Below are positions 1 through 64,000 of a stretch of DNA of 64,000 bases, piece after piece. Under the pieces are notes generated by a model. It worked only from the letters and a program-made list of their open reading frames with translations. It did no database searches and had not been told where the DNA came from. Position 1 is the stretch's first letter. The number at the start of each line of letters is the position of its first letter. The DNA comes from Ancylostoma caninum (lineage: Eukaryota > Nematoda > Chromadorea > Rhabditida > Ancylostomatidae), in assembly GCA_037903475.1 (NCBI GenBank), contig JBAJFG010000347.1, forward strand, positions 2,108,001 through 2,172,000, read 5' to 3'. The position numbers and the translations under genes were made by a program.

Positions 1-135
1 TTGTGAGGAAGAGAGTGAGTGCAATTGTTTATCGCAGAGAGAGAGTCACCAACCGAAGGTGATGACCAAGTTAGACTGTACACAATAGTGGTCGGAGACC
101 ACGCCCACAATGCAGGATCATCGAGGTCGATGATA
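1..135 (-). repeat. 3' LTR (partial) of the BEL/Pao-like element
   Basis: It is identical over 135 bases to 1152-1286. In element orientation this is the start of the 3' LTR, and the remainder lies left of the window. The first bases on the minus strand form a small palindrome (ATCATCGA, CC, TCGATGAT). Confidence 0.65.
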
Positions 136-228
136 CTGGGGCCACACAAGCAAAATACATCATGTTACAAAGCAATAAATTGTATCGTTGTATCGATGGC
201 TGTCGTTGTTGCCCATTTGCGAAGTTGA

Positions 229-278
229 TTGAACTGGAGGCGTGGCTTGTTGGTTGAACTGGAGGCGTGGCTTGGTGG
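229..278. repeat. Two tandem 25-bp units inside the retroelement
   Basis: Units at 229-253 and 254-278 share the 21-base core beginning TTGAACTGGAGGCG and differ by one base near the end. They lie between the gag stop and the 3' LTR. Confidence 0.85.
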
Positions 279-430
279 TGTGGAGTTGGTGTACCGGCTC
301 GTGGTCGTAGATGGCGTGAAGTTGATCTCGGCGGCAATGGGGTGCAGTGGGAGAGACGACGTGGCAGTGGGGGGAAGGGGATTCTGACGTAGTGCAGGAG
401 AATATGGAGCAGCAGCCGTAGACGGGTGGC

Positions 431-889
431 TCAGAACTTCCGCTTGTGCGGAGGCTGTGGCCTTCTGTGATGGCAGAGCAGTGAGTTGTGATCAAGACCA
501 CAATTACTGCACCTGACCTCACAGTTATCCAGATGCTCCGGCTTCAGGCACCGCAGGCAAAGCTGCAGTTTGGCTGCCTGGGCAGTCCGGGATACAGGAT
601 CCGGAAATCGAGCACACCTCGCGGTGTGATGGGCATCGCGGTTGTCGTAGACGTCGCAGAATGCGCAGTTGGATTTTGGAGCAGTACGCTGCTCTCTGGT
701 CTCCAACGCGGCATCTGCGGCGTCGTGCCGATTCTCCATGCGGGTGTCCATACCCTCGATACGAGCATCAATGGCGTTGAGGCGGGTGCCAATTGCGTCC
801 AAACGTGGCAGCAAGTGGTGGAGCAACCTGGCAATGTCGCAACGATCGAGATCCTCGAGTGCGGAACGGATGTCGGCGGAGGATGACAT
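431..889 (-). CDS. Gag-like protein with three zinc knuckles, BEL/Pao type
   Basis: This is a 152-residue ORF with an ATG at 889. Residues about 15-65 form an amphipathic helix or coiled coil rich in R, L, I and D (a repeating RLxAIxxRI pattern). Residues about 75-140 carry three cysteine/histidine clusters: CAFC followed by H and C about 10-14 residues on, then CLRC-x4-H-x3-C, then CSNC-x3-H-x4-C ending near SLLC. This closely spaced zinc-knuckle pattern is typical of BEL/Pao gag, just before the aspartic protease in full elements. Here the frame stops after a basic tail and no protease follows. A TATATAA box on the minus strand at 927-921 lies about 35 bases upstream of the ATG, so an internal promoter is possible. 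The family call rests on motif layout only. Confidence 0.65.
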   Translation of the reverse strand: MSSSADIRSALEDLDRCDIARLLHHLLPRLDAIGTRLNAIDARIEGMDTRMENRHDAADAALETREQRTAPKSNCAFCDVYDNRDAHHTARCARFPDPVSRTAQAAKLQLCLRCLKPEHLDNCEVRCSNCGLDHNSLLCHHRRPQPPHKRKF

Positions 890-1001
890 ATCGGTATGGT
901 GACTGGAGCTGCTCCTGTGCTTATATATACAATGGCTCTAGATCTCTGCTTTCAAGAAGCCGAATTTCGCGCGTGGTGTCCGCGGGCGTCGCCTCATTAG
1001 T

Positions 1002-1077
1002 GCATTGCGGTGGCTCAGTGGTAGAATGCTCGCCTGCCACGCGGGCGGCCCGGGTTCGTTTCCCGGCCGATGCACCA
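1002..1077 (+). tRNA. tRNA-Gly(GCC)-like sequence with encoded CCA; probably a reverse-transcribed primer copy, not a working gene
   Basis: The 73 bases at 1002-1074 read as tRNA-Gly with anticodon GCC: D-arm TGGCTCAGTGG, anticodon loop CTGCCAC, T-arm CCGGG-TTCGTTT-CCCGG, 3' acceptor strand CCGATGC and discriminator A. CCA follows directly at 1075-1077. Eukaryotic tRNA genes do not encode CCA, so this looks like a copy of a mature tRNA. Three things argue against function. The 5' acceptor region carries about two extra bases (GCATTGCGG where GCATCGG is expected). Position 58, an almost invariant A in the T-loop and part of the internal B-box promoter, is T (1059). The sequence lies exactly where the minus-strand retroelement needs its primer-binding site. 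A tRNA scanner would probably still call it as tRNA-Gly. Confidence 0.75.
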
Positions 1078-1078
1078 G

Positions 1079-1286
1079 ACTATTGAGTGGGCGCTAGAGA
1101 CTTTGGGTTTTTTACCCTTTGAACAGACCTTTAGGTGGTTCAGTGGTTTTATTGTGAGGAAGAGAGTGAGTGCAATTGTTTATCGCAGAGAGAGAGTCAC
1201 CAACCGAAGGTGATGACCAAGTTAGACTGTACACAATAGTGGTCGGAGACCACGCCCACAATGCAGGATCATCGAGGTCGATGATA
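1079..1286 (-). repeat. 5' LTR of the BEL/Pao-like element
   Basis: Bases 1152-1286 match the left repeat exactly. The inner part to about 1079 is inferred from the adjacent primer-binding site. An AATAAA polyadenylation signal is present on the minus strand at 1153-1148. The outer edge is set by loss of identity after 1286. Confidence 0.6.
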
Positions 1287-1717
1287 GGGCTGGAGTAAAT
1301 GGTTGAACGACAGTGATCTTCAGCCACGATTTTGATGATCCTCCAGACGTACCTCTCTGAAATCTGCTTGGGTCTAATATCAGTAGACGGTTAGCAGCTG
1401 GCTACGCCCCGGACATTGGTGCTAAGCCCCCTGAATCTGCATGACGGTACTAAGTCCTGGTGGTCAATGACCACCTAGTGCTGCGCCCTGCTCCCCCCAT
1501 CCCACCCACTTCCTGCGTCTGCCACTGCGATTCACATGAATGTAACTGTACTTACGGAAGTAAGCAGCAATTACATTTCCTCACTCTGTTTCTCATGTTA
1601 GTACTGACTCATCGACCCCCTGTGGAAGGGATTATCTGCAAGCAAGTAGAACTACGCACATCCCACTCCAACCCATGTTCCCACCTTGTCTTAAAGAAAT
1701 CAACTTCCTTCCTATCC

Positions 1718-1775
1718 CCAACCTCCGTAAAAGACAAAACTAATATAGTTTAGTTTTGTCTTCTATGGAGGTTGG
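1718..1775. repeat. Near-perfect 58-bp palindrome (26-bp arms)
   Basis: The left arm 1718-1743 begins CCAACCTCC and ends AAGACAAAACTAA. The right arm 1750-1775 is its reverse complement with two mismatches. The loop is six bases. Such short hairpins are usually remnants of miniature inverted-repeat elements. Confidence 0.85.
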
Positions 1776-1889
1776 CGACCGCCTTCTTCTTTCGAATTCG
1801 CGTGCCTCCACGTAAATTAGTATGAACTTTTCGATTTGTAATCTTTTGAATTCAGCCGAACATTACGCCAAAAACGAGGCAGCATGAGA

Positions 1890-2015
1890 TGAGTAATCGA
1901 ATATTTTAACTTTTCGAATTATTCAAATAATCGAACGTTTCGACTTTTCGAATTATTCGAACGTTCGAATGATGAAAATTTCGAATTATTCGATTATTCC
2001 TTCGAATACCAAGGT
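1890..2015. repeat. TTCGAA-rich low-complexity patch
   Basis: The hexamer TTCGAA and close variants (TTCGAATTATTCGA) recur many times in about 120 bases, each self-complementary. No gene is evident. Confidence 0.7.
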
Positions 2016-2928
2016 ATAATAGCGACGCGCACTGAAGCGGTATGTATGTAGCAAACGTGGCGCGCGTGCGCCAACTCCGTGAGGGACCATTGCGCGGCGA
2101 CCCATTAAATATGTTGTCAAGAGTCACAAGAAGCCGCGACAGTGGTAAATCTGAGAATCCAAATGGAGCAACTTCTTTCAGAATATTTTCCTGAGAAGCT
2201 GAGTGATGAAAAGAAGCACGAAGGGCCCCATTACACAATCGATTTTCTTTGTGGTAGTTCGACCCGAACCTGAGATAAGGGATAATTATTTCCTCATGAA
2301 TACATGGGCACCTGTACAAAATGGGAGGTGACGTGCTGATTAAAGGTGTGAACACGGCGGCGTAATTTTCTCTTCTGCCCGCACTGATATCAGTTTATGT
2401 CAGTTTCAATTAGGTAAAATTTAATCCATTAATCGTTCAAGCGACCTACCTTTGTCACCATGGCAGCAATAGTTCAACACTTGCTACTTGAAACAAACTT
2501 CACACCAAAGAAGTAAAGGGAACGAAGAAATATGGGGAGCAGGATGGTAGGATGGTTCATGCTCAGACTTCACGGAACATCTCCCCATGGATAGAAATAC
2601 AGATCTAATCCAAGAGTACATTGATTGTTCTTTAGGTGACGTTGCTACACACCTTCAAGGGGCTATAAATCAAAAATGTCTAGACATAGTTGGAGTGCTA
2701 AGCCAAAGTGGAACGGTGTCAGTGGAACAAGAAAAATGGCTTGAATGACAAGACGGTGCAACAACTAAACAACGGGAATACACAAAAGAAATCTCAAGAA
2801 AAATCAGAGTGATACCGATACTCAAGAAAATTAGCAGCGCGCTTACTGAAACTACGATTCTGACATACCCTGTAATAGGGTTCTGCGAATGCACGATATC
2901 TTTGCTCCCACTTTTCTGCTTAGCAAAG

Positions 2929-2934
2929 TTTATT
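2929..2934 (-). terminator. Candidate polyadenylation signal of the succinyl-CoA ligase gene
   Basis: AATAAA on the minus strand, about 185 bases downstream of the stop codon at 3118. It is the nearest canonical signal I found downstream of the last exon. Confidence 0.45.
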
Positions 2935-3117
2935 AAACAACGTAACCTCAACATGTCAGTATAAAGGCACGAAGGTATGAAAAGGCAATACAAATAGGTT
3001 AGGCGATTCGTAAAACATAGATTAAGCATCTGGTAAAACATCTTTCCCTAGACTAGTAAGAACCGAGTTGGACAGATACCAAGCCACTAAATACTAAGTA
3101 AGAAGGTCCAGCGAAAC

Positions 3118-5179
3118 CTATTCGATGACTTTCTCGAGAAGCGCCTTGGCTATTGTAACACCGAGTTTTGACGGAGAGTCAGTTACCTGGAAGAAAAAGA
3201 ACGAAAAAAAGGCTGTCTACGTTTGAGAAAAAATAGTGTCCTCAACTTCAAAACTTTATCAAATCAACCCACATGTACACCTGCTTCTTTCAAAGCTTCA
3301 ATTTTGTGGGTTGCAGTTCCTTGTCCACGACTGATTATAGCACCTGCATGTCCCATCCTCCTTCCTGGAGGTGCCGTTAAACCAGCAATGAAGGATGCGA
3401 CGGGTTTTCCTGACGGGCCCTATAATAAGATCCACGTTAAGTTGATAAATAGACACTGAATATTTTTGGTTTATAACCATTGAGTAGCTTTCTTTCATGC
3501 GAACACTGAAAAAGTGATCAAGTTCGCCATGAGGTGGGATTTTTTTCTCGTAGATGATTATCTCATTTAAAAATGCTGATGTTAATAAAAATCAAATGTA
3601 TGAATTAACTAATCGAACCGTAATAAACATAACGACAACGAAACTCCAGAACTTACACTGTTGTGCTCCTTAAGGAAATCAGCCGCTTCCTCCTCAGCGG
3701 ATCCTCCAATCTCCCCAATGAGAATAATACCTATAGAAGTGACTTTTACAACAAGTATTAATACAGCAACGCTTTTGAAATAGTTTTCTTTTCGTGCTTC
3801 AACTGAATATATCTCTGCTCTTAGAAAAACGAGGACTTCCGTATGCCACGTCAGAATAACGTCAGCTTGCGAGCGATGGAAATGTGAAAATGGCGTGGTA
3901 GATTTCCCAAATACCATCTTCATAAATTACGTCGTTTTAAGAAGTATTGACCACAAGGAAAACCCAGAAGAGTTCGAGTTTATGGCTTAAAAAGTCCTCT
4001 AGAACCAAAACTTTTTCAGAGTTGGGGTCACCTAATAAATGCTTTCCAAAGAAAAAAAAAAAGCTGGAGATGAAATCCCGAAACTACTACGAAACTGAAA
4101 TCACCTTTCGTATGGGGATCTTCCAAGAAAATGCTTAGGCAATCAGTGAAATTCGTTCCATTAAATGGATCTCCACCAATGCCGACGCAGAGCGTTTGAC
4201 CTAAGCCTACAGCAGTTGTCTGGTGAACTGCTTCATAAGTGAGAGTACCAGATCTCGACACAACTCCGATGACACCCTAAACCACAGCTGGAATAAACTG
4301 ATTTAAAGGGAACATTACTACGTTAACTAACCTTCTTGTGGATGTGTCCCGGCATGATACCAATTTTACACTCTTCCGCAGCAATTATTCCCGGACAGTT
4401 AGGGCCGACAAGGCGAGTTTTGTTTTGTTTAACTAGTCGATCCTTGACTCGAACCATATCCTGAATAAAGCCTAACGTAGTATAGCAAGAATACTTGAAG
4501 ACAGCAACGAAGTACGACAAAAGAAGCAACACAATCACACTTGTTGGGGTATTCCTTCGGTAATGCAGACGACGAGAGGAATTTCCGCATCAATTGCTTC
4601 ATCAATGGCTGCTGCTGCAAATGGAGCAGGGACGTAGATCACACTTGCGTCTGCTCCCGTCTTTTCGCGGGCCTGAACGGTAAGTCACGTGGTTGGAGAA
4701 CTACATCATCAAACAGATTTCACTAAAGCAAAGATCAACCACAGGATATTCCTTTTCAACTGCCCGAGGGAAATTGCCCAGTGTAAACATAATATAAAAA
4801 GAAGAATAATGATTCTCGATGCAAAACTATCTGACATACACCTCACGCAAGAGAAAGCCAAATTTTCTCAGACAAACAGAAGCACTACCCAAATTCACTG
4901 ACCTCTTTGACATCCCTGAATATTGGTAAACCAAGGTGCATTTCACCGGCCTTCTTTTGGTTTACACCACCCACTACCTTTGTTCCGTACTCCAGCATTT
5001 GTTTTCCGTGGAAAGTTCCCTGTACAGAGAAGGTGATAGAAGTAGACACGGAGAAAAAAGACAAAAATATTGATCGTCTCAACAACACACCTGCTTTCCT
5101 GTGAACCCTTGAATAATGACTTTCGTATTTTTGTTGATCTTAAGTGCTTGCCGAGTGCTGTTATACAATCGTACATTTT
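3118..5179 (-). CDS. suclg1: Succinyl-CoA ligase (ADP/GDP-forming) subunit alpha, mitochondrial; eight exons, transit-peptide exon missing
   Basis: The alpha subunit catalyses succinyl-CoA + Pi + NDP to succinate + CoA + NTP in the mitochondrial matrix with a beta subunit. Exons (high to low): 5179-5091, 5019-4903, 4672-4541, 4460-4332, 4276-4105, 3730-3657, 3419-3273, 3186-3118. All junctions are GT-AG and keep frame, giving 308 residues and a TAG stop at 3118-3120. Family signatures in order are: the CoA-binding Rossmann start ([14 protein letters not shown]); [103 protein letters not shown]; and [10 protein letters not shown] with the phosphorylated histidine. The length equals a mature alpha subunit. 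The first exon must end with one base of a split codon and should encode the mitochondrial targeting peptide. I could not place it upstream of 5179. The stop-proximal exon is short and ends KVIE. Confidence 0.95.
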
Positions 5180-8100
5180 CTGAAATATTCACAAACTTTT
5201 CTCAATAAATCTGCAGAAAATGATAATGCAATATTCCAAACATATTCTGCGCCTGTCACCAGCACATTTCGATGAACTTAATGGCTGCTGTAACGAAGCA
5301 CGACCAATTGCTGCAGCATTATTCTCATAAAAAAATGAAAAGGTTAGACAAGCAGCGTTACTGCTCCACCCACTTACTTTCACAGTGATAACAGTCTATT
5401 TCAGCTAAAATAATGAGTACTCGATAAAACAAAGAAATGAATTGGATTAATTAAGAGAGCTCTGCAATAATTGTCGTATTCCCACGGATTCTATCTACAC
5501 TGATTCACTGATGCTCATGTTTTCGGGATGCAAAAGCAATTTTTACGCTGGAATTTTTTTTTTCGCTGTAACAGTGCTTCCACATGGCTGTCTTATCTAC
5601 CATTGAGAAAAAAGTCAACTGCTGCAGTGGATTGCAGCATTACGATAAGGGGTCGCGACAAGCTTCTGGTAAAAAAAAACAGCAAGCTTCCGATCATTTC
5701 AAAAAGGCAACTTACATGGATGGACTTATTTACGAAGAGGCACTCATTTTTAAAGGATGCGAAATGTTTGCTAGAGGGGATAGCATGAATTTTTCCACAT
5801 AAGAAGGGTAAATAACAACAAAAAAAGATCTATTGACTGAAAATCTAATAAATTCAAGGTCGAATCAAAGTACTAACATGATGACACAAGGTCCTCTTAA
5901 AGTACACTAATGTTCGTGATGTCAGCATTTTTCTATAGTCAAAAAAAATCTGAACCGATGGTACCACTACTGATCATGTGTTTGCAAGTCAGTGCAAACC
6001 TAGCACGTGGTCTAATTCATTTAATGTAGTCATAATAGTCACAGGACGTTCGTAAAACATCGTCTACTGATAACAGAGGGCAGTAAGCTGTATAATTAAA
6101 TGTAAACACATGTACTTCACTGCAATGACAACTCTGCTGATGGGATAAAAAGACGGAAGTATCATGACATAAAACAATACTGCGAAAGCTAGCTGCATAG
6201 TGAATTTGCTCACTTTCCTCTAGCTAATTACTAAGGCCAGCGCCGTCATGGGACAAAGGATAGGAGTAGGACGGGGAAAGGCAGAACGTTAAACACTTGT
6301 TTCCCCAAAAATCAAGGTGCTTTTCCACTGCAAAATCAAATATTCCAAATTATAAGCATCAACGGCCGTATTGAAAAGCTTGCAGGAACTCGCAACGTAG
6401 CGAGAATCAATAATTATTTCCAACAGAGTGCGGCATCGTAACGTGTCTCCGAGTGTACTACGTTTAATTTTTATTCTGTTCAGACAAAACGCATAGCGGT
6501 CGACTAACACTAACGGGAAGGTTTGCAAGCTCGAGCAGAGAGCAATTCCCATCGGCTACTATCAAAAGACGTTTGGAGTAGGCTGTCAGTAATGTTAGCA
6601 GCCTTCTTCCCAGAAGCCAATACCTCTTGGACCAGGCCGTCAAATCCATAACCAACAAGATTATTATCAATAAGTTATTCCATAATCTTCCGACTGAAAT
6701 TGCCCAAGTAGTAGTATTTATCCGCATATGCCTAGAATTATTTTTTTTCAAAAACCATACTGATCCATTGTACTGATTGTAGGTGGAGAACCAGTCGCTA
6801 AGTAGACGTATTATCGTACACGTAAGATGTTGAAACTTACAATAGTTAATTATATCTTTTATCACTTCATCTCTTTCTTTCTTACCGTCTCTTCACTAAT
6901 TAGAATGGTACACATGAGAAACTGCATGAAGTTGTTATTCATTGTCAGTAATAAGAATGGGTATTTATTTACGTCGAAATGTCAAGCTATCATTTTAATT
7001 AAGAAGTAAAATTGGATTTAACTGCCTTACCTAGGGCAGCAACCATAGGTATGGCAGTTAACCCTCCTGAGCTGATAGCTAAATGAAACCTAATGAAGTA
7101 ATTGTTCCTTTTTTTCTTGTTAAAGAAATCGAACGGCATAGTGGAGAGCTACAAGACAAAATAAAAAAAAATAGCGAATTTGAATCAAAAATTTAAAAGA
7201 CACTGGAAGAATGATTAGTGTTTGCAGTGTTTCCACCAGCAACCACATTACTTCACTTCAATACGGCGATTAAGGGCTTAAGAGTCACCCGTTCACTATC
7301 GCATTTGTTTAAGCAAATCATAGAAGAAGAAACGATTATTAGCTGATGACTGAGGTGTTACCTTTAGATGCAAATCGAGAAATTCGGGCGATCGAACCGG
7401 TGGAAAACATTGCCGAAACCCGTTTGGAACCTGAACGAATTAAGATTTGAAAAAGTCTTCTCTTCAAATTCGCACATTACTACGGAACAGAGATGATTGA
7501 CCAAAGTTCACCAATCACAGAGATGATTGACCAAGGTTCACCAATCAATCTGCGTCATTAATTGATGGCGATTAGTGGCATCTAACCTAATGAATGTCTT
7601 AAAGCAATAAAAACAACACAGATGTGTGTCCTACAACACACAAACAGGCGCATGGGCAGGGATACGCAGTGAAACTGCGTGCTTGGCTGAGTATCGCCAG
7701 GTAAACAAAACAGCCAGAGCTCTAGCGGAATCCTAGCGAAAACCAGAACCCGAATGACTTTCTCTACATGAAAATGACGAGAAATTCATAATCGCTAGCT
7801 GAAATTATTCAATTTGACTTGATTTGTATAAGAATGGTTTTCCAAGAGCTCCTCAAGTGCTATTTACCGAGGTAATTCAGTATGACTGAAAGAAAACCTA
7901 TTTCAAGTTATCAGTAAGAAAACAGCACACTCCTTTATCTCTTAAAGCACAGCATTCAAGAATGAAGAAAAAAGAAAAGCTGAAACAACGAAGCTCCACA
8001 TTTTTGACGTAATGTTATTGTGGTTTGTTGCAGTTACGGACTAAACATGCTAATTGTCGACGCAACCATTTTCCTCACGTTGAAGCTGAATCCTTGAGGA

Positions 8101-8788
8101 TTTCGCTGTGGCTTTTGTTGCCTGTTTTTTTCTTTCTTCACTGCTCGGATAACAGACCAATCGCTAATTTTCTTTTTCTTGTCCATGTACATGTTTTAAC
8201 TGAGAATTCAGCTATCTGAAGTTTCTCTTTCCGTAAGCCAGCGAAAATCCGCCGAGTAATTGCCCAGAGGGAGTTGCTCCTTTTTTTCTTTTAGTTGATG
8301 CTGTAGCAAATGTCTTGACATTCCTCCTTTCCTCTTGGTTGGACTTGCACATTGTTGTATGTCCCCTCGATTTGTGCGATTTTCCAAGCCTTGTTGGTAT
8401 TCGTGATTGTTCATTGCTCCTTTCAGGTATTGTTCCATCCAAATTGATTTGGGAATCCAAGCAACACAGTGGTAGGATCAGATGGGAAGGGAGGTATGTA
8501 TATTTTTATTATTTTGATAAGTTACTTTTAGTAAATCCACATTTTCTCCTTCGTTTGCTACGCAAGCACCGGTGTTAAACCATGATTTATCGGCAGTGAT
8601 ACCGTTTCTTTCGCAGCTCGACTCAAATCCTATGATTCCATTTTCTGTGCAGACATTGCAACGCGATTTGGAGACCTTTCTCTTACCCCTTAGTAAGTTC
8701 TGCCTAAGGCCAACGATTTTGGCACTACTCCAATTGTTCTGCTCCAAAATCTGAAAGTCGAAAATTCCTCTCGAACTTCGTCTGGGTG
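5180..8788. other. Upstream/first-intron region of the ligase gene and intergenic DNA
   Basis: No exon is recognised with confidence. The unplaced first exon of the ligase gene should lie here or further right on the minus strand. A 133-codon minus-strand frame at 6464-6865 is hydrophobic and arginine-rich but has no clear splice support. A tandem duplication lies at 7487-7546. Confidence 0.5.
7487..7546. repeat. Tandem duplication, 2 x 30 bp
   Basis: Units 7487-7516 and 7517-7546 differ at one base (core ACAGAGATGATTGACCAA). The near identity points to a recent duplication. Confidence 0.9.
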
Positions 8789-9194
8789 GGTTATTGGACA
8801 TGCGGATCACGAATATCACACTCTCTTGTGCCGTCACCCTGCTTGGGTAAGGTTACGGTAGAGTTAGGGTGAGTAAGGTACACCACGGAATTACCTGGAT
8901 TTTCGTCTACGGGGCTTACTTGACATGCTGATTACGAAATCACATGGATTTTGCAAGTTAAAAGCAATTTGAGGTTTTTCTATGGACCGAACTTGCCCTA
9001 ACCCTACCCAAATGGGGTTGTGGCACTAGACGAGTATGATAATCGTGATCAGCATGTCAAATAACCCCTCCCCCTAGAAAAACATCCAGATGATTGTGTG
9101 ATATGCCGTACTTACCCTAACACGACCATGACCCTATGCACATGGGGTTACTCACCGAATGAGTGTGATGTTCGTGGTCAGCATGTCAAATAAC
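8789..9194. repeat. Inverted-repeat element with repeated GACATGC-type ends
   Basis: The left end GGTTATTGGACATGC at 8789 is mirrored by GCATGTCAAATAAC ending at 9194. A second inner pair lies near 8918-8945 (TTGACATGCTGATTACG) and 9043-9066 (CGTGATCAGCATGTCAA). The arms also share CACACTC and GGGTAAGG/CTTACCC blocks. Four copies of one motif in two orientations suggest a palindromic MITE inserted in or beside a related copy. Confidence 0.65.
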
Positions 9195-9649
9195 TTCCAG
9201 ATAAATTTTCGTTTTTGAGATTTTGGGGCAGAACAAGTGGAATAGTGTCAAAGCGCTATCTTATTCATTAGATCGGGAGGAGTTCGTATTGGTTTCGTTA
9301 AATCACGAGATTAGGAGGCGTGCCAACCTAAGGCGGGTGGTGTTGTGTTCTCAATCCCTACAGATTATTCTAAGACGTGTTCACAAGGCGTCCAGACGGT
9401 ATCTTCACTGAGCAAGTGCATGCATGAAGGCTACGATCAGCTACTTATGTTCATGAACAATAAGCAATGAATAGCTAACTTATCGACTTCAATGCTCCAA
9501 TACCAGGCCTGTTGAGTATTTAGAAAATCTAGAGTATTCTCCGTCTCGTCTCCACCCCATTGCCATAATGTAATGCATATATTCTATGATTTTGTTAAGA
9601 TCTGAAGAAGGCGCTAAGCGCGGAAAGCTCATCTATAAAATCTCGGACG

Positions 9650-9910
9650 GAGTTCTCAATCTGTGCTGAAAATAGTGTCAATTTGAATTGCATTGAAGGC
9701 AGTGTTCCACATCGTTTTCGTGTTTGAGGGTTTGCGAGATTCTGAATCTCCTCAACACATTGAATCCAGTGGTATACATAAAATCTTACGAAACAGTCTT
9801 TAAACCCATTGTTCAAACGTATATCGGGGCGGGATTTGGAACAGTTTGCCGAGGCGAGTTGATATGTGAAGCCATTGATCTTATCGATCGGACACGTCAA
9901 GATGTGTCAG
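9650..9910 (-). repeat. Dispersed repeat, copy 1 (homologous to 48662-48915)
   Basis: Read on the minus strand, this segment aligns base by base with the plus strand at 48662-48915. Shared blocks include TGACGTGT, CGATA.GATCAA, GGCAAACTGTTCC/GACAAACTGTTCC and the stretch encoding FYVY.WIQ.VEEIQN. Both copies have partial open frames, but neither has a start, splice sites or a known domain, so I read it as a diverged repeat family. Confidence 0.7.
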
Positions 9911-10433
9911 CCAGCGCTGTAGTCGTGACCTGCAACCAGCACTCACGGGCCCCTCCACCTAGGTGGGCCATATTGGACCTTCCCAAAAACAGGATTCTCG
10001 CCTTTTCTATTATCACTGATTTACATTCTTGGAATTAGCGTGACGAGATCAAGGATCTGTTAATATCTTCAGCACGCAAAACGAGATGGGGCACTGCCTT
10101 TACGACTTTCTTATGGTAAGAACTACAGTTACCAACGCAACCATATCTGGTGCGAAACCCTGTTTTTTTTTCAGTTTAGATTGAACTCGTAGGAAATTTT
10201 TGTGACTACCCTTTGAGATGCCCTAGAAAAGTATTGCAGTCTGATATCGACAAGTTGGTTTATTGGTAATCGCGTTCATATTTTACTTCTATAAGATAGA
10301 TTGGTTCTTTGTGATTATTTTGAGATGTGGAATACATTGAATGAAGTACAGAATTTCGTCCCCTGTCACTGTTGCGTGTGCAGTGAGCCTCGATAAAGCT
10401 GACGAGTTTGCTGGTTGGAGTTCAGCAGGGTTA

Positions 10434-10739
10434 GAGCATCCCCAGACGTCGCCAGTTCAAAATGAATAGAAATGAAACGGCGATATAAGAGATAAGGATC
10501 GTGGAAGTGATACGTATCGATTGCACGTTACATCGCCATGGATCGCTGCCAAAGGGGGCTCATCGCACTCTCGAAGATGTGCCCGAAATGAACTGGCGAT
10601 GTGAATGATAGCAATAGTGGAAACGATGCCTATCGATCGCCACGCCCAATTTATTATCATCGCTCTTACGTCTGGGATCTCCTCATTCACTTTATCCATG
10701 TGGCGATCGCCACGATTGCTGGCGAAGTCTGGGGATACT
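10434..10739. repeat. Hairpin MITE of about 306 bp
   Basis: The terminal arms GAGCATCCCCAGACGTCGCC (10434) and GGCGAAGTCTGGGGATACTC (ending 10739) are inverted repeats with a few mismatches. Inside, GTGGAAGTGATACGTATCG and GTGGAAACGATGCCTATCG blocks and several ATCGCCA motifs give further internal symmetry. No coding potential is visible. Confidence 0.65.
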
Positions 10740-11411
10740 CTTGCCGCTGTGCGCTTGTAGAGGTCATTCGACATCATTTACTAATCATTAGACATCATTT
10801 GCTAATATTGACATGTATCATTACATAAGAATAGCTCTTAACGTTTAGCCACCACCCCCCCCCCCCTTTTTTTTTGAGCTACAACGTGGAGGGAGTTCGG
10901 ATACCACATCGATCGGAATCTGAGGAGATACGAATACTCCATTTTCCTGTGTTTGTGGAGGAAAATTAAGAGGCTAAGGGGCCTGCAAGGCGTTGAAATG
11001 ATGTGTGAGTTCGCAGTAACTTCAAATGGAAACGCGTTCTGCATTTGCTCACTAGCCATCGATATCTGTCTGATCTCTACGAGGTACTGGCAAGTTTTGT
11101 GGCAAAGAGAACCTTACGATTTAGCTAACTTGTTCGATGAAGAGAAGACACTCCTTTGGCCAATATTTTCTCTGGTCTCATTTCTCGAGTACGAGTCAAC
11201 AATATTTGCTTGTAAATTTTTCTTTGTAACCAAACAACACACGGTTATTCGGTCTGCATAAAATATCATGAGATTGTTTATGCAATTTCTCTACAAAATC
11301 TGCAAAAAAAAGCTGAACTAAGAACGGTTCAGTCAAGGTGTGCTGTTCAACACCACATCACCACATTTTTTGTCGATATTTTACATTTTTTTAACATTTT
11401 ATTTCGTTTAG
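10740..11411. promoter_or_regulatory. Upstream region of the TXNDC15-like gene
   Basis: This is the probable promoter and 5' UTR interval. It contains a 12-base C tract followed by a T tract (10855-10875). No clear TATA box or trans-splice acceptor could be fixed. The ATG at 11412 follows a T-rich stretch (CATTTTATTTCGTTTAG), which ends in a usable spliced-leader acceptor. Confidence 0.35.
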
Positions 11412-13129
11412 ATGCTCTTCATCCTATCATCTTTGATATTCCACTTCGTCGTCGGTGATGAAGCCATACTTCCTACAGATTTTGTGTGGGGGAGCTGTCG
11501 ACGGTATAACGAAAAGGAGTTGTTCTTGTGAGTTTTATTCTCGCCAAAATGTATGAACTCTTTTTTTTTTTGGTTTTTTTTTTCTTGGGATAGCTTCACA
11601 AACTTTTTATCTCCTTGAAGCTTTCTCTTCACGTTGATCGGTCATTACAGAAATTTTTCTTCGTTCTTTTGTTATAGCCATGTTCTACATCTAGTGTGTC
11701 CGCCAGATTACGATGATAAATGTGATGACCCTATCATGGACCCGTATGGATTATTCAAGTATCGCTGCCAGACAGTTTGTCAGTTCTACAACCTTCGGTT
11801 TTCTTTGCTATTAGGAGTTTAATATTCGCATTTCGTATTTTAAGATCCACACGATGATAAGTTACTAACAGTTGATATAGTCAACGCCAGCACGTTGTTA
11901 CGCATGCTGCAGCATACTGATCCATACAAAAGGACTTGGTGCATGATAACGTAAGCCATCATTCGTCATTCACCTCTGCCTCAGTATGACGGGGCAACAT
12001 CTTTCTGTTCATTTTCAGGTTATTCTACTCACCGACGTGCCCATTCAGTGCTCGCTTAGCACCTTACTTTAATGCACTTCCCAATATGTACAATGGCAGC
12101 ATCAAATTTGTGGCGTTCGATGCAACTGAATTTACCAAGTTAGTGTCGTTTCCTTCCTGATAGGGAACGTTTGATGCTGAGAATGTGTCCCGAAAGTTTT
12201 TCTTTTGATTGTAGTGAAACAAGCAATCAAGAGAATGTCTTTCTTTTCAATTCTCACTACTTTTTATATGGGTTTAGAACAAACAGTGTAGGAGTAAATG
12301 CCACCTGGAGGCATTTAATATCATCGTTTCTTGGCACATCTGTTATCACACTGCCGAATCAAAGGTTGCTTTGAACTATTTTAATTATTACAGTTTAACA
12401 AAATAGCAAAATAATAGACAAAAGCTGAATATGTAGTTAAATTTTTCCGTGGGTGCTTGCTCTTTGGGTCGCTGTTTGCAACAAAATTCGACAAGATCTG
12501 ATCGTGAAGTTTGAATTTATCGCTTGAAATTATAGGTTGAACTCGCGCTACGGAGTATCAGGTACTCCAACAGTTATGCTGTGGGTAAGTGGAGCCGCTG
12601 TGGCTCGAATGGAGGATCGAACTCTGAACGATATGGGGCTTATGGTTTGTATCTTTTCATTTTTTTCACTTTTTAGTGGTTTTTTTCGGTAATTTCGCTA
12701 CGCGCAGCCGCAATGCTTCGCTTGAAATGGTGTAGTTTCTACCTTTAGTCATTCATCTATGATTGGACTGATGTAACACCCATGTTTGGAGCATCGCGTA
12801 GTGCACAAGATCCGCTGCATATCGAATATGATGACCGACCGGATGTTTTCTACTTGAGCCTTTCTTTATTTGTTGTATATGCAGGTTAGATCTCAATTAT
12901 TCATCAGTTTTTTTTTTAATTCAAATTATGTGTGGTTTTCTTCATTCGGTTTTCCTGCCAAATTTCACTAGCATTGAAAGTGAGTGTTGTTTCAGTGGTC
13001 GTTTATTGCTTGAGAGATCGAATCTGTGAAAACGCTCGTGTAAGAAGTGCACTAACGTGGATGTCTGCTAGAATGGACGCTTTGGGCGATTTCTTTGTTC
13101 CGCAAGCAAGGCCGGAGCAACGGCGATAA
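11412..13129 (+). CDS. txndc15: Thioredoxin domain-containing protein 15-like membrane protein, seven exons
   Basis: Exons: 11412-11527, 11678-11778, 11881-11950, 12019-12138, 12536-12644, 12749-12884, 12972-13129. Together they make 810 bases (269 residues plus TAA); all introns are GT-AG and in phase. Residues 1-15 are a signal peptide (MLFILSSLIFHFVVG). A cysteine-containing segment follows (VCPPDYDDKCDDP, KYRCQT), then FNASTLLRML. The thioredoxin fold runs LFYSPTCPFSARLAPYFNAL, IKFVAFDATEF, LNSRYGVSGTPTVMLW. The usual CxxC pair is reduced to CPFS, so dithiol redox chemistry is not expected; vertebrate TXNDC15 likewise has a single cysteine there (WCHFS). A transmembrane segment (VFYLSLSLFVVYALKVSVV) and a short basic cytoplasmic tail end the protein. 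The human homologue is longer and is tied to ciliary function. Family assignment is strong; the start is supported by the signal peptide. Confidence 0.88.
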
Positions 13130-13825
13130 CATGCGAGTTTCTCGGTTGTAAAGTTCTTTGTTGCTCAGTTATTCTAAGTCAGGCAGTATACTCTGATTCT
13201 CCCTTCATAGGCTTATCCGCTTCGAGGCTCATTACTTGAAGTATGTCTCTAAGCGGATCTTTACAGCTGATATATGCCACCATGGCATATGTTCTTGTGT
13301 TGTGAATATTTAGCGATCATATCAAAGTGTTCAGAGTTCTTGTTTTCTTTCTAGAAGTCTTTCTCATTCTCCTATCGTGTGTGTCTTTTGTACATAAGCC
13401 TTTTTTAAGTGTGTCCTCGTGATCGAGAACCACGGCTGATTTTTCGGTATCGGAGGAAAACAGGCCGCCATGTACTTGTTTACAGCATAGGCGGATAGAT
13501 TTATGACTCCAAGGACTTGTGCGTATTCGTCGAATTCCACTTTGTTGTGCGTACTTTCACTCCTCTCACCGCTAGTTTTTACTCCTAGGATTCCCTAGCA
13601 TTCAAGAACGTGGTACTAACAAATGGGTATTCGGGCAGACACTGGTGCGCGGTAAAGTTATCAAAATATAATATCATCTATCAACACTTGCACACTGAAG
13701 AAATGGAAGGGACATAGATCTATTGCAGCTTTGGTATGGTCTATCTCAAAAGCAGCATAGTTGTCTGTTGGGGCGTAAATTTGCAAAATGCACACCTATG
13801 GACAAGAATCCAACCTGGACTTAGG

Positions 13826-13990
13826 TACATCATTGAGATTACCCATGTTAAAAACGTGTTAACGTACCCGGATTAATGCTTCACCTGCACCTGGGAACCA
13901 TCAACATGTTTTCTCAATGCTACACCCATTTGCTACCCATAAGTAATCATACTCGTGGGTATGAGACTACTCATCCTTCCATTGATGCAT
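13826..13990. repeat. MITE family A, copy 1
   Basis: It starts with ACATCATTGAGATTACCCAT and ends with CTCATCCTTCCATTGATGCAT. The same ends recur at 37016, 44448 and 56083. Internal blocks (GTGTTAACG, CCCATAAGTAATCAT) also recur. Confidence 0.75.
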
Positions 13991-15573
13991 AAAGGCCCAG
14001 TTGAGTGGTAAATTTGGGTATGTTGACACGTATACCATGGATGCGTGCCTTGCTACCTCGTGGAGTACCGCTTGTTTCGAAAAGTCATTTCTTCTTGTCT
14101 TTTCTACCTTCGTCCGGTAAACTGCATTCTCTTCAATCTGCTCGATATGAGACGCACATATATTCTCGGGGAAAAAAAAAAGAATATGTAAGCAGGACAT
14201 TAGTCTTTGAGTCACATGAGGTGTTCGGGCCGTTTCACGCGGCTGACGCAGCCGCTCTCTGTGAAAACTAGTTTTAAACGCTTCCATCTGACCTCATTCA
14301 CACGTAACTCAGACGCACGCACGCAGCGAAAACAAGGCCGTTCAATATAAATCCATGGGAAGACACCTTAGCTAACAATTGGCAGGTGCCAGTGTTCGTT
14401 GATAGCGAGCCTAAGGCTTGTCAGTCATGTTGTTGTTGTCAGAACTAGTCGCTACTTTCCTTCATGTAAAACATTCCAGGCCGTGTTAGCTGAGCTGAGG
14501 TCTCTTTAATAACATTAGCTTTCAGAGATGGCGTTTTACAATATAGAAAGAATTTCTATGAGTTACTCCGGTTCCTTGACACATTTCAGGCATGAATATG
14601 AGCCATCTATATATGTTGTGCTTGTACTTGTATACATTTAGTGCATTTGCGGACATGTTTCTATGAGTTCCAACAACATCCTTGGCAGGCTTATCTAGCT
14701 CAACGTCCTCGTTTTTGTGATTTTTGTGAGGTAATGTGAGCCAATTTTTGTTTTTGTTGTTCTGAGGCCAACACGCGCCGTCCACTGGAGGCAGGTATGG
14801 CCGGCTGAGTTGTTGTGTACGATGGTGCTTGATCGATGCGTATTGACTCGCTTAGTCGTTGATTGTGAGTGATCATATGATCGGGTCCTGTTAGCCGATT
14901 TTCGCTTTATCTTCCGTTGTTTTCTTGTCATAGTGTAAATAGATAAATATCTATTGCTTTTCCCAGTGGTTTTCATGTATTGGTGACGTCATATCATTGA
15001 TGTAGGAGCAAGTGCCGCTAGAGCTGTTCTGAGTTCAATTTATTGCACGGAGCATGTCTTGCATAAGATGAATGCCTATTGTGGTGTAGTACTCCTGTTC
15101 TCATTAGCTAACCTCGCTGGGACGGTCACCGCGCTGCGCCAATGCGGTCAAATTCAGGCTGCAGCTACCAACTGGCTCTGACAGCGCCATTGTATGCGCC
15201 GAGAGAGTACTGATAAGGAGTGCATGTTATTTGCCTACTTATAGCCATGAAATGTTGACATCCACATCACTGGTAATAATTTCAAAACGGGACCTTTAAC
15301 AACCAGTGGTGGATGCACAGGGCAGCTTTCATTCCCACCGTGGTGAATGTATCAGCATTTTTTTTAAAATTGCTTAGTAAAGTAGATGCAATTAATGCAT
15401 AAGATTTTTTAGCTCCTTGTTGTATGTCTAGAAATTCCCATTGACCTCTTCGCGGGGTTCTTGGCTGGTCACGCCTGTTTTTTATCCCGCCCCTACAATC
15501 AAGCGAGAAAAATTTCTGCGTTCCCCATCATTAGCAACGGACACAAATTCATTTGCCTCATTGTTGTAGATGA
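13991..15573. other. Intergenic DNA, no gene recognised
   Basis: Open frames on both strands at 13967-14287 overlap each other and lack splice or family support. A CRE-like TGACGTCA occurs at 14984-14991. Nothing else is assignable. Confidence 0.5.
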
Positions 15574-16180
15574 CAGTGGCGGACGTAGGGGGGCGGGAGT
15601 TGGGAGGGGGCGTCGGAAAAAAAATTAGGGTGTCCACCGCTCTAGGGACCCAGATGGAAAAGAAAATAAAAATATTAGTTATAGTAATACAAAATCCTTA
15701 AAATTTTGCTGTATGATGCATTGCGAAGGAAAAGGGGCGGGGTCTCTGTTGTGCGATTGGCACATTCAAGAATCTATCCATGCCTTTTACTGTGAACTCG
15801 TTTCCTTTTTATGTTTAAACTTGATTGATGCAGATTTTAAAAAATTCCTGATTCATACGTAATTACAAAAAAAGTATGAAAAATTCAAATTTGCGGCCAG
15901 TTAAATTTATGGTGTAACTGCGCGTAAACTGAAGAAATTTGCAGCAAAAGGTAGAAAAAGGTGTTCGAATGCACAATGGCATCACAGCGGCACCATGCCA
16001 CGTATTTCATGCAAGGATGATTGATGTCACCATAAGGGGGCAGGTAGCGAAGAAATAGTGAAATTTGCGTTTTCTTTCTCTGTTGTGCCAATCGCACAAC
16101 AGAGACCCCGCCCCTTTTCCTTTGCAAGGCATCATACAGCAAATTTTTCAGGATTTTGTATTATTATAACTAATATTTCC
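15574..16180. mobile_element. hAT-like MITE remnant containing a 100-bp-arm inverted repeat
   Basis: CAGTGGCGGACGTAGGGG at 15574 matches the end of the hAT-like MITE at 39228. Downstream, arms at about 15665-15766 and 16080-16180 are inverted copies: AAGGGGCGGGGTCTCTGTTG on the left and its complement on the right, about 95 bp with few mismatches. They flank about 315 bp of spacer. The second hAT-like terminus is not visible, so the element is truncated or rearranged. Confidence 0.6.
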
Positions 16181-18000
16181 ATCAATTTTCAGAAAACGTT
16201 CCGTTCTCAATGTGCTGGTTAGTTGGAAATCTTCTGAGAACGCTTGTGAATTCAGGGATAAAAGATCTCCGCTGGAGAACATGCTTTTCTACGAGAAAAC
16301 CTTCAATTCGGGTGTGGAGCGTTGTACTGGCAGAGATGGGTGTGGCTAAGCTCTTTGATTGGCCACTCAACCATAATGACCACTGCATTATTCAGCCACG
16401 TCGCACCTTTTCAGTACAACCTCATACACCCTTTCCATTGGTTGTTCATCGATATTTACTGTTTAAGCCTATAATTTTCTCCTTAAAACTATCAGTTGCT
16501 GGCTTCCTGGCTTATTAAAATATTTGTGGTAAAGATGAGAGTTCCCTAATTGGAACAAATAAAATTCTTGCAAAAAAAAAACCTAAAATAAGCTTTGTAT
16601 TTGTATGCGGCTCTTAGTACACGGATGACGAATGATTTTTAAGGATTTCTTTATTGCTACAATATCATAAAGATGACAAAGCTTCTGTTTATGCAAAAAT
16701 GTCAATAAATCGATCACTTTTTCCCATAATCCATACAGAATCCTGCGTTTTTATTTGTTCATTTGCACGCTGATGTTGGATGATTCATTCGAATTGCCGC
16801 TCGTCACCCCTGCCGCTTCCACTATTTTCCGCTTATCTGACAGCGCTTGTTGCCTGCCCTTGATAAAAAGTGTCTCTGTCTATTATTAATCGCCGATTTT
16901 ATTCGTTGATCATGATCATCACTTTTTTCTTGTTATGTTCCATCAATAAATAAAATCATGTACGTGTTGTTGTCATATGGAAGCAGTGCTGTGGATCTGA
17001 TTCATTACTTCTGTTTCTCTTTGGTTGTGCAGTCCTCGCCATAGGAAATGGTCTAACATTGATAGGAAAAAAAGAAGAGAATTGTAAGAAATCATTCCTG
17101 AAAGAGGTAAGAGGGAAATCTGGTAGACGAATGGTGGAACTTCTGGGTTTTTTTTAACCATTACACATCGAAAAGTTCTTTTGGTCACAGTGAGCATTCC
17201 CCCCCCCCTAATTTCTAGTGTTGATGTTGGTGTTTACTGTTTAGCTTCTTTTCCTTTTTTCTCTTTCAATATAACATGTCCAGGTTTAAGTGGTTTTCTT
17301 CATCAATGTTTTTATTTAGCGCGTTCATTTAATGTATAACTAAAGTAAAAAGTAAAAATAACTAGAAAGGAAGAAAGAAGTTGAACGAAACGTACATATA
17401 GGTCAAAAATGTATTGAAGGAATGATACAATGAGCACTTGTGTGATTTTTTGTATGAGCTTAGTTACATTTTTTTTTATTTTTCCGCTGCTCCGGCAAAA
17501 ACGTCTAATTAAACAAACAATTAGGATAAATAATAAGGAAGGTGATATTTGACCTGGTTTCCTTGATCCGCAACTATTTTCATACTATTATACAACAATA
17601 TCAAGAATAATACTGTAGCGATAATGTTTCTTATATGTATATGTATATTTGGATGAAACGGCAAATTTAATTACGATCTATCCATAGTACCCTGGACATT
17701 CGATTCCCGTTCCCCCTCTATTAATGTAATGTATTATTCTGGAAAACAGCTGGTGAGAGAATTATCGGAATTTTTACTTATCAACTGTAACATCCTCCCA
17801 ATTTTGAGGGTTTTCTGCTGGATTTTCCCACTTTCACGTTCCTACCGGTGATTTCAAAATTTTCAAAAAAATTCGTTGAAATGAGAATTTAGCAGGCTTC
17901 ATATCTTGTCCGATCCGACTCGAAATTGGCTGAGAATTTCAAATACGAGCTTGATTTTCCAGAATTTTCATTTCTAAGGAGGTTATGGCAAGTCGACGGT
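16181..18000. other. Intergenic DNA, no gene recognised
   Basis: A 102-codon plus-strand frame (16210-16518) and a 74-codon minus frame (16973-17197) have no family, splice or start support. Short C- and T-tracts occur around 17150-17212. Confidence 0.5.
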
Positions 18001-18043
18001 TTGCGACAGATTAATCCGTCGTGGACGGATCAATCTGTCGCAA
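18001..18043. repeat. 20-bp-arm hairpin followed by a T tract
   Basis: The left arm 18001-18020 (TTGCGACAGATTAATCCGTC), loop 18021-18023, and right arm 18024-18043 complement each other with one mismatch. Ten or more T residues follow within a few bases on the plus strand. Confidence 0.85.
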
Positions 18044-18111
18044 TCCGTTTTTTTTTTTCGCAGAAGTTATGGGCCGTATTGTAGGAAATGGCGTACGGTG
18101 TATAGTATATA

Positions 18112-18966
18112 CAGAGTGCGGCAAAAGTCTTTGAACAAGCATAATCGATCCTGAAAACATGGTGAAGTAGAAATTGAAAGAGTCGGCAGTTGTTATACAT
18201 AAGTCAGCAGTTCAGTTGTTAACATGAATAGCATTTTTGATCCCAAAATTTCAAGCCTGGTAGCGAACCAGGCTTGAAAAATGGTGATGTGACATTGGCT
18301 CGGCGCGCACATTGATGAAGCGAAATCCATCTCGAAAGGCCTAGGTCATAGAATCTTCAAGATCTTCCAGGGTGGAAGTAGGACCTTGATAGGCCATTAT
18401 TCATCCGTACCTTTGCAGCTGAGAAGAATATTCACTTTTGGAGGCAATTTCATCATTATATAAATCTCAAGTTAGCATGTATACATTAATAAAGAGTAAA
18501 CAGCAAGTCTTTCACGGAAAACGGTGGTAAAATCGCAGTTAAACAAGCGAAAAAAGCTACATTAGCACGATTTCCTTGCTTGTTGACAAAAATTTTGACC
18601 TCTGCTAAAAATCAAAGCTAACAACCTAGAGATACACTACCTATTTCCCAAATTTTCTGGAGATTTTCGTAGATTTCATCGCAGAAGGCTTCTACTAACT
18701 CCCACAGGGATTTGGGATCTTTTCGCAAATAGATAGAGAAGTGGTGGGAGGAAACTACCTCCAATACCTGCGCGCCAGAGTCCATGCCTCACCTGGATTT
18801 TCCAAAGTCCGTGTACTGCGAGAGTAGCGAACCTTAATATCAAAAATAATGCTTATGCGCACAACTAGGTTGTTAATAAAAAAATGACCATCAATTTTTA
18901 GAGGTTGCTCTTCAGTATGTTTCTGGCGAGCGATTATTCTTGTCCAAAGACTTTTACCGCACCCTG
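18112..18966. mobile_element. Tc1/mariner-type non-autonomous element, 855 bp, with TA target duplication
   Basis: The left end CAGAGTGCGGCAAAAGTCTT (18112) and the right end, the complement of CAGGGTGCGGTAAAAGTCTT (ending 18966), are inverted repeats of about 36 bp with five or so mismatches. TA lies directly outside each end (18110-18111 and 18967-18968), as expected for the superfamily. The interior has no long open frame and no visible DDE motif, so it is a decayed or deletion derivative. Confidence 0.8.
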
Positions 18967-19650
18967 TAGAAGAAAGTGAGTAAATGTTAAGGTCTCTGTT
19001 ATACAAAAATTCCTACTCTTCCACACTTACGCAGCATCAAAATTTTTCGTTTTTTTAAAGTGCCAATATTTGTTATAAACATTTCTTCTAGTGCAGTAAA
19101 TAATAGTAAATAAAATAATGAAATTTATGGTATAGCTAATCTACTTGGTATGTAACGATTCTTCCCATCATAAAAATCCTTACGAACAGCTATTTTACTT
19201 TATAATGAGCTAATGTTTGATTTCCTATCTTCATTCACCGTGGCAGAGGTAGCGGAGACTGCGAGTTTGCTGGTTGAAAAATACTTTATTCAAAAAAGAA
19301 GAAAAAATTTGCATGGATTCATCCCACACTTCTACTATGATTTCCTTATGTTTTGTTTTCAATTGTATGGGTTAGAAATTATTTTTTATCGCCCTAATAA
19401 GGAGATTTTTGGCAGCTCTCAACCTCTTTTCGGGGGGGGGGACCATTTTTTGCCTTCCCCATAACCACCCATTATCGTGCACCCCGCCTGCCACCGTTAT
19501 AGCCTACAGTTCTTGTTCTTCTCGAAGAATCTACAACTTACAGTATAATGAAAATTATTAGCATGGCTTGTTGCGTTTTGCATTCTCAATCATTAATTTC
19601 TAAAGAATCTCATCTGAACACGCCCCAATAGGTGCAGCACCACCTCGTCT
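18967..19650. other. Intergenic DNA with a 10-base G tract
   Basis: A run of ten G lies at 19432-19441. About 19420-19500 resembles the GC-rich end of the hAT-like MITE family (CCCCGCCTGCCACCG), but no paired end was found. The last bases hold the polyadenylation signal of the gene at 19651. Confidence 0.4.
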
Positions 19651-19974
19651 TTATTTTTCCAAAATCTCAAAACATCCATAAGTCAAATGCGGTTTCTTCC
19701 CATTTACACGTTCCAAGTAAGTGAAAGCGTTATAGAAGCTTTCAGAAATCAATAAATCGGAGAGCCTGTATCGAGCATGGATCTCGATAACCACGTGGCC
19801 GGTGGGAGTGCACTTTTCCTCTTGTTCTTCGCCCTTTGTGCGGCTTTGAGTGCTGTTCACTTCACATGAGAGTAACACCAATTCGGACCCTGTCATTAGG
19901 AAATTATCCCACTCATTTCGAATATTTTTATCTCCTTCGGCTGTTTTCTTTCCTCCTTTCTTCCCGTTTGTCAT
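19651..19974 (-). CDS. Orphan single-exon protein, 107 residues
   Basis: The frame runs from an ATG at 19974 to a TAA at 19653-19651. The composition looks coding: a lysine-rich start (MTNGKKGGKK), an acidic middle (GEEQEEK), then a compact mixed domain (GHVVIEIHARYRLSDLL, SFYNAFTYLERVNGKKPHL, YGCFEILEK). Codons favour G or C at third positions in the middle, unlike the surrounding DNA. The stop overlaps AATAAA (19655-19650), which would give a very short 3' UTR, common in nematodes. No signal peptide or membrane segment is seen. I do not recognise a family. An alternative is that the ORF is the last exon of a longer gene, entering at the acceptor-like GACAG near 19892. Confidence 0.55.
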   Translation of the reverse strand: MTNGKKGGKKTAEGDKNIRNEWDNFLMTGSELVLLSCEVNSTQSRTKGEEQEEKCTPTGHVVIEIHARYRLSDLLISESFYNAFTYLERVNGKKPHLTYGCFEILEK

Positions 19975-21442
19975 GTCTTATTTTTACTGTTATTTCTGCT
20001 TCTTTTTTCATACATTCTGAGAAATCACATGCTTACCACATTCAATCGAATTTTACGGAAGACGTTTGCGTGACATTTTAATGTCCGTATAATTTTTAAA
20101 GACAGTTCCTGCAAAATCATGTGCAGTCACCTGGACGCTGCTAAACCGGTTCCGTTTGCAGTGGCATCTGTTAGAAAAACAGATCTTTTCAAGAACTACT
20201 CACTGGGCGGAGCTCAATAAAATATTGCTGGCCAATAATGCACGAAATGTGTCCATAAATAACTTCAAGCCTCTTTATCTGTGTTTTTTCATAAGCAACG
20301 CTTTTTCTAATAATTATTTGGATCTTTCCCTGATATGTGGTGTTCTTGCCTTCTTCAAAATACTACCTGGAATCGATATTGGCCGCTAATTTGAAGTAGA
20401 TTGTCAATTTTTAGTCATTTGAAGCTATATTTTTATATTTTTCGTATGCTTGTATAGTATGTATGGCAAATTGAAGACAATCTCACAGGTGAAGCATTTG
20501 GTACATTCAGATTCTAAAACATAGTATTTCTGTGCATGGAGTGTCTGTTACCATCGTGTTCCTTTTTATTATAATTTCCTTCGCTCCCATAGGAAGGCAT
20601 TTTGGGAAGCGGGCATAGTTATTTTATCATATGAGCATGGACCTCGCAATATTCACTTATTGATCATTTACTGAAATCCTCTAATAGTTCAACATTTACA
20701 AACATTCCTAGCTAGCTAGAGGCTTATGAAGCTGTGATAAAAATCAGTGCCAGGAATATTACCATTACGTACATAGGTTGGTGCGTAATTAATGCGGCTT
20801 TTTTGCAACTGCTTTTCTTGTCAAACTAACGCTTCTTGAAAGGTCTTTTCATGTGCACAGTCTTCTTATCTCATTTAGTAACGGTGCTATCGAAAAGCGT
20901 ATACACATTAGCACCGCGCAGTTAATTGTGGGTAACCTACCAGAGACAGATTACCTATGATTCATGCTAGCCCTGGTTTTGCAGCGGATTTAAGCAAATA
21001 ATACAGAAAAACGCTGCCCGAGTCCGAGCATCCCCTATTAGCGGACGTATTTGAATGCACTAATGCTACCTGTTACTCGTGCATTTGCCCTTGATCCGCT
21101 CAAACAACGTGTTTTGAAATCTGCGATGTCATATGGCTGCCAGACTGGCAAATATTGGACGCTACCAGCTGCACCCTGACTCATTGTAGGCAATAGAAAT
21201 GAAGGGAAAATTCTGGGGAATACATCATGCTCGTTATTTCCCCTATTGTTTCCTTTGTTATTTCGCTGTGCGTCAATCTCACTTTTATGGCATTTCATCT
21301 TTTCCGTGGAACTCCACATCGATCGCTTTAACTCCAATCGCCACATTATACTAAGATTTGTGGAAGAGAAGCAAATTTCACCCTAATTACAGCTTGTAAG
21401 TCTCCAAACGACGCCTGTGGAGGATCGATTTATCGATTACCA
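19975..21442. other. Intergenic DNA upstream of the acidic-protein gene
   Basis: Only a mariner terminal-repeat fragment (20774 onward) is assignable. A 102-codon minus frame (21038-21346) has no support. The last 100 bases before 21443 may include a promoter and 5' UTR. Confidence 0.45.
20774..20830. mobile_element. Decayed mariner terminal repeat
   Basis: TAGGTTGGTGCGTAATTAAT followed by GCGGCTTTTTTGC matches the irritans-type mariner end and resembles the intact end at 50737. The partner end was not found. Confidence 0.5.
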
Positions 21443-24400
21443 ATGGAAGTCACCGAGGTGGAAGTACATCGTCGTCCTCAGAACGTTGATGACGACGAGA
21501 ATCGTTCTGGTGACGAGTCGCCACCGATCGGAATCGGCAGTGGACAAATAAGCCAGAGAGGTGAGCATGAATTTACGGGGAGGGGGGGGGGGTAATTGTG
21601 GGTAATCCAGAAAATTATCCTTAATCTGGCCCATTGACTGAGTTTTCTTTGAATTTTTCGCTTTGAATTCAAATTATTCCCCCAAATTGAGTAACAGATA
21701 AGACCACCATGGCTGTTTGTTGTTTGGTTAACTGTGAACAAAGACCTGCACCAAATTCGTCGACCAGCTGGCGATGATATCACTTCGCGTACTTTCTCGC
21801 GGCCTTGGCGATGTTTGTTTGCAACAGTTGCCGTAAATAGGAGCTGCTGAACATTTCAACGCTATCTATCGTTATATTTCTATAGCCAGGTTGCAGGGGA
21901 GCCAGTGACATTCAATGTTGTACTAATAATATGATGGAAATGGGTAGTTTATAACAGTTTTTTCCCCTCAGAATTACTCCATGTCGGAAAGTAGGCCAAA
22001 TTTTGGAAATGCACCAATGCTAGAAGTTTATTTGCAACTGTTTGCAGGAGATTTATGTACGCTATTCAAGGTCTACCTGCTGTACTCACTGAAATCACCG
22101 CGAGTGTTGGATTTTCTTAGGGAAATGGAGGAAATAGTTGAAAAGACGGTTAGGCTACTGAGTAATTTACAAGAGTAGAAAGAAAGTTACTGCAAAACTA
22201 AGCTGAGACTGCAGTTCAAATTCATGTTCTGCTTCTTCTGTCTTTACACTCTGGATCACCGACGGAGACACAGATATCATAAGTTGGTTTTAAGCTTACA
22301 ATTAGCTAACAATAGCGTGCTTGTTCGGCGATAAATTACTGGTCAACTAATTCATGGAGATAAGAGTGAGGCATTGTTTCCAACCTGTCTGGTGATAAGG
22401 GTTATCACTGCTTTGTTAGTTTCGGGGATTACTGTTCCAAAAAAGGGTACACGATTACCGTGGTGATCTGGTCATCAAACTCTAGGTATTTCCCAGCTCA
22501 TGTTTGTGCTATGAAGGTGCTGAAAATGAAAAAAAAAGAATTATGTAGAATGAAGCTGAATATATTCTAAAGGATTTAAAGCAACTGAATGAGCGGGATT
22601 TCATGACGACCAAGCAACTTTTTTCTTTTCTAAGAGTTGCACTTGCTCTGGTCTTGTATACATAGTTCTACGAATCAATTTGAGGAACGCCTCAGCAAAT
22701 CCACAAACCATGCCTCAGTGTTCTGCTGACTGTAATTACCTCAATTTGAAAAAAAAAATGATCTACAAAATAAGAGAGCTGCTATGCTGCTGATGGACCA
22801 TTTGTGCGAAAGTTATCACACGTAAGAGTAAGGAGTTTCATTACTGTAGAACACCAATAATTAAGTGCTAACAGGGACTGCAGTGAGTACGCCGCAGTGT
22901 GGGACTTTTCCACGCACAGAAACTTTAAAAAATTCCTCTAAATTACAGAGATACCTCTCCCAAAGACATCGCTGGCGGGACCAGGTTTTTTTGCATTAAC
23001 GATTGATTTTGAGGCATTTTTTTCACGTATGTTTCATATGTAAATTTTTAGACTTCCGTAGCCCACTATGAATAGTGCGCATTCTAATCACGTATCACAT
23101 GATCTATTTATAGAATAGTATTGGAAAACAGCTGCTTAAAATGCGCGTATCAAAATAGAAATGTAGCTCGTATGTCTGCAAGAATTTCAATGAGTTTGAT
23201 CATTGAAAACTCTTCATGTGTCTGGAGGGGTCTTTCCAACGCTCGATCCAGCGGGCCTGCCTGTCGACGGTATCGTTTCTCTTTCCCACTCTTATCCTTT
23301 GCCTACATTTGAGAACTGTAGCATAGACTAGGTTCCTTGCCTGACGATAGGAAAAACCCCTCAACCATCTTTTCACGACCCCACCCTCTCCCCTCTGCTC
23401 CCGCATGTTTTCTCTTTACATTGAGCAGTTTCAAGGAAGAAGACACAAACGAAACACATTAAAAGCCCAAAATTAGAAATAAAACAACTTTGAAGTCGAT
23501 ATGCAACCTTTCTTATCCGATCGAACAACACAGCCAGCAAGAACGACCACGTCATGACGTGTCAAAAGAGGATTGATTGGCAGCGTATGCGAGAAATCGG
23601 TTTCAGCGCTGGCATTTGCGCGCCCACGAGTTCGATTCCCAGCGCCTCCAAGAAATTTTTGCACGGGTCGGAACCGCTTCACAATTTAGTGTGGAGTAGA
23701 GAGAGTGAAAAGATTTGAAAATGGAGGAGGGAAGCAAAATCGATCGATTACATATGCGAGAATTCGCCTGCAGAGCCCACCAAATTGTGGAAAACAAGGG
23801 TGATTTAGACCTCGTACTGAAGTTTTCTGACTCGAAATCAGCAAATGCTTTTTAGTCTATCCATAGAGGACGATCAGCTCTATCATTTACCAGAGTTTCA
23901 AATTTATAGCGCTTCATATGCTTTTGGGAGCTCGATGGGAAAACGAGCGAACTTCGTGGAGCCAGATTCTCAAACGGAAATTCTGTCATCTGAAACTCAT
24001 AGAAGAAAAGTTTTATAGAAGAAAAGTTTTTGTGATATCTGCTGATTGGTTCTTAGTGTCTTCCCAAACAGTTCACTCCATTTTCACCATCTGTTCAAAT
24101 TGCGAGTTTTTCACTTCTTTAACTTCCATGAAGAGTTTGCCTTTTGCCGAGATTTCACGACCTCCACGTAATGGAGCTCCAAGCATTCATCCTTAATCCC
24201 CATTATCGCGCTCCATTGCTTGTTCCTGCTTGTGTGAGTTAGATGGGAAATTTTGCTTCGTAGACCCGAAAATTTGAAAAATTTCCCATCGTGCTCCCAA
24301 AAAATATGAAGTTCTAGAAAATTGAATAGAAAATTGAAGCTCTGGCAAAAGATAGAGCTGATTGTCCTCTACGGATGGACTGAAAAGCATTAGCTGATTT

Positions 24401-26763
24401 CGAGTCATAGAACTGCAGCACGAGGTCTAAGTCACGCAACTTTTCCACGTTCTGACGGACCCTGCAGGCGAATTCTCGCATGTACAGTCGATCGATCTCG
24501 TTACCTACACTTCATTTTTTCAACATTTCCACCCTCTTTACTCCACACTTGATTCTGAAGTGATTCCGACAGGTACAAAAGTCTATTGAAGGCGCCGGGA
24601 ATCGAACCAATGGGTGCGCTGAAGTCGACTTCTCGCGTGCGCACCCAACCAGTCGTGTTTTAACACGTAATGACATAGTGGTTCATGCTTGCAAGTGCGG
24701 TCCCTCATTTGTCATAATGTCATGGAACAATCATGAAATTACATTCAATGACCAAGCCACTCCTCTACTTACCCCATCCCCACCTCCCCAATACGACCCC
24801 CCCCCCCCTCCACTTCCCGGCCCCCTCCCATACGACCCCCTCATTTGAAATTCCCATCGAATGCTTGACCCTGCTCCCAGAAGAAAATTCGAAATCGAAT
24901 CGAACGAAAACAGTGATTCGATAATTTTTGAAGTCTCCAAGATATCATTGATAGGGGATGCATTTGCACGAGAACTCCCTAGAGGCTTTGGATTGCTAGG
25001 ATAGAGGAATATACCAGTAATTTGTGTCAAGATATTGATTTGATCAATACTTCTAACATCTGCCACACCGCGGTTGGGTGCTACGGTCTGCTGGAGTCTA
25101 AATGAAAACTGTTCCCACGCACTGTAGCAATTGTTTCCTGCAGAAATAACAAGCAATTTGCAGAAGAACATTAATTTTCGCGATATTTTCCAAGTCTTCT
25201 CAAACTCAGCTCCATCAGAAATTGTAGTTTTACCACTAGCATGTCAGTCCTTCTCAGATTCGTCCCTGCAGTTCTGTCCACAAAGGTAATGTGTAATTAG
25301 CACAGAAACTCCTACTTTGAGAATTTCGCCCACTTTTTCAAGGAGAGTTGGTGCACTGGCACAGAAATGATCCCTACGCTTTTCATTAACATAGATTTTA
25401 CGCATCAATATGGAATGGTTCTGAAAAATGGCTGCCATTTTTTCTTTGTGTGTTGGATAAACAAGGGCTGATGATTTAACACTATTCCCAACAACAACAA
25501 GTATTCAAATACTCCGGTAATTCAAGGGGAAATTCCGCGGAACCTTTGGAAAAGAGAGTGTTGTCATTCTTCAGCGAGATGACTTTTATAGAGCAATCAA
25601 ATGCCTTCACAAAAAATGAGAAAAAAGAATGACAATTCGAAAACTCTGAAAAATCCCTTATCTCATAGTCCATGCAGAAGTCGAGGCATGTGACTGGAAA
25701 ATACTGAATAAAACGTCAAGAAAAAAAAGAAACCGGTAGCATCTTAATAGCATTTACCTAGTGTACTGGTTGGTATTCCAAGTATTCCAGCACTGCTCGA
25801 CATCCAGGTTCGATTCTCGAACGAGGCAGCAAATGTTAAGATGCCGCAGAGCTAGAATTCGTCCACTTTTTCATCATATGTACGTATGTACATCCAAAAA
25901 TGTTCTTGAATCATTAAAAACCGTCGAAAACTGATTTCCTACTGCTTTTGCTAGGAACACGAACTGAAGAGTGTCTTAGCACTTGGCTCCACTCCCTCCT
26001 TACTTAGACCTTGCCCATGAGGTAACTGAGTAGGGGAACATTATATTGTTTCTGATAATATATTTACATTCCAGAATCCAGCGTGAATCCGCTCGCTCCG
26101 AAAACGGCTACGCCAAGTCCCCAACGTGGTAGTGATGACAATATTGGTTTGTTTGTTCTGCTTTCATTTTTCCTACTATGTGCTACTTTTTCTTCATAAT
26201 AAGAAATGCACATCTCTGCACTCCTTTATAGCAAAACCAGTTTATTTATTCTTTTAAGCGCAGTTTAAAATGTCGATGAGTTTGAATAATTATGATTAGT
26301 GCAATAGTTGAACAGTAGCCTTTTGAAGCTTTGGAAAGATGGAAAGAAAAAGAAAAGTCCTTAGATATATTTGTGATAAACTCTATGTAATTACTACTGT
26401 TCATTCGTGCGCTTTTTTTCTGCTTCCTTATTCCAATCAGCGACATACTTAGAACTTAAAGTTCTGTGCGCTAGTTTATCAGCCCTCTGTCAACCAGTTC
26501 TCTATGCTGTCGCTTTTTTTCCTAGATTTCTCGGTTCCTACTTGTTGCATTAATTTCAAAAAATCTACCCGCATAATAACTACGTATGTCATAACCTTAT
26601 CAAGTTTAACCATTGAGTAAGGATATTCACATATTGCTAAGTAATTTCTTCTTAGGAGGTGGTCATGTGAATCCTGTATCTGTGGATGATGAAGAGCCTG
26701 AACAACAGCCAAGGAGCTCAGCGCCAGTTACGAGAAGTCAGTGCGAAATTGAAATCGAACCTG
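21443..26763 (+). CDS. N-terminal part of an unrecognised acidic, probably disordered protein; three exons
   Basis: Exon 1, 21443-21560, starts at ATG (MEVTEVEVHRRPQ, then an acidic DDDENRSGDES stretch). Exon 2, 26075-26146 (SSVNPLAPKTATPSPQRGSD). Exon 3, 26656-26763 (HVNPVSVDDEEPEQQPRSS, ending CEIEIEP). Each donor leaves one base of a codon and each acceptor supplies two, so all three join in phase 1; exons 2 and 3 are 72 and 108 bases and could be skipped without a frame change. Donors are GTGAGC, GTTTGT and GTACGT; acceptors are CCAG and CTTAG. The protein is rich in D, E, P, S, Q and R with no folded domain, as in N-terminal tails of signalling or scaffold proteins. The gene continues beyond 26763, and its body was not found in the window. 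Introns exceed 4 kb and hold many repeats. Confidence 0.55.
21561..26074. other. First intron of the acidic-protein gene
   Basis: It contains an 11-base G tract just after exon 1 (21582-21592) and a tandem ATAGAAGAAAAGTTTT duplication near 24000. It also holds an inverted pair of tRNA-derived repeats (23549-24679) and a 12-base C tract (24797-24808). No extra exon is supported. Confidence 0.45.
23549..24679. repeat. Inverted pair of tRNA-derived SINE-like repeats
   Basis: The plus-strand arm 23549-23943 and the minus-strand arm 24679-24281 are homologous over about 395 bp, separated by about 335 bp. Both carry a tRNA-like start with a polymerase III B box: GAGTTCGATTCCC at 23628-23640, and GGTTCGATTCCC as the complement of 24597-24608. 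A conserved body follows (CATGCGAGAATTCGCCTGCA on the minus arm). Divergence is visible at roughly one base in six, so the two insertions are old or came from different subfamilies. A transcript through the locus could form a long hairpin. Confidence 0.7.
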
Positions 26764-26807
26764 GTACGTTCATGACTACGAATGGCTAAGAGTTCCATAT
26801 GCTGCGA

Positions 26808-26996
26808 GTATACTCCTCGAGGAGTATAGCACCTAGCATCGCCAAAGGTTGGCGACTTCATTTTTGATATATATTGATTGTGGGCGGATCGCGATGGTCA
26901 GTCGCCAACTTCGGGCCGCCCACAATCGATGCGTATTAAAAATGAAGTCGCGACGGCGACGGCGATGCTAGGTGCTACACTCCTCAAGAAGTATAC
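26808..26996. repeat. 189-bp hairpin MITE inside the intron after exon 3
   Basis: It runs from GTATACTCC to the complementary GTATAC. Arms share GTAGCACCTAGCATCGCC, CGACTTCATTTTT and GATTGTGGGCGG with few mismatches, so nearly the whole element folds back. It begins 45 bases after the exon 3 donor. Confidence 0.85.
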
Positions 26997-27376
26997 CGGC
27001 AGCCATAGAAAGAGTTCTGTGCCAAGAAAGATTATGAGCAGTATTCAAAATGATTGTATTCAGAGGGATTTTAACTTTGCATGTTGCGTTAGATAACAAA
27101 CAAGGATTAGCCAGAGCAAGCTTTCATGGCAGTAGTCGTTGGGTGCACATTGTCTTTCAGCTAACCATTGCCAGAAAACGCGGCATTTTCAATGGAGCTC
27201 CAAGCTACTCCTGCGTGATAGAATTTTATTTAAAAATCCTTTGAAATTCGACAGCCGGCTACAACGAGGAAGTTTCCACAACTCGACAGTATCCGAGTGG
27301 AGTTCTTACATAGACTAATCCACGTAATAAACACCGTATTTGTTCAGCTTTCCAGTAAACCTGAATTCATTTGGCG

Positions 27377-27423
27377 ATACAGTAAGGTAAAAGGGCGTTG
27401 CTTGCCCTTTTACCTTACTGTAT
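27377..27423. repeat. Perfect 20-bp-arm hairpin
   Basis: The left arm 27377-27396 (ATACAGTAAGGTAAAAGGGC), seven-base loop, and right arm 27404-27423 are an exact reverse complement. Perfect pairing with a short loop is more like a MITE core than a microRNA precursor. Confidence 0.9.
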
Positions 27424-30400
27424 ACTTTAGCAAACATCACTCTGTCCACCTCCAGCATTTGGGCAGCATCGTATTTTAATGCAAATGGCTCCAGTTCCTG
27501 TATTTCAACACAAATAGCTCCAGTTTCTCTTTTTTTTAAGATTGAAGTCGAACAGTTTCATCAAATGTTGTTTGAATTTTGCCAAAGGTGGAAACAACCT
27601 TCACCGAACTGTTTCCAAAATACATAGCGAGGCCGGAAAAGTGAATTCTGCCTCATTTTATTGCATTCGTGGTTTGACCTAGGTTGCACATTCATAATGT
27701 TTCACAAGCGAAAGCTCCTAGAGGGTATTTCTTGTTTTTGGCTGTCTTTTCTTTCCATACAGGTAAAAACTCCATAATGCTCTTCACATTTATCTTCATA
27801 CAGAAAAATTCCGAGTCTGAAATTTGGAAAGGGGTCCTCTACGGCCTGTCTACGAGTTACGCATCTATAGTACCACAACTCTTCTCGCGACTGAAAAATT
27901 CTTTCACCATTCGCTTGGAGAGTTAACTGTTAATTATATATTTATATATTCATTAAATAAGATATAACTTATACAATCGTACTACACGAACCAAGCAATT
28001 CAACCAATGAAACAAAAAAAAACTCTTGAACAACAAAGGCATTAAAGAAATCTTACTAAAACATAGAAGCACATACGACATCATGGACTGAGACATTCAT
28101 TAAGGAGTTTTTTGAAGGTGTTCAAGTCAATCGGAATTTGATGATTGTTGTCAACTACATATCAACTACATACCAGCCAATTTTTTCCATGAAAAAATGA
28201 CAAGTGTCACACTAATTTTTCTTGTCGAACGGCAAACTTTGTCAGTTCTAGGAAAAACCGATCCGAAAGCACTAATTTGCAGAACTGCAGGGCTGCAGGA
28301 TCCAGAAGTAGTTCTATATCTTAGCCTGATAGCAGGATATATTATAGAATACTTATAAATTCGAGCTGTTCTGTTATGAAGCGTTGTTCCACTTGCCTAG
28401 CTATCCCTATGTTGAACGTCAACGGATTCGAGGTTGCCATGGTAGCCACCGTACTGTCTTCACCTATTACCCCCATTACCGTACCTGTATTTTTCAGGAA
28501 AAGCTACAGATGTTGAGTGGGGTGGGGAAAATTCACATTTCGCACGTACGAATACCTTTCAGACCTTTGCTTGCTTTATTTGAATATTTTCTGTTAAATT
28601 TTAATTCAATTCAAACTTCTGGGAGCGAATTCTTGCACTGAATTCTGAACTTCGCTACTATCTCACCTTACCAAGGAGATATTCTGTTCTCAGTTGTGGC
28701 GATGGCAACGTTGGCGATAAAATCGCTTCCGACGATCGCGCCCGCAGATATTCTTTTCCGGTGCTTCATATAATCCTTGTCGACCCAAATCGAACACCAT
28801 TCCAAATCGAGTACTATTTTTCTAGGTTTCCAATTTTGTTCCATGTGTGTCCGCCCTGTTCCATGCAAGCGAGGGTCGCACAGGTTTCCCTAAATTTCCC
28901 GGCCGTTCCACCCAGCCAATATCTCATCAAGAAATTAATTCCACGCTGAAGCATGCAACATTGCTTTCGAGGGCCGGCTGGATTCTGGCGCCTCATTACC
29001 AGTAGCTTCAGCGGTGACTGCGGTCTCCTCCAAGGGTGTGCTTCTCGTGGTGTCTGTTTCTTTGTGTCTCGCACATGGCAGTGGTGTTTCGAGGCGTATG
29101 GCGGCTTGCCAAGAAATTTGCGTGTGCGCCCATGCCCGCGGACCCATATTGCTTCGTACGAAATTGAACTAGGCGTGAAGGGTGGTGGGGTTTTCTGGGG
29201 TTTTCAAACTTGTACTCTCCATTTACATTTCGGATTCGTTTTGTAGATGCTTCTACTGGTTCTAAGACCTCATGAAATTCGATTTTTCGATTTTTCTGGA
29301 ACAAAGACCCTTATGATGCTTTGGCTTCCCTATGGATCACATTCGCTCCAGGTTCTCTTTATTCCTGAACCGGTCCGCTGTCTGAATTCTGTTTGCTCCT
29401 TCTTCGTTGATCCTACTCGAATGCCGTCCTGGTAAATGAAGGATCTAAGTTTCTTACGAGTAAATTTTGAAAAGCATGAAAAATTTTCTCTATCTCTAGC
29501 ACCTCATATTTGCGATTACTTCTCAACGGAGTCTTTTCGGAGAGTGTTGAAACTGCGACCTGCGATCCTTGTTTATAGGTGGGAGGCTTACTTTTTTTAA
29601 AAACCCCTTCACCCTCTTGCAGCTGTACCCAGAAGAATTCCATTGTTTCCGTAGAGTATCCTCGAATGTAGGGAACTTCTCGAAACTCCACTTATTTGCT
29701 GTTAAATTTTGCTCTATATGAACTAAGTAGAGCTACTGCATCTCCGAATTCAAGACTCTCGTTCAAATTTCGGGGTAAACTGCTGGTATCTACTAGAATC
29801 CTGGGCATAATCTGCTGATTACCCTGCTGCTCTCCTCATACTTTCTTCTGGAATTCAGATGGAGACAGCCGGCGTAGATGTATTGGACAGCAAGTGTAGA
29901 AATACCGCAAGAATAATATCTTTTCTGTAAGATAGTGTCCTGGATCCTTGGCTTCCTATACTTGGGATTTTAATATATTCTCTACATCTATTAAATCTTC
30001 TATTTCTCACTAAACTGCCCTATTATCCTTTCTCACGTCTCCATTAAGCCACGTGTGGAAAGAAATTTGCATTTAACTATTCTTGTTTACTGTTTGTTAC
30101 GATGCGTGGGATATTGGCAAATGATTCTTTTTTAGATATGCTCTAGCTTCCTATGATGTAATGGTGTGCATCTCCTCCATCATCATATCTTATCTTCTGC
30201 ATCGTTCTTTTTGCCACAACTAGCGGAATATACGTCATCGTCGTTTTCTCGTTCATTCCATTTCTTCTCTTGGTCTCGCACATTTCGCTCGGGCTCTCAT
30301 TCACATCTGTCTGCTTTGTCATTGAGATGCGTTTTGTTTTTGACATACATATTTGCCCAAGAGATGATCGAAGATCCTCATACCTGATTTCTGTTCCTTT

Positions 30401-33120
30401 GCCTTTAAGTATGCAAAAAAAAAACAACGACCTCTCTCGGAGATCTTTCATTGTTTCGTTGTCCCTCTTCTAAATTTGTTTTTGTGTTCCACTCATGCCT
30501 GAGTTATTCTTGCTTGGGTCGGTTACTTTTTTCTATTAAGAAGGCCACTATTGGCGCAAGCATAATCTTCATGGGTTTAATAAATTTATAAGTGTTCCAT
30601 GTTGCAGTAGTACATAGGACATTTCAATGCATAGGCAACCAAATTCTTGAATAAAAGAGGGAAAAATTCAGGAAATGTCGATTTTTTCAGACAATAACCA
30701 CTGATGCAAAGATGAAAACCAAAGAATCATGAAACATCTTAATTTTGGGGCCAAAATAGGATCTCGTTGGTGTGTACAGCGCTGAGAAAATTCCCGAAAT
30801 CTTCAGTCATCCCCCCTCGGTTTGTGCTCTACATATGTAACTGGTAGCGAGAAAAATCACCTGATCTGAGAATTTGGCCATTTTTCCTCCACATTCTTTC
30901 TTTATCCAGACTATCTGAGTATTGCGCTCTCTATCACACCTCCCCTACACCTTCCGATCAATCGCCTATTTTTAGATCTCATATTTATTTATTTATTTAT
31001 TTTTCTATGTAATCATCACAAATGATGAACTGTTATGAGGGACAACAAATAAGTGAGTGACTCAACAAAAATTGACTAACACAAATCGCATCAGGTTGAT
31101 TATGGGTGCACCATCTTGAATGCTAGGTTGGAGTACATCTCTTCAAGCAGGAGTAAGCATTTATCATAAAATCTGACGAGAAAATTTCCGTCTTCTTCGA
31201 AAAAATTATGGGCCTCTTTTTTGTCCTAATCAGGAGTGGAAATTCTAAGCCTACCTCAGAATGGACTTTGCTCGTGTTTCCCTGCTAAATCAATACTTTA
31301 TTTTCGAAAATATTGGCAATTTTTGGACTTCCAGTACCTCACAGCACTCAGCAAGCTACTATACACATTCCCCTTTCCTAGGACAACTCCCACAAATCGT
31401 AACACTTATCGATCCCCATTTGCCCGTCGCACTCTCCAAAATTGCCTTCCTTCAGCGTTTTCATCATCATCGATACGAGTGGGGCGGCTCCGTCGACAAT
31501 TATTCTGCACACGAAGCCAGTGCCCACAGCGCAGAGTCAAATAGTGCATGTTTTTCTGACAGTGGCTTAGTTATGCGGACGAGTTTCCACTTGATTAATG
31601 CGATGGCGGTGGGCTGCGGAAGTGCAGCCAGCTACCGTGACACGCCGTAAAAGGCTCCCATGGACGTAAAAAAAGAAGTTTTTCCACTGATAGAGAGGCT
31701 CTATGTGCGCAAAAAACGCGAAGCTCAGGAAGGCCTCCATTTAGCGTGAGCGTACTTCTAAGGTTTTAGGTTTCGTGCTTCTACGTGTAGACGTTTAGGC
31801 CTTTCTTGCATCCATCAGCGATCGGGTGCTTTGTGGAACTTCTTAGGATTTCCAAGAAGAGAATCTTTCCAATCTCCTCGTGAAAAGATCCTAGAAAATT
31901 GTTGGAAGTAGTTCATCAAGTAAGTTCCAATAAGCTCTAATCACAGAGATTGAAATAACATCTCATGCAAAGACGTGTGTATTTTAACGAACTTCCAAAC
32001 TTCCACACTCTCAGAATATGTACTTTCATAGGTATTTCGCTCCTGAATTCCTCTATCCTGTAATACCTGTGCAAATCCCGTGAATCTGATGAATTTATAT
32101 ACATATTTCTTCCAACGGATTGCACAAAAATGGTGGATTTTTTATGCGTCTATCATACCGTGCTATCGTACAAGTTCCTCATTTTGATGAATTCGTTGGG
32201 ATTCCCTACTTGGCTTTCTTACATATTTTATGAAGCAATTTTGTGGAGAATCGAATATTATTTTGCCTAGAAGATACTCTTTTCGTGGCTTTGCCAGTTC
32301 CTCTTGTGCTCTGCTCCCAAGCAGTGAAAAGTTGCTCAGTTCTAGTGCTTCTAGTGCACTGATGCTTCTTCTGGTATCTTGAAGTCTATTGTGGGAGGGC
32401 GTGTGGACGTGAGCGCAGAGTCCAGCCTAATGATGAATGTGTGGGCCCGGATGTTGACTTTGAACATTTGCAGCTGCGAAACGAAATTACCACAGTTTAC
32501 TTGTTGACTTTCTGTTCTGCCGTAGCAATTTGGCAGGATTCCCGGAGAGACTTGTAAGCTCATTGTCAGAGCAATGGTGGGCTGTAGAAAAGGTATTTTG
32601 ACCAAGTAACCGCTGATCTTACAATTTTACCAAATTCTACTCTCTATTTTCGGATAAATTGCGCCTATAACCATGCCAAGCTCCTCTTAGTCCTCTCTGA
32701 AGAACGGCTAAGTTTCTATGATCGGAGTTGAAGGCCATCATTGTCTTATAAAATCAGACACAGCGTAAGTGGGGTAGTTTGCAAACTGAGCTCCGTTTCT
32801 CAAAGCGCTCGATTTCCTCCTTTTGAATTCTGCTATTCTGCGAATGTTCTACCTTCTTACAGAGTACATAATTATGTGAAATGTCAAATTAATTGCCTCT
32901 TCTCAGTAATGTGGCACAAATCGCAGCGCTTTAAAGTGCTTTCCCAGGACACTTCCTCTGGATTTCTAGTCTGCTTATCGTTATTCTCGGAATTCTCCAT
33001 ATGATGCCTCATTAATATTCTAATTTTAAAAAGTGCAAGCTGTGCGTGTTGCAGTCGTGAGTGTAGTCACCCGACTCATGCGGCTTCGTCAGAGAACCTC
33101 CTGGTTTTCGTTAAAGGTTT

Positions 33121-33158
33121 CCTTCGCATCTCTTAACATCCTTCGCATCTCTTAACAC
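33121..33158. repeat. Tandem duplication, 2 x 19 bp
   Basis: Units CCTTCGCATCTCTTAACAT and CCTTCGCATCTCTTAACAC are adjacent. Confidence 0.9.
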
Positions 33159-33691
33159 TTGTATTTATTATATTATTGTAAAGTTAGTATATATACATTA
33201 TATATAATTAAAGTAGTACTCAATTTTTCACTCAAAGGTAGTGTCTCATCTTAGGATGGTGTCTGATCGTTTCTTGATACGGAAAGAATCATAGGGAGAC
33301 GCTGATTAAGATGGTAGACATGATTTCTGTCAAAATCAGACTACAATAACAGAAAAATATACGGTTTTCACCCCCCCCCCCCTCTCCCTTCCCTCTTCTG
33401 TGGATAGTCCCGGACAATACATCTACCACATCTGAGTGCTAGTTGCCAGTAATCCATATCTTCAGCTGCACGGCTCTGTAACAGATGCCTCAGTAGACTT
33501 TCTTACCGGTTTTACCGGCCAAATGACCCTGTTCGCATAAGACTTTCCAAAAAAATGATTCATCTGTTTAATTTATTCCTATTTGGTAATATATTTTATA
33601 TTACTTTCTACTTGATCTTCCAGTGCTTTACCGGTGGGATACTTCTTTATCCATGGATTCTATAGATGATCTTGGAAGAATTTGCAATATT

Positions 33692-33728
33692 CCCCCCCCA
33701 CCCTTCCCCCCCCCCCCCCCCCCCCCCC
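33692..33728. repeat. Long C tract
   Basis: Eight C, a short interruption, then 23 consecutive C at 33706-33728. It is the longest homopolymer of C or G seen in the window. Confidence 0.9.
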
Positions 33729-35326
33729 GAAGGATTTCGTTTGATTTCCCGCCCGCACTCTTTGACGCACTTCAAGAAGAAAGAAGAGGAAAAGAGAATG
33801 GAATTTCCAGAAAAAAATTACAGAAAAAACAGTATTTTTTCTACCGTAGCAGTGCAGTTGCTCATGACGTCATCGTGGCGGGTGATCGACTGCTCATCAC
33901 TGAATCAGCTCATCTCCTCCGACCCCGCGTCGAGTTCACGTACTTCCTGGCACAAGCGTTTTGTCGAGTAGAACATCGCTTTCGATTTTTACTCTCTTTT
34001 CTCTCATCTCTTTATTTTACATGTCTCTATACTTCCTTTTTTGTTGCTTCCTCCCCCTCAGAAATTCTTTTTTGCGACCCTCATTTTCTGCCTGTTCTTC
34101 TTTCTTGGGAGCCTGCGTATTTTACTACCTAAGTTTCGATTAATATATACAGAAGTCAAGTAAATTGAGCAGAATCTCCCGAAAAATCCTGTTTCCCTCT
34201 TTTCTCGCGGCATCGGCTGCTCCCACCATAACCCCGTAGTGTTCCCGATGTTCACCCTGGATGTTTACATATCAAGTGTTGTGGTGTTTTTCTGTTTGTT
34301 TGCTGGCGGCTTTTGCGCGCTACTTAATGAGTCCTAAAAACAGAGTCTCAGCTCTCATGTGGGGCTGTTCTTATAGCGGTCAACAGGCTGTGGTGTTCTT
34401 GTTAATCGCCGGCGCGATTGTCCAGTTTTTATCTTGGAACGTCTAGGCGTGCGCGTGTTGCTTTCATTCAGCGAGCCTACATACATCTTTGAAATAGCTG
34501 GTTTTCCGGAAAATCAATAGCAATCAATACCTACAGTGCTGTGCTGTGGAAATATGGAGGCTCTTTAAAATTTCCTTTCTTTTTAGAAAATTTCCTTTTA
34601 GAAACATAAGACGACTTTTGCTTATGCTGTAAATCATTTCAGCAGGTTATTTCTTTTCACATGGGGAAGAACCGAACCTGGGTTAAGATTTTGCAAGCGA
34701 TACCTCCTAGTTATGGATGGTCTAACATTCCTAGCACCTCTATCATTGATTAGAACACACTTTTCCTAAGAAAAATTCCGTGAATCCGCTTAATGTGAGA
34801 CAGATCGCGCATCTATTTCATGTGAGACATCAATCAATACCCATTTTTTCCGCATTTTCTGCTTCATTCCTACAGCATTTTGGTTAATAATGAAATCAAA
34901 CTGTGGAACTATGCTTTTCCTAAAAGTTCAATATTGAAATCGATCAATATATGGATATCGTTGTTCCTGAGAAAATATTGAATATGTGCTTCGATATAAC
35001 AATTAATAGAAACCTCTTCCCCCTTTCTGCTTCAAAATCGATCGATATTCATTCCTTTCGCTCTTTGATTTTGGGCTATTCCGGTACCTAAATATTATGG
35101 GAAGTATTGGTTCCGTACAGATTTGATCTTCCAGCAGTATGAGAGGTGCTGATCCTGCGCAATTTTGATCTCTCATCTGAACGGGAGGTATCGATCAGAT
35201 CACAGATCGCAAATGATCAATCATTTTTCGATTGCGCATTTGCTATGCGAAATCACTCAGCGACTATCAAATAGTAAATTTATTCTGATTGCGAGCTTCT
35301 CCTCTTCAATGCAACTTCTTCCTGTG

Positions 35327-35354
35327 CATTCATTCATTCATTCATTCATTCATT
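35327..35354. repeat. (CATT)7 microsatellite
   Basis: Seven uninterrupted CATT units. Confidence 0.95.
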
Positions 35355-35466
35355 TTCCTCTCTTTATCTTCCTTTTTCTGTTCCTACATTTCATCTGGAT
35401 TTTCTCACAAAATTCCGAATTTTTTTCCACCTGTTCTAGTGTTTGTTTGTGTGTGAGGACTCAACA

Positions 35467-35518
35467 ATGCCACCTGAGGCTATCGATCCACCGTTGAAGG
35501 AGGGCTGGATAAAACCAG
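35467..35518 (+). CDS. Candidate alternative first exon
   Basis: An ATG in a good context (CAACAATGCC) opens MPPEAIDPPLKEGWIKP and runs into a GT donor (CCAG then GTTGTG). The donor leaves phase 1, the same as the three exons upstream, so the exon could join the same downstream exon. The KEGW motif resembles the first strand of a PH domain or the GW of an MBD-like domain, but 17 residues cannot decide this. The donor is weak. Confidence 0.35.
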
Positions 35519-35912
35519 GTTGTGTCCGAATTTTAATTTTATTTATTGAAACATAGCACCTTTAAGGCAAATAGTAAGAAACATGAGCTACTATTTGATT
35601 TGTGGAAGTTATTCTGAATGCGATTTACTTTAATTTTTACATTTTTTTTAAAGAAAAAATCCTGTTTTGAGTCATACATATAATAGGCTTGGAGGCACCT
35701 TTGCAGTGCTTTCTCCTTGGAAAAAAAAAACTGAAGAGTTCCTCACATAGGGCTACGCTAGGTTTCTTGCAGCGTCTTTGCGTCGTGCTATTGATTTATT
35801 GATTTATTGATTATTTCCTTAACAGGCAAATATTTCACTTTCACTCCCGCTCTCCTTTATTATTGGACAGTGCCCTCTGATCTCTATCTACACTCACAAA
35901 CTCCATAATTCA

Positions 35913-36110
35913 ATGCGATTACGACAGCTTACCACGAACACAGCCGCGTACGTTCTCATTCGCGGCGGCGGTCTCCGTTTTCCCCGGTTGTGGCTCATTT
36001 ACCTAATCGCGCCGCGATCGCCCAGCCGCCCTCAAGGCGCGCTTGTTTTCGTTTTCGACGCGATTTCTCCTCGCAGCCGCCCGGCGTTCGCATCTCCAGG
36101 CAATCACTGA
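35913..36110 (+). other. GC/CpG-rich island with a 65-codon ORF
   Basis: The frame has an ATG at 35913 and a TGA at 36108-36110. It is arginine- and proline-rich (IRGGGLRFPRLWLIYL, APRSPSRPQGAL). CG dinucleotides are dense (GCGCCGCGATCGCCCAGCCG), unlike its flanks. Promoter or 5' UTR DNA is as likely as a protein; no family is recognised. Confidence 0.3.
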
Positions 36111-37015
36111 TACGATCCTGATAATGATATCACAGTTCCTTATCTATTATGGATAATTTTATACTGAGGATAGGTCTAATCTTTTCATTTGCAACTCTCA
36201 AGGTATTCCTATTTGTTTTCAGCTGGATCGTCATATTCCGGTGTGCATCTGGTTTCCAAAAGATTTTTGGAAAATTTGATGTGTGATCACATGATCCTAC
36301 TACTTTTCAGCTTTGGCTAGGTTTTCCTCTTACATTCGTAAGAATCAATCTGGAAAGAAGAATAAGAAAGAGCATAGTTTTTCACCGTTATCTTATTTTT
36401 TCATCAATTCGAAGTAGGTTGCATTTTTTAAATGTAATCCATCCAAAAAATCCCTGAAAACTGACTCTTTCTAGCTTACAATCACTTTCAGTTCACCGCC
36501 TTCTATATCCAGTTTTGAAAGCGACGATAGTTGCGTTTTTATGTCGACTGTCTATCTTTTTCGCCTGTCTTTCGGATTACCTCTCACACTTTTCTGAGCT
36601 CCCTTTTCCAAAATTTCGATGATATGATGAAATGGCTCATAAATTTTAGTAGGTTTATTTGCTTGTCTCTTTTTAACGCTAGACGATTTCTGTCTTGTCC
36701 AAGCACTCCTGCTGCTGGCCTCTTCTACTTTTTTTTTTATAATTTCCCCCACTTCTAGTGGCAACAGGTCCGTATTTCTTTGTTCTTTCTTCTCTACGGA
36801 TCCTTCTCACCAAAAATGGGAAACTAACTCCTTGAAGATACGCGACAGTTAGCCTCCTTTGCACATTACTTTTTCTTCTCATTTCTTCATCCTTTTTATG
36901 TTTATCATAGCGCAAAAAGAAACTAACTGTAAGGATGTGGTCGTTCTTAAGGGATGAAGAAATGAGACCCAAAGGTTTTCTTCCACGTGGGTTACATTAC
37001 AGCCAAGGGCCGCAT

Positions 37016-37119
37016 GCATCATTGAGATTACCCATGGTAGAAGTGTTAACACCACAGAGATTCACCCATTGTCAGCGCGGTCGTCAACACATTTACCCTT
37101 GGTAATCTCAATGATGAAT
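37016..37119. repeat. MITE family A, copy 2
   Basis: Terminal inverted repeats TGCATCATTGAGATTACC and GGTAATCTCAATGATGAA flank a 104-bp palindromic element. Inner arms share GTGTTAAC/GTCAACAC. Confidence 0.85.
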
Positions 37120-37207
37120 CTAGACCCAAGATAAGAAATTGTTGGAGAACAAAAAATACCGGAAACAGTTGTGAGCCTCAAGCTTGCTAGCATTTCTTCT
37201 TCTTCTT

Positions 37208-37483
37208 TCACAATCCATTATCACAAAATTGCTTTAACCTTATTCCCTTGAGTTTTGATCCCTTTTTGAGTTCAGCATGATCCATAAATGCTCCGTCATC
37301 CGCCGTATAGCCTAGCTTCATAGTTATCCACGAATATCTGGCAGACAACCGAGTTTTTGTTGTCAACAACGAGCTCAACATGAATAGCCGGGCTTTAACA
37401 TCATGCGGTCCTTCCACTGCCGCCGCATCAACGTCGAATTTGAACTTTTTAAACAGAAATCTTGATATGGGTTTAGAGCAGTT
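37208..37483 (-). CDS. Terminal exon of an unrecognised gene (91 residues)
   Basis: A strong acceptor (GATTTTTTTCAG) ends at 37484, and the frame runs in phase 0 from 37483 to a TGA at 37210-37208. The residues look like a folded domain: NCSKPISRFLFKKFKFDVD, then AVEGPHDVKARLFMLSSLL, ARYSWITMKLGYTADDG and LKKGSKLKGIRL. The frame stays open to 37531, but the acceptor is a better boundary. I could not find the preceding exons; they should lie at higher coordinates on the minus strand, perhaps nested in the introns of the plus-strand gene. No family is recognised. Confidence 0.5.
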   Translation of the reverse strand, partial: NCSKPISRFLFKKFKFDVDAAAVEGPHDVKARLFMLSSLLTTKTRLSARYSWITMKLGYTADDGAFMDHAELKKGSKLKGIRLKQFCDNGL

Positions 37484-37531
37484 CTGAAAAAAATCTCTAG
37501 AAATTCCATTGATCTGTTCTATTTGCATCAA

Positions 37532-39219
37532 AAATGAGGTTTTCTAATGTCAAATCTCTGTATTTACTCTTTTTTCAAGCCTGCTTAGTCGATTTTCTTC
37601 AAGAGATTTTTCAAGGTTTTCAGTTATCAAACTAAAGTTATTTGGCTTTATTATTTAGCTATGTTTCGCCATAGCTATTAAGCATCTGAGCCTTTCCTTG
37701 CTTTCTTCTCATCAAAACTAATTTCGCTTCATAACTGCACTGCTGCCAGAAATTTGCTACCCATCACATCATTTATGTACACCGAGGCAGCGCTGTTTTT
37801 ACTCCCCGGCATTCTGAACATGTGGCACATTGCTGATGATTTGCTAGCACGATTCTCGCACATTTTGTTTACCAGCCTTTGTATAGTGATGGATGGGGAG
37901 CATTTGGACGATGAGTTATGAATTATCGGGTCTCACGCCTTCACAACTACTCCTTGAAAGTTCTGCATCTGAATCTTCTAGAAGAAGTTCCTCTGGAGAT
38001 GATGCTTTTCTTCAGTGATTCTCATTTCTCTTTGTTTCAAAATTCACTCGTGAGATTAATATTTTCCGCCATATTTGACTGATATATTGTTATACAAAAG
38101 TTCATGCGGTACCAGCGAATGCGCTTTCATTACTGAGGAAAAAAGGGAAAATTATCAGCTTTCCTTGTCGTGAAACCCAGGCCCCGTATTCGTGAACGTA
38201 CCTGAAATTTTTTTTTATTTACCTACTTTTTTAAGCTGGACGAGTTCGAAGACACATCTCATTTGCCCGAGAAACTCGTCCACTCTGGGTGAACACAATG
38301 CTTAGGACCTTTCTGAAAACGGTCATGAATACGAGCATAGATTCGCTAGATTGTTCTCATATTCCTCAGCCTTCCCACATTCAGCGAAAGCCTCTAATCC
38401 AAAGCTTAGTCACAAGATAGTCACATTGCCTGAATTTTCCCAAAGAACTTCTAAGAGCGTCGCCGTGAGTTTTCGTGCTGTTCCTTGCTATCAGTGTCTC
38501 CACCTGTCTATCAAGAGTCCAGCAGGGCCTTTTTTCGACTTTTTGCTGTGATTTTGATCTGCGAAGAGTAGCTTGGCACTACCAAAGTGTTGAGTGAGCG
38601 CAAAACAAAACTAAGAGATTTCTTATTCTCTCAAGAAATCTCCTTCATTTTTGCCATGAGCATTCCTTCTCGGGTTGTTCTAACCGCTTCGATTTTATTA
38701 TCACATTTCTTCTCCTTACTTCGAATCATTTGTAGGAAGTGTTAGTTACGTAGTAGGTCGCAAATATGTATGTGAGCAAGTAATTACTATAGAGGTGTAG
38801 TAGCTTCTATCACAAGAGGAAAGGAAGGACAACGATTCTGTAAATCTGTTTTTTTTTAAACAAAATCCCTTTCCTATCTCTTTTTTTCCGGAACAAGAGC
38901 AAAGTAATATATTCATATGCATCGTTTCCTGGTGTACCATTCCTAGTGTCAGTTGTCCTCTTCGTTTGCCGTAATATGCATGTGTCTATTTGCTCTGACT
39001 TCGTCACAGTGTGAGCAGTCGCTCCGTGTTCGGTGGTGTCGTGTTATCCAAGCGGCCGCCCACGTGCCGACGACAGCTTTTGTCATCTTCTAAGTGTCCT
39101 TTTGCATAGCACAATTTTCGGCGTAGTTCCTGCTTGCAGCCCTCCCATTATTTTTCGTTTTTTTCCCTAAATTGAGGTTAAGTGAAAGGGAAATCATTCA
39201 TGGGCCATCACAGATATCC
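37532..39219. other. Intron or intergenic DNA
   Basis: A minus-strand acceptor (CTTTTTTCCTCAG near 38133) opens a 25-codon frame that is too weak to call. Around 39010-39080 the DNA is locally GC-rich. Nothing else is supported. Confidence 0.4.
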
Positions 39220-39479
39220 TTAGTCTTCAGTGGCGGACGCAGAGGGGGGGGGGGGTTGAAATTATTTTACAATACAAGTAAAAATCTTTTATCAGTTTAT
39301 TTTGAATTGTTTATTTTTATTATTATTTTTAATATAATTTTCATTTATTATTCATTGCTATAATTAATATTTTTGTTAAATTCATCTACCGTCTGGGTTC
39401 CCAAAACGGCGGAGACCCCACTTTTTTTCCCAGCCCCCCCCCCTTCCGCCCACTTTTTGCGTCCGCAACTATTAGTCTT
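39220..39479. mobile_element. hAT-like MITE with 8-bp target duplication
   Basis: The element spans 39228-39471. The left end CAGTGGCGGACGCAGAGG and right end TTTTTGCGTCCGCAACTA are inverted repeats with G/C runs inside. The octamer TTAGTCTT flanks both sides exactly (39220-39227 and 39472-39479), the duplication size typical of hAT transposons. The interior is very AT-rich and non-coding. Confidence 0.85.
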
Positions 39480-42400
39480 GGATATAATTTTCTGTAAAAC
39501 GTATTCCAGGTGCGTATCATCTGATCAGAAACCCTGAATGCAGAAACACATTAGAATCATCCCTTTTAAGTTAAAGTTCAGTACATAACTGCCAGGAAAA
39601 TTTGTTGAGTTGCCATTGCCTTGAACCCTCCTACAGTTTTAGAAATTCCATTTCCGATCAAAAAATCTGCAAGGTACTAATTATAGGTCTATTTTCTCTA
39701 CGTTGTGGTGATTCCTATTTCATATTGCTGATTCCTTGCAAGAGATGTGATCAGTAAGAATTCCCGAAATTTCCCGATCGACCTTTCTGCTTACAGCTTC
39801 TCTGCTTATTTACTTCATTTAGAGACTTATTAACCATTTCCACTTTTTCAAAGTTTTCTAAATATGCCATCGCAGTAGTGATTGGTAGCTCTTTAAGCTA
39901 GCTCCATGAGCATTTTCGAATTCTCACAGAAGAAGCTGTGCTTCTGGATTTCTGGGATGCGCTCTGACCACTTCATTACGTTCTGAAGTGCACGTCAGTG
40001 TTTCTAGTCCTTTCCTTCCTACTGCGATTTATCTTGACTAAAAGAGGAGTTGGACAAGAAACCAAGCTCATTTTATTTCAGTACCCCAGCATTTGCTGTG
40101 CCCATTCTGCAGAGAATAGGCTGGGCTTATGTGGGCATTAGTATAATTAATTATTGTTGTGCTCAGTCGCGCAAATATATTTTATGGAGATTTGATAGCA
40201 TTGATATCCTTGGCATATCCTCTCTAGAGTATTTTCGCGTCATTGAAGCTTCGCGTCATTGAAGCTATTCTAGCTGTGCTAATCTTGCTGAAAAGAGCTG
40301 AGCATCTGTGTACGTACGTAAATAGTACAACGGCAAGATATCTACTTACAGATAAGAATCTTAAAGCTGCTTTCGAAAATCCGTGTTCGCATGTGAAGCA
40401 GCATTAGGTCATGCTGTATTAAGAAACATCATTGCTTCCATAGTAGTTTCCATTTCAGTATAAGGTTTTTTAAGGTTAAATTTTCTTTTTGTTTTAGATT
40501 CACGCCATTACTTAGCTTGCGCACCTTGAATGTATCAATAAATAAATGAATAGATAAAAAATGTTGAATTCTGACTTTCATTGCCAAAGTTGGTCTTTGA
40601 GCTTCATTCTAATGAGCGATGATGTCCAGAATTTGTCCCTTCCTATCGATACCAATCTAAGCATTAGCAAATCCCACTGAATGTAGCTAAATTTTATTTG
40701 GTAAATAAAGTTAGATTAGATAAAGTTGGATTGTTGCTAGCAAAGTAAATCTCTTGGGTCAAATTTATCCGTGATGAGCAGGGTGGATTGTAGCCTGGTG
40801 ACTGTTTCTTTCCTTTCCAAGCTGTTTTCATAACCTACTTCTCTGCCACAGAATACACAGCGGCTTTCACCCTGATCTTGCTTCTTCTTTGCATTGTTTT
40901 CCACTTCTTCTTGGCTCTGTAGATCGCCAATTCTCCGTACAAGTGATTTAATACGGTTTGATCAATGTGGAATGCATGTTGTTGGTCGGAAATTAGCTTT
41001 AAGTTCTTGGGCTTTCAGTTATTTCATAAAATATCTGAGAATGTCCTGAACAGGATTGTGCGTTACAATATTTTTGGATTTTGCTGATTACTAATCAATT
41101 TTGTAGTGGAAGAACGGTCATTAAGCGCTTATAAATTAACACGTTAACTCATAACGTTATAATACCCTGGTGCTCAACTTTTTTTGGCTTCTATTCGTTT
41201 AGATTGGGTCATTATTTTCATGTTCTTGTTTAGGATTGATTTCATCCTCAGTATACATTGCAGATAATCAAAACAAGTATATTTTAACTATTCTCCTTTC
41301 GAGCGAGACATTCCGCCGATAATTCCCTCCCATTCGTTCAACTAATAAGGAAGTTTGCACGGAACGCCTAGTAACTGAGATCACCTGCCTCGGCGTTGAT
41401 TACTTCTGCTGATTGTATGTTAGGCCATAGCGCAAAGACTAGTTTAGTTAGCAGAAGCCTGAGTCATATACAGTAGCTGTTCTTACTGTAGTTGCTATTT
41501 CTGATTGGCTACTCTATTTATGCTGTTTTTGTTGTGAGAGCAGAACTAGTCATTAGATGTTTCAGCTTTGCAGCGCTTGAACAGAAATAGTTAAGAGACT
41601 CATTGAGAAGCGAGAAAAACCAATGAGCGAGGATTTCTGAGGATACTTGTTTCGTGCAGCTACGTTTCGCACTTTTCCAAGTGGTCGTTTCGCGGAGAAG
41701 TGGGCTTTGCAGCGGGATGGCGCTACGAAGAGCGGCTAATTATTTTCTTGGACTCTCCGTTCTCATAGAATTGCTCTTGAAAATCTCCGAAAATTAGCTG
41801 CAATTTCGATTCAGTGTACGGAATGTCTGCCATTTTTGTTTTGGGTTGGAAAACACGAATAATAATGCCAGAACAATGGACCAGCTACCACTACTATTTT
41901 ATAGAGCCTACCATGTTGTTATTTGTGCGACTGGGATATTGATCACATTATCTAAATTTTTATTATTTTGCACTTGTTGGCATTTTTCACTTCGAATTGA
42001 GGATTTGTACACAGTTTGCAGGGTCCTAGATCTCGCTACATATATAAGAGTTAGCGGAACCTAAGAATCACTCTAGTATTATTCTTTTCATTGGATTTCC
42101 ACTCGATCATGCGTAAGCAATGAATGCACATTAGCAGTTCAATCTGAATATTTATGAATTCCCGCAGCTTTGAAATTTCCTCTCCAGGTGGACCTGTGAT
42201 GTTCTCGTGATGGTATCATACTATACGTAGGTCCTGTACACATACATGTGTACGAGAATGGTGCGACAGTGACGTATTTTCCGTGTTACCCAGGAGAGCC
42301 GCGCTGCGGCCCCGCCCCTTGCTCGCGTTTCTTTAGAGTTCCCTTATTTGAGGTTACCTGGAACCTGGTTACCGGTTGCCGACAAAAAAAAAACGAGGCG

Positions 42401-42834
42401 GGGGGGGATGGGGGGAGAGGAGCAAGTGGGGAGGTATGCATGGCTACCTCGGATACCCGCTTATGCACTACTGTTCGGGAATACCACAGGTTCACTACTG
42501 GTAGAAGTCTTGGAGAACAAAAGTTGGCTTCCATTTTCAAGCAATCCTTAACTTACTATAAACATCTTATGGAGTTATCGCGCTACCTACAATTGCGTTA
42601 TTTCTAATTGGCCAGGATAGTTTCTATGCGTTACGTATCCCTAAGAAAATAAAGTGGAAAAGACTGCTTGCTCCAATAACTTCACGTAACTCTCGACTTT
42701 TAACGTTTTTTTTTTCAGATGTATTTAATTCCACAATGTAACTTTCAAGGAGTGATTGCTTTTTTTAGCTGATTTATTTCCCATTTCATCCCTCATAGGT
42801 TTTGCCTATAGAGTTGCCAGATGTGATCCGTTTT
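39480..42834. other. Intron or intergenic DNA
   Basis: No exon with splice and composition support was found. It contains an eight-base G tract (42400-42407) and short frames of no evident meaning, including a 72-codon frame at 41846-42064. Confidence 0.4.
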
Positions 42835-43354
42835 TCTTTTAATGAGTTTGCTGCAATTTGCAGAACTAGTCCGTTGTGTACAAGGTATTTGTTTTGATGT
42901 CACACTCCACTAATGCGAGTAATGCCAATTTGTCGCCGTCGACGAAAACAAAATTCTGCGAATTCTCTAAAAACTGCGCAGGGAACAGTGTAACATGTAG
43001 GTCGAGTTTGAATCCTGAGGTTACCTTCCCCCCTCCCCATATACTGCCATCTTTTCCTTTCATAGCGACAGTCAATAAACAAATCATAAATTACTAGAAA
43101 ATGAAAAACAACTGGAAAAATGGCCCAACTTCCGTCTCGTACTTTACCCTTATACGGAAGATGAGCTGAAAGCGTAGGACTTCCCCCAGTACTCATCAGT
43201 AAGGGAGCGGAAGTCCTAAGGTTCAACCTAAAATATGAATGAAAAAACTCACCAACTCGACCGCATCCTTGTCCCCTTCGTCTGCCAGGTGGGAGACTAG
43301 GAATACAGGCTAGGAATGAAGGAATAGAAATACTCTCAAACTTGGGTAATTAAA
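42835..43354 (-). pseudogene. Probable retrocopy of an SL1 trans-spliced mRNA
   Basis: On the minus strand, 43354-43335 is TTTAATTACCCAAGTTTGAG, the last 20 of the 22 bases of nematode spliced leader SL1. It is not followed by GT, so it is not an SL1 RNA gene with its donor site. SL1 is joined to mRNA only by trans-splicing, so a genomic copy attached to other sequence points to reverse transcription of a mature message. About 250 bases downstream a 73-codon ORF opens at ATG 43087 and ends at TAG 42866. It begins MICLLTVAMKGKDG and includes FLENSQNFVFVDGDKLALLA. A-rich sequence (ATTAAAAGAAAAA, near 42845-42833) may be the decayed poly(A) tail. The parent gene is not recognised. Confidence 0.5.
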
Positions 43355-44447
43355 AAGTCGACAATGGGTAGCAACAATTGAGGGGAGGATGGCAGCAGAA
43401 GAGCGATGATATGCCTATAGACATTCAACTCTGGTTGAGCCCAGAACGCAGCCTTATCGGTTGTTCTGGCTGGGTTCTGCTGCAAACTTAGCACAATTAT
43501 AGCAAATTTCCAACAATTGAGACATTCATACACATGTTATTTCATACCCATATAAAACCACCGAGGGAGTGTAATATAATAGTAATTGTAGTCAAAATTA
43601 TTGCATCTATCGATTCCTATACGTCATGGCTCATTTTCTAAAATTAAAGCTCAATGACTCACTCACTGTTCGCAATCCCCACGGGTCACAAATTACCTAG
43701 CACCAGCGCTCTTTGCTCGACGAACGCGCGAAGGTGAGAGAATGATGAATCTGCGTAAGGTTGACGAAAGATTACGGCCGCTTTCATCCGTAATGTCAGA
43801 GAACTCAGGCGAATTGGCTAACGGCTAGTTAATTGCTAAGCCGTGCACGAGAACAGCAGCGAAACGCTGCTGCATGCGAATTCGCTCCATCTATAGTATC
43901 AGATTCGGTTCCTCTAATTGCTGTGAATTTTCAATATTATTTAGCGAAATTCCCTTGTTTTGGATTCGAATTTTGACTACACAAGTGCTATGTTTAGTGC
44001 TGGTTGCCCTTTTGTTTTGCGGATTGAGGACGGCTATTTTGGATGTTGTCATGATTCTTGACGAAACATTGACGGATTATCTGGAATGTTGTTCTAGCCG
44101 TCTTAGCACTTGATGGCGTCAGGAGAGGCTTGGCGTCAGCTTCTCTTGATGTTCAAAGAAGTCTCTCTGGATTTCAAATGGAACTACGTTATTAAAGATT
44201 ATTTTTAGAGCCTATTTAGAAAATGGTACTTTCAATTTCACTGGCCCAGAATATTTGATCTTGAGCTAGAAACTTCTAGACCATATTCAATTTAAGAGGA
44301 AAAGGACTGAAGTTTCGTCACCCAGATTCTGCGGAGCAAAAATTCATCTCTGATTGCTTTCTGCTGTTCCTTGCCTTTTTTTTTCTTTGAAAAAAAGGTC
44401 TAAAGGCATAAAAAGGCATATTCCTCACTTTAGAATCCTGGGCTTGG
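43355..44447. other. Intron or intergenic DNA
   Basis: A locally GC-richer stretch at 43690-43870 contains a small hairpin (GCAGCGAAACGCTGCTGC). A 79-codon frame (43874-44113) is hydrophobic but unsupported. Confidence 0.4.
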
Positions 44448-44552
44448 ATGCACCATTGAGATTACCCAGGGAAACATGTTGACGCCTTTGTGAGCAATTG
44501 GTAAGCTTGTGTGGTGTCAACGCGCTTACCCTGGGTAATCTCAATGATGCAT
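44448..44552. repeat. MITE family A, copy 3
   Basis: Terminal inverted repeats ATGCACCATTGAGATTACCC and GGGTAATCTCAATGATGCAT extend inward to GTTGACGCC/GGTGTCAAC. The length is 105 bp, nearly the same as copy 2. Confidence 0.85.
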
Positions 44553-47500
44553 GCCGCCTCGGGTGTAAGTATAATGCATTAAACGAAGACTTATTTCATT
44601 AAACATAGGAATACAGTTCCACATTTTTTAAAATTCTTACTTCTTTTGCAAATAAGTACTCTCTGTAGCTTTTTTTTTGTTTATCTATTTATTTTGTGCA
44701 TTCCAAAGCGATTCAGGAAAGCACCTGGACCAGTAGTTTATTAAGGAAGATTGAAAAATTAAAGAAAAACTATGTATTTTCCATCTGTAACGTACGGAAA
44801 ATTACAGTCTTCAGTTCTTGGTAAACCATGACTTACCAAGTTTACCACGTCATTTTCCCAGCATTCCACGTATAAAATATCATAATTGTGTCATTTTAAT
44901 CATCCTAGCTCCGCAGTATGACGTCGGAAAAGCAGCCGACCTTCTGTGCGTCACCCTGGCAAGAGAAAAACTCTAGCAAGTTGCACTTGCTGGAGGTTTT
45001 CTTGATTGAGGACGTCATGGCACTCATCCTGCTCTCAGGCACGTGGCATACTGTAGGTTTACCAGCATGAAAAATTCTTGTAGCTTCAACCCGACGTCTT
45101 TTTGCTAATATTTTACTTCAAACTCTATTATACTATTACTTTTGTCTTTCCACTTCTTTGTATTCCATCATATTTCATGTCCATTTCTGTTACTGTGGAC
45201 CTAGTCAGGATAATTTACCTAAACTTCATTATTTTCCAAGCTAGAGTGGTCTTTTTTTTAGAAAAATTTTCTAATGCTCAGCTGCTCATTTTCTGCAATG
45301 TTCCTTGAAATGTTCTCAAACGAATTTCCAGTCCTCTGCAGAGCAGCTGCCGTACTCCTGTCATTCTCCTGCGGTCGTTCTGCACAAATCTCTATGCGAG
45401 ACCATTCTGCTGCGGTCCTTCTGCACCCGTTCGGAAGCTGGCAGAATTCTGTTGCTATCTTTTCGACTCTCATTATCCCTCGCTTCTCGGTCACATGATC
45501 GCAATCACTTTCTGCTGCGTTCCTTCTCCAGACTTGTGTGAGTATTTAATGCACCACACTCTAAATTAAGGGTGTTCCCAAGCGAGAAAAGTGACATTTT
45601 GCCATTTTTTCGCTCGTTTACACTGGCGCGAATTTTCGCTAATCTCTGGCTTAAAGTGAAATCGTTCGGACATTTCGGGTTTTCACAGCGCATTAGTGCG
45701 ATTTGTTACGTTGTGCGCGGGTTTTTGTGTGGTTGTAAAACGGCTGCGGCCGTGTTGCACTACGAGTAACGGCTCGTTCAGCTGCGTTGGTGGTCTGTAC
45801 GGTAGTATCCGTTTACTCGTACCCCGGTAATTGCGTGATTTTCGTTTTTTCTTCAAGTCGTCTTCTTTTCCCGTTTTGTGTACTACTGTCCTTCCACACC
45901 ATTTATTCGTTCTGAACAATGTTTCACTCTGTCCGCCTTTCCAGAGGATTTGGGGAAGAGTCAGAGGACAAAAAACCTACGAAAAAAATTTGATAATCCT
46001 CCGAAAACAAAATGATGATCAGGTAGAGGATGAACCAGACGTTGGATGCTTACGTTTAACACACAGTACTGTGTTTCGGGGTGCTCAAGATGTGTTTCTA
46101 TGCTCAGAAGCCGATTTTCAGATAGCTTTGTGAAGGTGTGTAATATTTTACCAACACCAACCTTTAATCAACATGCATATCCAGCTGGACACCTTACGCA
46201 CATTTTTGGCAATCTTTTCTAACCATTGTGTGCGCACTGCTTACTGCTTCCTCAACATTTTTTAAATTGAAAGCTGATTTCAACTCGAAAAACCCTAAAT
46301 ATGGTCCGTTCCAAAAACGAGTATTCGTGATAGTGACATGCATTTCTCCTCTGCCTCTCCGAATACGGCACTATTTCTCGCGTTCTCTCATTCTCTAACT
46401 CCTGCGCAACTACGTTTCCCCGTGAAACACACTATATTAGCTAGCAAGTTTAACCACGTTTGCAGCTTTGCTTACCCGCCCTCTGGTTTGTCACATAAGA
46501 TCCTTTTAAAAAATCGAAGTGAATATTATATTCTGATTTTTCTGGTGCCTTTTTGGGGCACCCACAGTGTACTAATTTAAATAAATTAATAATTAAACAC
46601 TAACAAGCAGTTTAAATTGCTTTTTATGGAAACTTGCTTCGAACTTGTTGAATTTTCATCACTACTCCAGGTTTTTACAATAGAATTTTTGTTGTTAGCC
46701 TAACGTTCGTGTCAGCTACAACAGTAACAAGCTATATGTAGTTTTTTTCCCTTGCTGCTTATTTTCTTCTACCCCGTTGTCACTTTTTTCCTCGTTTTCC
46801 TTATATTCCTTACTCGTTCCTTAAGTTCCTTGCTTTCCAAGCCTTCCTCAGAGCATAGAAAAGCTGCCGTTAGAAGGTGGCATTGGAGGAGAGGAGACGT
46901 GAAAATAAATCTCCCACCATATCCTTGGAGAAATATCCACACATTAGTTCCTGCTTGGGCCTTTGACAGATGTGCTGAAGGCTGAAGCGAGGTGCAGATT
47001 GCTGGTTTGTGGCTAACTATCGCTCATCTATCTTCGCATTACATCGTCCTTATATTTCAAGGCGTTAATGTTCATACATAAGTCGTGTTGAGAGCCAATT
47101 CGCTTTGAGATATAATTTTACACTGCTTCTGTGGCGTCTGCTTTCGAGATTTTCGCGTGTAGAATCTGAAATATTCTACCTTGTTTGGAGCAACTCAAAT
47201 TCAAGGAAGCAGGATGTCTTATATTTCTAACAGCATTTTTATAGTATTTCTGTAATTGCAGCTGTCTTTCCAGTGGTTCGCCATCTCAGCTGAGGATATT
47301 TCGTTTGAATGGAACTGCATTTCATAGAAATTGTAGAAATTTATGTTTTATACATACCCGGACTTTTGGTGTCTGCGGTGTAACAAGTCAGCTTTTTTGC
47401 CATCTTCTCCAACTCTTTAGAGACTCAAAGCTACTCATTTTCCTAGCTCATAACCCAGCTAATCATGTTATATTGCTCATCTTCTACTACGGCGACTACC

Positions 47501-47724
47501 GATGTTTTTGTTTTTCCTGACTAAAGCAGTAGTAAAGCTTTTTTTAAAATTTTGATGTGGAATAGCTTCTTCATCTGCAAAAGACATCCTTTTTTTTGAA
47601 TGCATCGGTCCTTTTCCTTTCACGACCCAGGTATCCAAAATTCCATTAGATAGCTTCGCTTACATTCCTTGCATTAGTCCCCTCGTGAGTAGCGCTTCGG
47701 CGTCTAGGCGAAAGGAAACGAAAA
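44553..47724. other. Intron or intergenic DNA with weak exon candidates
   Basis: A strong acceptor at 45953 (TTTCCAG) opens a frame to 46133, and another at 46851 (TTCCTCAG) opens a short frame with AATAAA just after a stop. Neither has a family match, and more than one reading frame is possible. The DNA at 45640-45790 is CpG-richer than its flanks. Confidence 0.35.
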
Positions 47725-47790
47725 ATGCCAGTCGACCAGCCAGAATTTTTCCGCATCATTAAACGTAATCATAGCTGCTGGAGTGCACTG
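47725..47790 (+). CDS. Candidate first coding exon of an unrecognised gene
   Basis: ATG after a GGAAACGAAAA leader opens MPVDQPEFFRIIKRNHSCWS (then AL) and ends in a consensus GTGAGT donor in phase 0. The 60 bases upstream are GC- and CpG-richer than average, as expected for a promoter or 5' UTR. The next exon was not found, and no family can be named from 22 residues. Confidence 0.4.
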
Positions 47791-49977
47791 GTGAGTAGTA
47801 TTTTCCCGGTTCCCAGGATTGCTGATGGTGGCGCCGAGGAGAACGGACACGCGGGTGTTTTTAATAGCTGGATCCGGCCTATTCCACTAATTTCTGGAGT
47901 GGAGTTTTGCACATATCGAAGCTTCTGTGTGGGATTTTGCAATGGTTTGAGGTAGTGGAATTCATGAGATAATGACTTCTAGCCAGGTGATTTCAGGCCT
48001 GTTCTAAACCCCCTGGATAAAGTGTAAGGAATGTGGAGGAGACAGAGCGTTAATAATCTTAATTTCGGCGAAATCTGCCATATTTACCCACAATTTCACC
48101 GGTTTTTACCTAAATTGTCGCTTTCAACTTATAACAATGTATATTTAGAGGAACTTCATTCGATTCTGTGCAAATTCCTTTTAAAGGATACGATCTCCAC
48201 GATATTGAGCCGGAATTCACACGGAAACCTGTTAAATTCTTCTAAATCTACATTTTCTTAGTTTTAAGGCCAGTGTTTATCGAAAAACCGGCAACATTCC
48301 CCTAAATGCTCAAATTGGGTTGACTAAGTTTAAGCAATTGATTAAAGGAGTTTTCACGGGAGAGGAACGAAGAAGGATATTCAGAAATCGCTTCATCACC
48401 CTAGCTTCTACAGCGTCCTTTCTGACTCGAGCTCTCCACAGCTGCCAATCCATCCAGAATGACTTAAAAGCAGTGTGTCACCTCGTTTCGTGGGTGGTTT
48501 CTAGACCTCCTGGTCACGCTGATTCCAATAATGTACGACAAAACGCATAAAAATGAAGAAAACCCCGTTTTCCGAGTAACCGAAAGGGCAGTTCACGGAC
48601 CATTTGAGCGGAGCCACGGACCATTTGACTGTGCTAGCTGTCCGCCACTTTGCAGCAATGGCCAATACGTGCTGACGTGTTCGCTCGATAGGATCAACTG
48701 CTCCACGCGTCCACTAGGCTCGACAAACTGTTCCGAATCCTTCCCCGAGAAACGTTCAAAAAATGGATTTGGAGACCGTTTTGTAACATTTTATGTATAC
48801 CGTTGGATTCAGCGTGTCGAGGAGATTCAGAATCGGCTAAAACCTCAGATATGGAAACGAGGTGATACACTGCCTCTGAGAATTCCTGTACTACTTATTT
48901 TATGCTCCCACGAACGGTGCCAACGACCACACCGCGTTGAACCAGTCCTCCTCTGCCGCCGCGCTGCAGATGATGAGCTATAACTGGCTTTTACTCGGCG
49001 TTAACGGCGTCATCGCTATAAGAAGTACATGTGTACGTGCGTGTGTACTTGTGCCTCTTCGCGTATCCTGGATGTGTCATATGCAGCTCGAAATCTTGTA
49101 GGACATTCTTGGTTCTTTTTCTCGTCAACTGTTCTTGACACAGCTTAAATTCGTTCGCAAGAACGTCATCAGAGCGCGTTCCGACATTGTCAAAATGAGA
49201 TTTGGAGCGGCTCGTTGAGCATTGCCATGTGCCAGTGCATTTGACGGCTCTTCAAGCGCATGACTGAGCAATGCTTACGGATGTTTCCGACATTTTTCAT
49301 GTGCACTTATCCAGGCCAGTTCATAGCCTCGTGGAATCTGTCCTTGACAGTTGTTTCGACGTGATTAGTTCATTTATTTTAAGATTCTGTACATCTGCAC
49401 AGATGTTTGCCCTTTAAGCTCTCGATTTTACATCGAAATGTGGAATTAATGCTCTCAAACCTTCGTTTGGAGTTTTTTTTTAAATTTTTATTGATTTAAT
49501 GCCCTTGGTAAGGTTAGTATGCAGCGCCGTTACGAAAAATTGAAACGTAGTGCCTAATCAAAGAACGAATAAAAAGCGTACACCATCAAGTTGAGCTATG
49601 AGGGATGGGCCTTATCCTCGCTCGAGGTCAGACACGTATAGTTGTTCTTTTTTTTTCAAATTTTCCAACTCGGGAAAGTATCGGCGGAAACAAGGAGAAT
49701 GTATGCGAATTTCGCGCCAGTGTACTTTTACTCTCTATCTCCAGCAAATTTAATAAACTTTGGCTTTTTGTTTTTGTTTTGGTGTAACTTCTCTACATAA
49801 TTCAGAAATGCTGTAGATCGAGAGATGTCCCTTTACTCGGCCACCCCTCGTCTCAGTGTTTTTCGTAATAGCTGAATATTTCCAACCATGTTACGACATA
49901 CATACCCCATATTTGAGGGGAAAGGGAGGAATAATGGGGGAAATTTCTGTTCTCCGGCCATTTTCTGAGCTCAGATG
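47791..49977. other. Intron or intergenic DNA
   Basis: The second copy of the dispersed repeat (48662-48915) lies here. It contributes to a 150-codon plus frame (48531-48983) that I do not regard as a gene. Confidence 0.45.
48662..48915 (+). repeat. Dispersed repeat, copy 2 (homologous to 9650-9910)
   Basis: This plus-strand copy matches the minus strand at 9650-9910, with roughly one difference in four bases. The shared translation block is FYVY-R/H-WIQ-x-VEEIQN. It lies within a larger open frame, but the homologue is broken. Confidence 0.7.
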
Positions 49978-50149
49978 TTAGGTTTGCCTGAAAGTCTTGC
50001 ACCGACATCTATTTCCTAATCTTGGATTGAAATTCTTTGGCAATAGAATGTGGTAGAATGTCCTGCCACTTCTCAAATATAGAAATTGGCAGGCCAGATG
50101 TTTGAAAAATGGGCAAAATTTGTGCAAGACTTTCGGACCTCACCCCTAA
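49978..50149. repeat. 172-bp MITE with TTAGG...CCTAA ends
   Basis: TTAGGTTTGCCTGAAAGTCT at the left pairs with AGACTTTCGGACCTCACCCC and CCTAA at the right. Shared inner arms are GAAAGTCTTGCAC. It is non-coding. A TA duplication is not evident. Confidence 0.7.
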
Positions 50150-50736
50150 CGAGTACACTGCTAAGGTTAGCAGGGTTTTTCTATCTTAACATTGAGCATT
50201 AAAAACCAAGACTCTAAACAGTAACATTACAAGGAGTTTATATTAGTTTTGGCAGGTTCTGTGAACCAATACGCATTGTTTCATAAACATTATCCACACT
50301 GAATGTATTGACCATTTCAGCACCTCTCAAATATGAAAGTCCAGCTGAATTCGATTATCTCTTGCTTGTTTTTTCCGGAAGTTAATTTTCGAAGTAAAAA
50401 TAGCGGAAAATTATCTGAATGCAGCCTGAATCGTTCAGTGCAATTAACTAGGCTTTTTTGGATTATGCTAAATAACTAAATAAATAAACTTAATGAAAGA
50501 ATAAAAAGCTATCAAAAAAAAAAAGTTAACGAAAGGCTCCGTTTCGTTCCTTCCCTTAGACGGAGAAAAGGAAAAGTAAGCAACCTCCCCTTCTGCTTGG
50601 ATCCGCATTTTTTCTGGTGATGTTGCGCATTTGTTCGCAGAAAATCCAGGAATTCTATCCGAATGCGCACAACCTTTGCTTGTTTTTTTTTCTTCATGTT
50701 ACTTATAAATCATATGCTGATATATTACCAATTATA

Positions 50737-52012
50737 TTAGGTTGGTGCAAAAATAATGCGCGTTTTCATGCCTTTGATTCCGAACCTCATAACTCCTTTC
50801 AAAATCGATCTTTTTTCGAAAGGCTCAAAACTATTGTAATCCGCAAATCTTTAGCAACAAGATAGGTGTTCTCCGACTACCGTGCAATTTTGACAGGACC
50901 CTCTAGAATTGACGAACTTCCGGAGCGCAGTTTTGATATCACTTTAGTCTTCAAGAAAATTCTCCAGGAAGAAGTCGTCCAGGTTCTCGGGGAAGTGGTA
51001 GTGGTGAGCGAGAAGTTTGCTGATTATGATGTAGGAGTCCGAGCTTCCTAGCTCAGTTGTTCCAACCTGTGAAGTATCTGTCGTGCAGGGTGTGCCTGGA
51101 CGGTGGCGTGTAGGAGTGAAGAACCTATTTTATTGAGCAACGCTAGGGTCACACAGTAAAATTTCTAATTTATTTTATTTACATCTTAAGAGTATTTACC
51201 AGATTAGGGAGAATGAATGAGCTATAGTGAGCAATTTTTGCAGAAGATCACCACAAAGTCGCCGGGACCTTATTTTGGTGTTGCTTCGGTTTCTGGGAGT
51301 GTTTCGGTGCATCTTCCTCATCCAACTGTTGAGCAAGGCACTTCATTTTGTTGAAGAGGGTCTATTCTTCATATTTAATTACTAAGCGACCGACTGTTTG
51401 GTGGCAATTCTTTCACTACAAAGGCGCGAAGCAGACCTCTCAAAGAGGATCAATGTGGTACCCGTTCAGCATGCGCGACATCAACTCGTCAAGCATTTTC
51501 ATCCTCCCACTTTTACTGAAGGGAGGGACGGTCAGACGACAATTACCGGCAATGTTCTGCGAAACCAAATATGTTGTTTTGGATGGGTGCTGTTTGATAA
51601 TTGTCATCAGTTGGGGATTGCAAACCCCAGGAAGACCTATGCGACATTCCTTACTTTCGAAGCAGGAGACACCAAGCCGAAAAATCCGGGAGCAGCTCGG
51701 CGGAATGCATTCGCTCACACTCCCTTCGCCAAAACTATGGTGGTATTCCGAGCGATTCCTGCTGCGATGCCGCCGAGTATCAGCTCGCTGAAGTGAGTTT
51801 GGCAAAAAACTTGTTTTAGCGCCTTTCGTTCCACAACTAAAAATTCACCAAAGACATGAACTTCGCTCAAAATGCATGAGTTATTTGAAAAGGCCATGAA
51901 ATTTGCTACAAAATCGTTTACAACTTCTCATACCAATGATAAGAAACACCGGAAGTGTTCTGCATCGAAGATGAAGCAACGAAAAACGCGCATTATTTTT
52001 GCACCAACCTAA
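50737..52012. mobile_element. Mariner-like element, 1276 bp, with TA target duplication
   Basis: The ends TTAGGTTGGTGCAAAAATAA (50737) and TTATTTTTGCACCAACCTAA (ending 52012) are perfect inverted repeats of about 29 bp including GCGCGTTTT, and TA flanks both sides (50735-50736, 52013-52014). The TTAGGTTGGTGCAAAA end is diagnostic of irritans-type mariners. The length fits a complete mariner, but no frame shows the DDD motifs of the transposase. The longest frames (51348-51791, 51398-51796 plus; 51440-51805 minus) overlap and are not convincing. The interior is either a heavily decayed transposase or unrelated captured sequence. Confidence 0.88.
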
Positions 52013-52014
52013 TA

Positions 52015-54754
52015 GGATTTTGAACAATATTTTTTCATCAAAATACACGTGGATCTTCTTTGAGATCTTCTGGCTGAGCAATTTTAATCTATCTATGGAT
52101 CAGAATTAATGCTAATAATTTTTTTAGCCAAACAAGTCCGTTGGTAAAAAACTTCCTTGCCTTCTTTCCTCCGAAAACGTTTTCATGATTTGAGAACCAA
52201 ACAGAGACGGAAGTCACGTCCATTTGTTGGTGATTTTCTCCTTCACTCAGGGAGATTTTTTCATTAAAATTAAGTGCTTAACTCGATTTTCTGTCTTTTT
52301 TCTCTACTCGGATCCAGTTCTATTAATTCCGAACTTCATTTTAAGTAATGTCAAACATCCCCGCAAATTTGTTCACTGATTGGTCCTCATGCGGTGTTTT
52401 TCACTGCAAAATGAAGAGTTGGAAAGTGCAGCACGAGACTGTGCGAGAAACGTACTTTTCGTCTGAAGTTGGAGCAACCAATCGCTTTCCAGTTTTAGCC
52501 CCGGCCTTACAATGTAAGGAAGAGATAAGGAGGCTTTTTTGCGATTTATTCATATTCTTGGGAGTCGGCCATATCCCGAATTTCACTTTTGAAGTCTAGT
52601 TTTGAAACAGCATGAATTTTCCTGGAAGGCAGGCTGGCTCTGAACTACTGCCAAAGCCCGAAAATTTGCTTTAATTCAATCCAATCCCTGGTTTTTCTCA
52701 CCAGTTCAGTATCAGTTTCGTTGTTTTTTTCTTAGAGCAATAGATTTCAATAAACTCCTTAAAAAGAAAAAACTTCCGGGATGTCACATATGAAAAATTA
52801 GAAACGTCAAAAGTGCAGCAGAAATTGAGAAGGCAGCGTCAGATGAAGGGAAAAGTACATATCCATCACTACCATCATGGGTGTGGCAGTTCCGCTTCTT
52901 CTTTTAGGATTTTCTGATCATGACCGTCTTTTTTTGTTCCTTTTTTACGTCATATGCTGCTTGGGCCCGCCCTACCGCGTTCGTCTCCCACCTTGCTAGG
53001 AAAAATATATTGGCATAGCATGAGTTCGTGTGGTTTTACCTTCTTTCCTCTTCCTGTTCTTGCTCTCCCTCTCTCTCGCTCGCTCGCTCGCTTCTCCTCC
53101 TTGTATTTATGCTTTGGCAACGTGTTTTAAACCACTAGAAAGCTCTTTTCTCGTCCTATGGAATGGTACAAATTGTTTGTTGAAAAATTATTATACGAAG
53201 ATCAATAACAATCAATACAATCCTCTACTGGTTTTGAGATTCATGGAACATTTAATCACGCAAACCAGCAAGACGCAGAGTGTGAAAGTTGGTTAACTTT
53301 GGTTCAGTTCGGTTATGGTTCCATAGATCCTAGCCGTAGCATTTTAGAGGGAAGTGAGATTCATAGAAGATAACCTTGCAAACCCACGATGCCATGGATT
53401 GTTAGTTAACCTATAGACTACGTAATGTTAAGAGACACAAGATGTGAAAATTGGTCCGCTTCGGTTTAGTTCGGGTATAGTTCCATAAATCTTAGCCCTT
53501 ATACTCCAGGGCGAGTTAGAGGGCGGAACTACAACTGCAAGGTCCCTGGTCCTCCCTCCCCCGATCTGTGTGTCCATGCACTCTCGTGCAAGTCTGCTCA
53601 CCTCGTTACCCATAAGTGCCGATGAACTTTTCCAAAGCGGCAATTTAGGCACTCGCCAGCGCTGTCTTGCGGAAACTTCCCGAAGGTACTCGCCGTTTTA
53701 TTTTTTACGCCGCTTGGGATAATGGCTTGAAAGGCTTGAAAAGTCCGTGAAGCCTCCTCCTGGAACTTGTGCCAAATCGCTGTGGGATTCCGTCCAGCTT
53801 CCATTTGTTTTCGTGGATTCGCTCCCCTGGGGAGGTGTAGATAAGGAGGATGTGTGTGAAAAACAGTCCACAGCAGTTTTCTAAGGAACATTCCTTTAAG
53901 TCAATGCGCGAAATCGCCGCCTGTTCTCACTCCACCACCAGCAGCGTCCTTGATTGTTTTTCGACCCGGCTAGACTAGTTTCAAGGCGCGTGGCCTTCAA
54001 CTCGGCTTCACTTCCATGTGACTTCATCAGCGTATTATACATATTTGGGCACGTAACTTCTCTATCGGTTTTCTCCTGATCATAGAGCGGGTTATCAAGT
54101 TGTTTACCTCGATTTTTTTTTCGAGAAAATGTTTTCAAAAAGGTTGACAGATTTATCCGGCATGTGTAATGTTGTTTGCCGCAGTGGTTGCTGTCCAGTT
54201 TTTGTATGATCGTTGGTGTGGGACACGTACTGCGCGTTAAAATTGAGCGATTAGCGTTGTTTTCACACGCGATGTCATTTCAAGCGATGGGATCAATGGG
54301 CGTGGCCTGATGGGCGTGCTTGGATTTTGCATGGGGATTTTCTTTTTGAAAATGGAATCTGCGGAGATTCCTCTAGCGTAGACAACTCTACATCTGTATG
54401 GTTCCTCCTTATTGTAATCCCACAACTTCACTCTTTTTTTTTCTTCTGGAATACTCGTACTAGTTACTAGTTGCACGTCACATCCTACTTCCTTCCTAGT
54501 TGCAAACCTACTAACTCCAACGCAACATGAAGCTCCTAATAAATGCCGACTCGCGCTGCATGCCATCAACCACCTCAGGTTGAATTATTTATAAGACCTA
54601 TGAAACATAATTTTTTTCTTCATTTCATTTTTTCTCCTTAGCTGCTTTTCACTTCTCTCGTCCCATGCAAGAGCCTCTCCATTAATGAGGTGATTTGTAT
54701 TGTTCATCTTCAAACATCACCAAGAAATTCTCATGCCTAAAATTTACATCGCAG
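52015..54754. other. Intron or intergenic DNA
   Basis: A diverged direct repeat of about 80 bp lies at 53279-53362 and 53440-53522. Minus-strand frames at 53428-54138 look mildly coding (QEEASRTFQAFQ, GECLNCRFGKVHRH) but switch frame and have no start. They may be a broken transposon. A CGCT/CTCT microsatellite lies near 53070-53091. Confidence 0.4.
53279..53522. repeat. Diverged direct repeat, two units of about 80 bp
   Basis: The unit at 53279-53362 (GTGTGAAAGTTGG, TTCAGTTCGGTTATGG, TTCCATAGATC) matches 53440-53522 (GATGTGAAAATTGG, TTTAGTTCGGGTATAG, TTCCATAAATC). Confidence 0.7.
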
Positions 54755-54846
54755 GAATGACAGACGCAGAGGACAAAGAGGAAGAGAGGAGCAAGAGAGA
54801 AGGAGAGAATGGGGAGAGGGGACGGAATGATGGGCTCTCTGTTTGA
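54755..54846 (+). CDS. Weak candidate exon, highly charged
   Basis: An acceptor (TTTACATCGCAG) opens a phase-1 frame of 29 codons to TGA at 54844-54846: MTDAEDKEEERSKREGENGE and on. Phase and acidic composition fit the upstream acidic-protein gene. Purine-rich low-complexity DNA could give the same result by chance. Confidence 0.2.
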
Positions 54847-56082
54847 AAAGGAAACCCGAGTAGCCTGATTATCAAAAGTAGGGACATTGCAAGGTGGCTT
54901 TAATTTTAATCTGGTGGAAACAATCCAGGAAAATATTTAGAATGAGAGGATGAAAAAGTTGATCTGAAAACCTCAACATTCTAGTAAAATGTCCTATGAA
55001 TCATTTTTAGAAGGTTTGTCGACCCATTCTTGAGTGAGGGACTACCATCCCTCCACAATCACCCCTGAACCCTTGCTTTGTTCTTTTTATTCTTTGGGGA
55101 TCCTTTTTGCTTGCTTTCATAGCTTTGTTTCCTCTTATTCTTCCTTCTTTCCTCCAGAAAATATTTGTTGATTGTGATTTCTGAAATGTCCTATTTTTGG
55201 TTGCTTGGATGATTAGATTTCCATTGTACTGCCGAATATATTCCAAACATTCAACAAGTAAATAGAATTCTCATCAGAAATAAGTCGAAAAATTATTGAA
55301 ATGGGCTGGATTACTAAAAATGATTCGCATACTTCCAAAATCCGCCGTGTAAGATGCTCTTACACGCATAAGTAAGCACTATTTTTACGAGTTTTTACCT
55401 TCATCCATATTCTGCCAACTCCTTTCATAATGTTTCCAGTTTTTTTCAAGCTATTCTCACCCCGTCTCCTCATCAAATTTGTAGATATATGAATGTAAGT
55501 ACATTCAGAACATCTGTTCTTTTCAAAACTACTCTTTCACTGATTTTATGTCCCAATTTTTCCTGGAAATGCTTTGTTTATGGTAGTTGCCCTCAACACG
55601 CCAACATTAGCTGCAGAGGGACTTTCTGTGATGGCCTAAAAACTAGCGACGAGAGACCGTTGAAATGACCAGATGCGTGTTATTCCACTTCCACGCCACT
55701 CATTTCATTCCTCCTTTGCTGCAAGGCGAAAAGAGAAAAACGAGTTCCTCTTTCAGTCCGCGTTCTTTTGTCTGCGGTGTATGGTCGAGTTTTATTGGCT
55801 TACATTTGCTTTTTGTTGGTCTCGTGGTATTCTTTTGTGTTCTTCTGAAAGGACCGAGAATGCGTTCGCGAGATGTTGTCACCTGTCCAGGAAAACGAGG
55901 GGGCTAGGATGGTGGAAACGATATAGAATTTGCACATTTACATATGTATTTTCTTCATTTTTGAGGTGGAGTAAAATCCAAGCAGAATTTCCTGTTTGTT
56001 TTTCTCATTTTTCACTCGGTACCTAAGTGAGGCAACCTTATATTCTCTTGAAAACACGAATACTCTCCGGGGCTCCGGTGAT
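54847..56082. other. Intron or intergenic DNA
   Basis: A pair of overlapping plus frames (55665-55907, 55673-56026) and a minus frame (55007-55246) have no domain, splice or start support. I see nothing else. Confidence 0.4.
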
Positions 56083-56424
56083 TATTGGAAGGATGAGTAA
56101 TCTCTTACACATGAGCATGATTACCCATGAGTAGCATTTGGGTGCGAACTACGTTACGTAAAGGTAAACTTGTCCAAGGGGGCCGGATAAGGGGTGAGTT
56201 CGGGTACTTTTAAGATACTTGCCACGGTAATCTCAATGATGCATCCGGTTTTATCCAGAAACCATCGATCATTGGAGTACATATGAATTAGGGTAGTTTT
56301 AAACATTATTCTGGATCTGGATGCATAACTCTGACTATATGTGGAAAATATGTTATCGTACCCAAATTAAGATGGTAATCTTACCCATACGTGTGAGATT
56401 ACCCATCCTTCCAGTGTTGCATCC
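56083..56424. repeat. MITE family A, copy 4 (composite)
   Basis: The left end TTGGAAGGATGAGTAATCTC and right end GAGATTACCCATCCTTCCAG are inverted repeats. An internal GGTAATCTCAATGATGCATC (56226-56245) is the other family end. The copy is either a longer family member or two insertions. Confidence 0.7.
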
Positions 56425-56863
56425 GGGCCCTGGCTCTTTACACCAGTAACAAAATTGAGGTTAAACTTATTCCTTCCTTTCTAGATTCATTTTTGGATAA
56501 TATATTCCTGATGTTGATTGAAAAAATCCACTGCATCATGGGGATAATGGTATTTCTGTCATTTCATTGGTTAGATACCGCCTCGGTTTTCCTCAAACAT
56601 TCGGGATTTGGGCCGACAGTCGCTATTTAAACCGACCATCCTTGTTAGGTACCAAGTGTTCTTCCTATAACATTCGTACAAAGCAACGGCAAGCTCCTAG
56701 CACGAATGTAACCTGATCCGCTGTTGCCGCGCATGCCACATAAATAATAAACAAATCCACGTATGGACTTACGCCACTAATAGATGATGACGTCATACCT
56801 GTATGTCTTTCTTTCCACTTCACTGAACCTCTTGAATCGTCTAGCATGATAAGTTACCCGTAC

Positions 56864-57184
56864 CTAATCCGCCCATAGTTTTCCTAACAACTTCCTGCTA
56901 GAGGCGGAGCCTAGGAAGGTGGGCGTGGTGGTGAATTGCCGAAATGTTCGTATAGTTTCTGCAAAGCTGTTGGCTACTTTTATGCTACTTTCAGCTGCAA
57001 CTAGTATAGGCGGCCTAGCTAGAGCCGTAGCAGGTTCTGTGAAGCTGTGCGTTGTGGAATCGCTTCTTTCTACGGCTTTGAAAACAATGTTACTATACTG
57101 ACGTTTGGGTTTTGAAGTAATAAAAATCAGAGAAATAAGGGAAATAAAAAATAATAGTAACAAAGTTAAAGTAATCTTGACCAT
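56864..57184 (-). CDS. Candidate signal-anchored small protein (106 residues)
   Basis: ATG at 57184 opens a strongly hydrophobic segment (MVKITLTLLLLFFISLISL, then IFIT) followed by KPKRQYSN. A serine-, threonine- and alanine-rich tail ends at TAG (56866-56864). It would be a secreted or type II membrane protein. The opposite strand of 56919-57101 is also open and partly hydrophobic, so one of the two readings may be accidental. No family is recognised, and there is no splice evidence. Confidence 0.35.
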   Translation of the reverse strand: MVKITLTLLLLFFISLISLIFITSKPKRQYSNIVFKAVERSDSTTHSFTEPATALARPPILVAAESSIKVANSFAETIRTFRQFTTTPTFLGSASSRKLLGKLWAD

Positions 57185-60100
57185 ATCACAGATTTAGCTA
57201 TTGCTTTGGGGAGTCATCTTCTTGTTTTTGACGGTTATGGGCTTTTTCACTTAATTTCTGACACCCTTCCGCTCTCTCCTTCCGAGGAATGTTCCTTGTC
57301 CCCTCGGATTCTGATTCCAGGAACTCGCATAAACACATGGGCCATTAGACACCTCGCTCGTGCGTCATAGCAGATTTTCCTCTGGTTTCCTTTTCAGTTT
57401 TTTTTTTCGGATTGCGCTCACATGTGTCTTTTATGGATAGTGAGTCACGTTTTTACTAATGTGACAGGTGTCCATGGAATTCCTTGGTCGCAAAAATATA
57501 TCTAGCGCAACTTCATATTAATAGCAGGTACCCTCCTTTATTTACACATTTTATATCTTTATTTTTCTAAATCGTATCTATTAATTACTCCTACAACTTT
57601 TTTTTTACCGGAGCGTTTTAACTTCTCCAGAATGTTATGAAGGAATGGGGGATCCCTCCTTGTCGGATGCTGATTCCACGCATATTACTCGGATCACCTT
57701 CTTATCCGTTGCTTTGCAAAGGACTTTTGCCCATCGCATAGATATTCTATTGTGAAATTTCATTCATTTTCCATTTTCTCCCAAATTTGGGCTGCATTAA
57801 GTATGTTAGAAGTTTGCACGATTTTTAAGCAAGGGAAACTTGTTGCACATTCGGCGTCAGCCACAGTACTCTCATTTCCTAGGCCAAGTCAATGATCGTA
57901 ATACTGCGAATTTCGTGTCTGCTTGTGATAAACACACGTAATTTTCCCGTTCTCGTAGACAGGCAGCTGATTTCTTTCCAGGAACAGCTGATCTTCGCTG
58001 AATTATTTCATAGAACATGGGCATGCAAAGGTGCATGCGAACTCAATCTGCCATATTCTTTGAAATTTCTGCTTGAGCTGTGCATGTGTATGAAAAAGAA
58101 CTTATCAGTCATAGGAGTGGAACAACCTAGGGTTTTGCCGTATTTGGGATATATGTGCCTTTCTTGGAATGTTCGAAAAAAAAACATAAATGCTTGCTGG
58201 CTAAACATAGCACAGTATATACTTACAGGTTGACATTAGATAACAGCACAATGGTGCGTAAGACACGTAAGTCTGTTTAAAAAAACGTCAAAAAGCAACA
58301 TTATAACTAATACTACAAAGAACTACCACAACTGTATCGGAAACTGGCGTTATTTCCTGCCATTTTCAATTTCATCTCCTATCGATCAAACTCTCATTCT
58401 TGCTAATCGTCTATGATGTCTTGTCTTCGCTCTTCTTAGCGAAGGCTATTTCTCGACGCGCTTTGAATTGCGATGGACTCATCATGCTCGTTTAATGCTC
58501 TCAAGCCCACACTAAGCATCTCATAATGCGTCACCATCGCGGAAAAATCGCAGCCTCATAAATAGACTTCAACGTAAACGCACTTTTGTGTGAGATAAGG
58601 GGTCCAATCATTGGAAATTGAGGATCTTTTTTTTTATGATAGCTTCCACTCCCACTAATATACGTAATTGAGAGTACTTTAACAATATACTACGGGTTGA
58701 TTTGTTGAACTTTCTTCTGCCGAACCGGGTTGCTATGATGGAACTTTATTGAATGACCCAACGTTTGGGCACCGTCGGAGCCTGAAAATGGCTCCAGCTT
58801 TGGTTCTGCAGGAAAAAAATTCGACAAATCAACTGAAAATGTCCGTGTTCGAAGATGGTCGAATACGGGTTTAAGCATTGAGAGGCACAGCGCTGCTCAT
58901 GAACGCATCGGCAAATACTCGAGAAAACTTGGTATGTAAAGTGGACAGAGATATCGCGCAGAATTCCCAATGCAGCTTTGCAGCTACCTTCAGCTTGCTT
59001 CTATAATACTTAACTTTTAATTACTTCTACTAATTCTATATTATTCTAACGGCCCCACTAAGAGTAGGATGAATAGATGAGTTTTACTTAAATAGCTTTC
59101 AACCAATAAGGTCCTTCTTACCATACTGATGAGTTTCCGGGAGGACCTTATTCTTTTAACCTAATTACCCGTATACATATGGTTAGGGAAAGAAACGGGC
59201 AATTAGGTAACCATTCTTACAATTTTCTCTCACTTTTTCGCTTTTGAACTAAAATTACTAATTTTATTAGTTGGTTGTTCACGAGTACTTAACATTTTTG
59301 CAGACTGCTGCTCGAAGAAATTATTTAGCGGTGAACCTTTGCGGTGGGCGTGATTAACTGAATTTCAGATGCTTTTTGAAAACCTCTCGAAAAATTCCAG
59401 TCATTCATGTCCGCAGTAATAGTAATAATAGCATGTGAGGGCGACAGCAGCTACGAAAACAACTCCTTGGAAAACGACAATTTACTGTGCAGTTGACTCC
59501 GAGTTAAGTGAAGCCGATAGATTTGATCGTTATCTCAAGGTAACTTCATTAATTTCGATTTCTGGAAGATTCTGGAATTTTCGTCGTCGATTGGTGGGTA
59601 GCACGTGGTTCCCGCCATCTGTTTTGAGTAATTTTCTGGAACTCTCCGTCTCGCCGCTACTGACGCTGCTTTGACGATGGCGCTGAGTGTAACATAAGCG
59701 CACGGACACACCACTAGTCACCTGGTGATTTACTTCTGGTTATGACTAGCAGTGTACATATTCTATTGATTTATTGATCGCTACAGATTGATTCGAATGT
59801 TTTGCCGGCTTTGCCGGTTTTTTCTCCTTTTCTTCTCAAGTCGAGCAGTCATCACTTTCATTTTCTTCCTAATTCACGACACCCGCCGCTTCCATTTCTG
59901 TCGGTGATTCCTATTCCTGCTTATTTCGTTCTTTACCTCTCTCTCTATTTTGTGTACCTGGGGTTAGAATGCAACTTCTCATCCTATGTTCTGCTCTGAG
60001 GGCTTGAGAGGAAATTTTCCCTTTTTTTCTGAGACAAACGGGGCGGTGTACCGTTGTGCTCATTAAGGCGGCTTTCTCTCTCACGTCTTTCTCTCTTACG

Positions 60101-62168
60101 TTCTCCTACGTTTTCTCCCTTCTTTTCAAGTCTTTTTTTTTGGAAGTTCTTGTAGACCATTCAGATATGCAATTTCATTCTGTATTTCTACAACTTTATG
60201 ACCTTATATAAAGTGAGCTCTCCTTCAAAATAGTATTTTATCGGAGACAGAGGTTGAAATTTTTATATCCCTTCGTTTCCGTTTCTCTGCTTTTTTTTCC
60301 CAATTTTTCTCCCATCCACCGCTTGCGGTTCACTTTTTCTTGGAAGAGAAAAATTAGCCGAGAAAGTTTTATTTGAGTAATTGAACTCTGAATTTGGAAG
60401 CTATGGAAACTTCGAGACCTGAACAGTTTTTAGAAGCCAGAATGGAAAATACAACTCAACCCGCCAGCTGTTTCCCAATTAATTTCTTGGGACAAGATTT
60501 AAGCATTCTAGATCAATCTTCAAGCTCCCTAGATCATTCTAGATCATAAATCAAGGAACTCTCGCTTTTATAAGTCGATATTTTCTGTTTTTCCTTGTAT
60601 GTAAATGCCGATTTTTGTCGTTTGACGGTTAGCTACTTTCTGAGCACTGTGTGTACCTCGCTATTCAAATTAATATTTGAATCATCCGCAATTCCCGTTG
60701 TTCTACAACTCACGAATTCACAACATTGGTCATTCTGCTCACGAAGCAATTCAACTATCGAAAGCCCGCGGGATTCAAAGCAGAATCGTCAGGCCGTTCG
60801 AACATTCCAAAATCCAAGGTGCTAAAAAGCATGTATGTAGCTTGAATTTTTTTTTGGAACTGTCACTAAACCAAAAAAAAAGTCGGACTGTCACTTCATC
60901 CTTCTAATTAATGATTACCAGAGTTTAATGACCACTCTTTAATTCATCCCTCTAATTAATGATTACCATGGTTTAACGAACACTCTCCGAATGGTCAATT
61001 CTTCCGAACACTTTTTAAATAAGTACATATGTCTCTTGGGAGTGTTCTAGTCTTATGCCTCATGTGTGATGTTTACAGTAATTCTCAGTGCATAGAGGCG
61101 AAAAGAACCACCAATTAATGCAGACTCTTGATCAGTAAATCATCTTTATTGCTCTATTCTCACACCAGCCGTTGCTGTGGTGAACAGTGATTGAATCCTC
61201 AGGTGTTTTCTTACATCAGAATAGATACTGTGCCGTTGAGCACGGCATCGCTGCCTGTTCATTGAATATTGTTAGGGCAGTCTGCATTTGTTTTGACCAG
61301 TGTTGTGTAAAGTACAGTGACCAGAATCCATATTTTCGTTGTTTATTGAGGAATTTTGAAGTAGCTACATATTTACCAAGTAAGGAATTAATTAATTTTG
61401 TATATTTGGTCTCTAACACTGGATAGGAAGCTGTGAGGGGAATTTTCTGCTGAGCCTATCCGGTCAAGGAATGTAGGTTGTGATTTACACCTCAGAATCG
61501 AGAATTCAAGTCCTTTATATAATACTTTACCATTTTGAAAACTACCTCTACCATTGTGGATGTACCATTGTTCTTCAAATAAATAGCTCTATTTGTCTCC
61601 AGACGATATGTGCTGCACGCGATTTCCATCCATTTCTCCAGAAAAACTCTAGGAATGATGCAGGAAACAAGTGAATCTTGTTTTCGTGCATATGCTAATT
61701 CTTTTCAATGAGAACAATCACTCATAATTTTCGTACTGTGGGAAATTCATATTGAGCTCATTCGAATGGTTATTTATAGCGGCAATGTGCATTTGAAAGA
61801 TTGTTTTCTATAGCCAAATAGTCTCTCTTCACATCTCCTGGTTTCCCCTCACGAAAGGTTCCTTGAACATTTATGTGGTAGCTTCAGTATGCAGCAAGAT
61901 CGTAGAATTATTCGAAACATGATGACCTTTTTCCAGAGCTTTCGGAAGTTGTAGGTTTTTTGGACAAATTTCATATATCTGAATAAATAGCTTACTATGA
62001 AGGTAAATATGAAGGCAACAGAATTGAAATATAATAATTCACCACTTATGAAACAAATAAAATAATATCAGTTAACATTCAAGAGTTCTGGTGGGGGTAT
62101 CATGAATCTATTTCCATTTTTCCGTGACTCTTCGTAGGTTCCACCTTTCAGCATTTTTTCCATTTCAG
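57185..62168. other. Intron or intergenic DNA
   Basis: It includes a 113-codon plus frame at 57892-58233 and an exon-like stretch at 59432-59527 with an acceptor and two possible donors; neither can be tied to a gene. Long T- and pyrimidine-rich runs dominate 59900-60360. Confidence 0.4.
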
Positions 62169-62351
62169 CAGGTCGTCGACTTTTTGAGTGTGGACATCAC
62201 GAGAATACATCGGGCGCCTGAGAATTGTTTTCCAGAAATTCTTCCCACTTCCCCTGCTTATTTTCCATTCTCCAGAGATGAATCAATGCGCATCTGTTGG
62301 AATGCATCTGCCAAAATAATTGAATCGCCACGAAAACGCGGTTCTTATTGA
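62169..62351 (+). CDS. Candidate terminal exon of an unrecognised gene (60 residues)
   Basis: A strong acceptor (TTTCCATTTCAG) opens a frame in phase 0 to TGA at 62349-62351. Residues: QVVDFLSVDITRIHRAPENC, then FPEILPTSPAYFPFSRDES and a basic end (SPRKRGSY). Composition looks coding; no family is recognised, and the preceding exon is unknown. Confidence 0.3.
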   Translation, partial: QVVDFLSVDITRIHRAPENCFPEILPTSPAYFPFSRDESMRICWNASAKIIESPRKRGSY

Positions 62352-62674
62352 TCTTAGTCACATTAATTGAAACCCCACAAAGAGCGTTTTTCGGCGAAAA
62401 TCAAGCTGTTGTAGTTTCAAATGCGTCATCTGCAATCGCACACAATGTCAACGGTATTCTTATGCTGATAGGTGATGTCATAGCCAACCGCAGTTCGGTC
62501 GCGCGTTTGCTTGACCGGTTCCTTCATCGCAGCTGTGGATATCGGGCTGCTGGTCGTAATTTCGCGAGTTATGCAATGTATTCAGCTCGACTCGACTTAG
62601 ATTGCGTACATATCCCGTCGCGGGGGGAGGGATGATGGCTGCGGACAGGGGGATGTTCACGTGTATGTGTGTAG

Positions 62675-62803
62675 ATGAGCGACGACGGCGACGACGACGA
62701 CGAACCCACCCCACAGCTAACCGCCGACCGGTTTCGCCTCAGCGACCACATAGTTGGCGCCAACTCTGCCCCGACACTAACTATCTACTCATCGATTACT
62801 TAA
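62675..62803 (+). CDS. Candidate short acidic ORF or first exon in a GC-rich region
   Basis: ATG at 62675 opens MSDDGDDDDEPTPQLTADRF and continues to TAA at 62801-62803 (42 residues). The surrounding 62440-62830 is GC- and CpG-rich against AT-rich flanks, as at a promoter. The aspartate run comes from a GAC repeat (62681-62703). Donor-like GT sites inside (ATAGTTGGC) are weak. Confidence 0.25.
   Translation: MSDDGDDDDEPTPQLTADRFRLSDHIVGANSAPTLTIYSSIT
62752..62765. promoter_or_regulatory. Perfect 14-bp palindrome with E2F-like core
   Basis: AGTTGGCGCCAACT is self-complementary. TTGGCGCC resembles the E2F/DP consensus, and TTGGC/GCCAA half-sites also fit NF-I. It lies in the GC-rich block near the right end. 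Confidence 0.4.
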
Positions 62804-64000
62804 GTAGCTAAGCCCAGCGTCGACGTCAGTGGGATAACTATCGATTTTTCCGTGTTTTCTCGGATATCCTTAAAATGTCCCCTGGGCCGCATTCATATTC
62901 ATGCTGCATCTGCGCGTAAATAATGGCCCGCGTTGAGAACTGGGCCACGCCCAGTTTAGCGGGGCATTTTGAGGGGCATTTTGAGGGACGTTTAGTCAAT
63001 ATACCCTCGTTTTTCTTGGAATTTACCACTTGGTCTCCTTTTTACCATTTTTAAGCGATACCGTTCAAGATATGTAGTTATACGGTTCGTGATTCCTTGC
63101 CTTGATCCAGTCGTTTTAGGTCTTCTTTATTCCACTTTATGACTTTGAAGCCTATTTATTTACTTCTCTCTTTATTTATGTACTTGTTTTGAATGCCACG
63201 AACCGCGCTAACAAATATTGTACTGAAATCAGCAAACGAGTTGAAAAGGAGAGGAGATAAAGAAAACATAGCATAAGGATTGAAATTAAAGAACCTCTAT
63301 CCTCCTCTTTGTCTTCAACCTACTCATTTTCACTTTTTTCTGCGTTTTGCGATATCTTTTCTCTTTTTCTCTGTTTTTGCTTAACCTCACTATCAGGGTT
63401 ATGTACCCTAAATTACGTAGTCTATAAGCCGTTGGCTGTTTGCACCTAAAAGGGCTAAAAATGCTCATAATGTTTAGTGGCATAAAACAATCCTAACACG
63501 CGTACGATCAGTAATTTAATTTTTGTCCAGTGTAGACTTTTTTCTACATTTAAAAATAACTATTTTTTCATCTCTTTACTGCTCCTTAACTTACCTATCG
63601 AAGTTCCACATTCTTTATTCAATTTTAAGCATTTCCCCCTCCGCAACCCCTTAATACAGACCCTCATAGCCTTTATCAAGCAGAAAATCTTTCTATAGTG
63701 CTCTACTTATTTATTTTCCTCTCGGATTCCATTTCCGTTCTCCTAAATGCACTATAAATCCTTGCTATCTTCCACTGGGTATTTCCGTTTGTCTGGTGAT
63801 GTTGATTTCCGGTGCGAGAGAGCTTGGATATGTGTACGTTCATTATTTCCGATTGGTTGTCAGGGCCTCGATCCCGTTTCTGGTGTACGTTGTTGAGTTA
63901 TTCAGTAGCGTTTTATGCATTTCTGATGTTGCTACATCTCATTCATCGTAGCCTCCACCCTCTCCCAAAAATGGCACGTTTTGGCGAAATCGGTAGGATT
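62804..64000. other. Right-edge intergenic or intron DNA
   Basis: A short tandem GCATTTTGAGG pair lies near 62965-62990. No exon is supported. Confidence 0.45.

Follow-up and report, generated by a model that had tools for sequence, protein, structure and literature searches.

A nearly complete copy of tRNA-Gly at the primer-binding site of a small LTR retroelement in Ancylostoma caninum

A standard explanation for the length of the primer-binding site (PBS) of LTR retroelements is an 18-base limit set by m1A58 of the primer tRNA. A locus of Ancylostoma caninum, where a nearly whole tRNA-Gly with its CCA stands at the PBS, raises the question of how a primer comes to be copied past that limit and kept in the genome. 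The window, i.e. the whole 64-kb stretch that was analysed, corresponds to C621:2108001-2172000 in the 348-Mb genome searched. Our reading, to which we give a probability of roughly 0.85 as a whole, is that it holds a non-autonomous LTR retroelement, of recent insertion and with gag as its sole gene, in which the primer itself rewrote the PBS, through run-through of the tRNA and integration of the resulting tail.

The element is 1,357 bp long and lies on the minus strand. Its 5' LTR (1081..1286, 206 bp), which reads TATCATCG...CTCAATA and starts with the palindrome ATCATCGA-CC-TCGATGAT, is identical at 206 of 206 positions to a second copy at C621:2107930-2108135. This 3' LTR occupies 1..135 (minus strand) and has its final 71 bp to the left of the window, so that the element extends beyond the 137-1286 initially assigned to it. 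A 5-bp target-site duplication (TSD), AGCCC on the element strand, lies at 1287..1291 with its second copy just past the 3' LTR, outside the window. On the minus strand follow a GTC spacer (1078..1080), the PBS, a leader between tRNA copy and gag (890..1001) with TATATATAAG shortly ahead of the ORF, a Gag-like zinc-knuckle ORF of 152 aa (431..889) and a 3' untranslated stretch (136..430) ending in GGCCCCAG. Purine runs of five or more bases are absent from 136-260, and four relatives have just a short CCGGAG or CGGGAG ahead of the 3' LTR. Near-identical direct LTRs, a 5-bp TSD and a PBS directly after the 5' LTR mark an LTR retrotransposon; the usual, not universal, TG...CA ends are replaced by TAT...ATA, and elsewhere LTRs start with TAT (L048, L049) or TG (L039, L044). 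An autonomous element would encode reverse transcriptase and integrase, and the 152-aa ORF is the one ORF of at least 150 aa in an element too short for a polymerase gene.

Concerning the Gag-like ORF, nine protein relatives were found, including ones from Ancylostoma ceylanicum (up to 70% identity) and Necator americanus (up to 55%). Together with the window protein (431-889) these (P0001-P0009) form a small strongylid Gag-like family, several members of which have a basic tail, e.g. KRPRN; the tail of P0001 is only weakly like the 3' stretch of the window element. No Pfam family scored above the cut-off for ten members of this family, and weak matches below it (HIPIP and others) were disregarded. 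The zinc knuckles may resemble those of BEL/Pao, the element itself being without a polymerase. No relatives were found in collections of viral contigs and genome contigs; a viral contig (L001) did contain the 18 bases exactly, but it drew no tRNA call and did not resemble an LTR, and the match was taken as chance. Protein searches with frames through the tRNA gave tRNA translations among the matches inspected, or nothing, and were set aside.

ARAGORN detects one tRNA in the whole 64 kb, a tRNA-Gly(gcc) at 1002-1077 on the plus strand, and Rfam matches RF00005 at 1007-1074 with 36.5 bits. Compared with the tRNA-Gly-GCC sequence printed in PMC6587125, followed by CCA, 72 of 74 bases are identical, and the copy departs from it by two substitutions, T11>C and A58>T, and by two additional bases that follow base 4. 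The initial annotation, which had described a tRNA-Gly with CCA lying antisense between 5' LTR and gag, is therefore borne out on these points, the Gag-like ORF being on the minus strand and the tRNA on the plus strand. As for its claim of a whole 73-base tRNA, bases 5-76 are, judged by sequence, certainly there, while the first four (GCAT) may be leader sequence instead, since the insertion is also readable as a copy that ends at base 5. The PBS lies three bases past the 5' LTR and is exact: its 18 bases (1060..1077, minus strand) are the complement of tRNA bases 59-76 with CCA, and the 12 nearest the LTR (TGGTGCATCGGC, 1066..1077, minus strand) make up the site found in C164, a relative with a 98% identical LTR. 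Base 58 (1059..1059, plus strand) is T in the window copy, whereas all 23 tRNA-Gly genes checked in the genome have A there. Because both LTRs are identical, the differences from the tRNA were probably already there at insertion. No flanking duplication of three or more bases surrounds the tRNA in the window, a feature that had been named beforehand as the sign of an independent insertion.

A functional tRNA gene would have an intact cloverleaf, A58 and no encoded CCA; the copy has A58>T, T11>C, a 2-base insertion and CCA, and that ARAGORN labels it a tRNA gene is a caution for tRNA annotation. A tRNA-derived SINE would combine a tRNA head and a LINE-like tail with no LTRs; here LTRs, a TSD and the PBS register are present. 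As for the extra promoter that a Pol III-like unit was initially suggested to give the element, A58>T would, going by the consensus boxes, harm the B box and T11>C would better the A box. The tRNA copy itself folds with z -0.92 relative to shuffles, and the PBS region folds no better than shuffles (z 0.22). An inverted repeat around the tRNA (CTCATTAGT/ACTATTGAG) was set aside, since 126 of 63,864 places equalled it in an anchored, post hoc test and 9% in an unanchored one. The tRNA-Gly(GCC) genes of the genome include an array at C34:452791-461813 with a spacing of about 242 bp and at least 38 members. In the part examined, 21 members are full, exact matches to the tRNA of PMC6587125, and a pattern search picked out 23, all of them with A58 and with ATC in the place of CCA.

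To what extent the arrangement recurs was read from a genome census with the pattern TTCCCGGCCGATGCACCA, i.e. tRNA bases 59-76, base 58 being outside the pattern. It has 40 exact sites in 348 Mb, the window included, and the reversed pattern has none, which rules out chance for the PBS match. At 21 of the 40 sites the match stops at 18 bases, at 16 it reaches tRNA bases 1-9, and three are intermediate (L071 and L085 extend 3-6 bases with T58, L088 extends to A37). The 21 comprise 13 that stop at exactly 18 bases, six with one or two further matches at chance level, and two with gapped alignments, which carry L066 on to base 52 and, at the cost of six mismatches, L082 on to base 36; both were counted as 18-base on reading. 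The 16 long copies end at tRNA base 1 in six cases (including the window with its insertion), at bases 2, 3 and 4 once each, at bases 5 and 6 three times each and at base 9 once; two of them (L060, L063) have one gap each, L060 also with six substitutions.

Of the 16 long copies, seven have T at base 58 (6 of 15 with C54/C620 counted once) and nine the original A, compared with 21 other substitutions in about 825 cells outside the PBS. The excess of T58 has P of about 1e-6 if the copies are independent, although inheritance of a copy does occur, as in C54/C620. In this pair (L052 and L050, respectively), 97.6% identical over about 1.2 kb, a dispersed repeat carries one scarred tRNA copy with the same three substitutions; PBS palindromes lie close by, as do tandem units of about 59 bp. 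The base that follows the 18 bases at the 21 short sites is, in the tRNA sense, T in eight, A in eight, G in three and C in two, and six of the eight sites with T look like copies of one repeat. A first genome search had used the window's own T58 sequence (best 40 of 94 candidates), and its T58 share of 6 in 10 independent loci is biased upward, a bias of which the pattern census is free. The 40 do not include long copies that are altered within the 18 bases, namely C11 (L034/L045), which has T58 and is without the final CA, and, by match extent, the three C135 loci and C83.

It should be noted that the 21 short sites are sites and not families: L056, L073, L074, L078 and L079 share their upstream sequence, as do L055 with L081 and L066 with L080, and L084 and L087 resemble the first group by eye. 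Since, among the short sites tested (the 21 less L084 and L087), L066 alone has a further LTR copy in the next 1.5 kb or so downstream, most short sites are unproven as LTR elements.

The long copies were checked as insertions at 11 loci, ten from the census plus C11. Paired LTRs, 98.4-100% identical, are present at five of the 11 (window, C107, C195, C31 and C587), and four of these five have 5-bp TSDs by eye (AGCCC, GTTTC, CTTCC and AACAA; none at C195). C587, a tiny element, consists of LTR, tRNA and LTR and gave no Gag match. C597 (L046, near 672-745) has an LTR, TTTT and the tRNA running into an LTR-like start with no internal region, and looks like an integrated LTR-tRNA-LTR circle junction.

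Within the family of the window element the tRNA is not a fixed feature. A genome search with LTR plus tRNA gave 81 matches, and among the best 40 of 113 candidates scored, at least eight places join a full or nearly full LTR to a PBS; a same-family copy was counted where the match starts within the first 23 LTR bases and passes the spacer. Six of these eight match just 9-12 bases of the PBS: C164 (98% identity), C355 (96%), C75 (93%), C130 (90%), C202 (90%) and C149 (78%). C164, the one short-PBS copy read across this junction, has ...TAATAGTC TGGTGCATCGGC TAAAATC..., a PBS of 12 bases; its second LTR lies about 9.2 kb further on, and it may represent an autonomous partner. The remaining two bear the tRNA, namely the window and the rearranged C535 (G000:C535:620880-621420; L083, L089, L090), in which a reversed 59-bp gag piece precedes a shortened LTR and a full tRNA, and ATGC, an overlap of 4 bases, links the end of the latter with 26 bases from an inverted LTR start; the copy looks like a product of self-integration or fold-back. 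Since six of the eight copies stop at 9-12 bases, the tRNA is, on this sequence comparison, a derived and scattered state in the family. The initial annotation had proposed that the long product was fixed, and had named relatives without the tRNA as a refutation; such relatives exist, so that fixation fails and run-through stands.

The wider group around the family is mixed, because looser matches to part of U5 bring in more tRNA-bearing loci (three at C135, C195, C107, C83, C31 and others), with a U5 likeness to the window of 83-88% for C195, C83 and the three at C135. The last three, at C135:212135, 214582 and 217029, are U5 plus long tRNA matches spaced by 2,447 bp. In a piecewise DNA comparison ten relatives match the window element in the tRNA only, and a more sensitive genome search gives some of them a short U5 likeness to it. 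The leaders of the long copies show no significant likeness to the normal leader (16-99% of shuffles are as good), and for the window leader against that of C164 the figure is 2.5%.

A second stretch related to the primer lies in the LTR: CCACTGAACCACC (1134..1146, minus strand), which is complementary over 13 bases to the D arm of tRNA-Gly (bases 7-19) and starts 69 bases ahead of the PBS. With at most one mismatch it occurs within 300 bases before the PBS at 7 of 34 sites (window, L046, L058, L062, L070, L077 and L082), starting 37-97 bases before it, and none of 300 shuffled motifs does so. From its complementarity it may be a second primer-binding site, or else a footprint of earlier tail jumps. 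In L049 (C31:563000-571000, element-sense 597-800) an R-U5-PBS block is duplicated around the tRNA copy, which joins the second R-U5-PBS at the shared 13-mer; the second PBS has 12 bases.

These data can be accommodated in the following scheme. tRNA-Gly(GCC) would serve the family as primer, bound to a PBS that is short (12 bases in the closest relative read). In plus-strand strong-stop synthesis, reverse transcriptase would copy the tRNA while it is still joined to the minus strand, and would usually halt one base before m1A58, assuming that the tRNA-Gly of this worm is so modified, which would yield the 18-base PBS. Occasional bypass of m1A58, often with A put opposite it, would leave T58 in the tRNA sense, and copying would then continue until the 5' end of the tRNA, or its vicinity, is reached. 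The 3' end of the tail so made, up to 58 bases beyond the 18, would find a short match, be extended and be built into the DNA. Priming by the tail at short homologies, through which integration probably takes place, is suggested by two joins, that of ATGC in C535 and that of 13 bases in L049. In the window the run-through could have happened at the insertion itself or some cycles before. Rewriting as far as base 59 may also be common, given that L082, with 18 PBS bases against the 12 of L049, continues straight into its relative's leader.

The two main end points of the census, 18 bases and near the tRNA 5' end, are those of the two strong-stop products of HIV-1, whose plus-strand strong-stop DNA, according to PMC13191261, stops at m1A58, unmodified tRNA being copied to its 5' end. 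The T58 excess fits the mostly A-to-T change on misreading of m1A described in PMC11019740. According to the latter, however, a strong A-to-T signal needed chemically reduced m1A or an evolved enzyme, and on untreated m1A wild-type HIV RT gave no misincorporation and several other enzymes minimal A-to-T. PMC13191261 describes run-through products of full length as inactive in strand transfer, so that an additional joining step would be required. Run-through of the primer, as initially suggested, is well supported by the position, register and CCA of the copy, the lack of a flanking duplication, the T58 excess and the recurrence at 16 of 40 sites. On a wider reading, which we put forward tentatively and at somewhat under even odds, retroelement genomes in this worm lineage are repeatedly rewritten by their primer tRNA, with incomplete m1A58 or a bypassing reverse transcriptase, with the D-arm complement as second tRNA-binding site and landing place of tails, and with tails built in or moving U5-PBS blocks; if so, integrated elements would be a fossil record of a tRNA modification.

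Three other explanations have to be weighed. A tRNA gene, a free tRNA cDNA or a SINE inserted independently at or beside the PBS would agree with the near completeness of the tRNA and with the run of six T after it, at 1108 on the plus strand. Such an insert would, however, have to supply a CCA that is absent from the 23 genomic genes checked, fall as a single copy in exact PBS register with no second PBS beside it and without a flanking duplication of three or more bases in the window, and repeat this in-register arrangement at 16 of 40 sites, all of which makes it very unlikely. Recombination or gene conversion with tRNA-Gly genes has a plausible donor in the large C34 array of at least 38 members, but the 23 members checked have A58 and ATC and are unable to supply either CCA or T58; conversion should also bring in flanks of the tRNA genes, and the long copies were found without them, which leaves this explanation with practically no weight.

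A single ancestral capture of the tRNA, selected as Pol III promoter or built-in primer source and passed to the long copies by descent, is improbable. Descent does occur, three substitutions being common to C54 and C620 over some 1.2 kb of 97.6% identity; some tRNA-bearing loci (C195, three at C135, C83) have a U5 83-88% like that of the window, and T11>C brings the A box of the window copy nearer the consensus. Against it stand the six of eight same-family copies with 9-12 PBS bases (best 40 of 113 candidates), the scatter of tRNA 5' end points over bases 1, 2, 3, 4, 5, 6 and 9, and the ten relatives matched in the tRNA only by piecewise comparison, in which the tRNA is far better preserved than the LTRs. 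Rewriting of the PBS by its own primer is thus the reading we retain.

Several known systems share parts of this picture. Circular DNA of murine leukaemia virus reportedly contained tRNA sequence between the LTRs (Colicelli and Goff, 1986), like the tRNA kept at the apparent LTR junction of L046; that was an unintegrated circle, whereas the worm copies are natural, recurrent and integrated. TR-GAG elements of plants are alike in layout, being short LTR elements that encode only a Gag-like protein; the window element differs in its nematode host and zinc-knuckle-only ORF. In the bipartite tRNA contacts of Ty1 and Ty3 and the primer activation signal of HIV a second element stretch is complementary to another arm of the primer tRNA, as in the window by sequence; the worm D-arm complement, in contrast, precedes the PBS and lies inside the LTR wherever the latter was mapped. 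Run-through past A58 is known from HIV-1 with unmodified tRNA-Lys3, and lentiviruses and spumaviruses have primer over-extension sequences, complementary to the tRNA just past the 18-base PBS; according to PMC13191261 the over-extension goes to positions 54-55 only and the viral full-length product is inactive, whereas integrated worm elements hold near-complete copies. Helenus TRIMs are small non-autonomous LTR elements with a tRNA-like sequence as well, but theirs, with A and B boxes, lies in the LTR and, according to PMC10886601, is not complementary to the PBS, whereas the window tRNA is antisense, outside the LTR (which holds just the 13-base D-arm complement) and itself the PBS with CCA. 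No published whole tRNA at the PBS of an LTR element was recognised in a literature search that reached few subscription journals; the full-length run-through product is already known, but recurrent integrated copies did not turn up in print there.

With 16 of 40 sites long and T58 in 7 of these 16, the 18-base rule becomes testable in nature, and the data suggest that PBS sequences can record both a tRNA modification and its bypass by reverse transcriptase. Elsewhere in the window, at 15670-16178, two 95-bp inverted repeats, 95% complementary and 319 bp apart, delimit a possible DNA transposon or foldback element.
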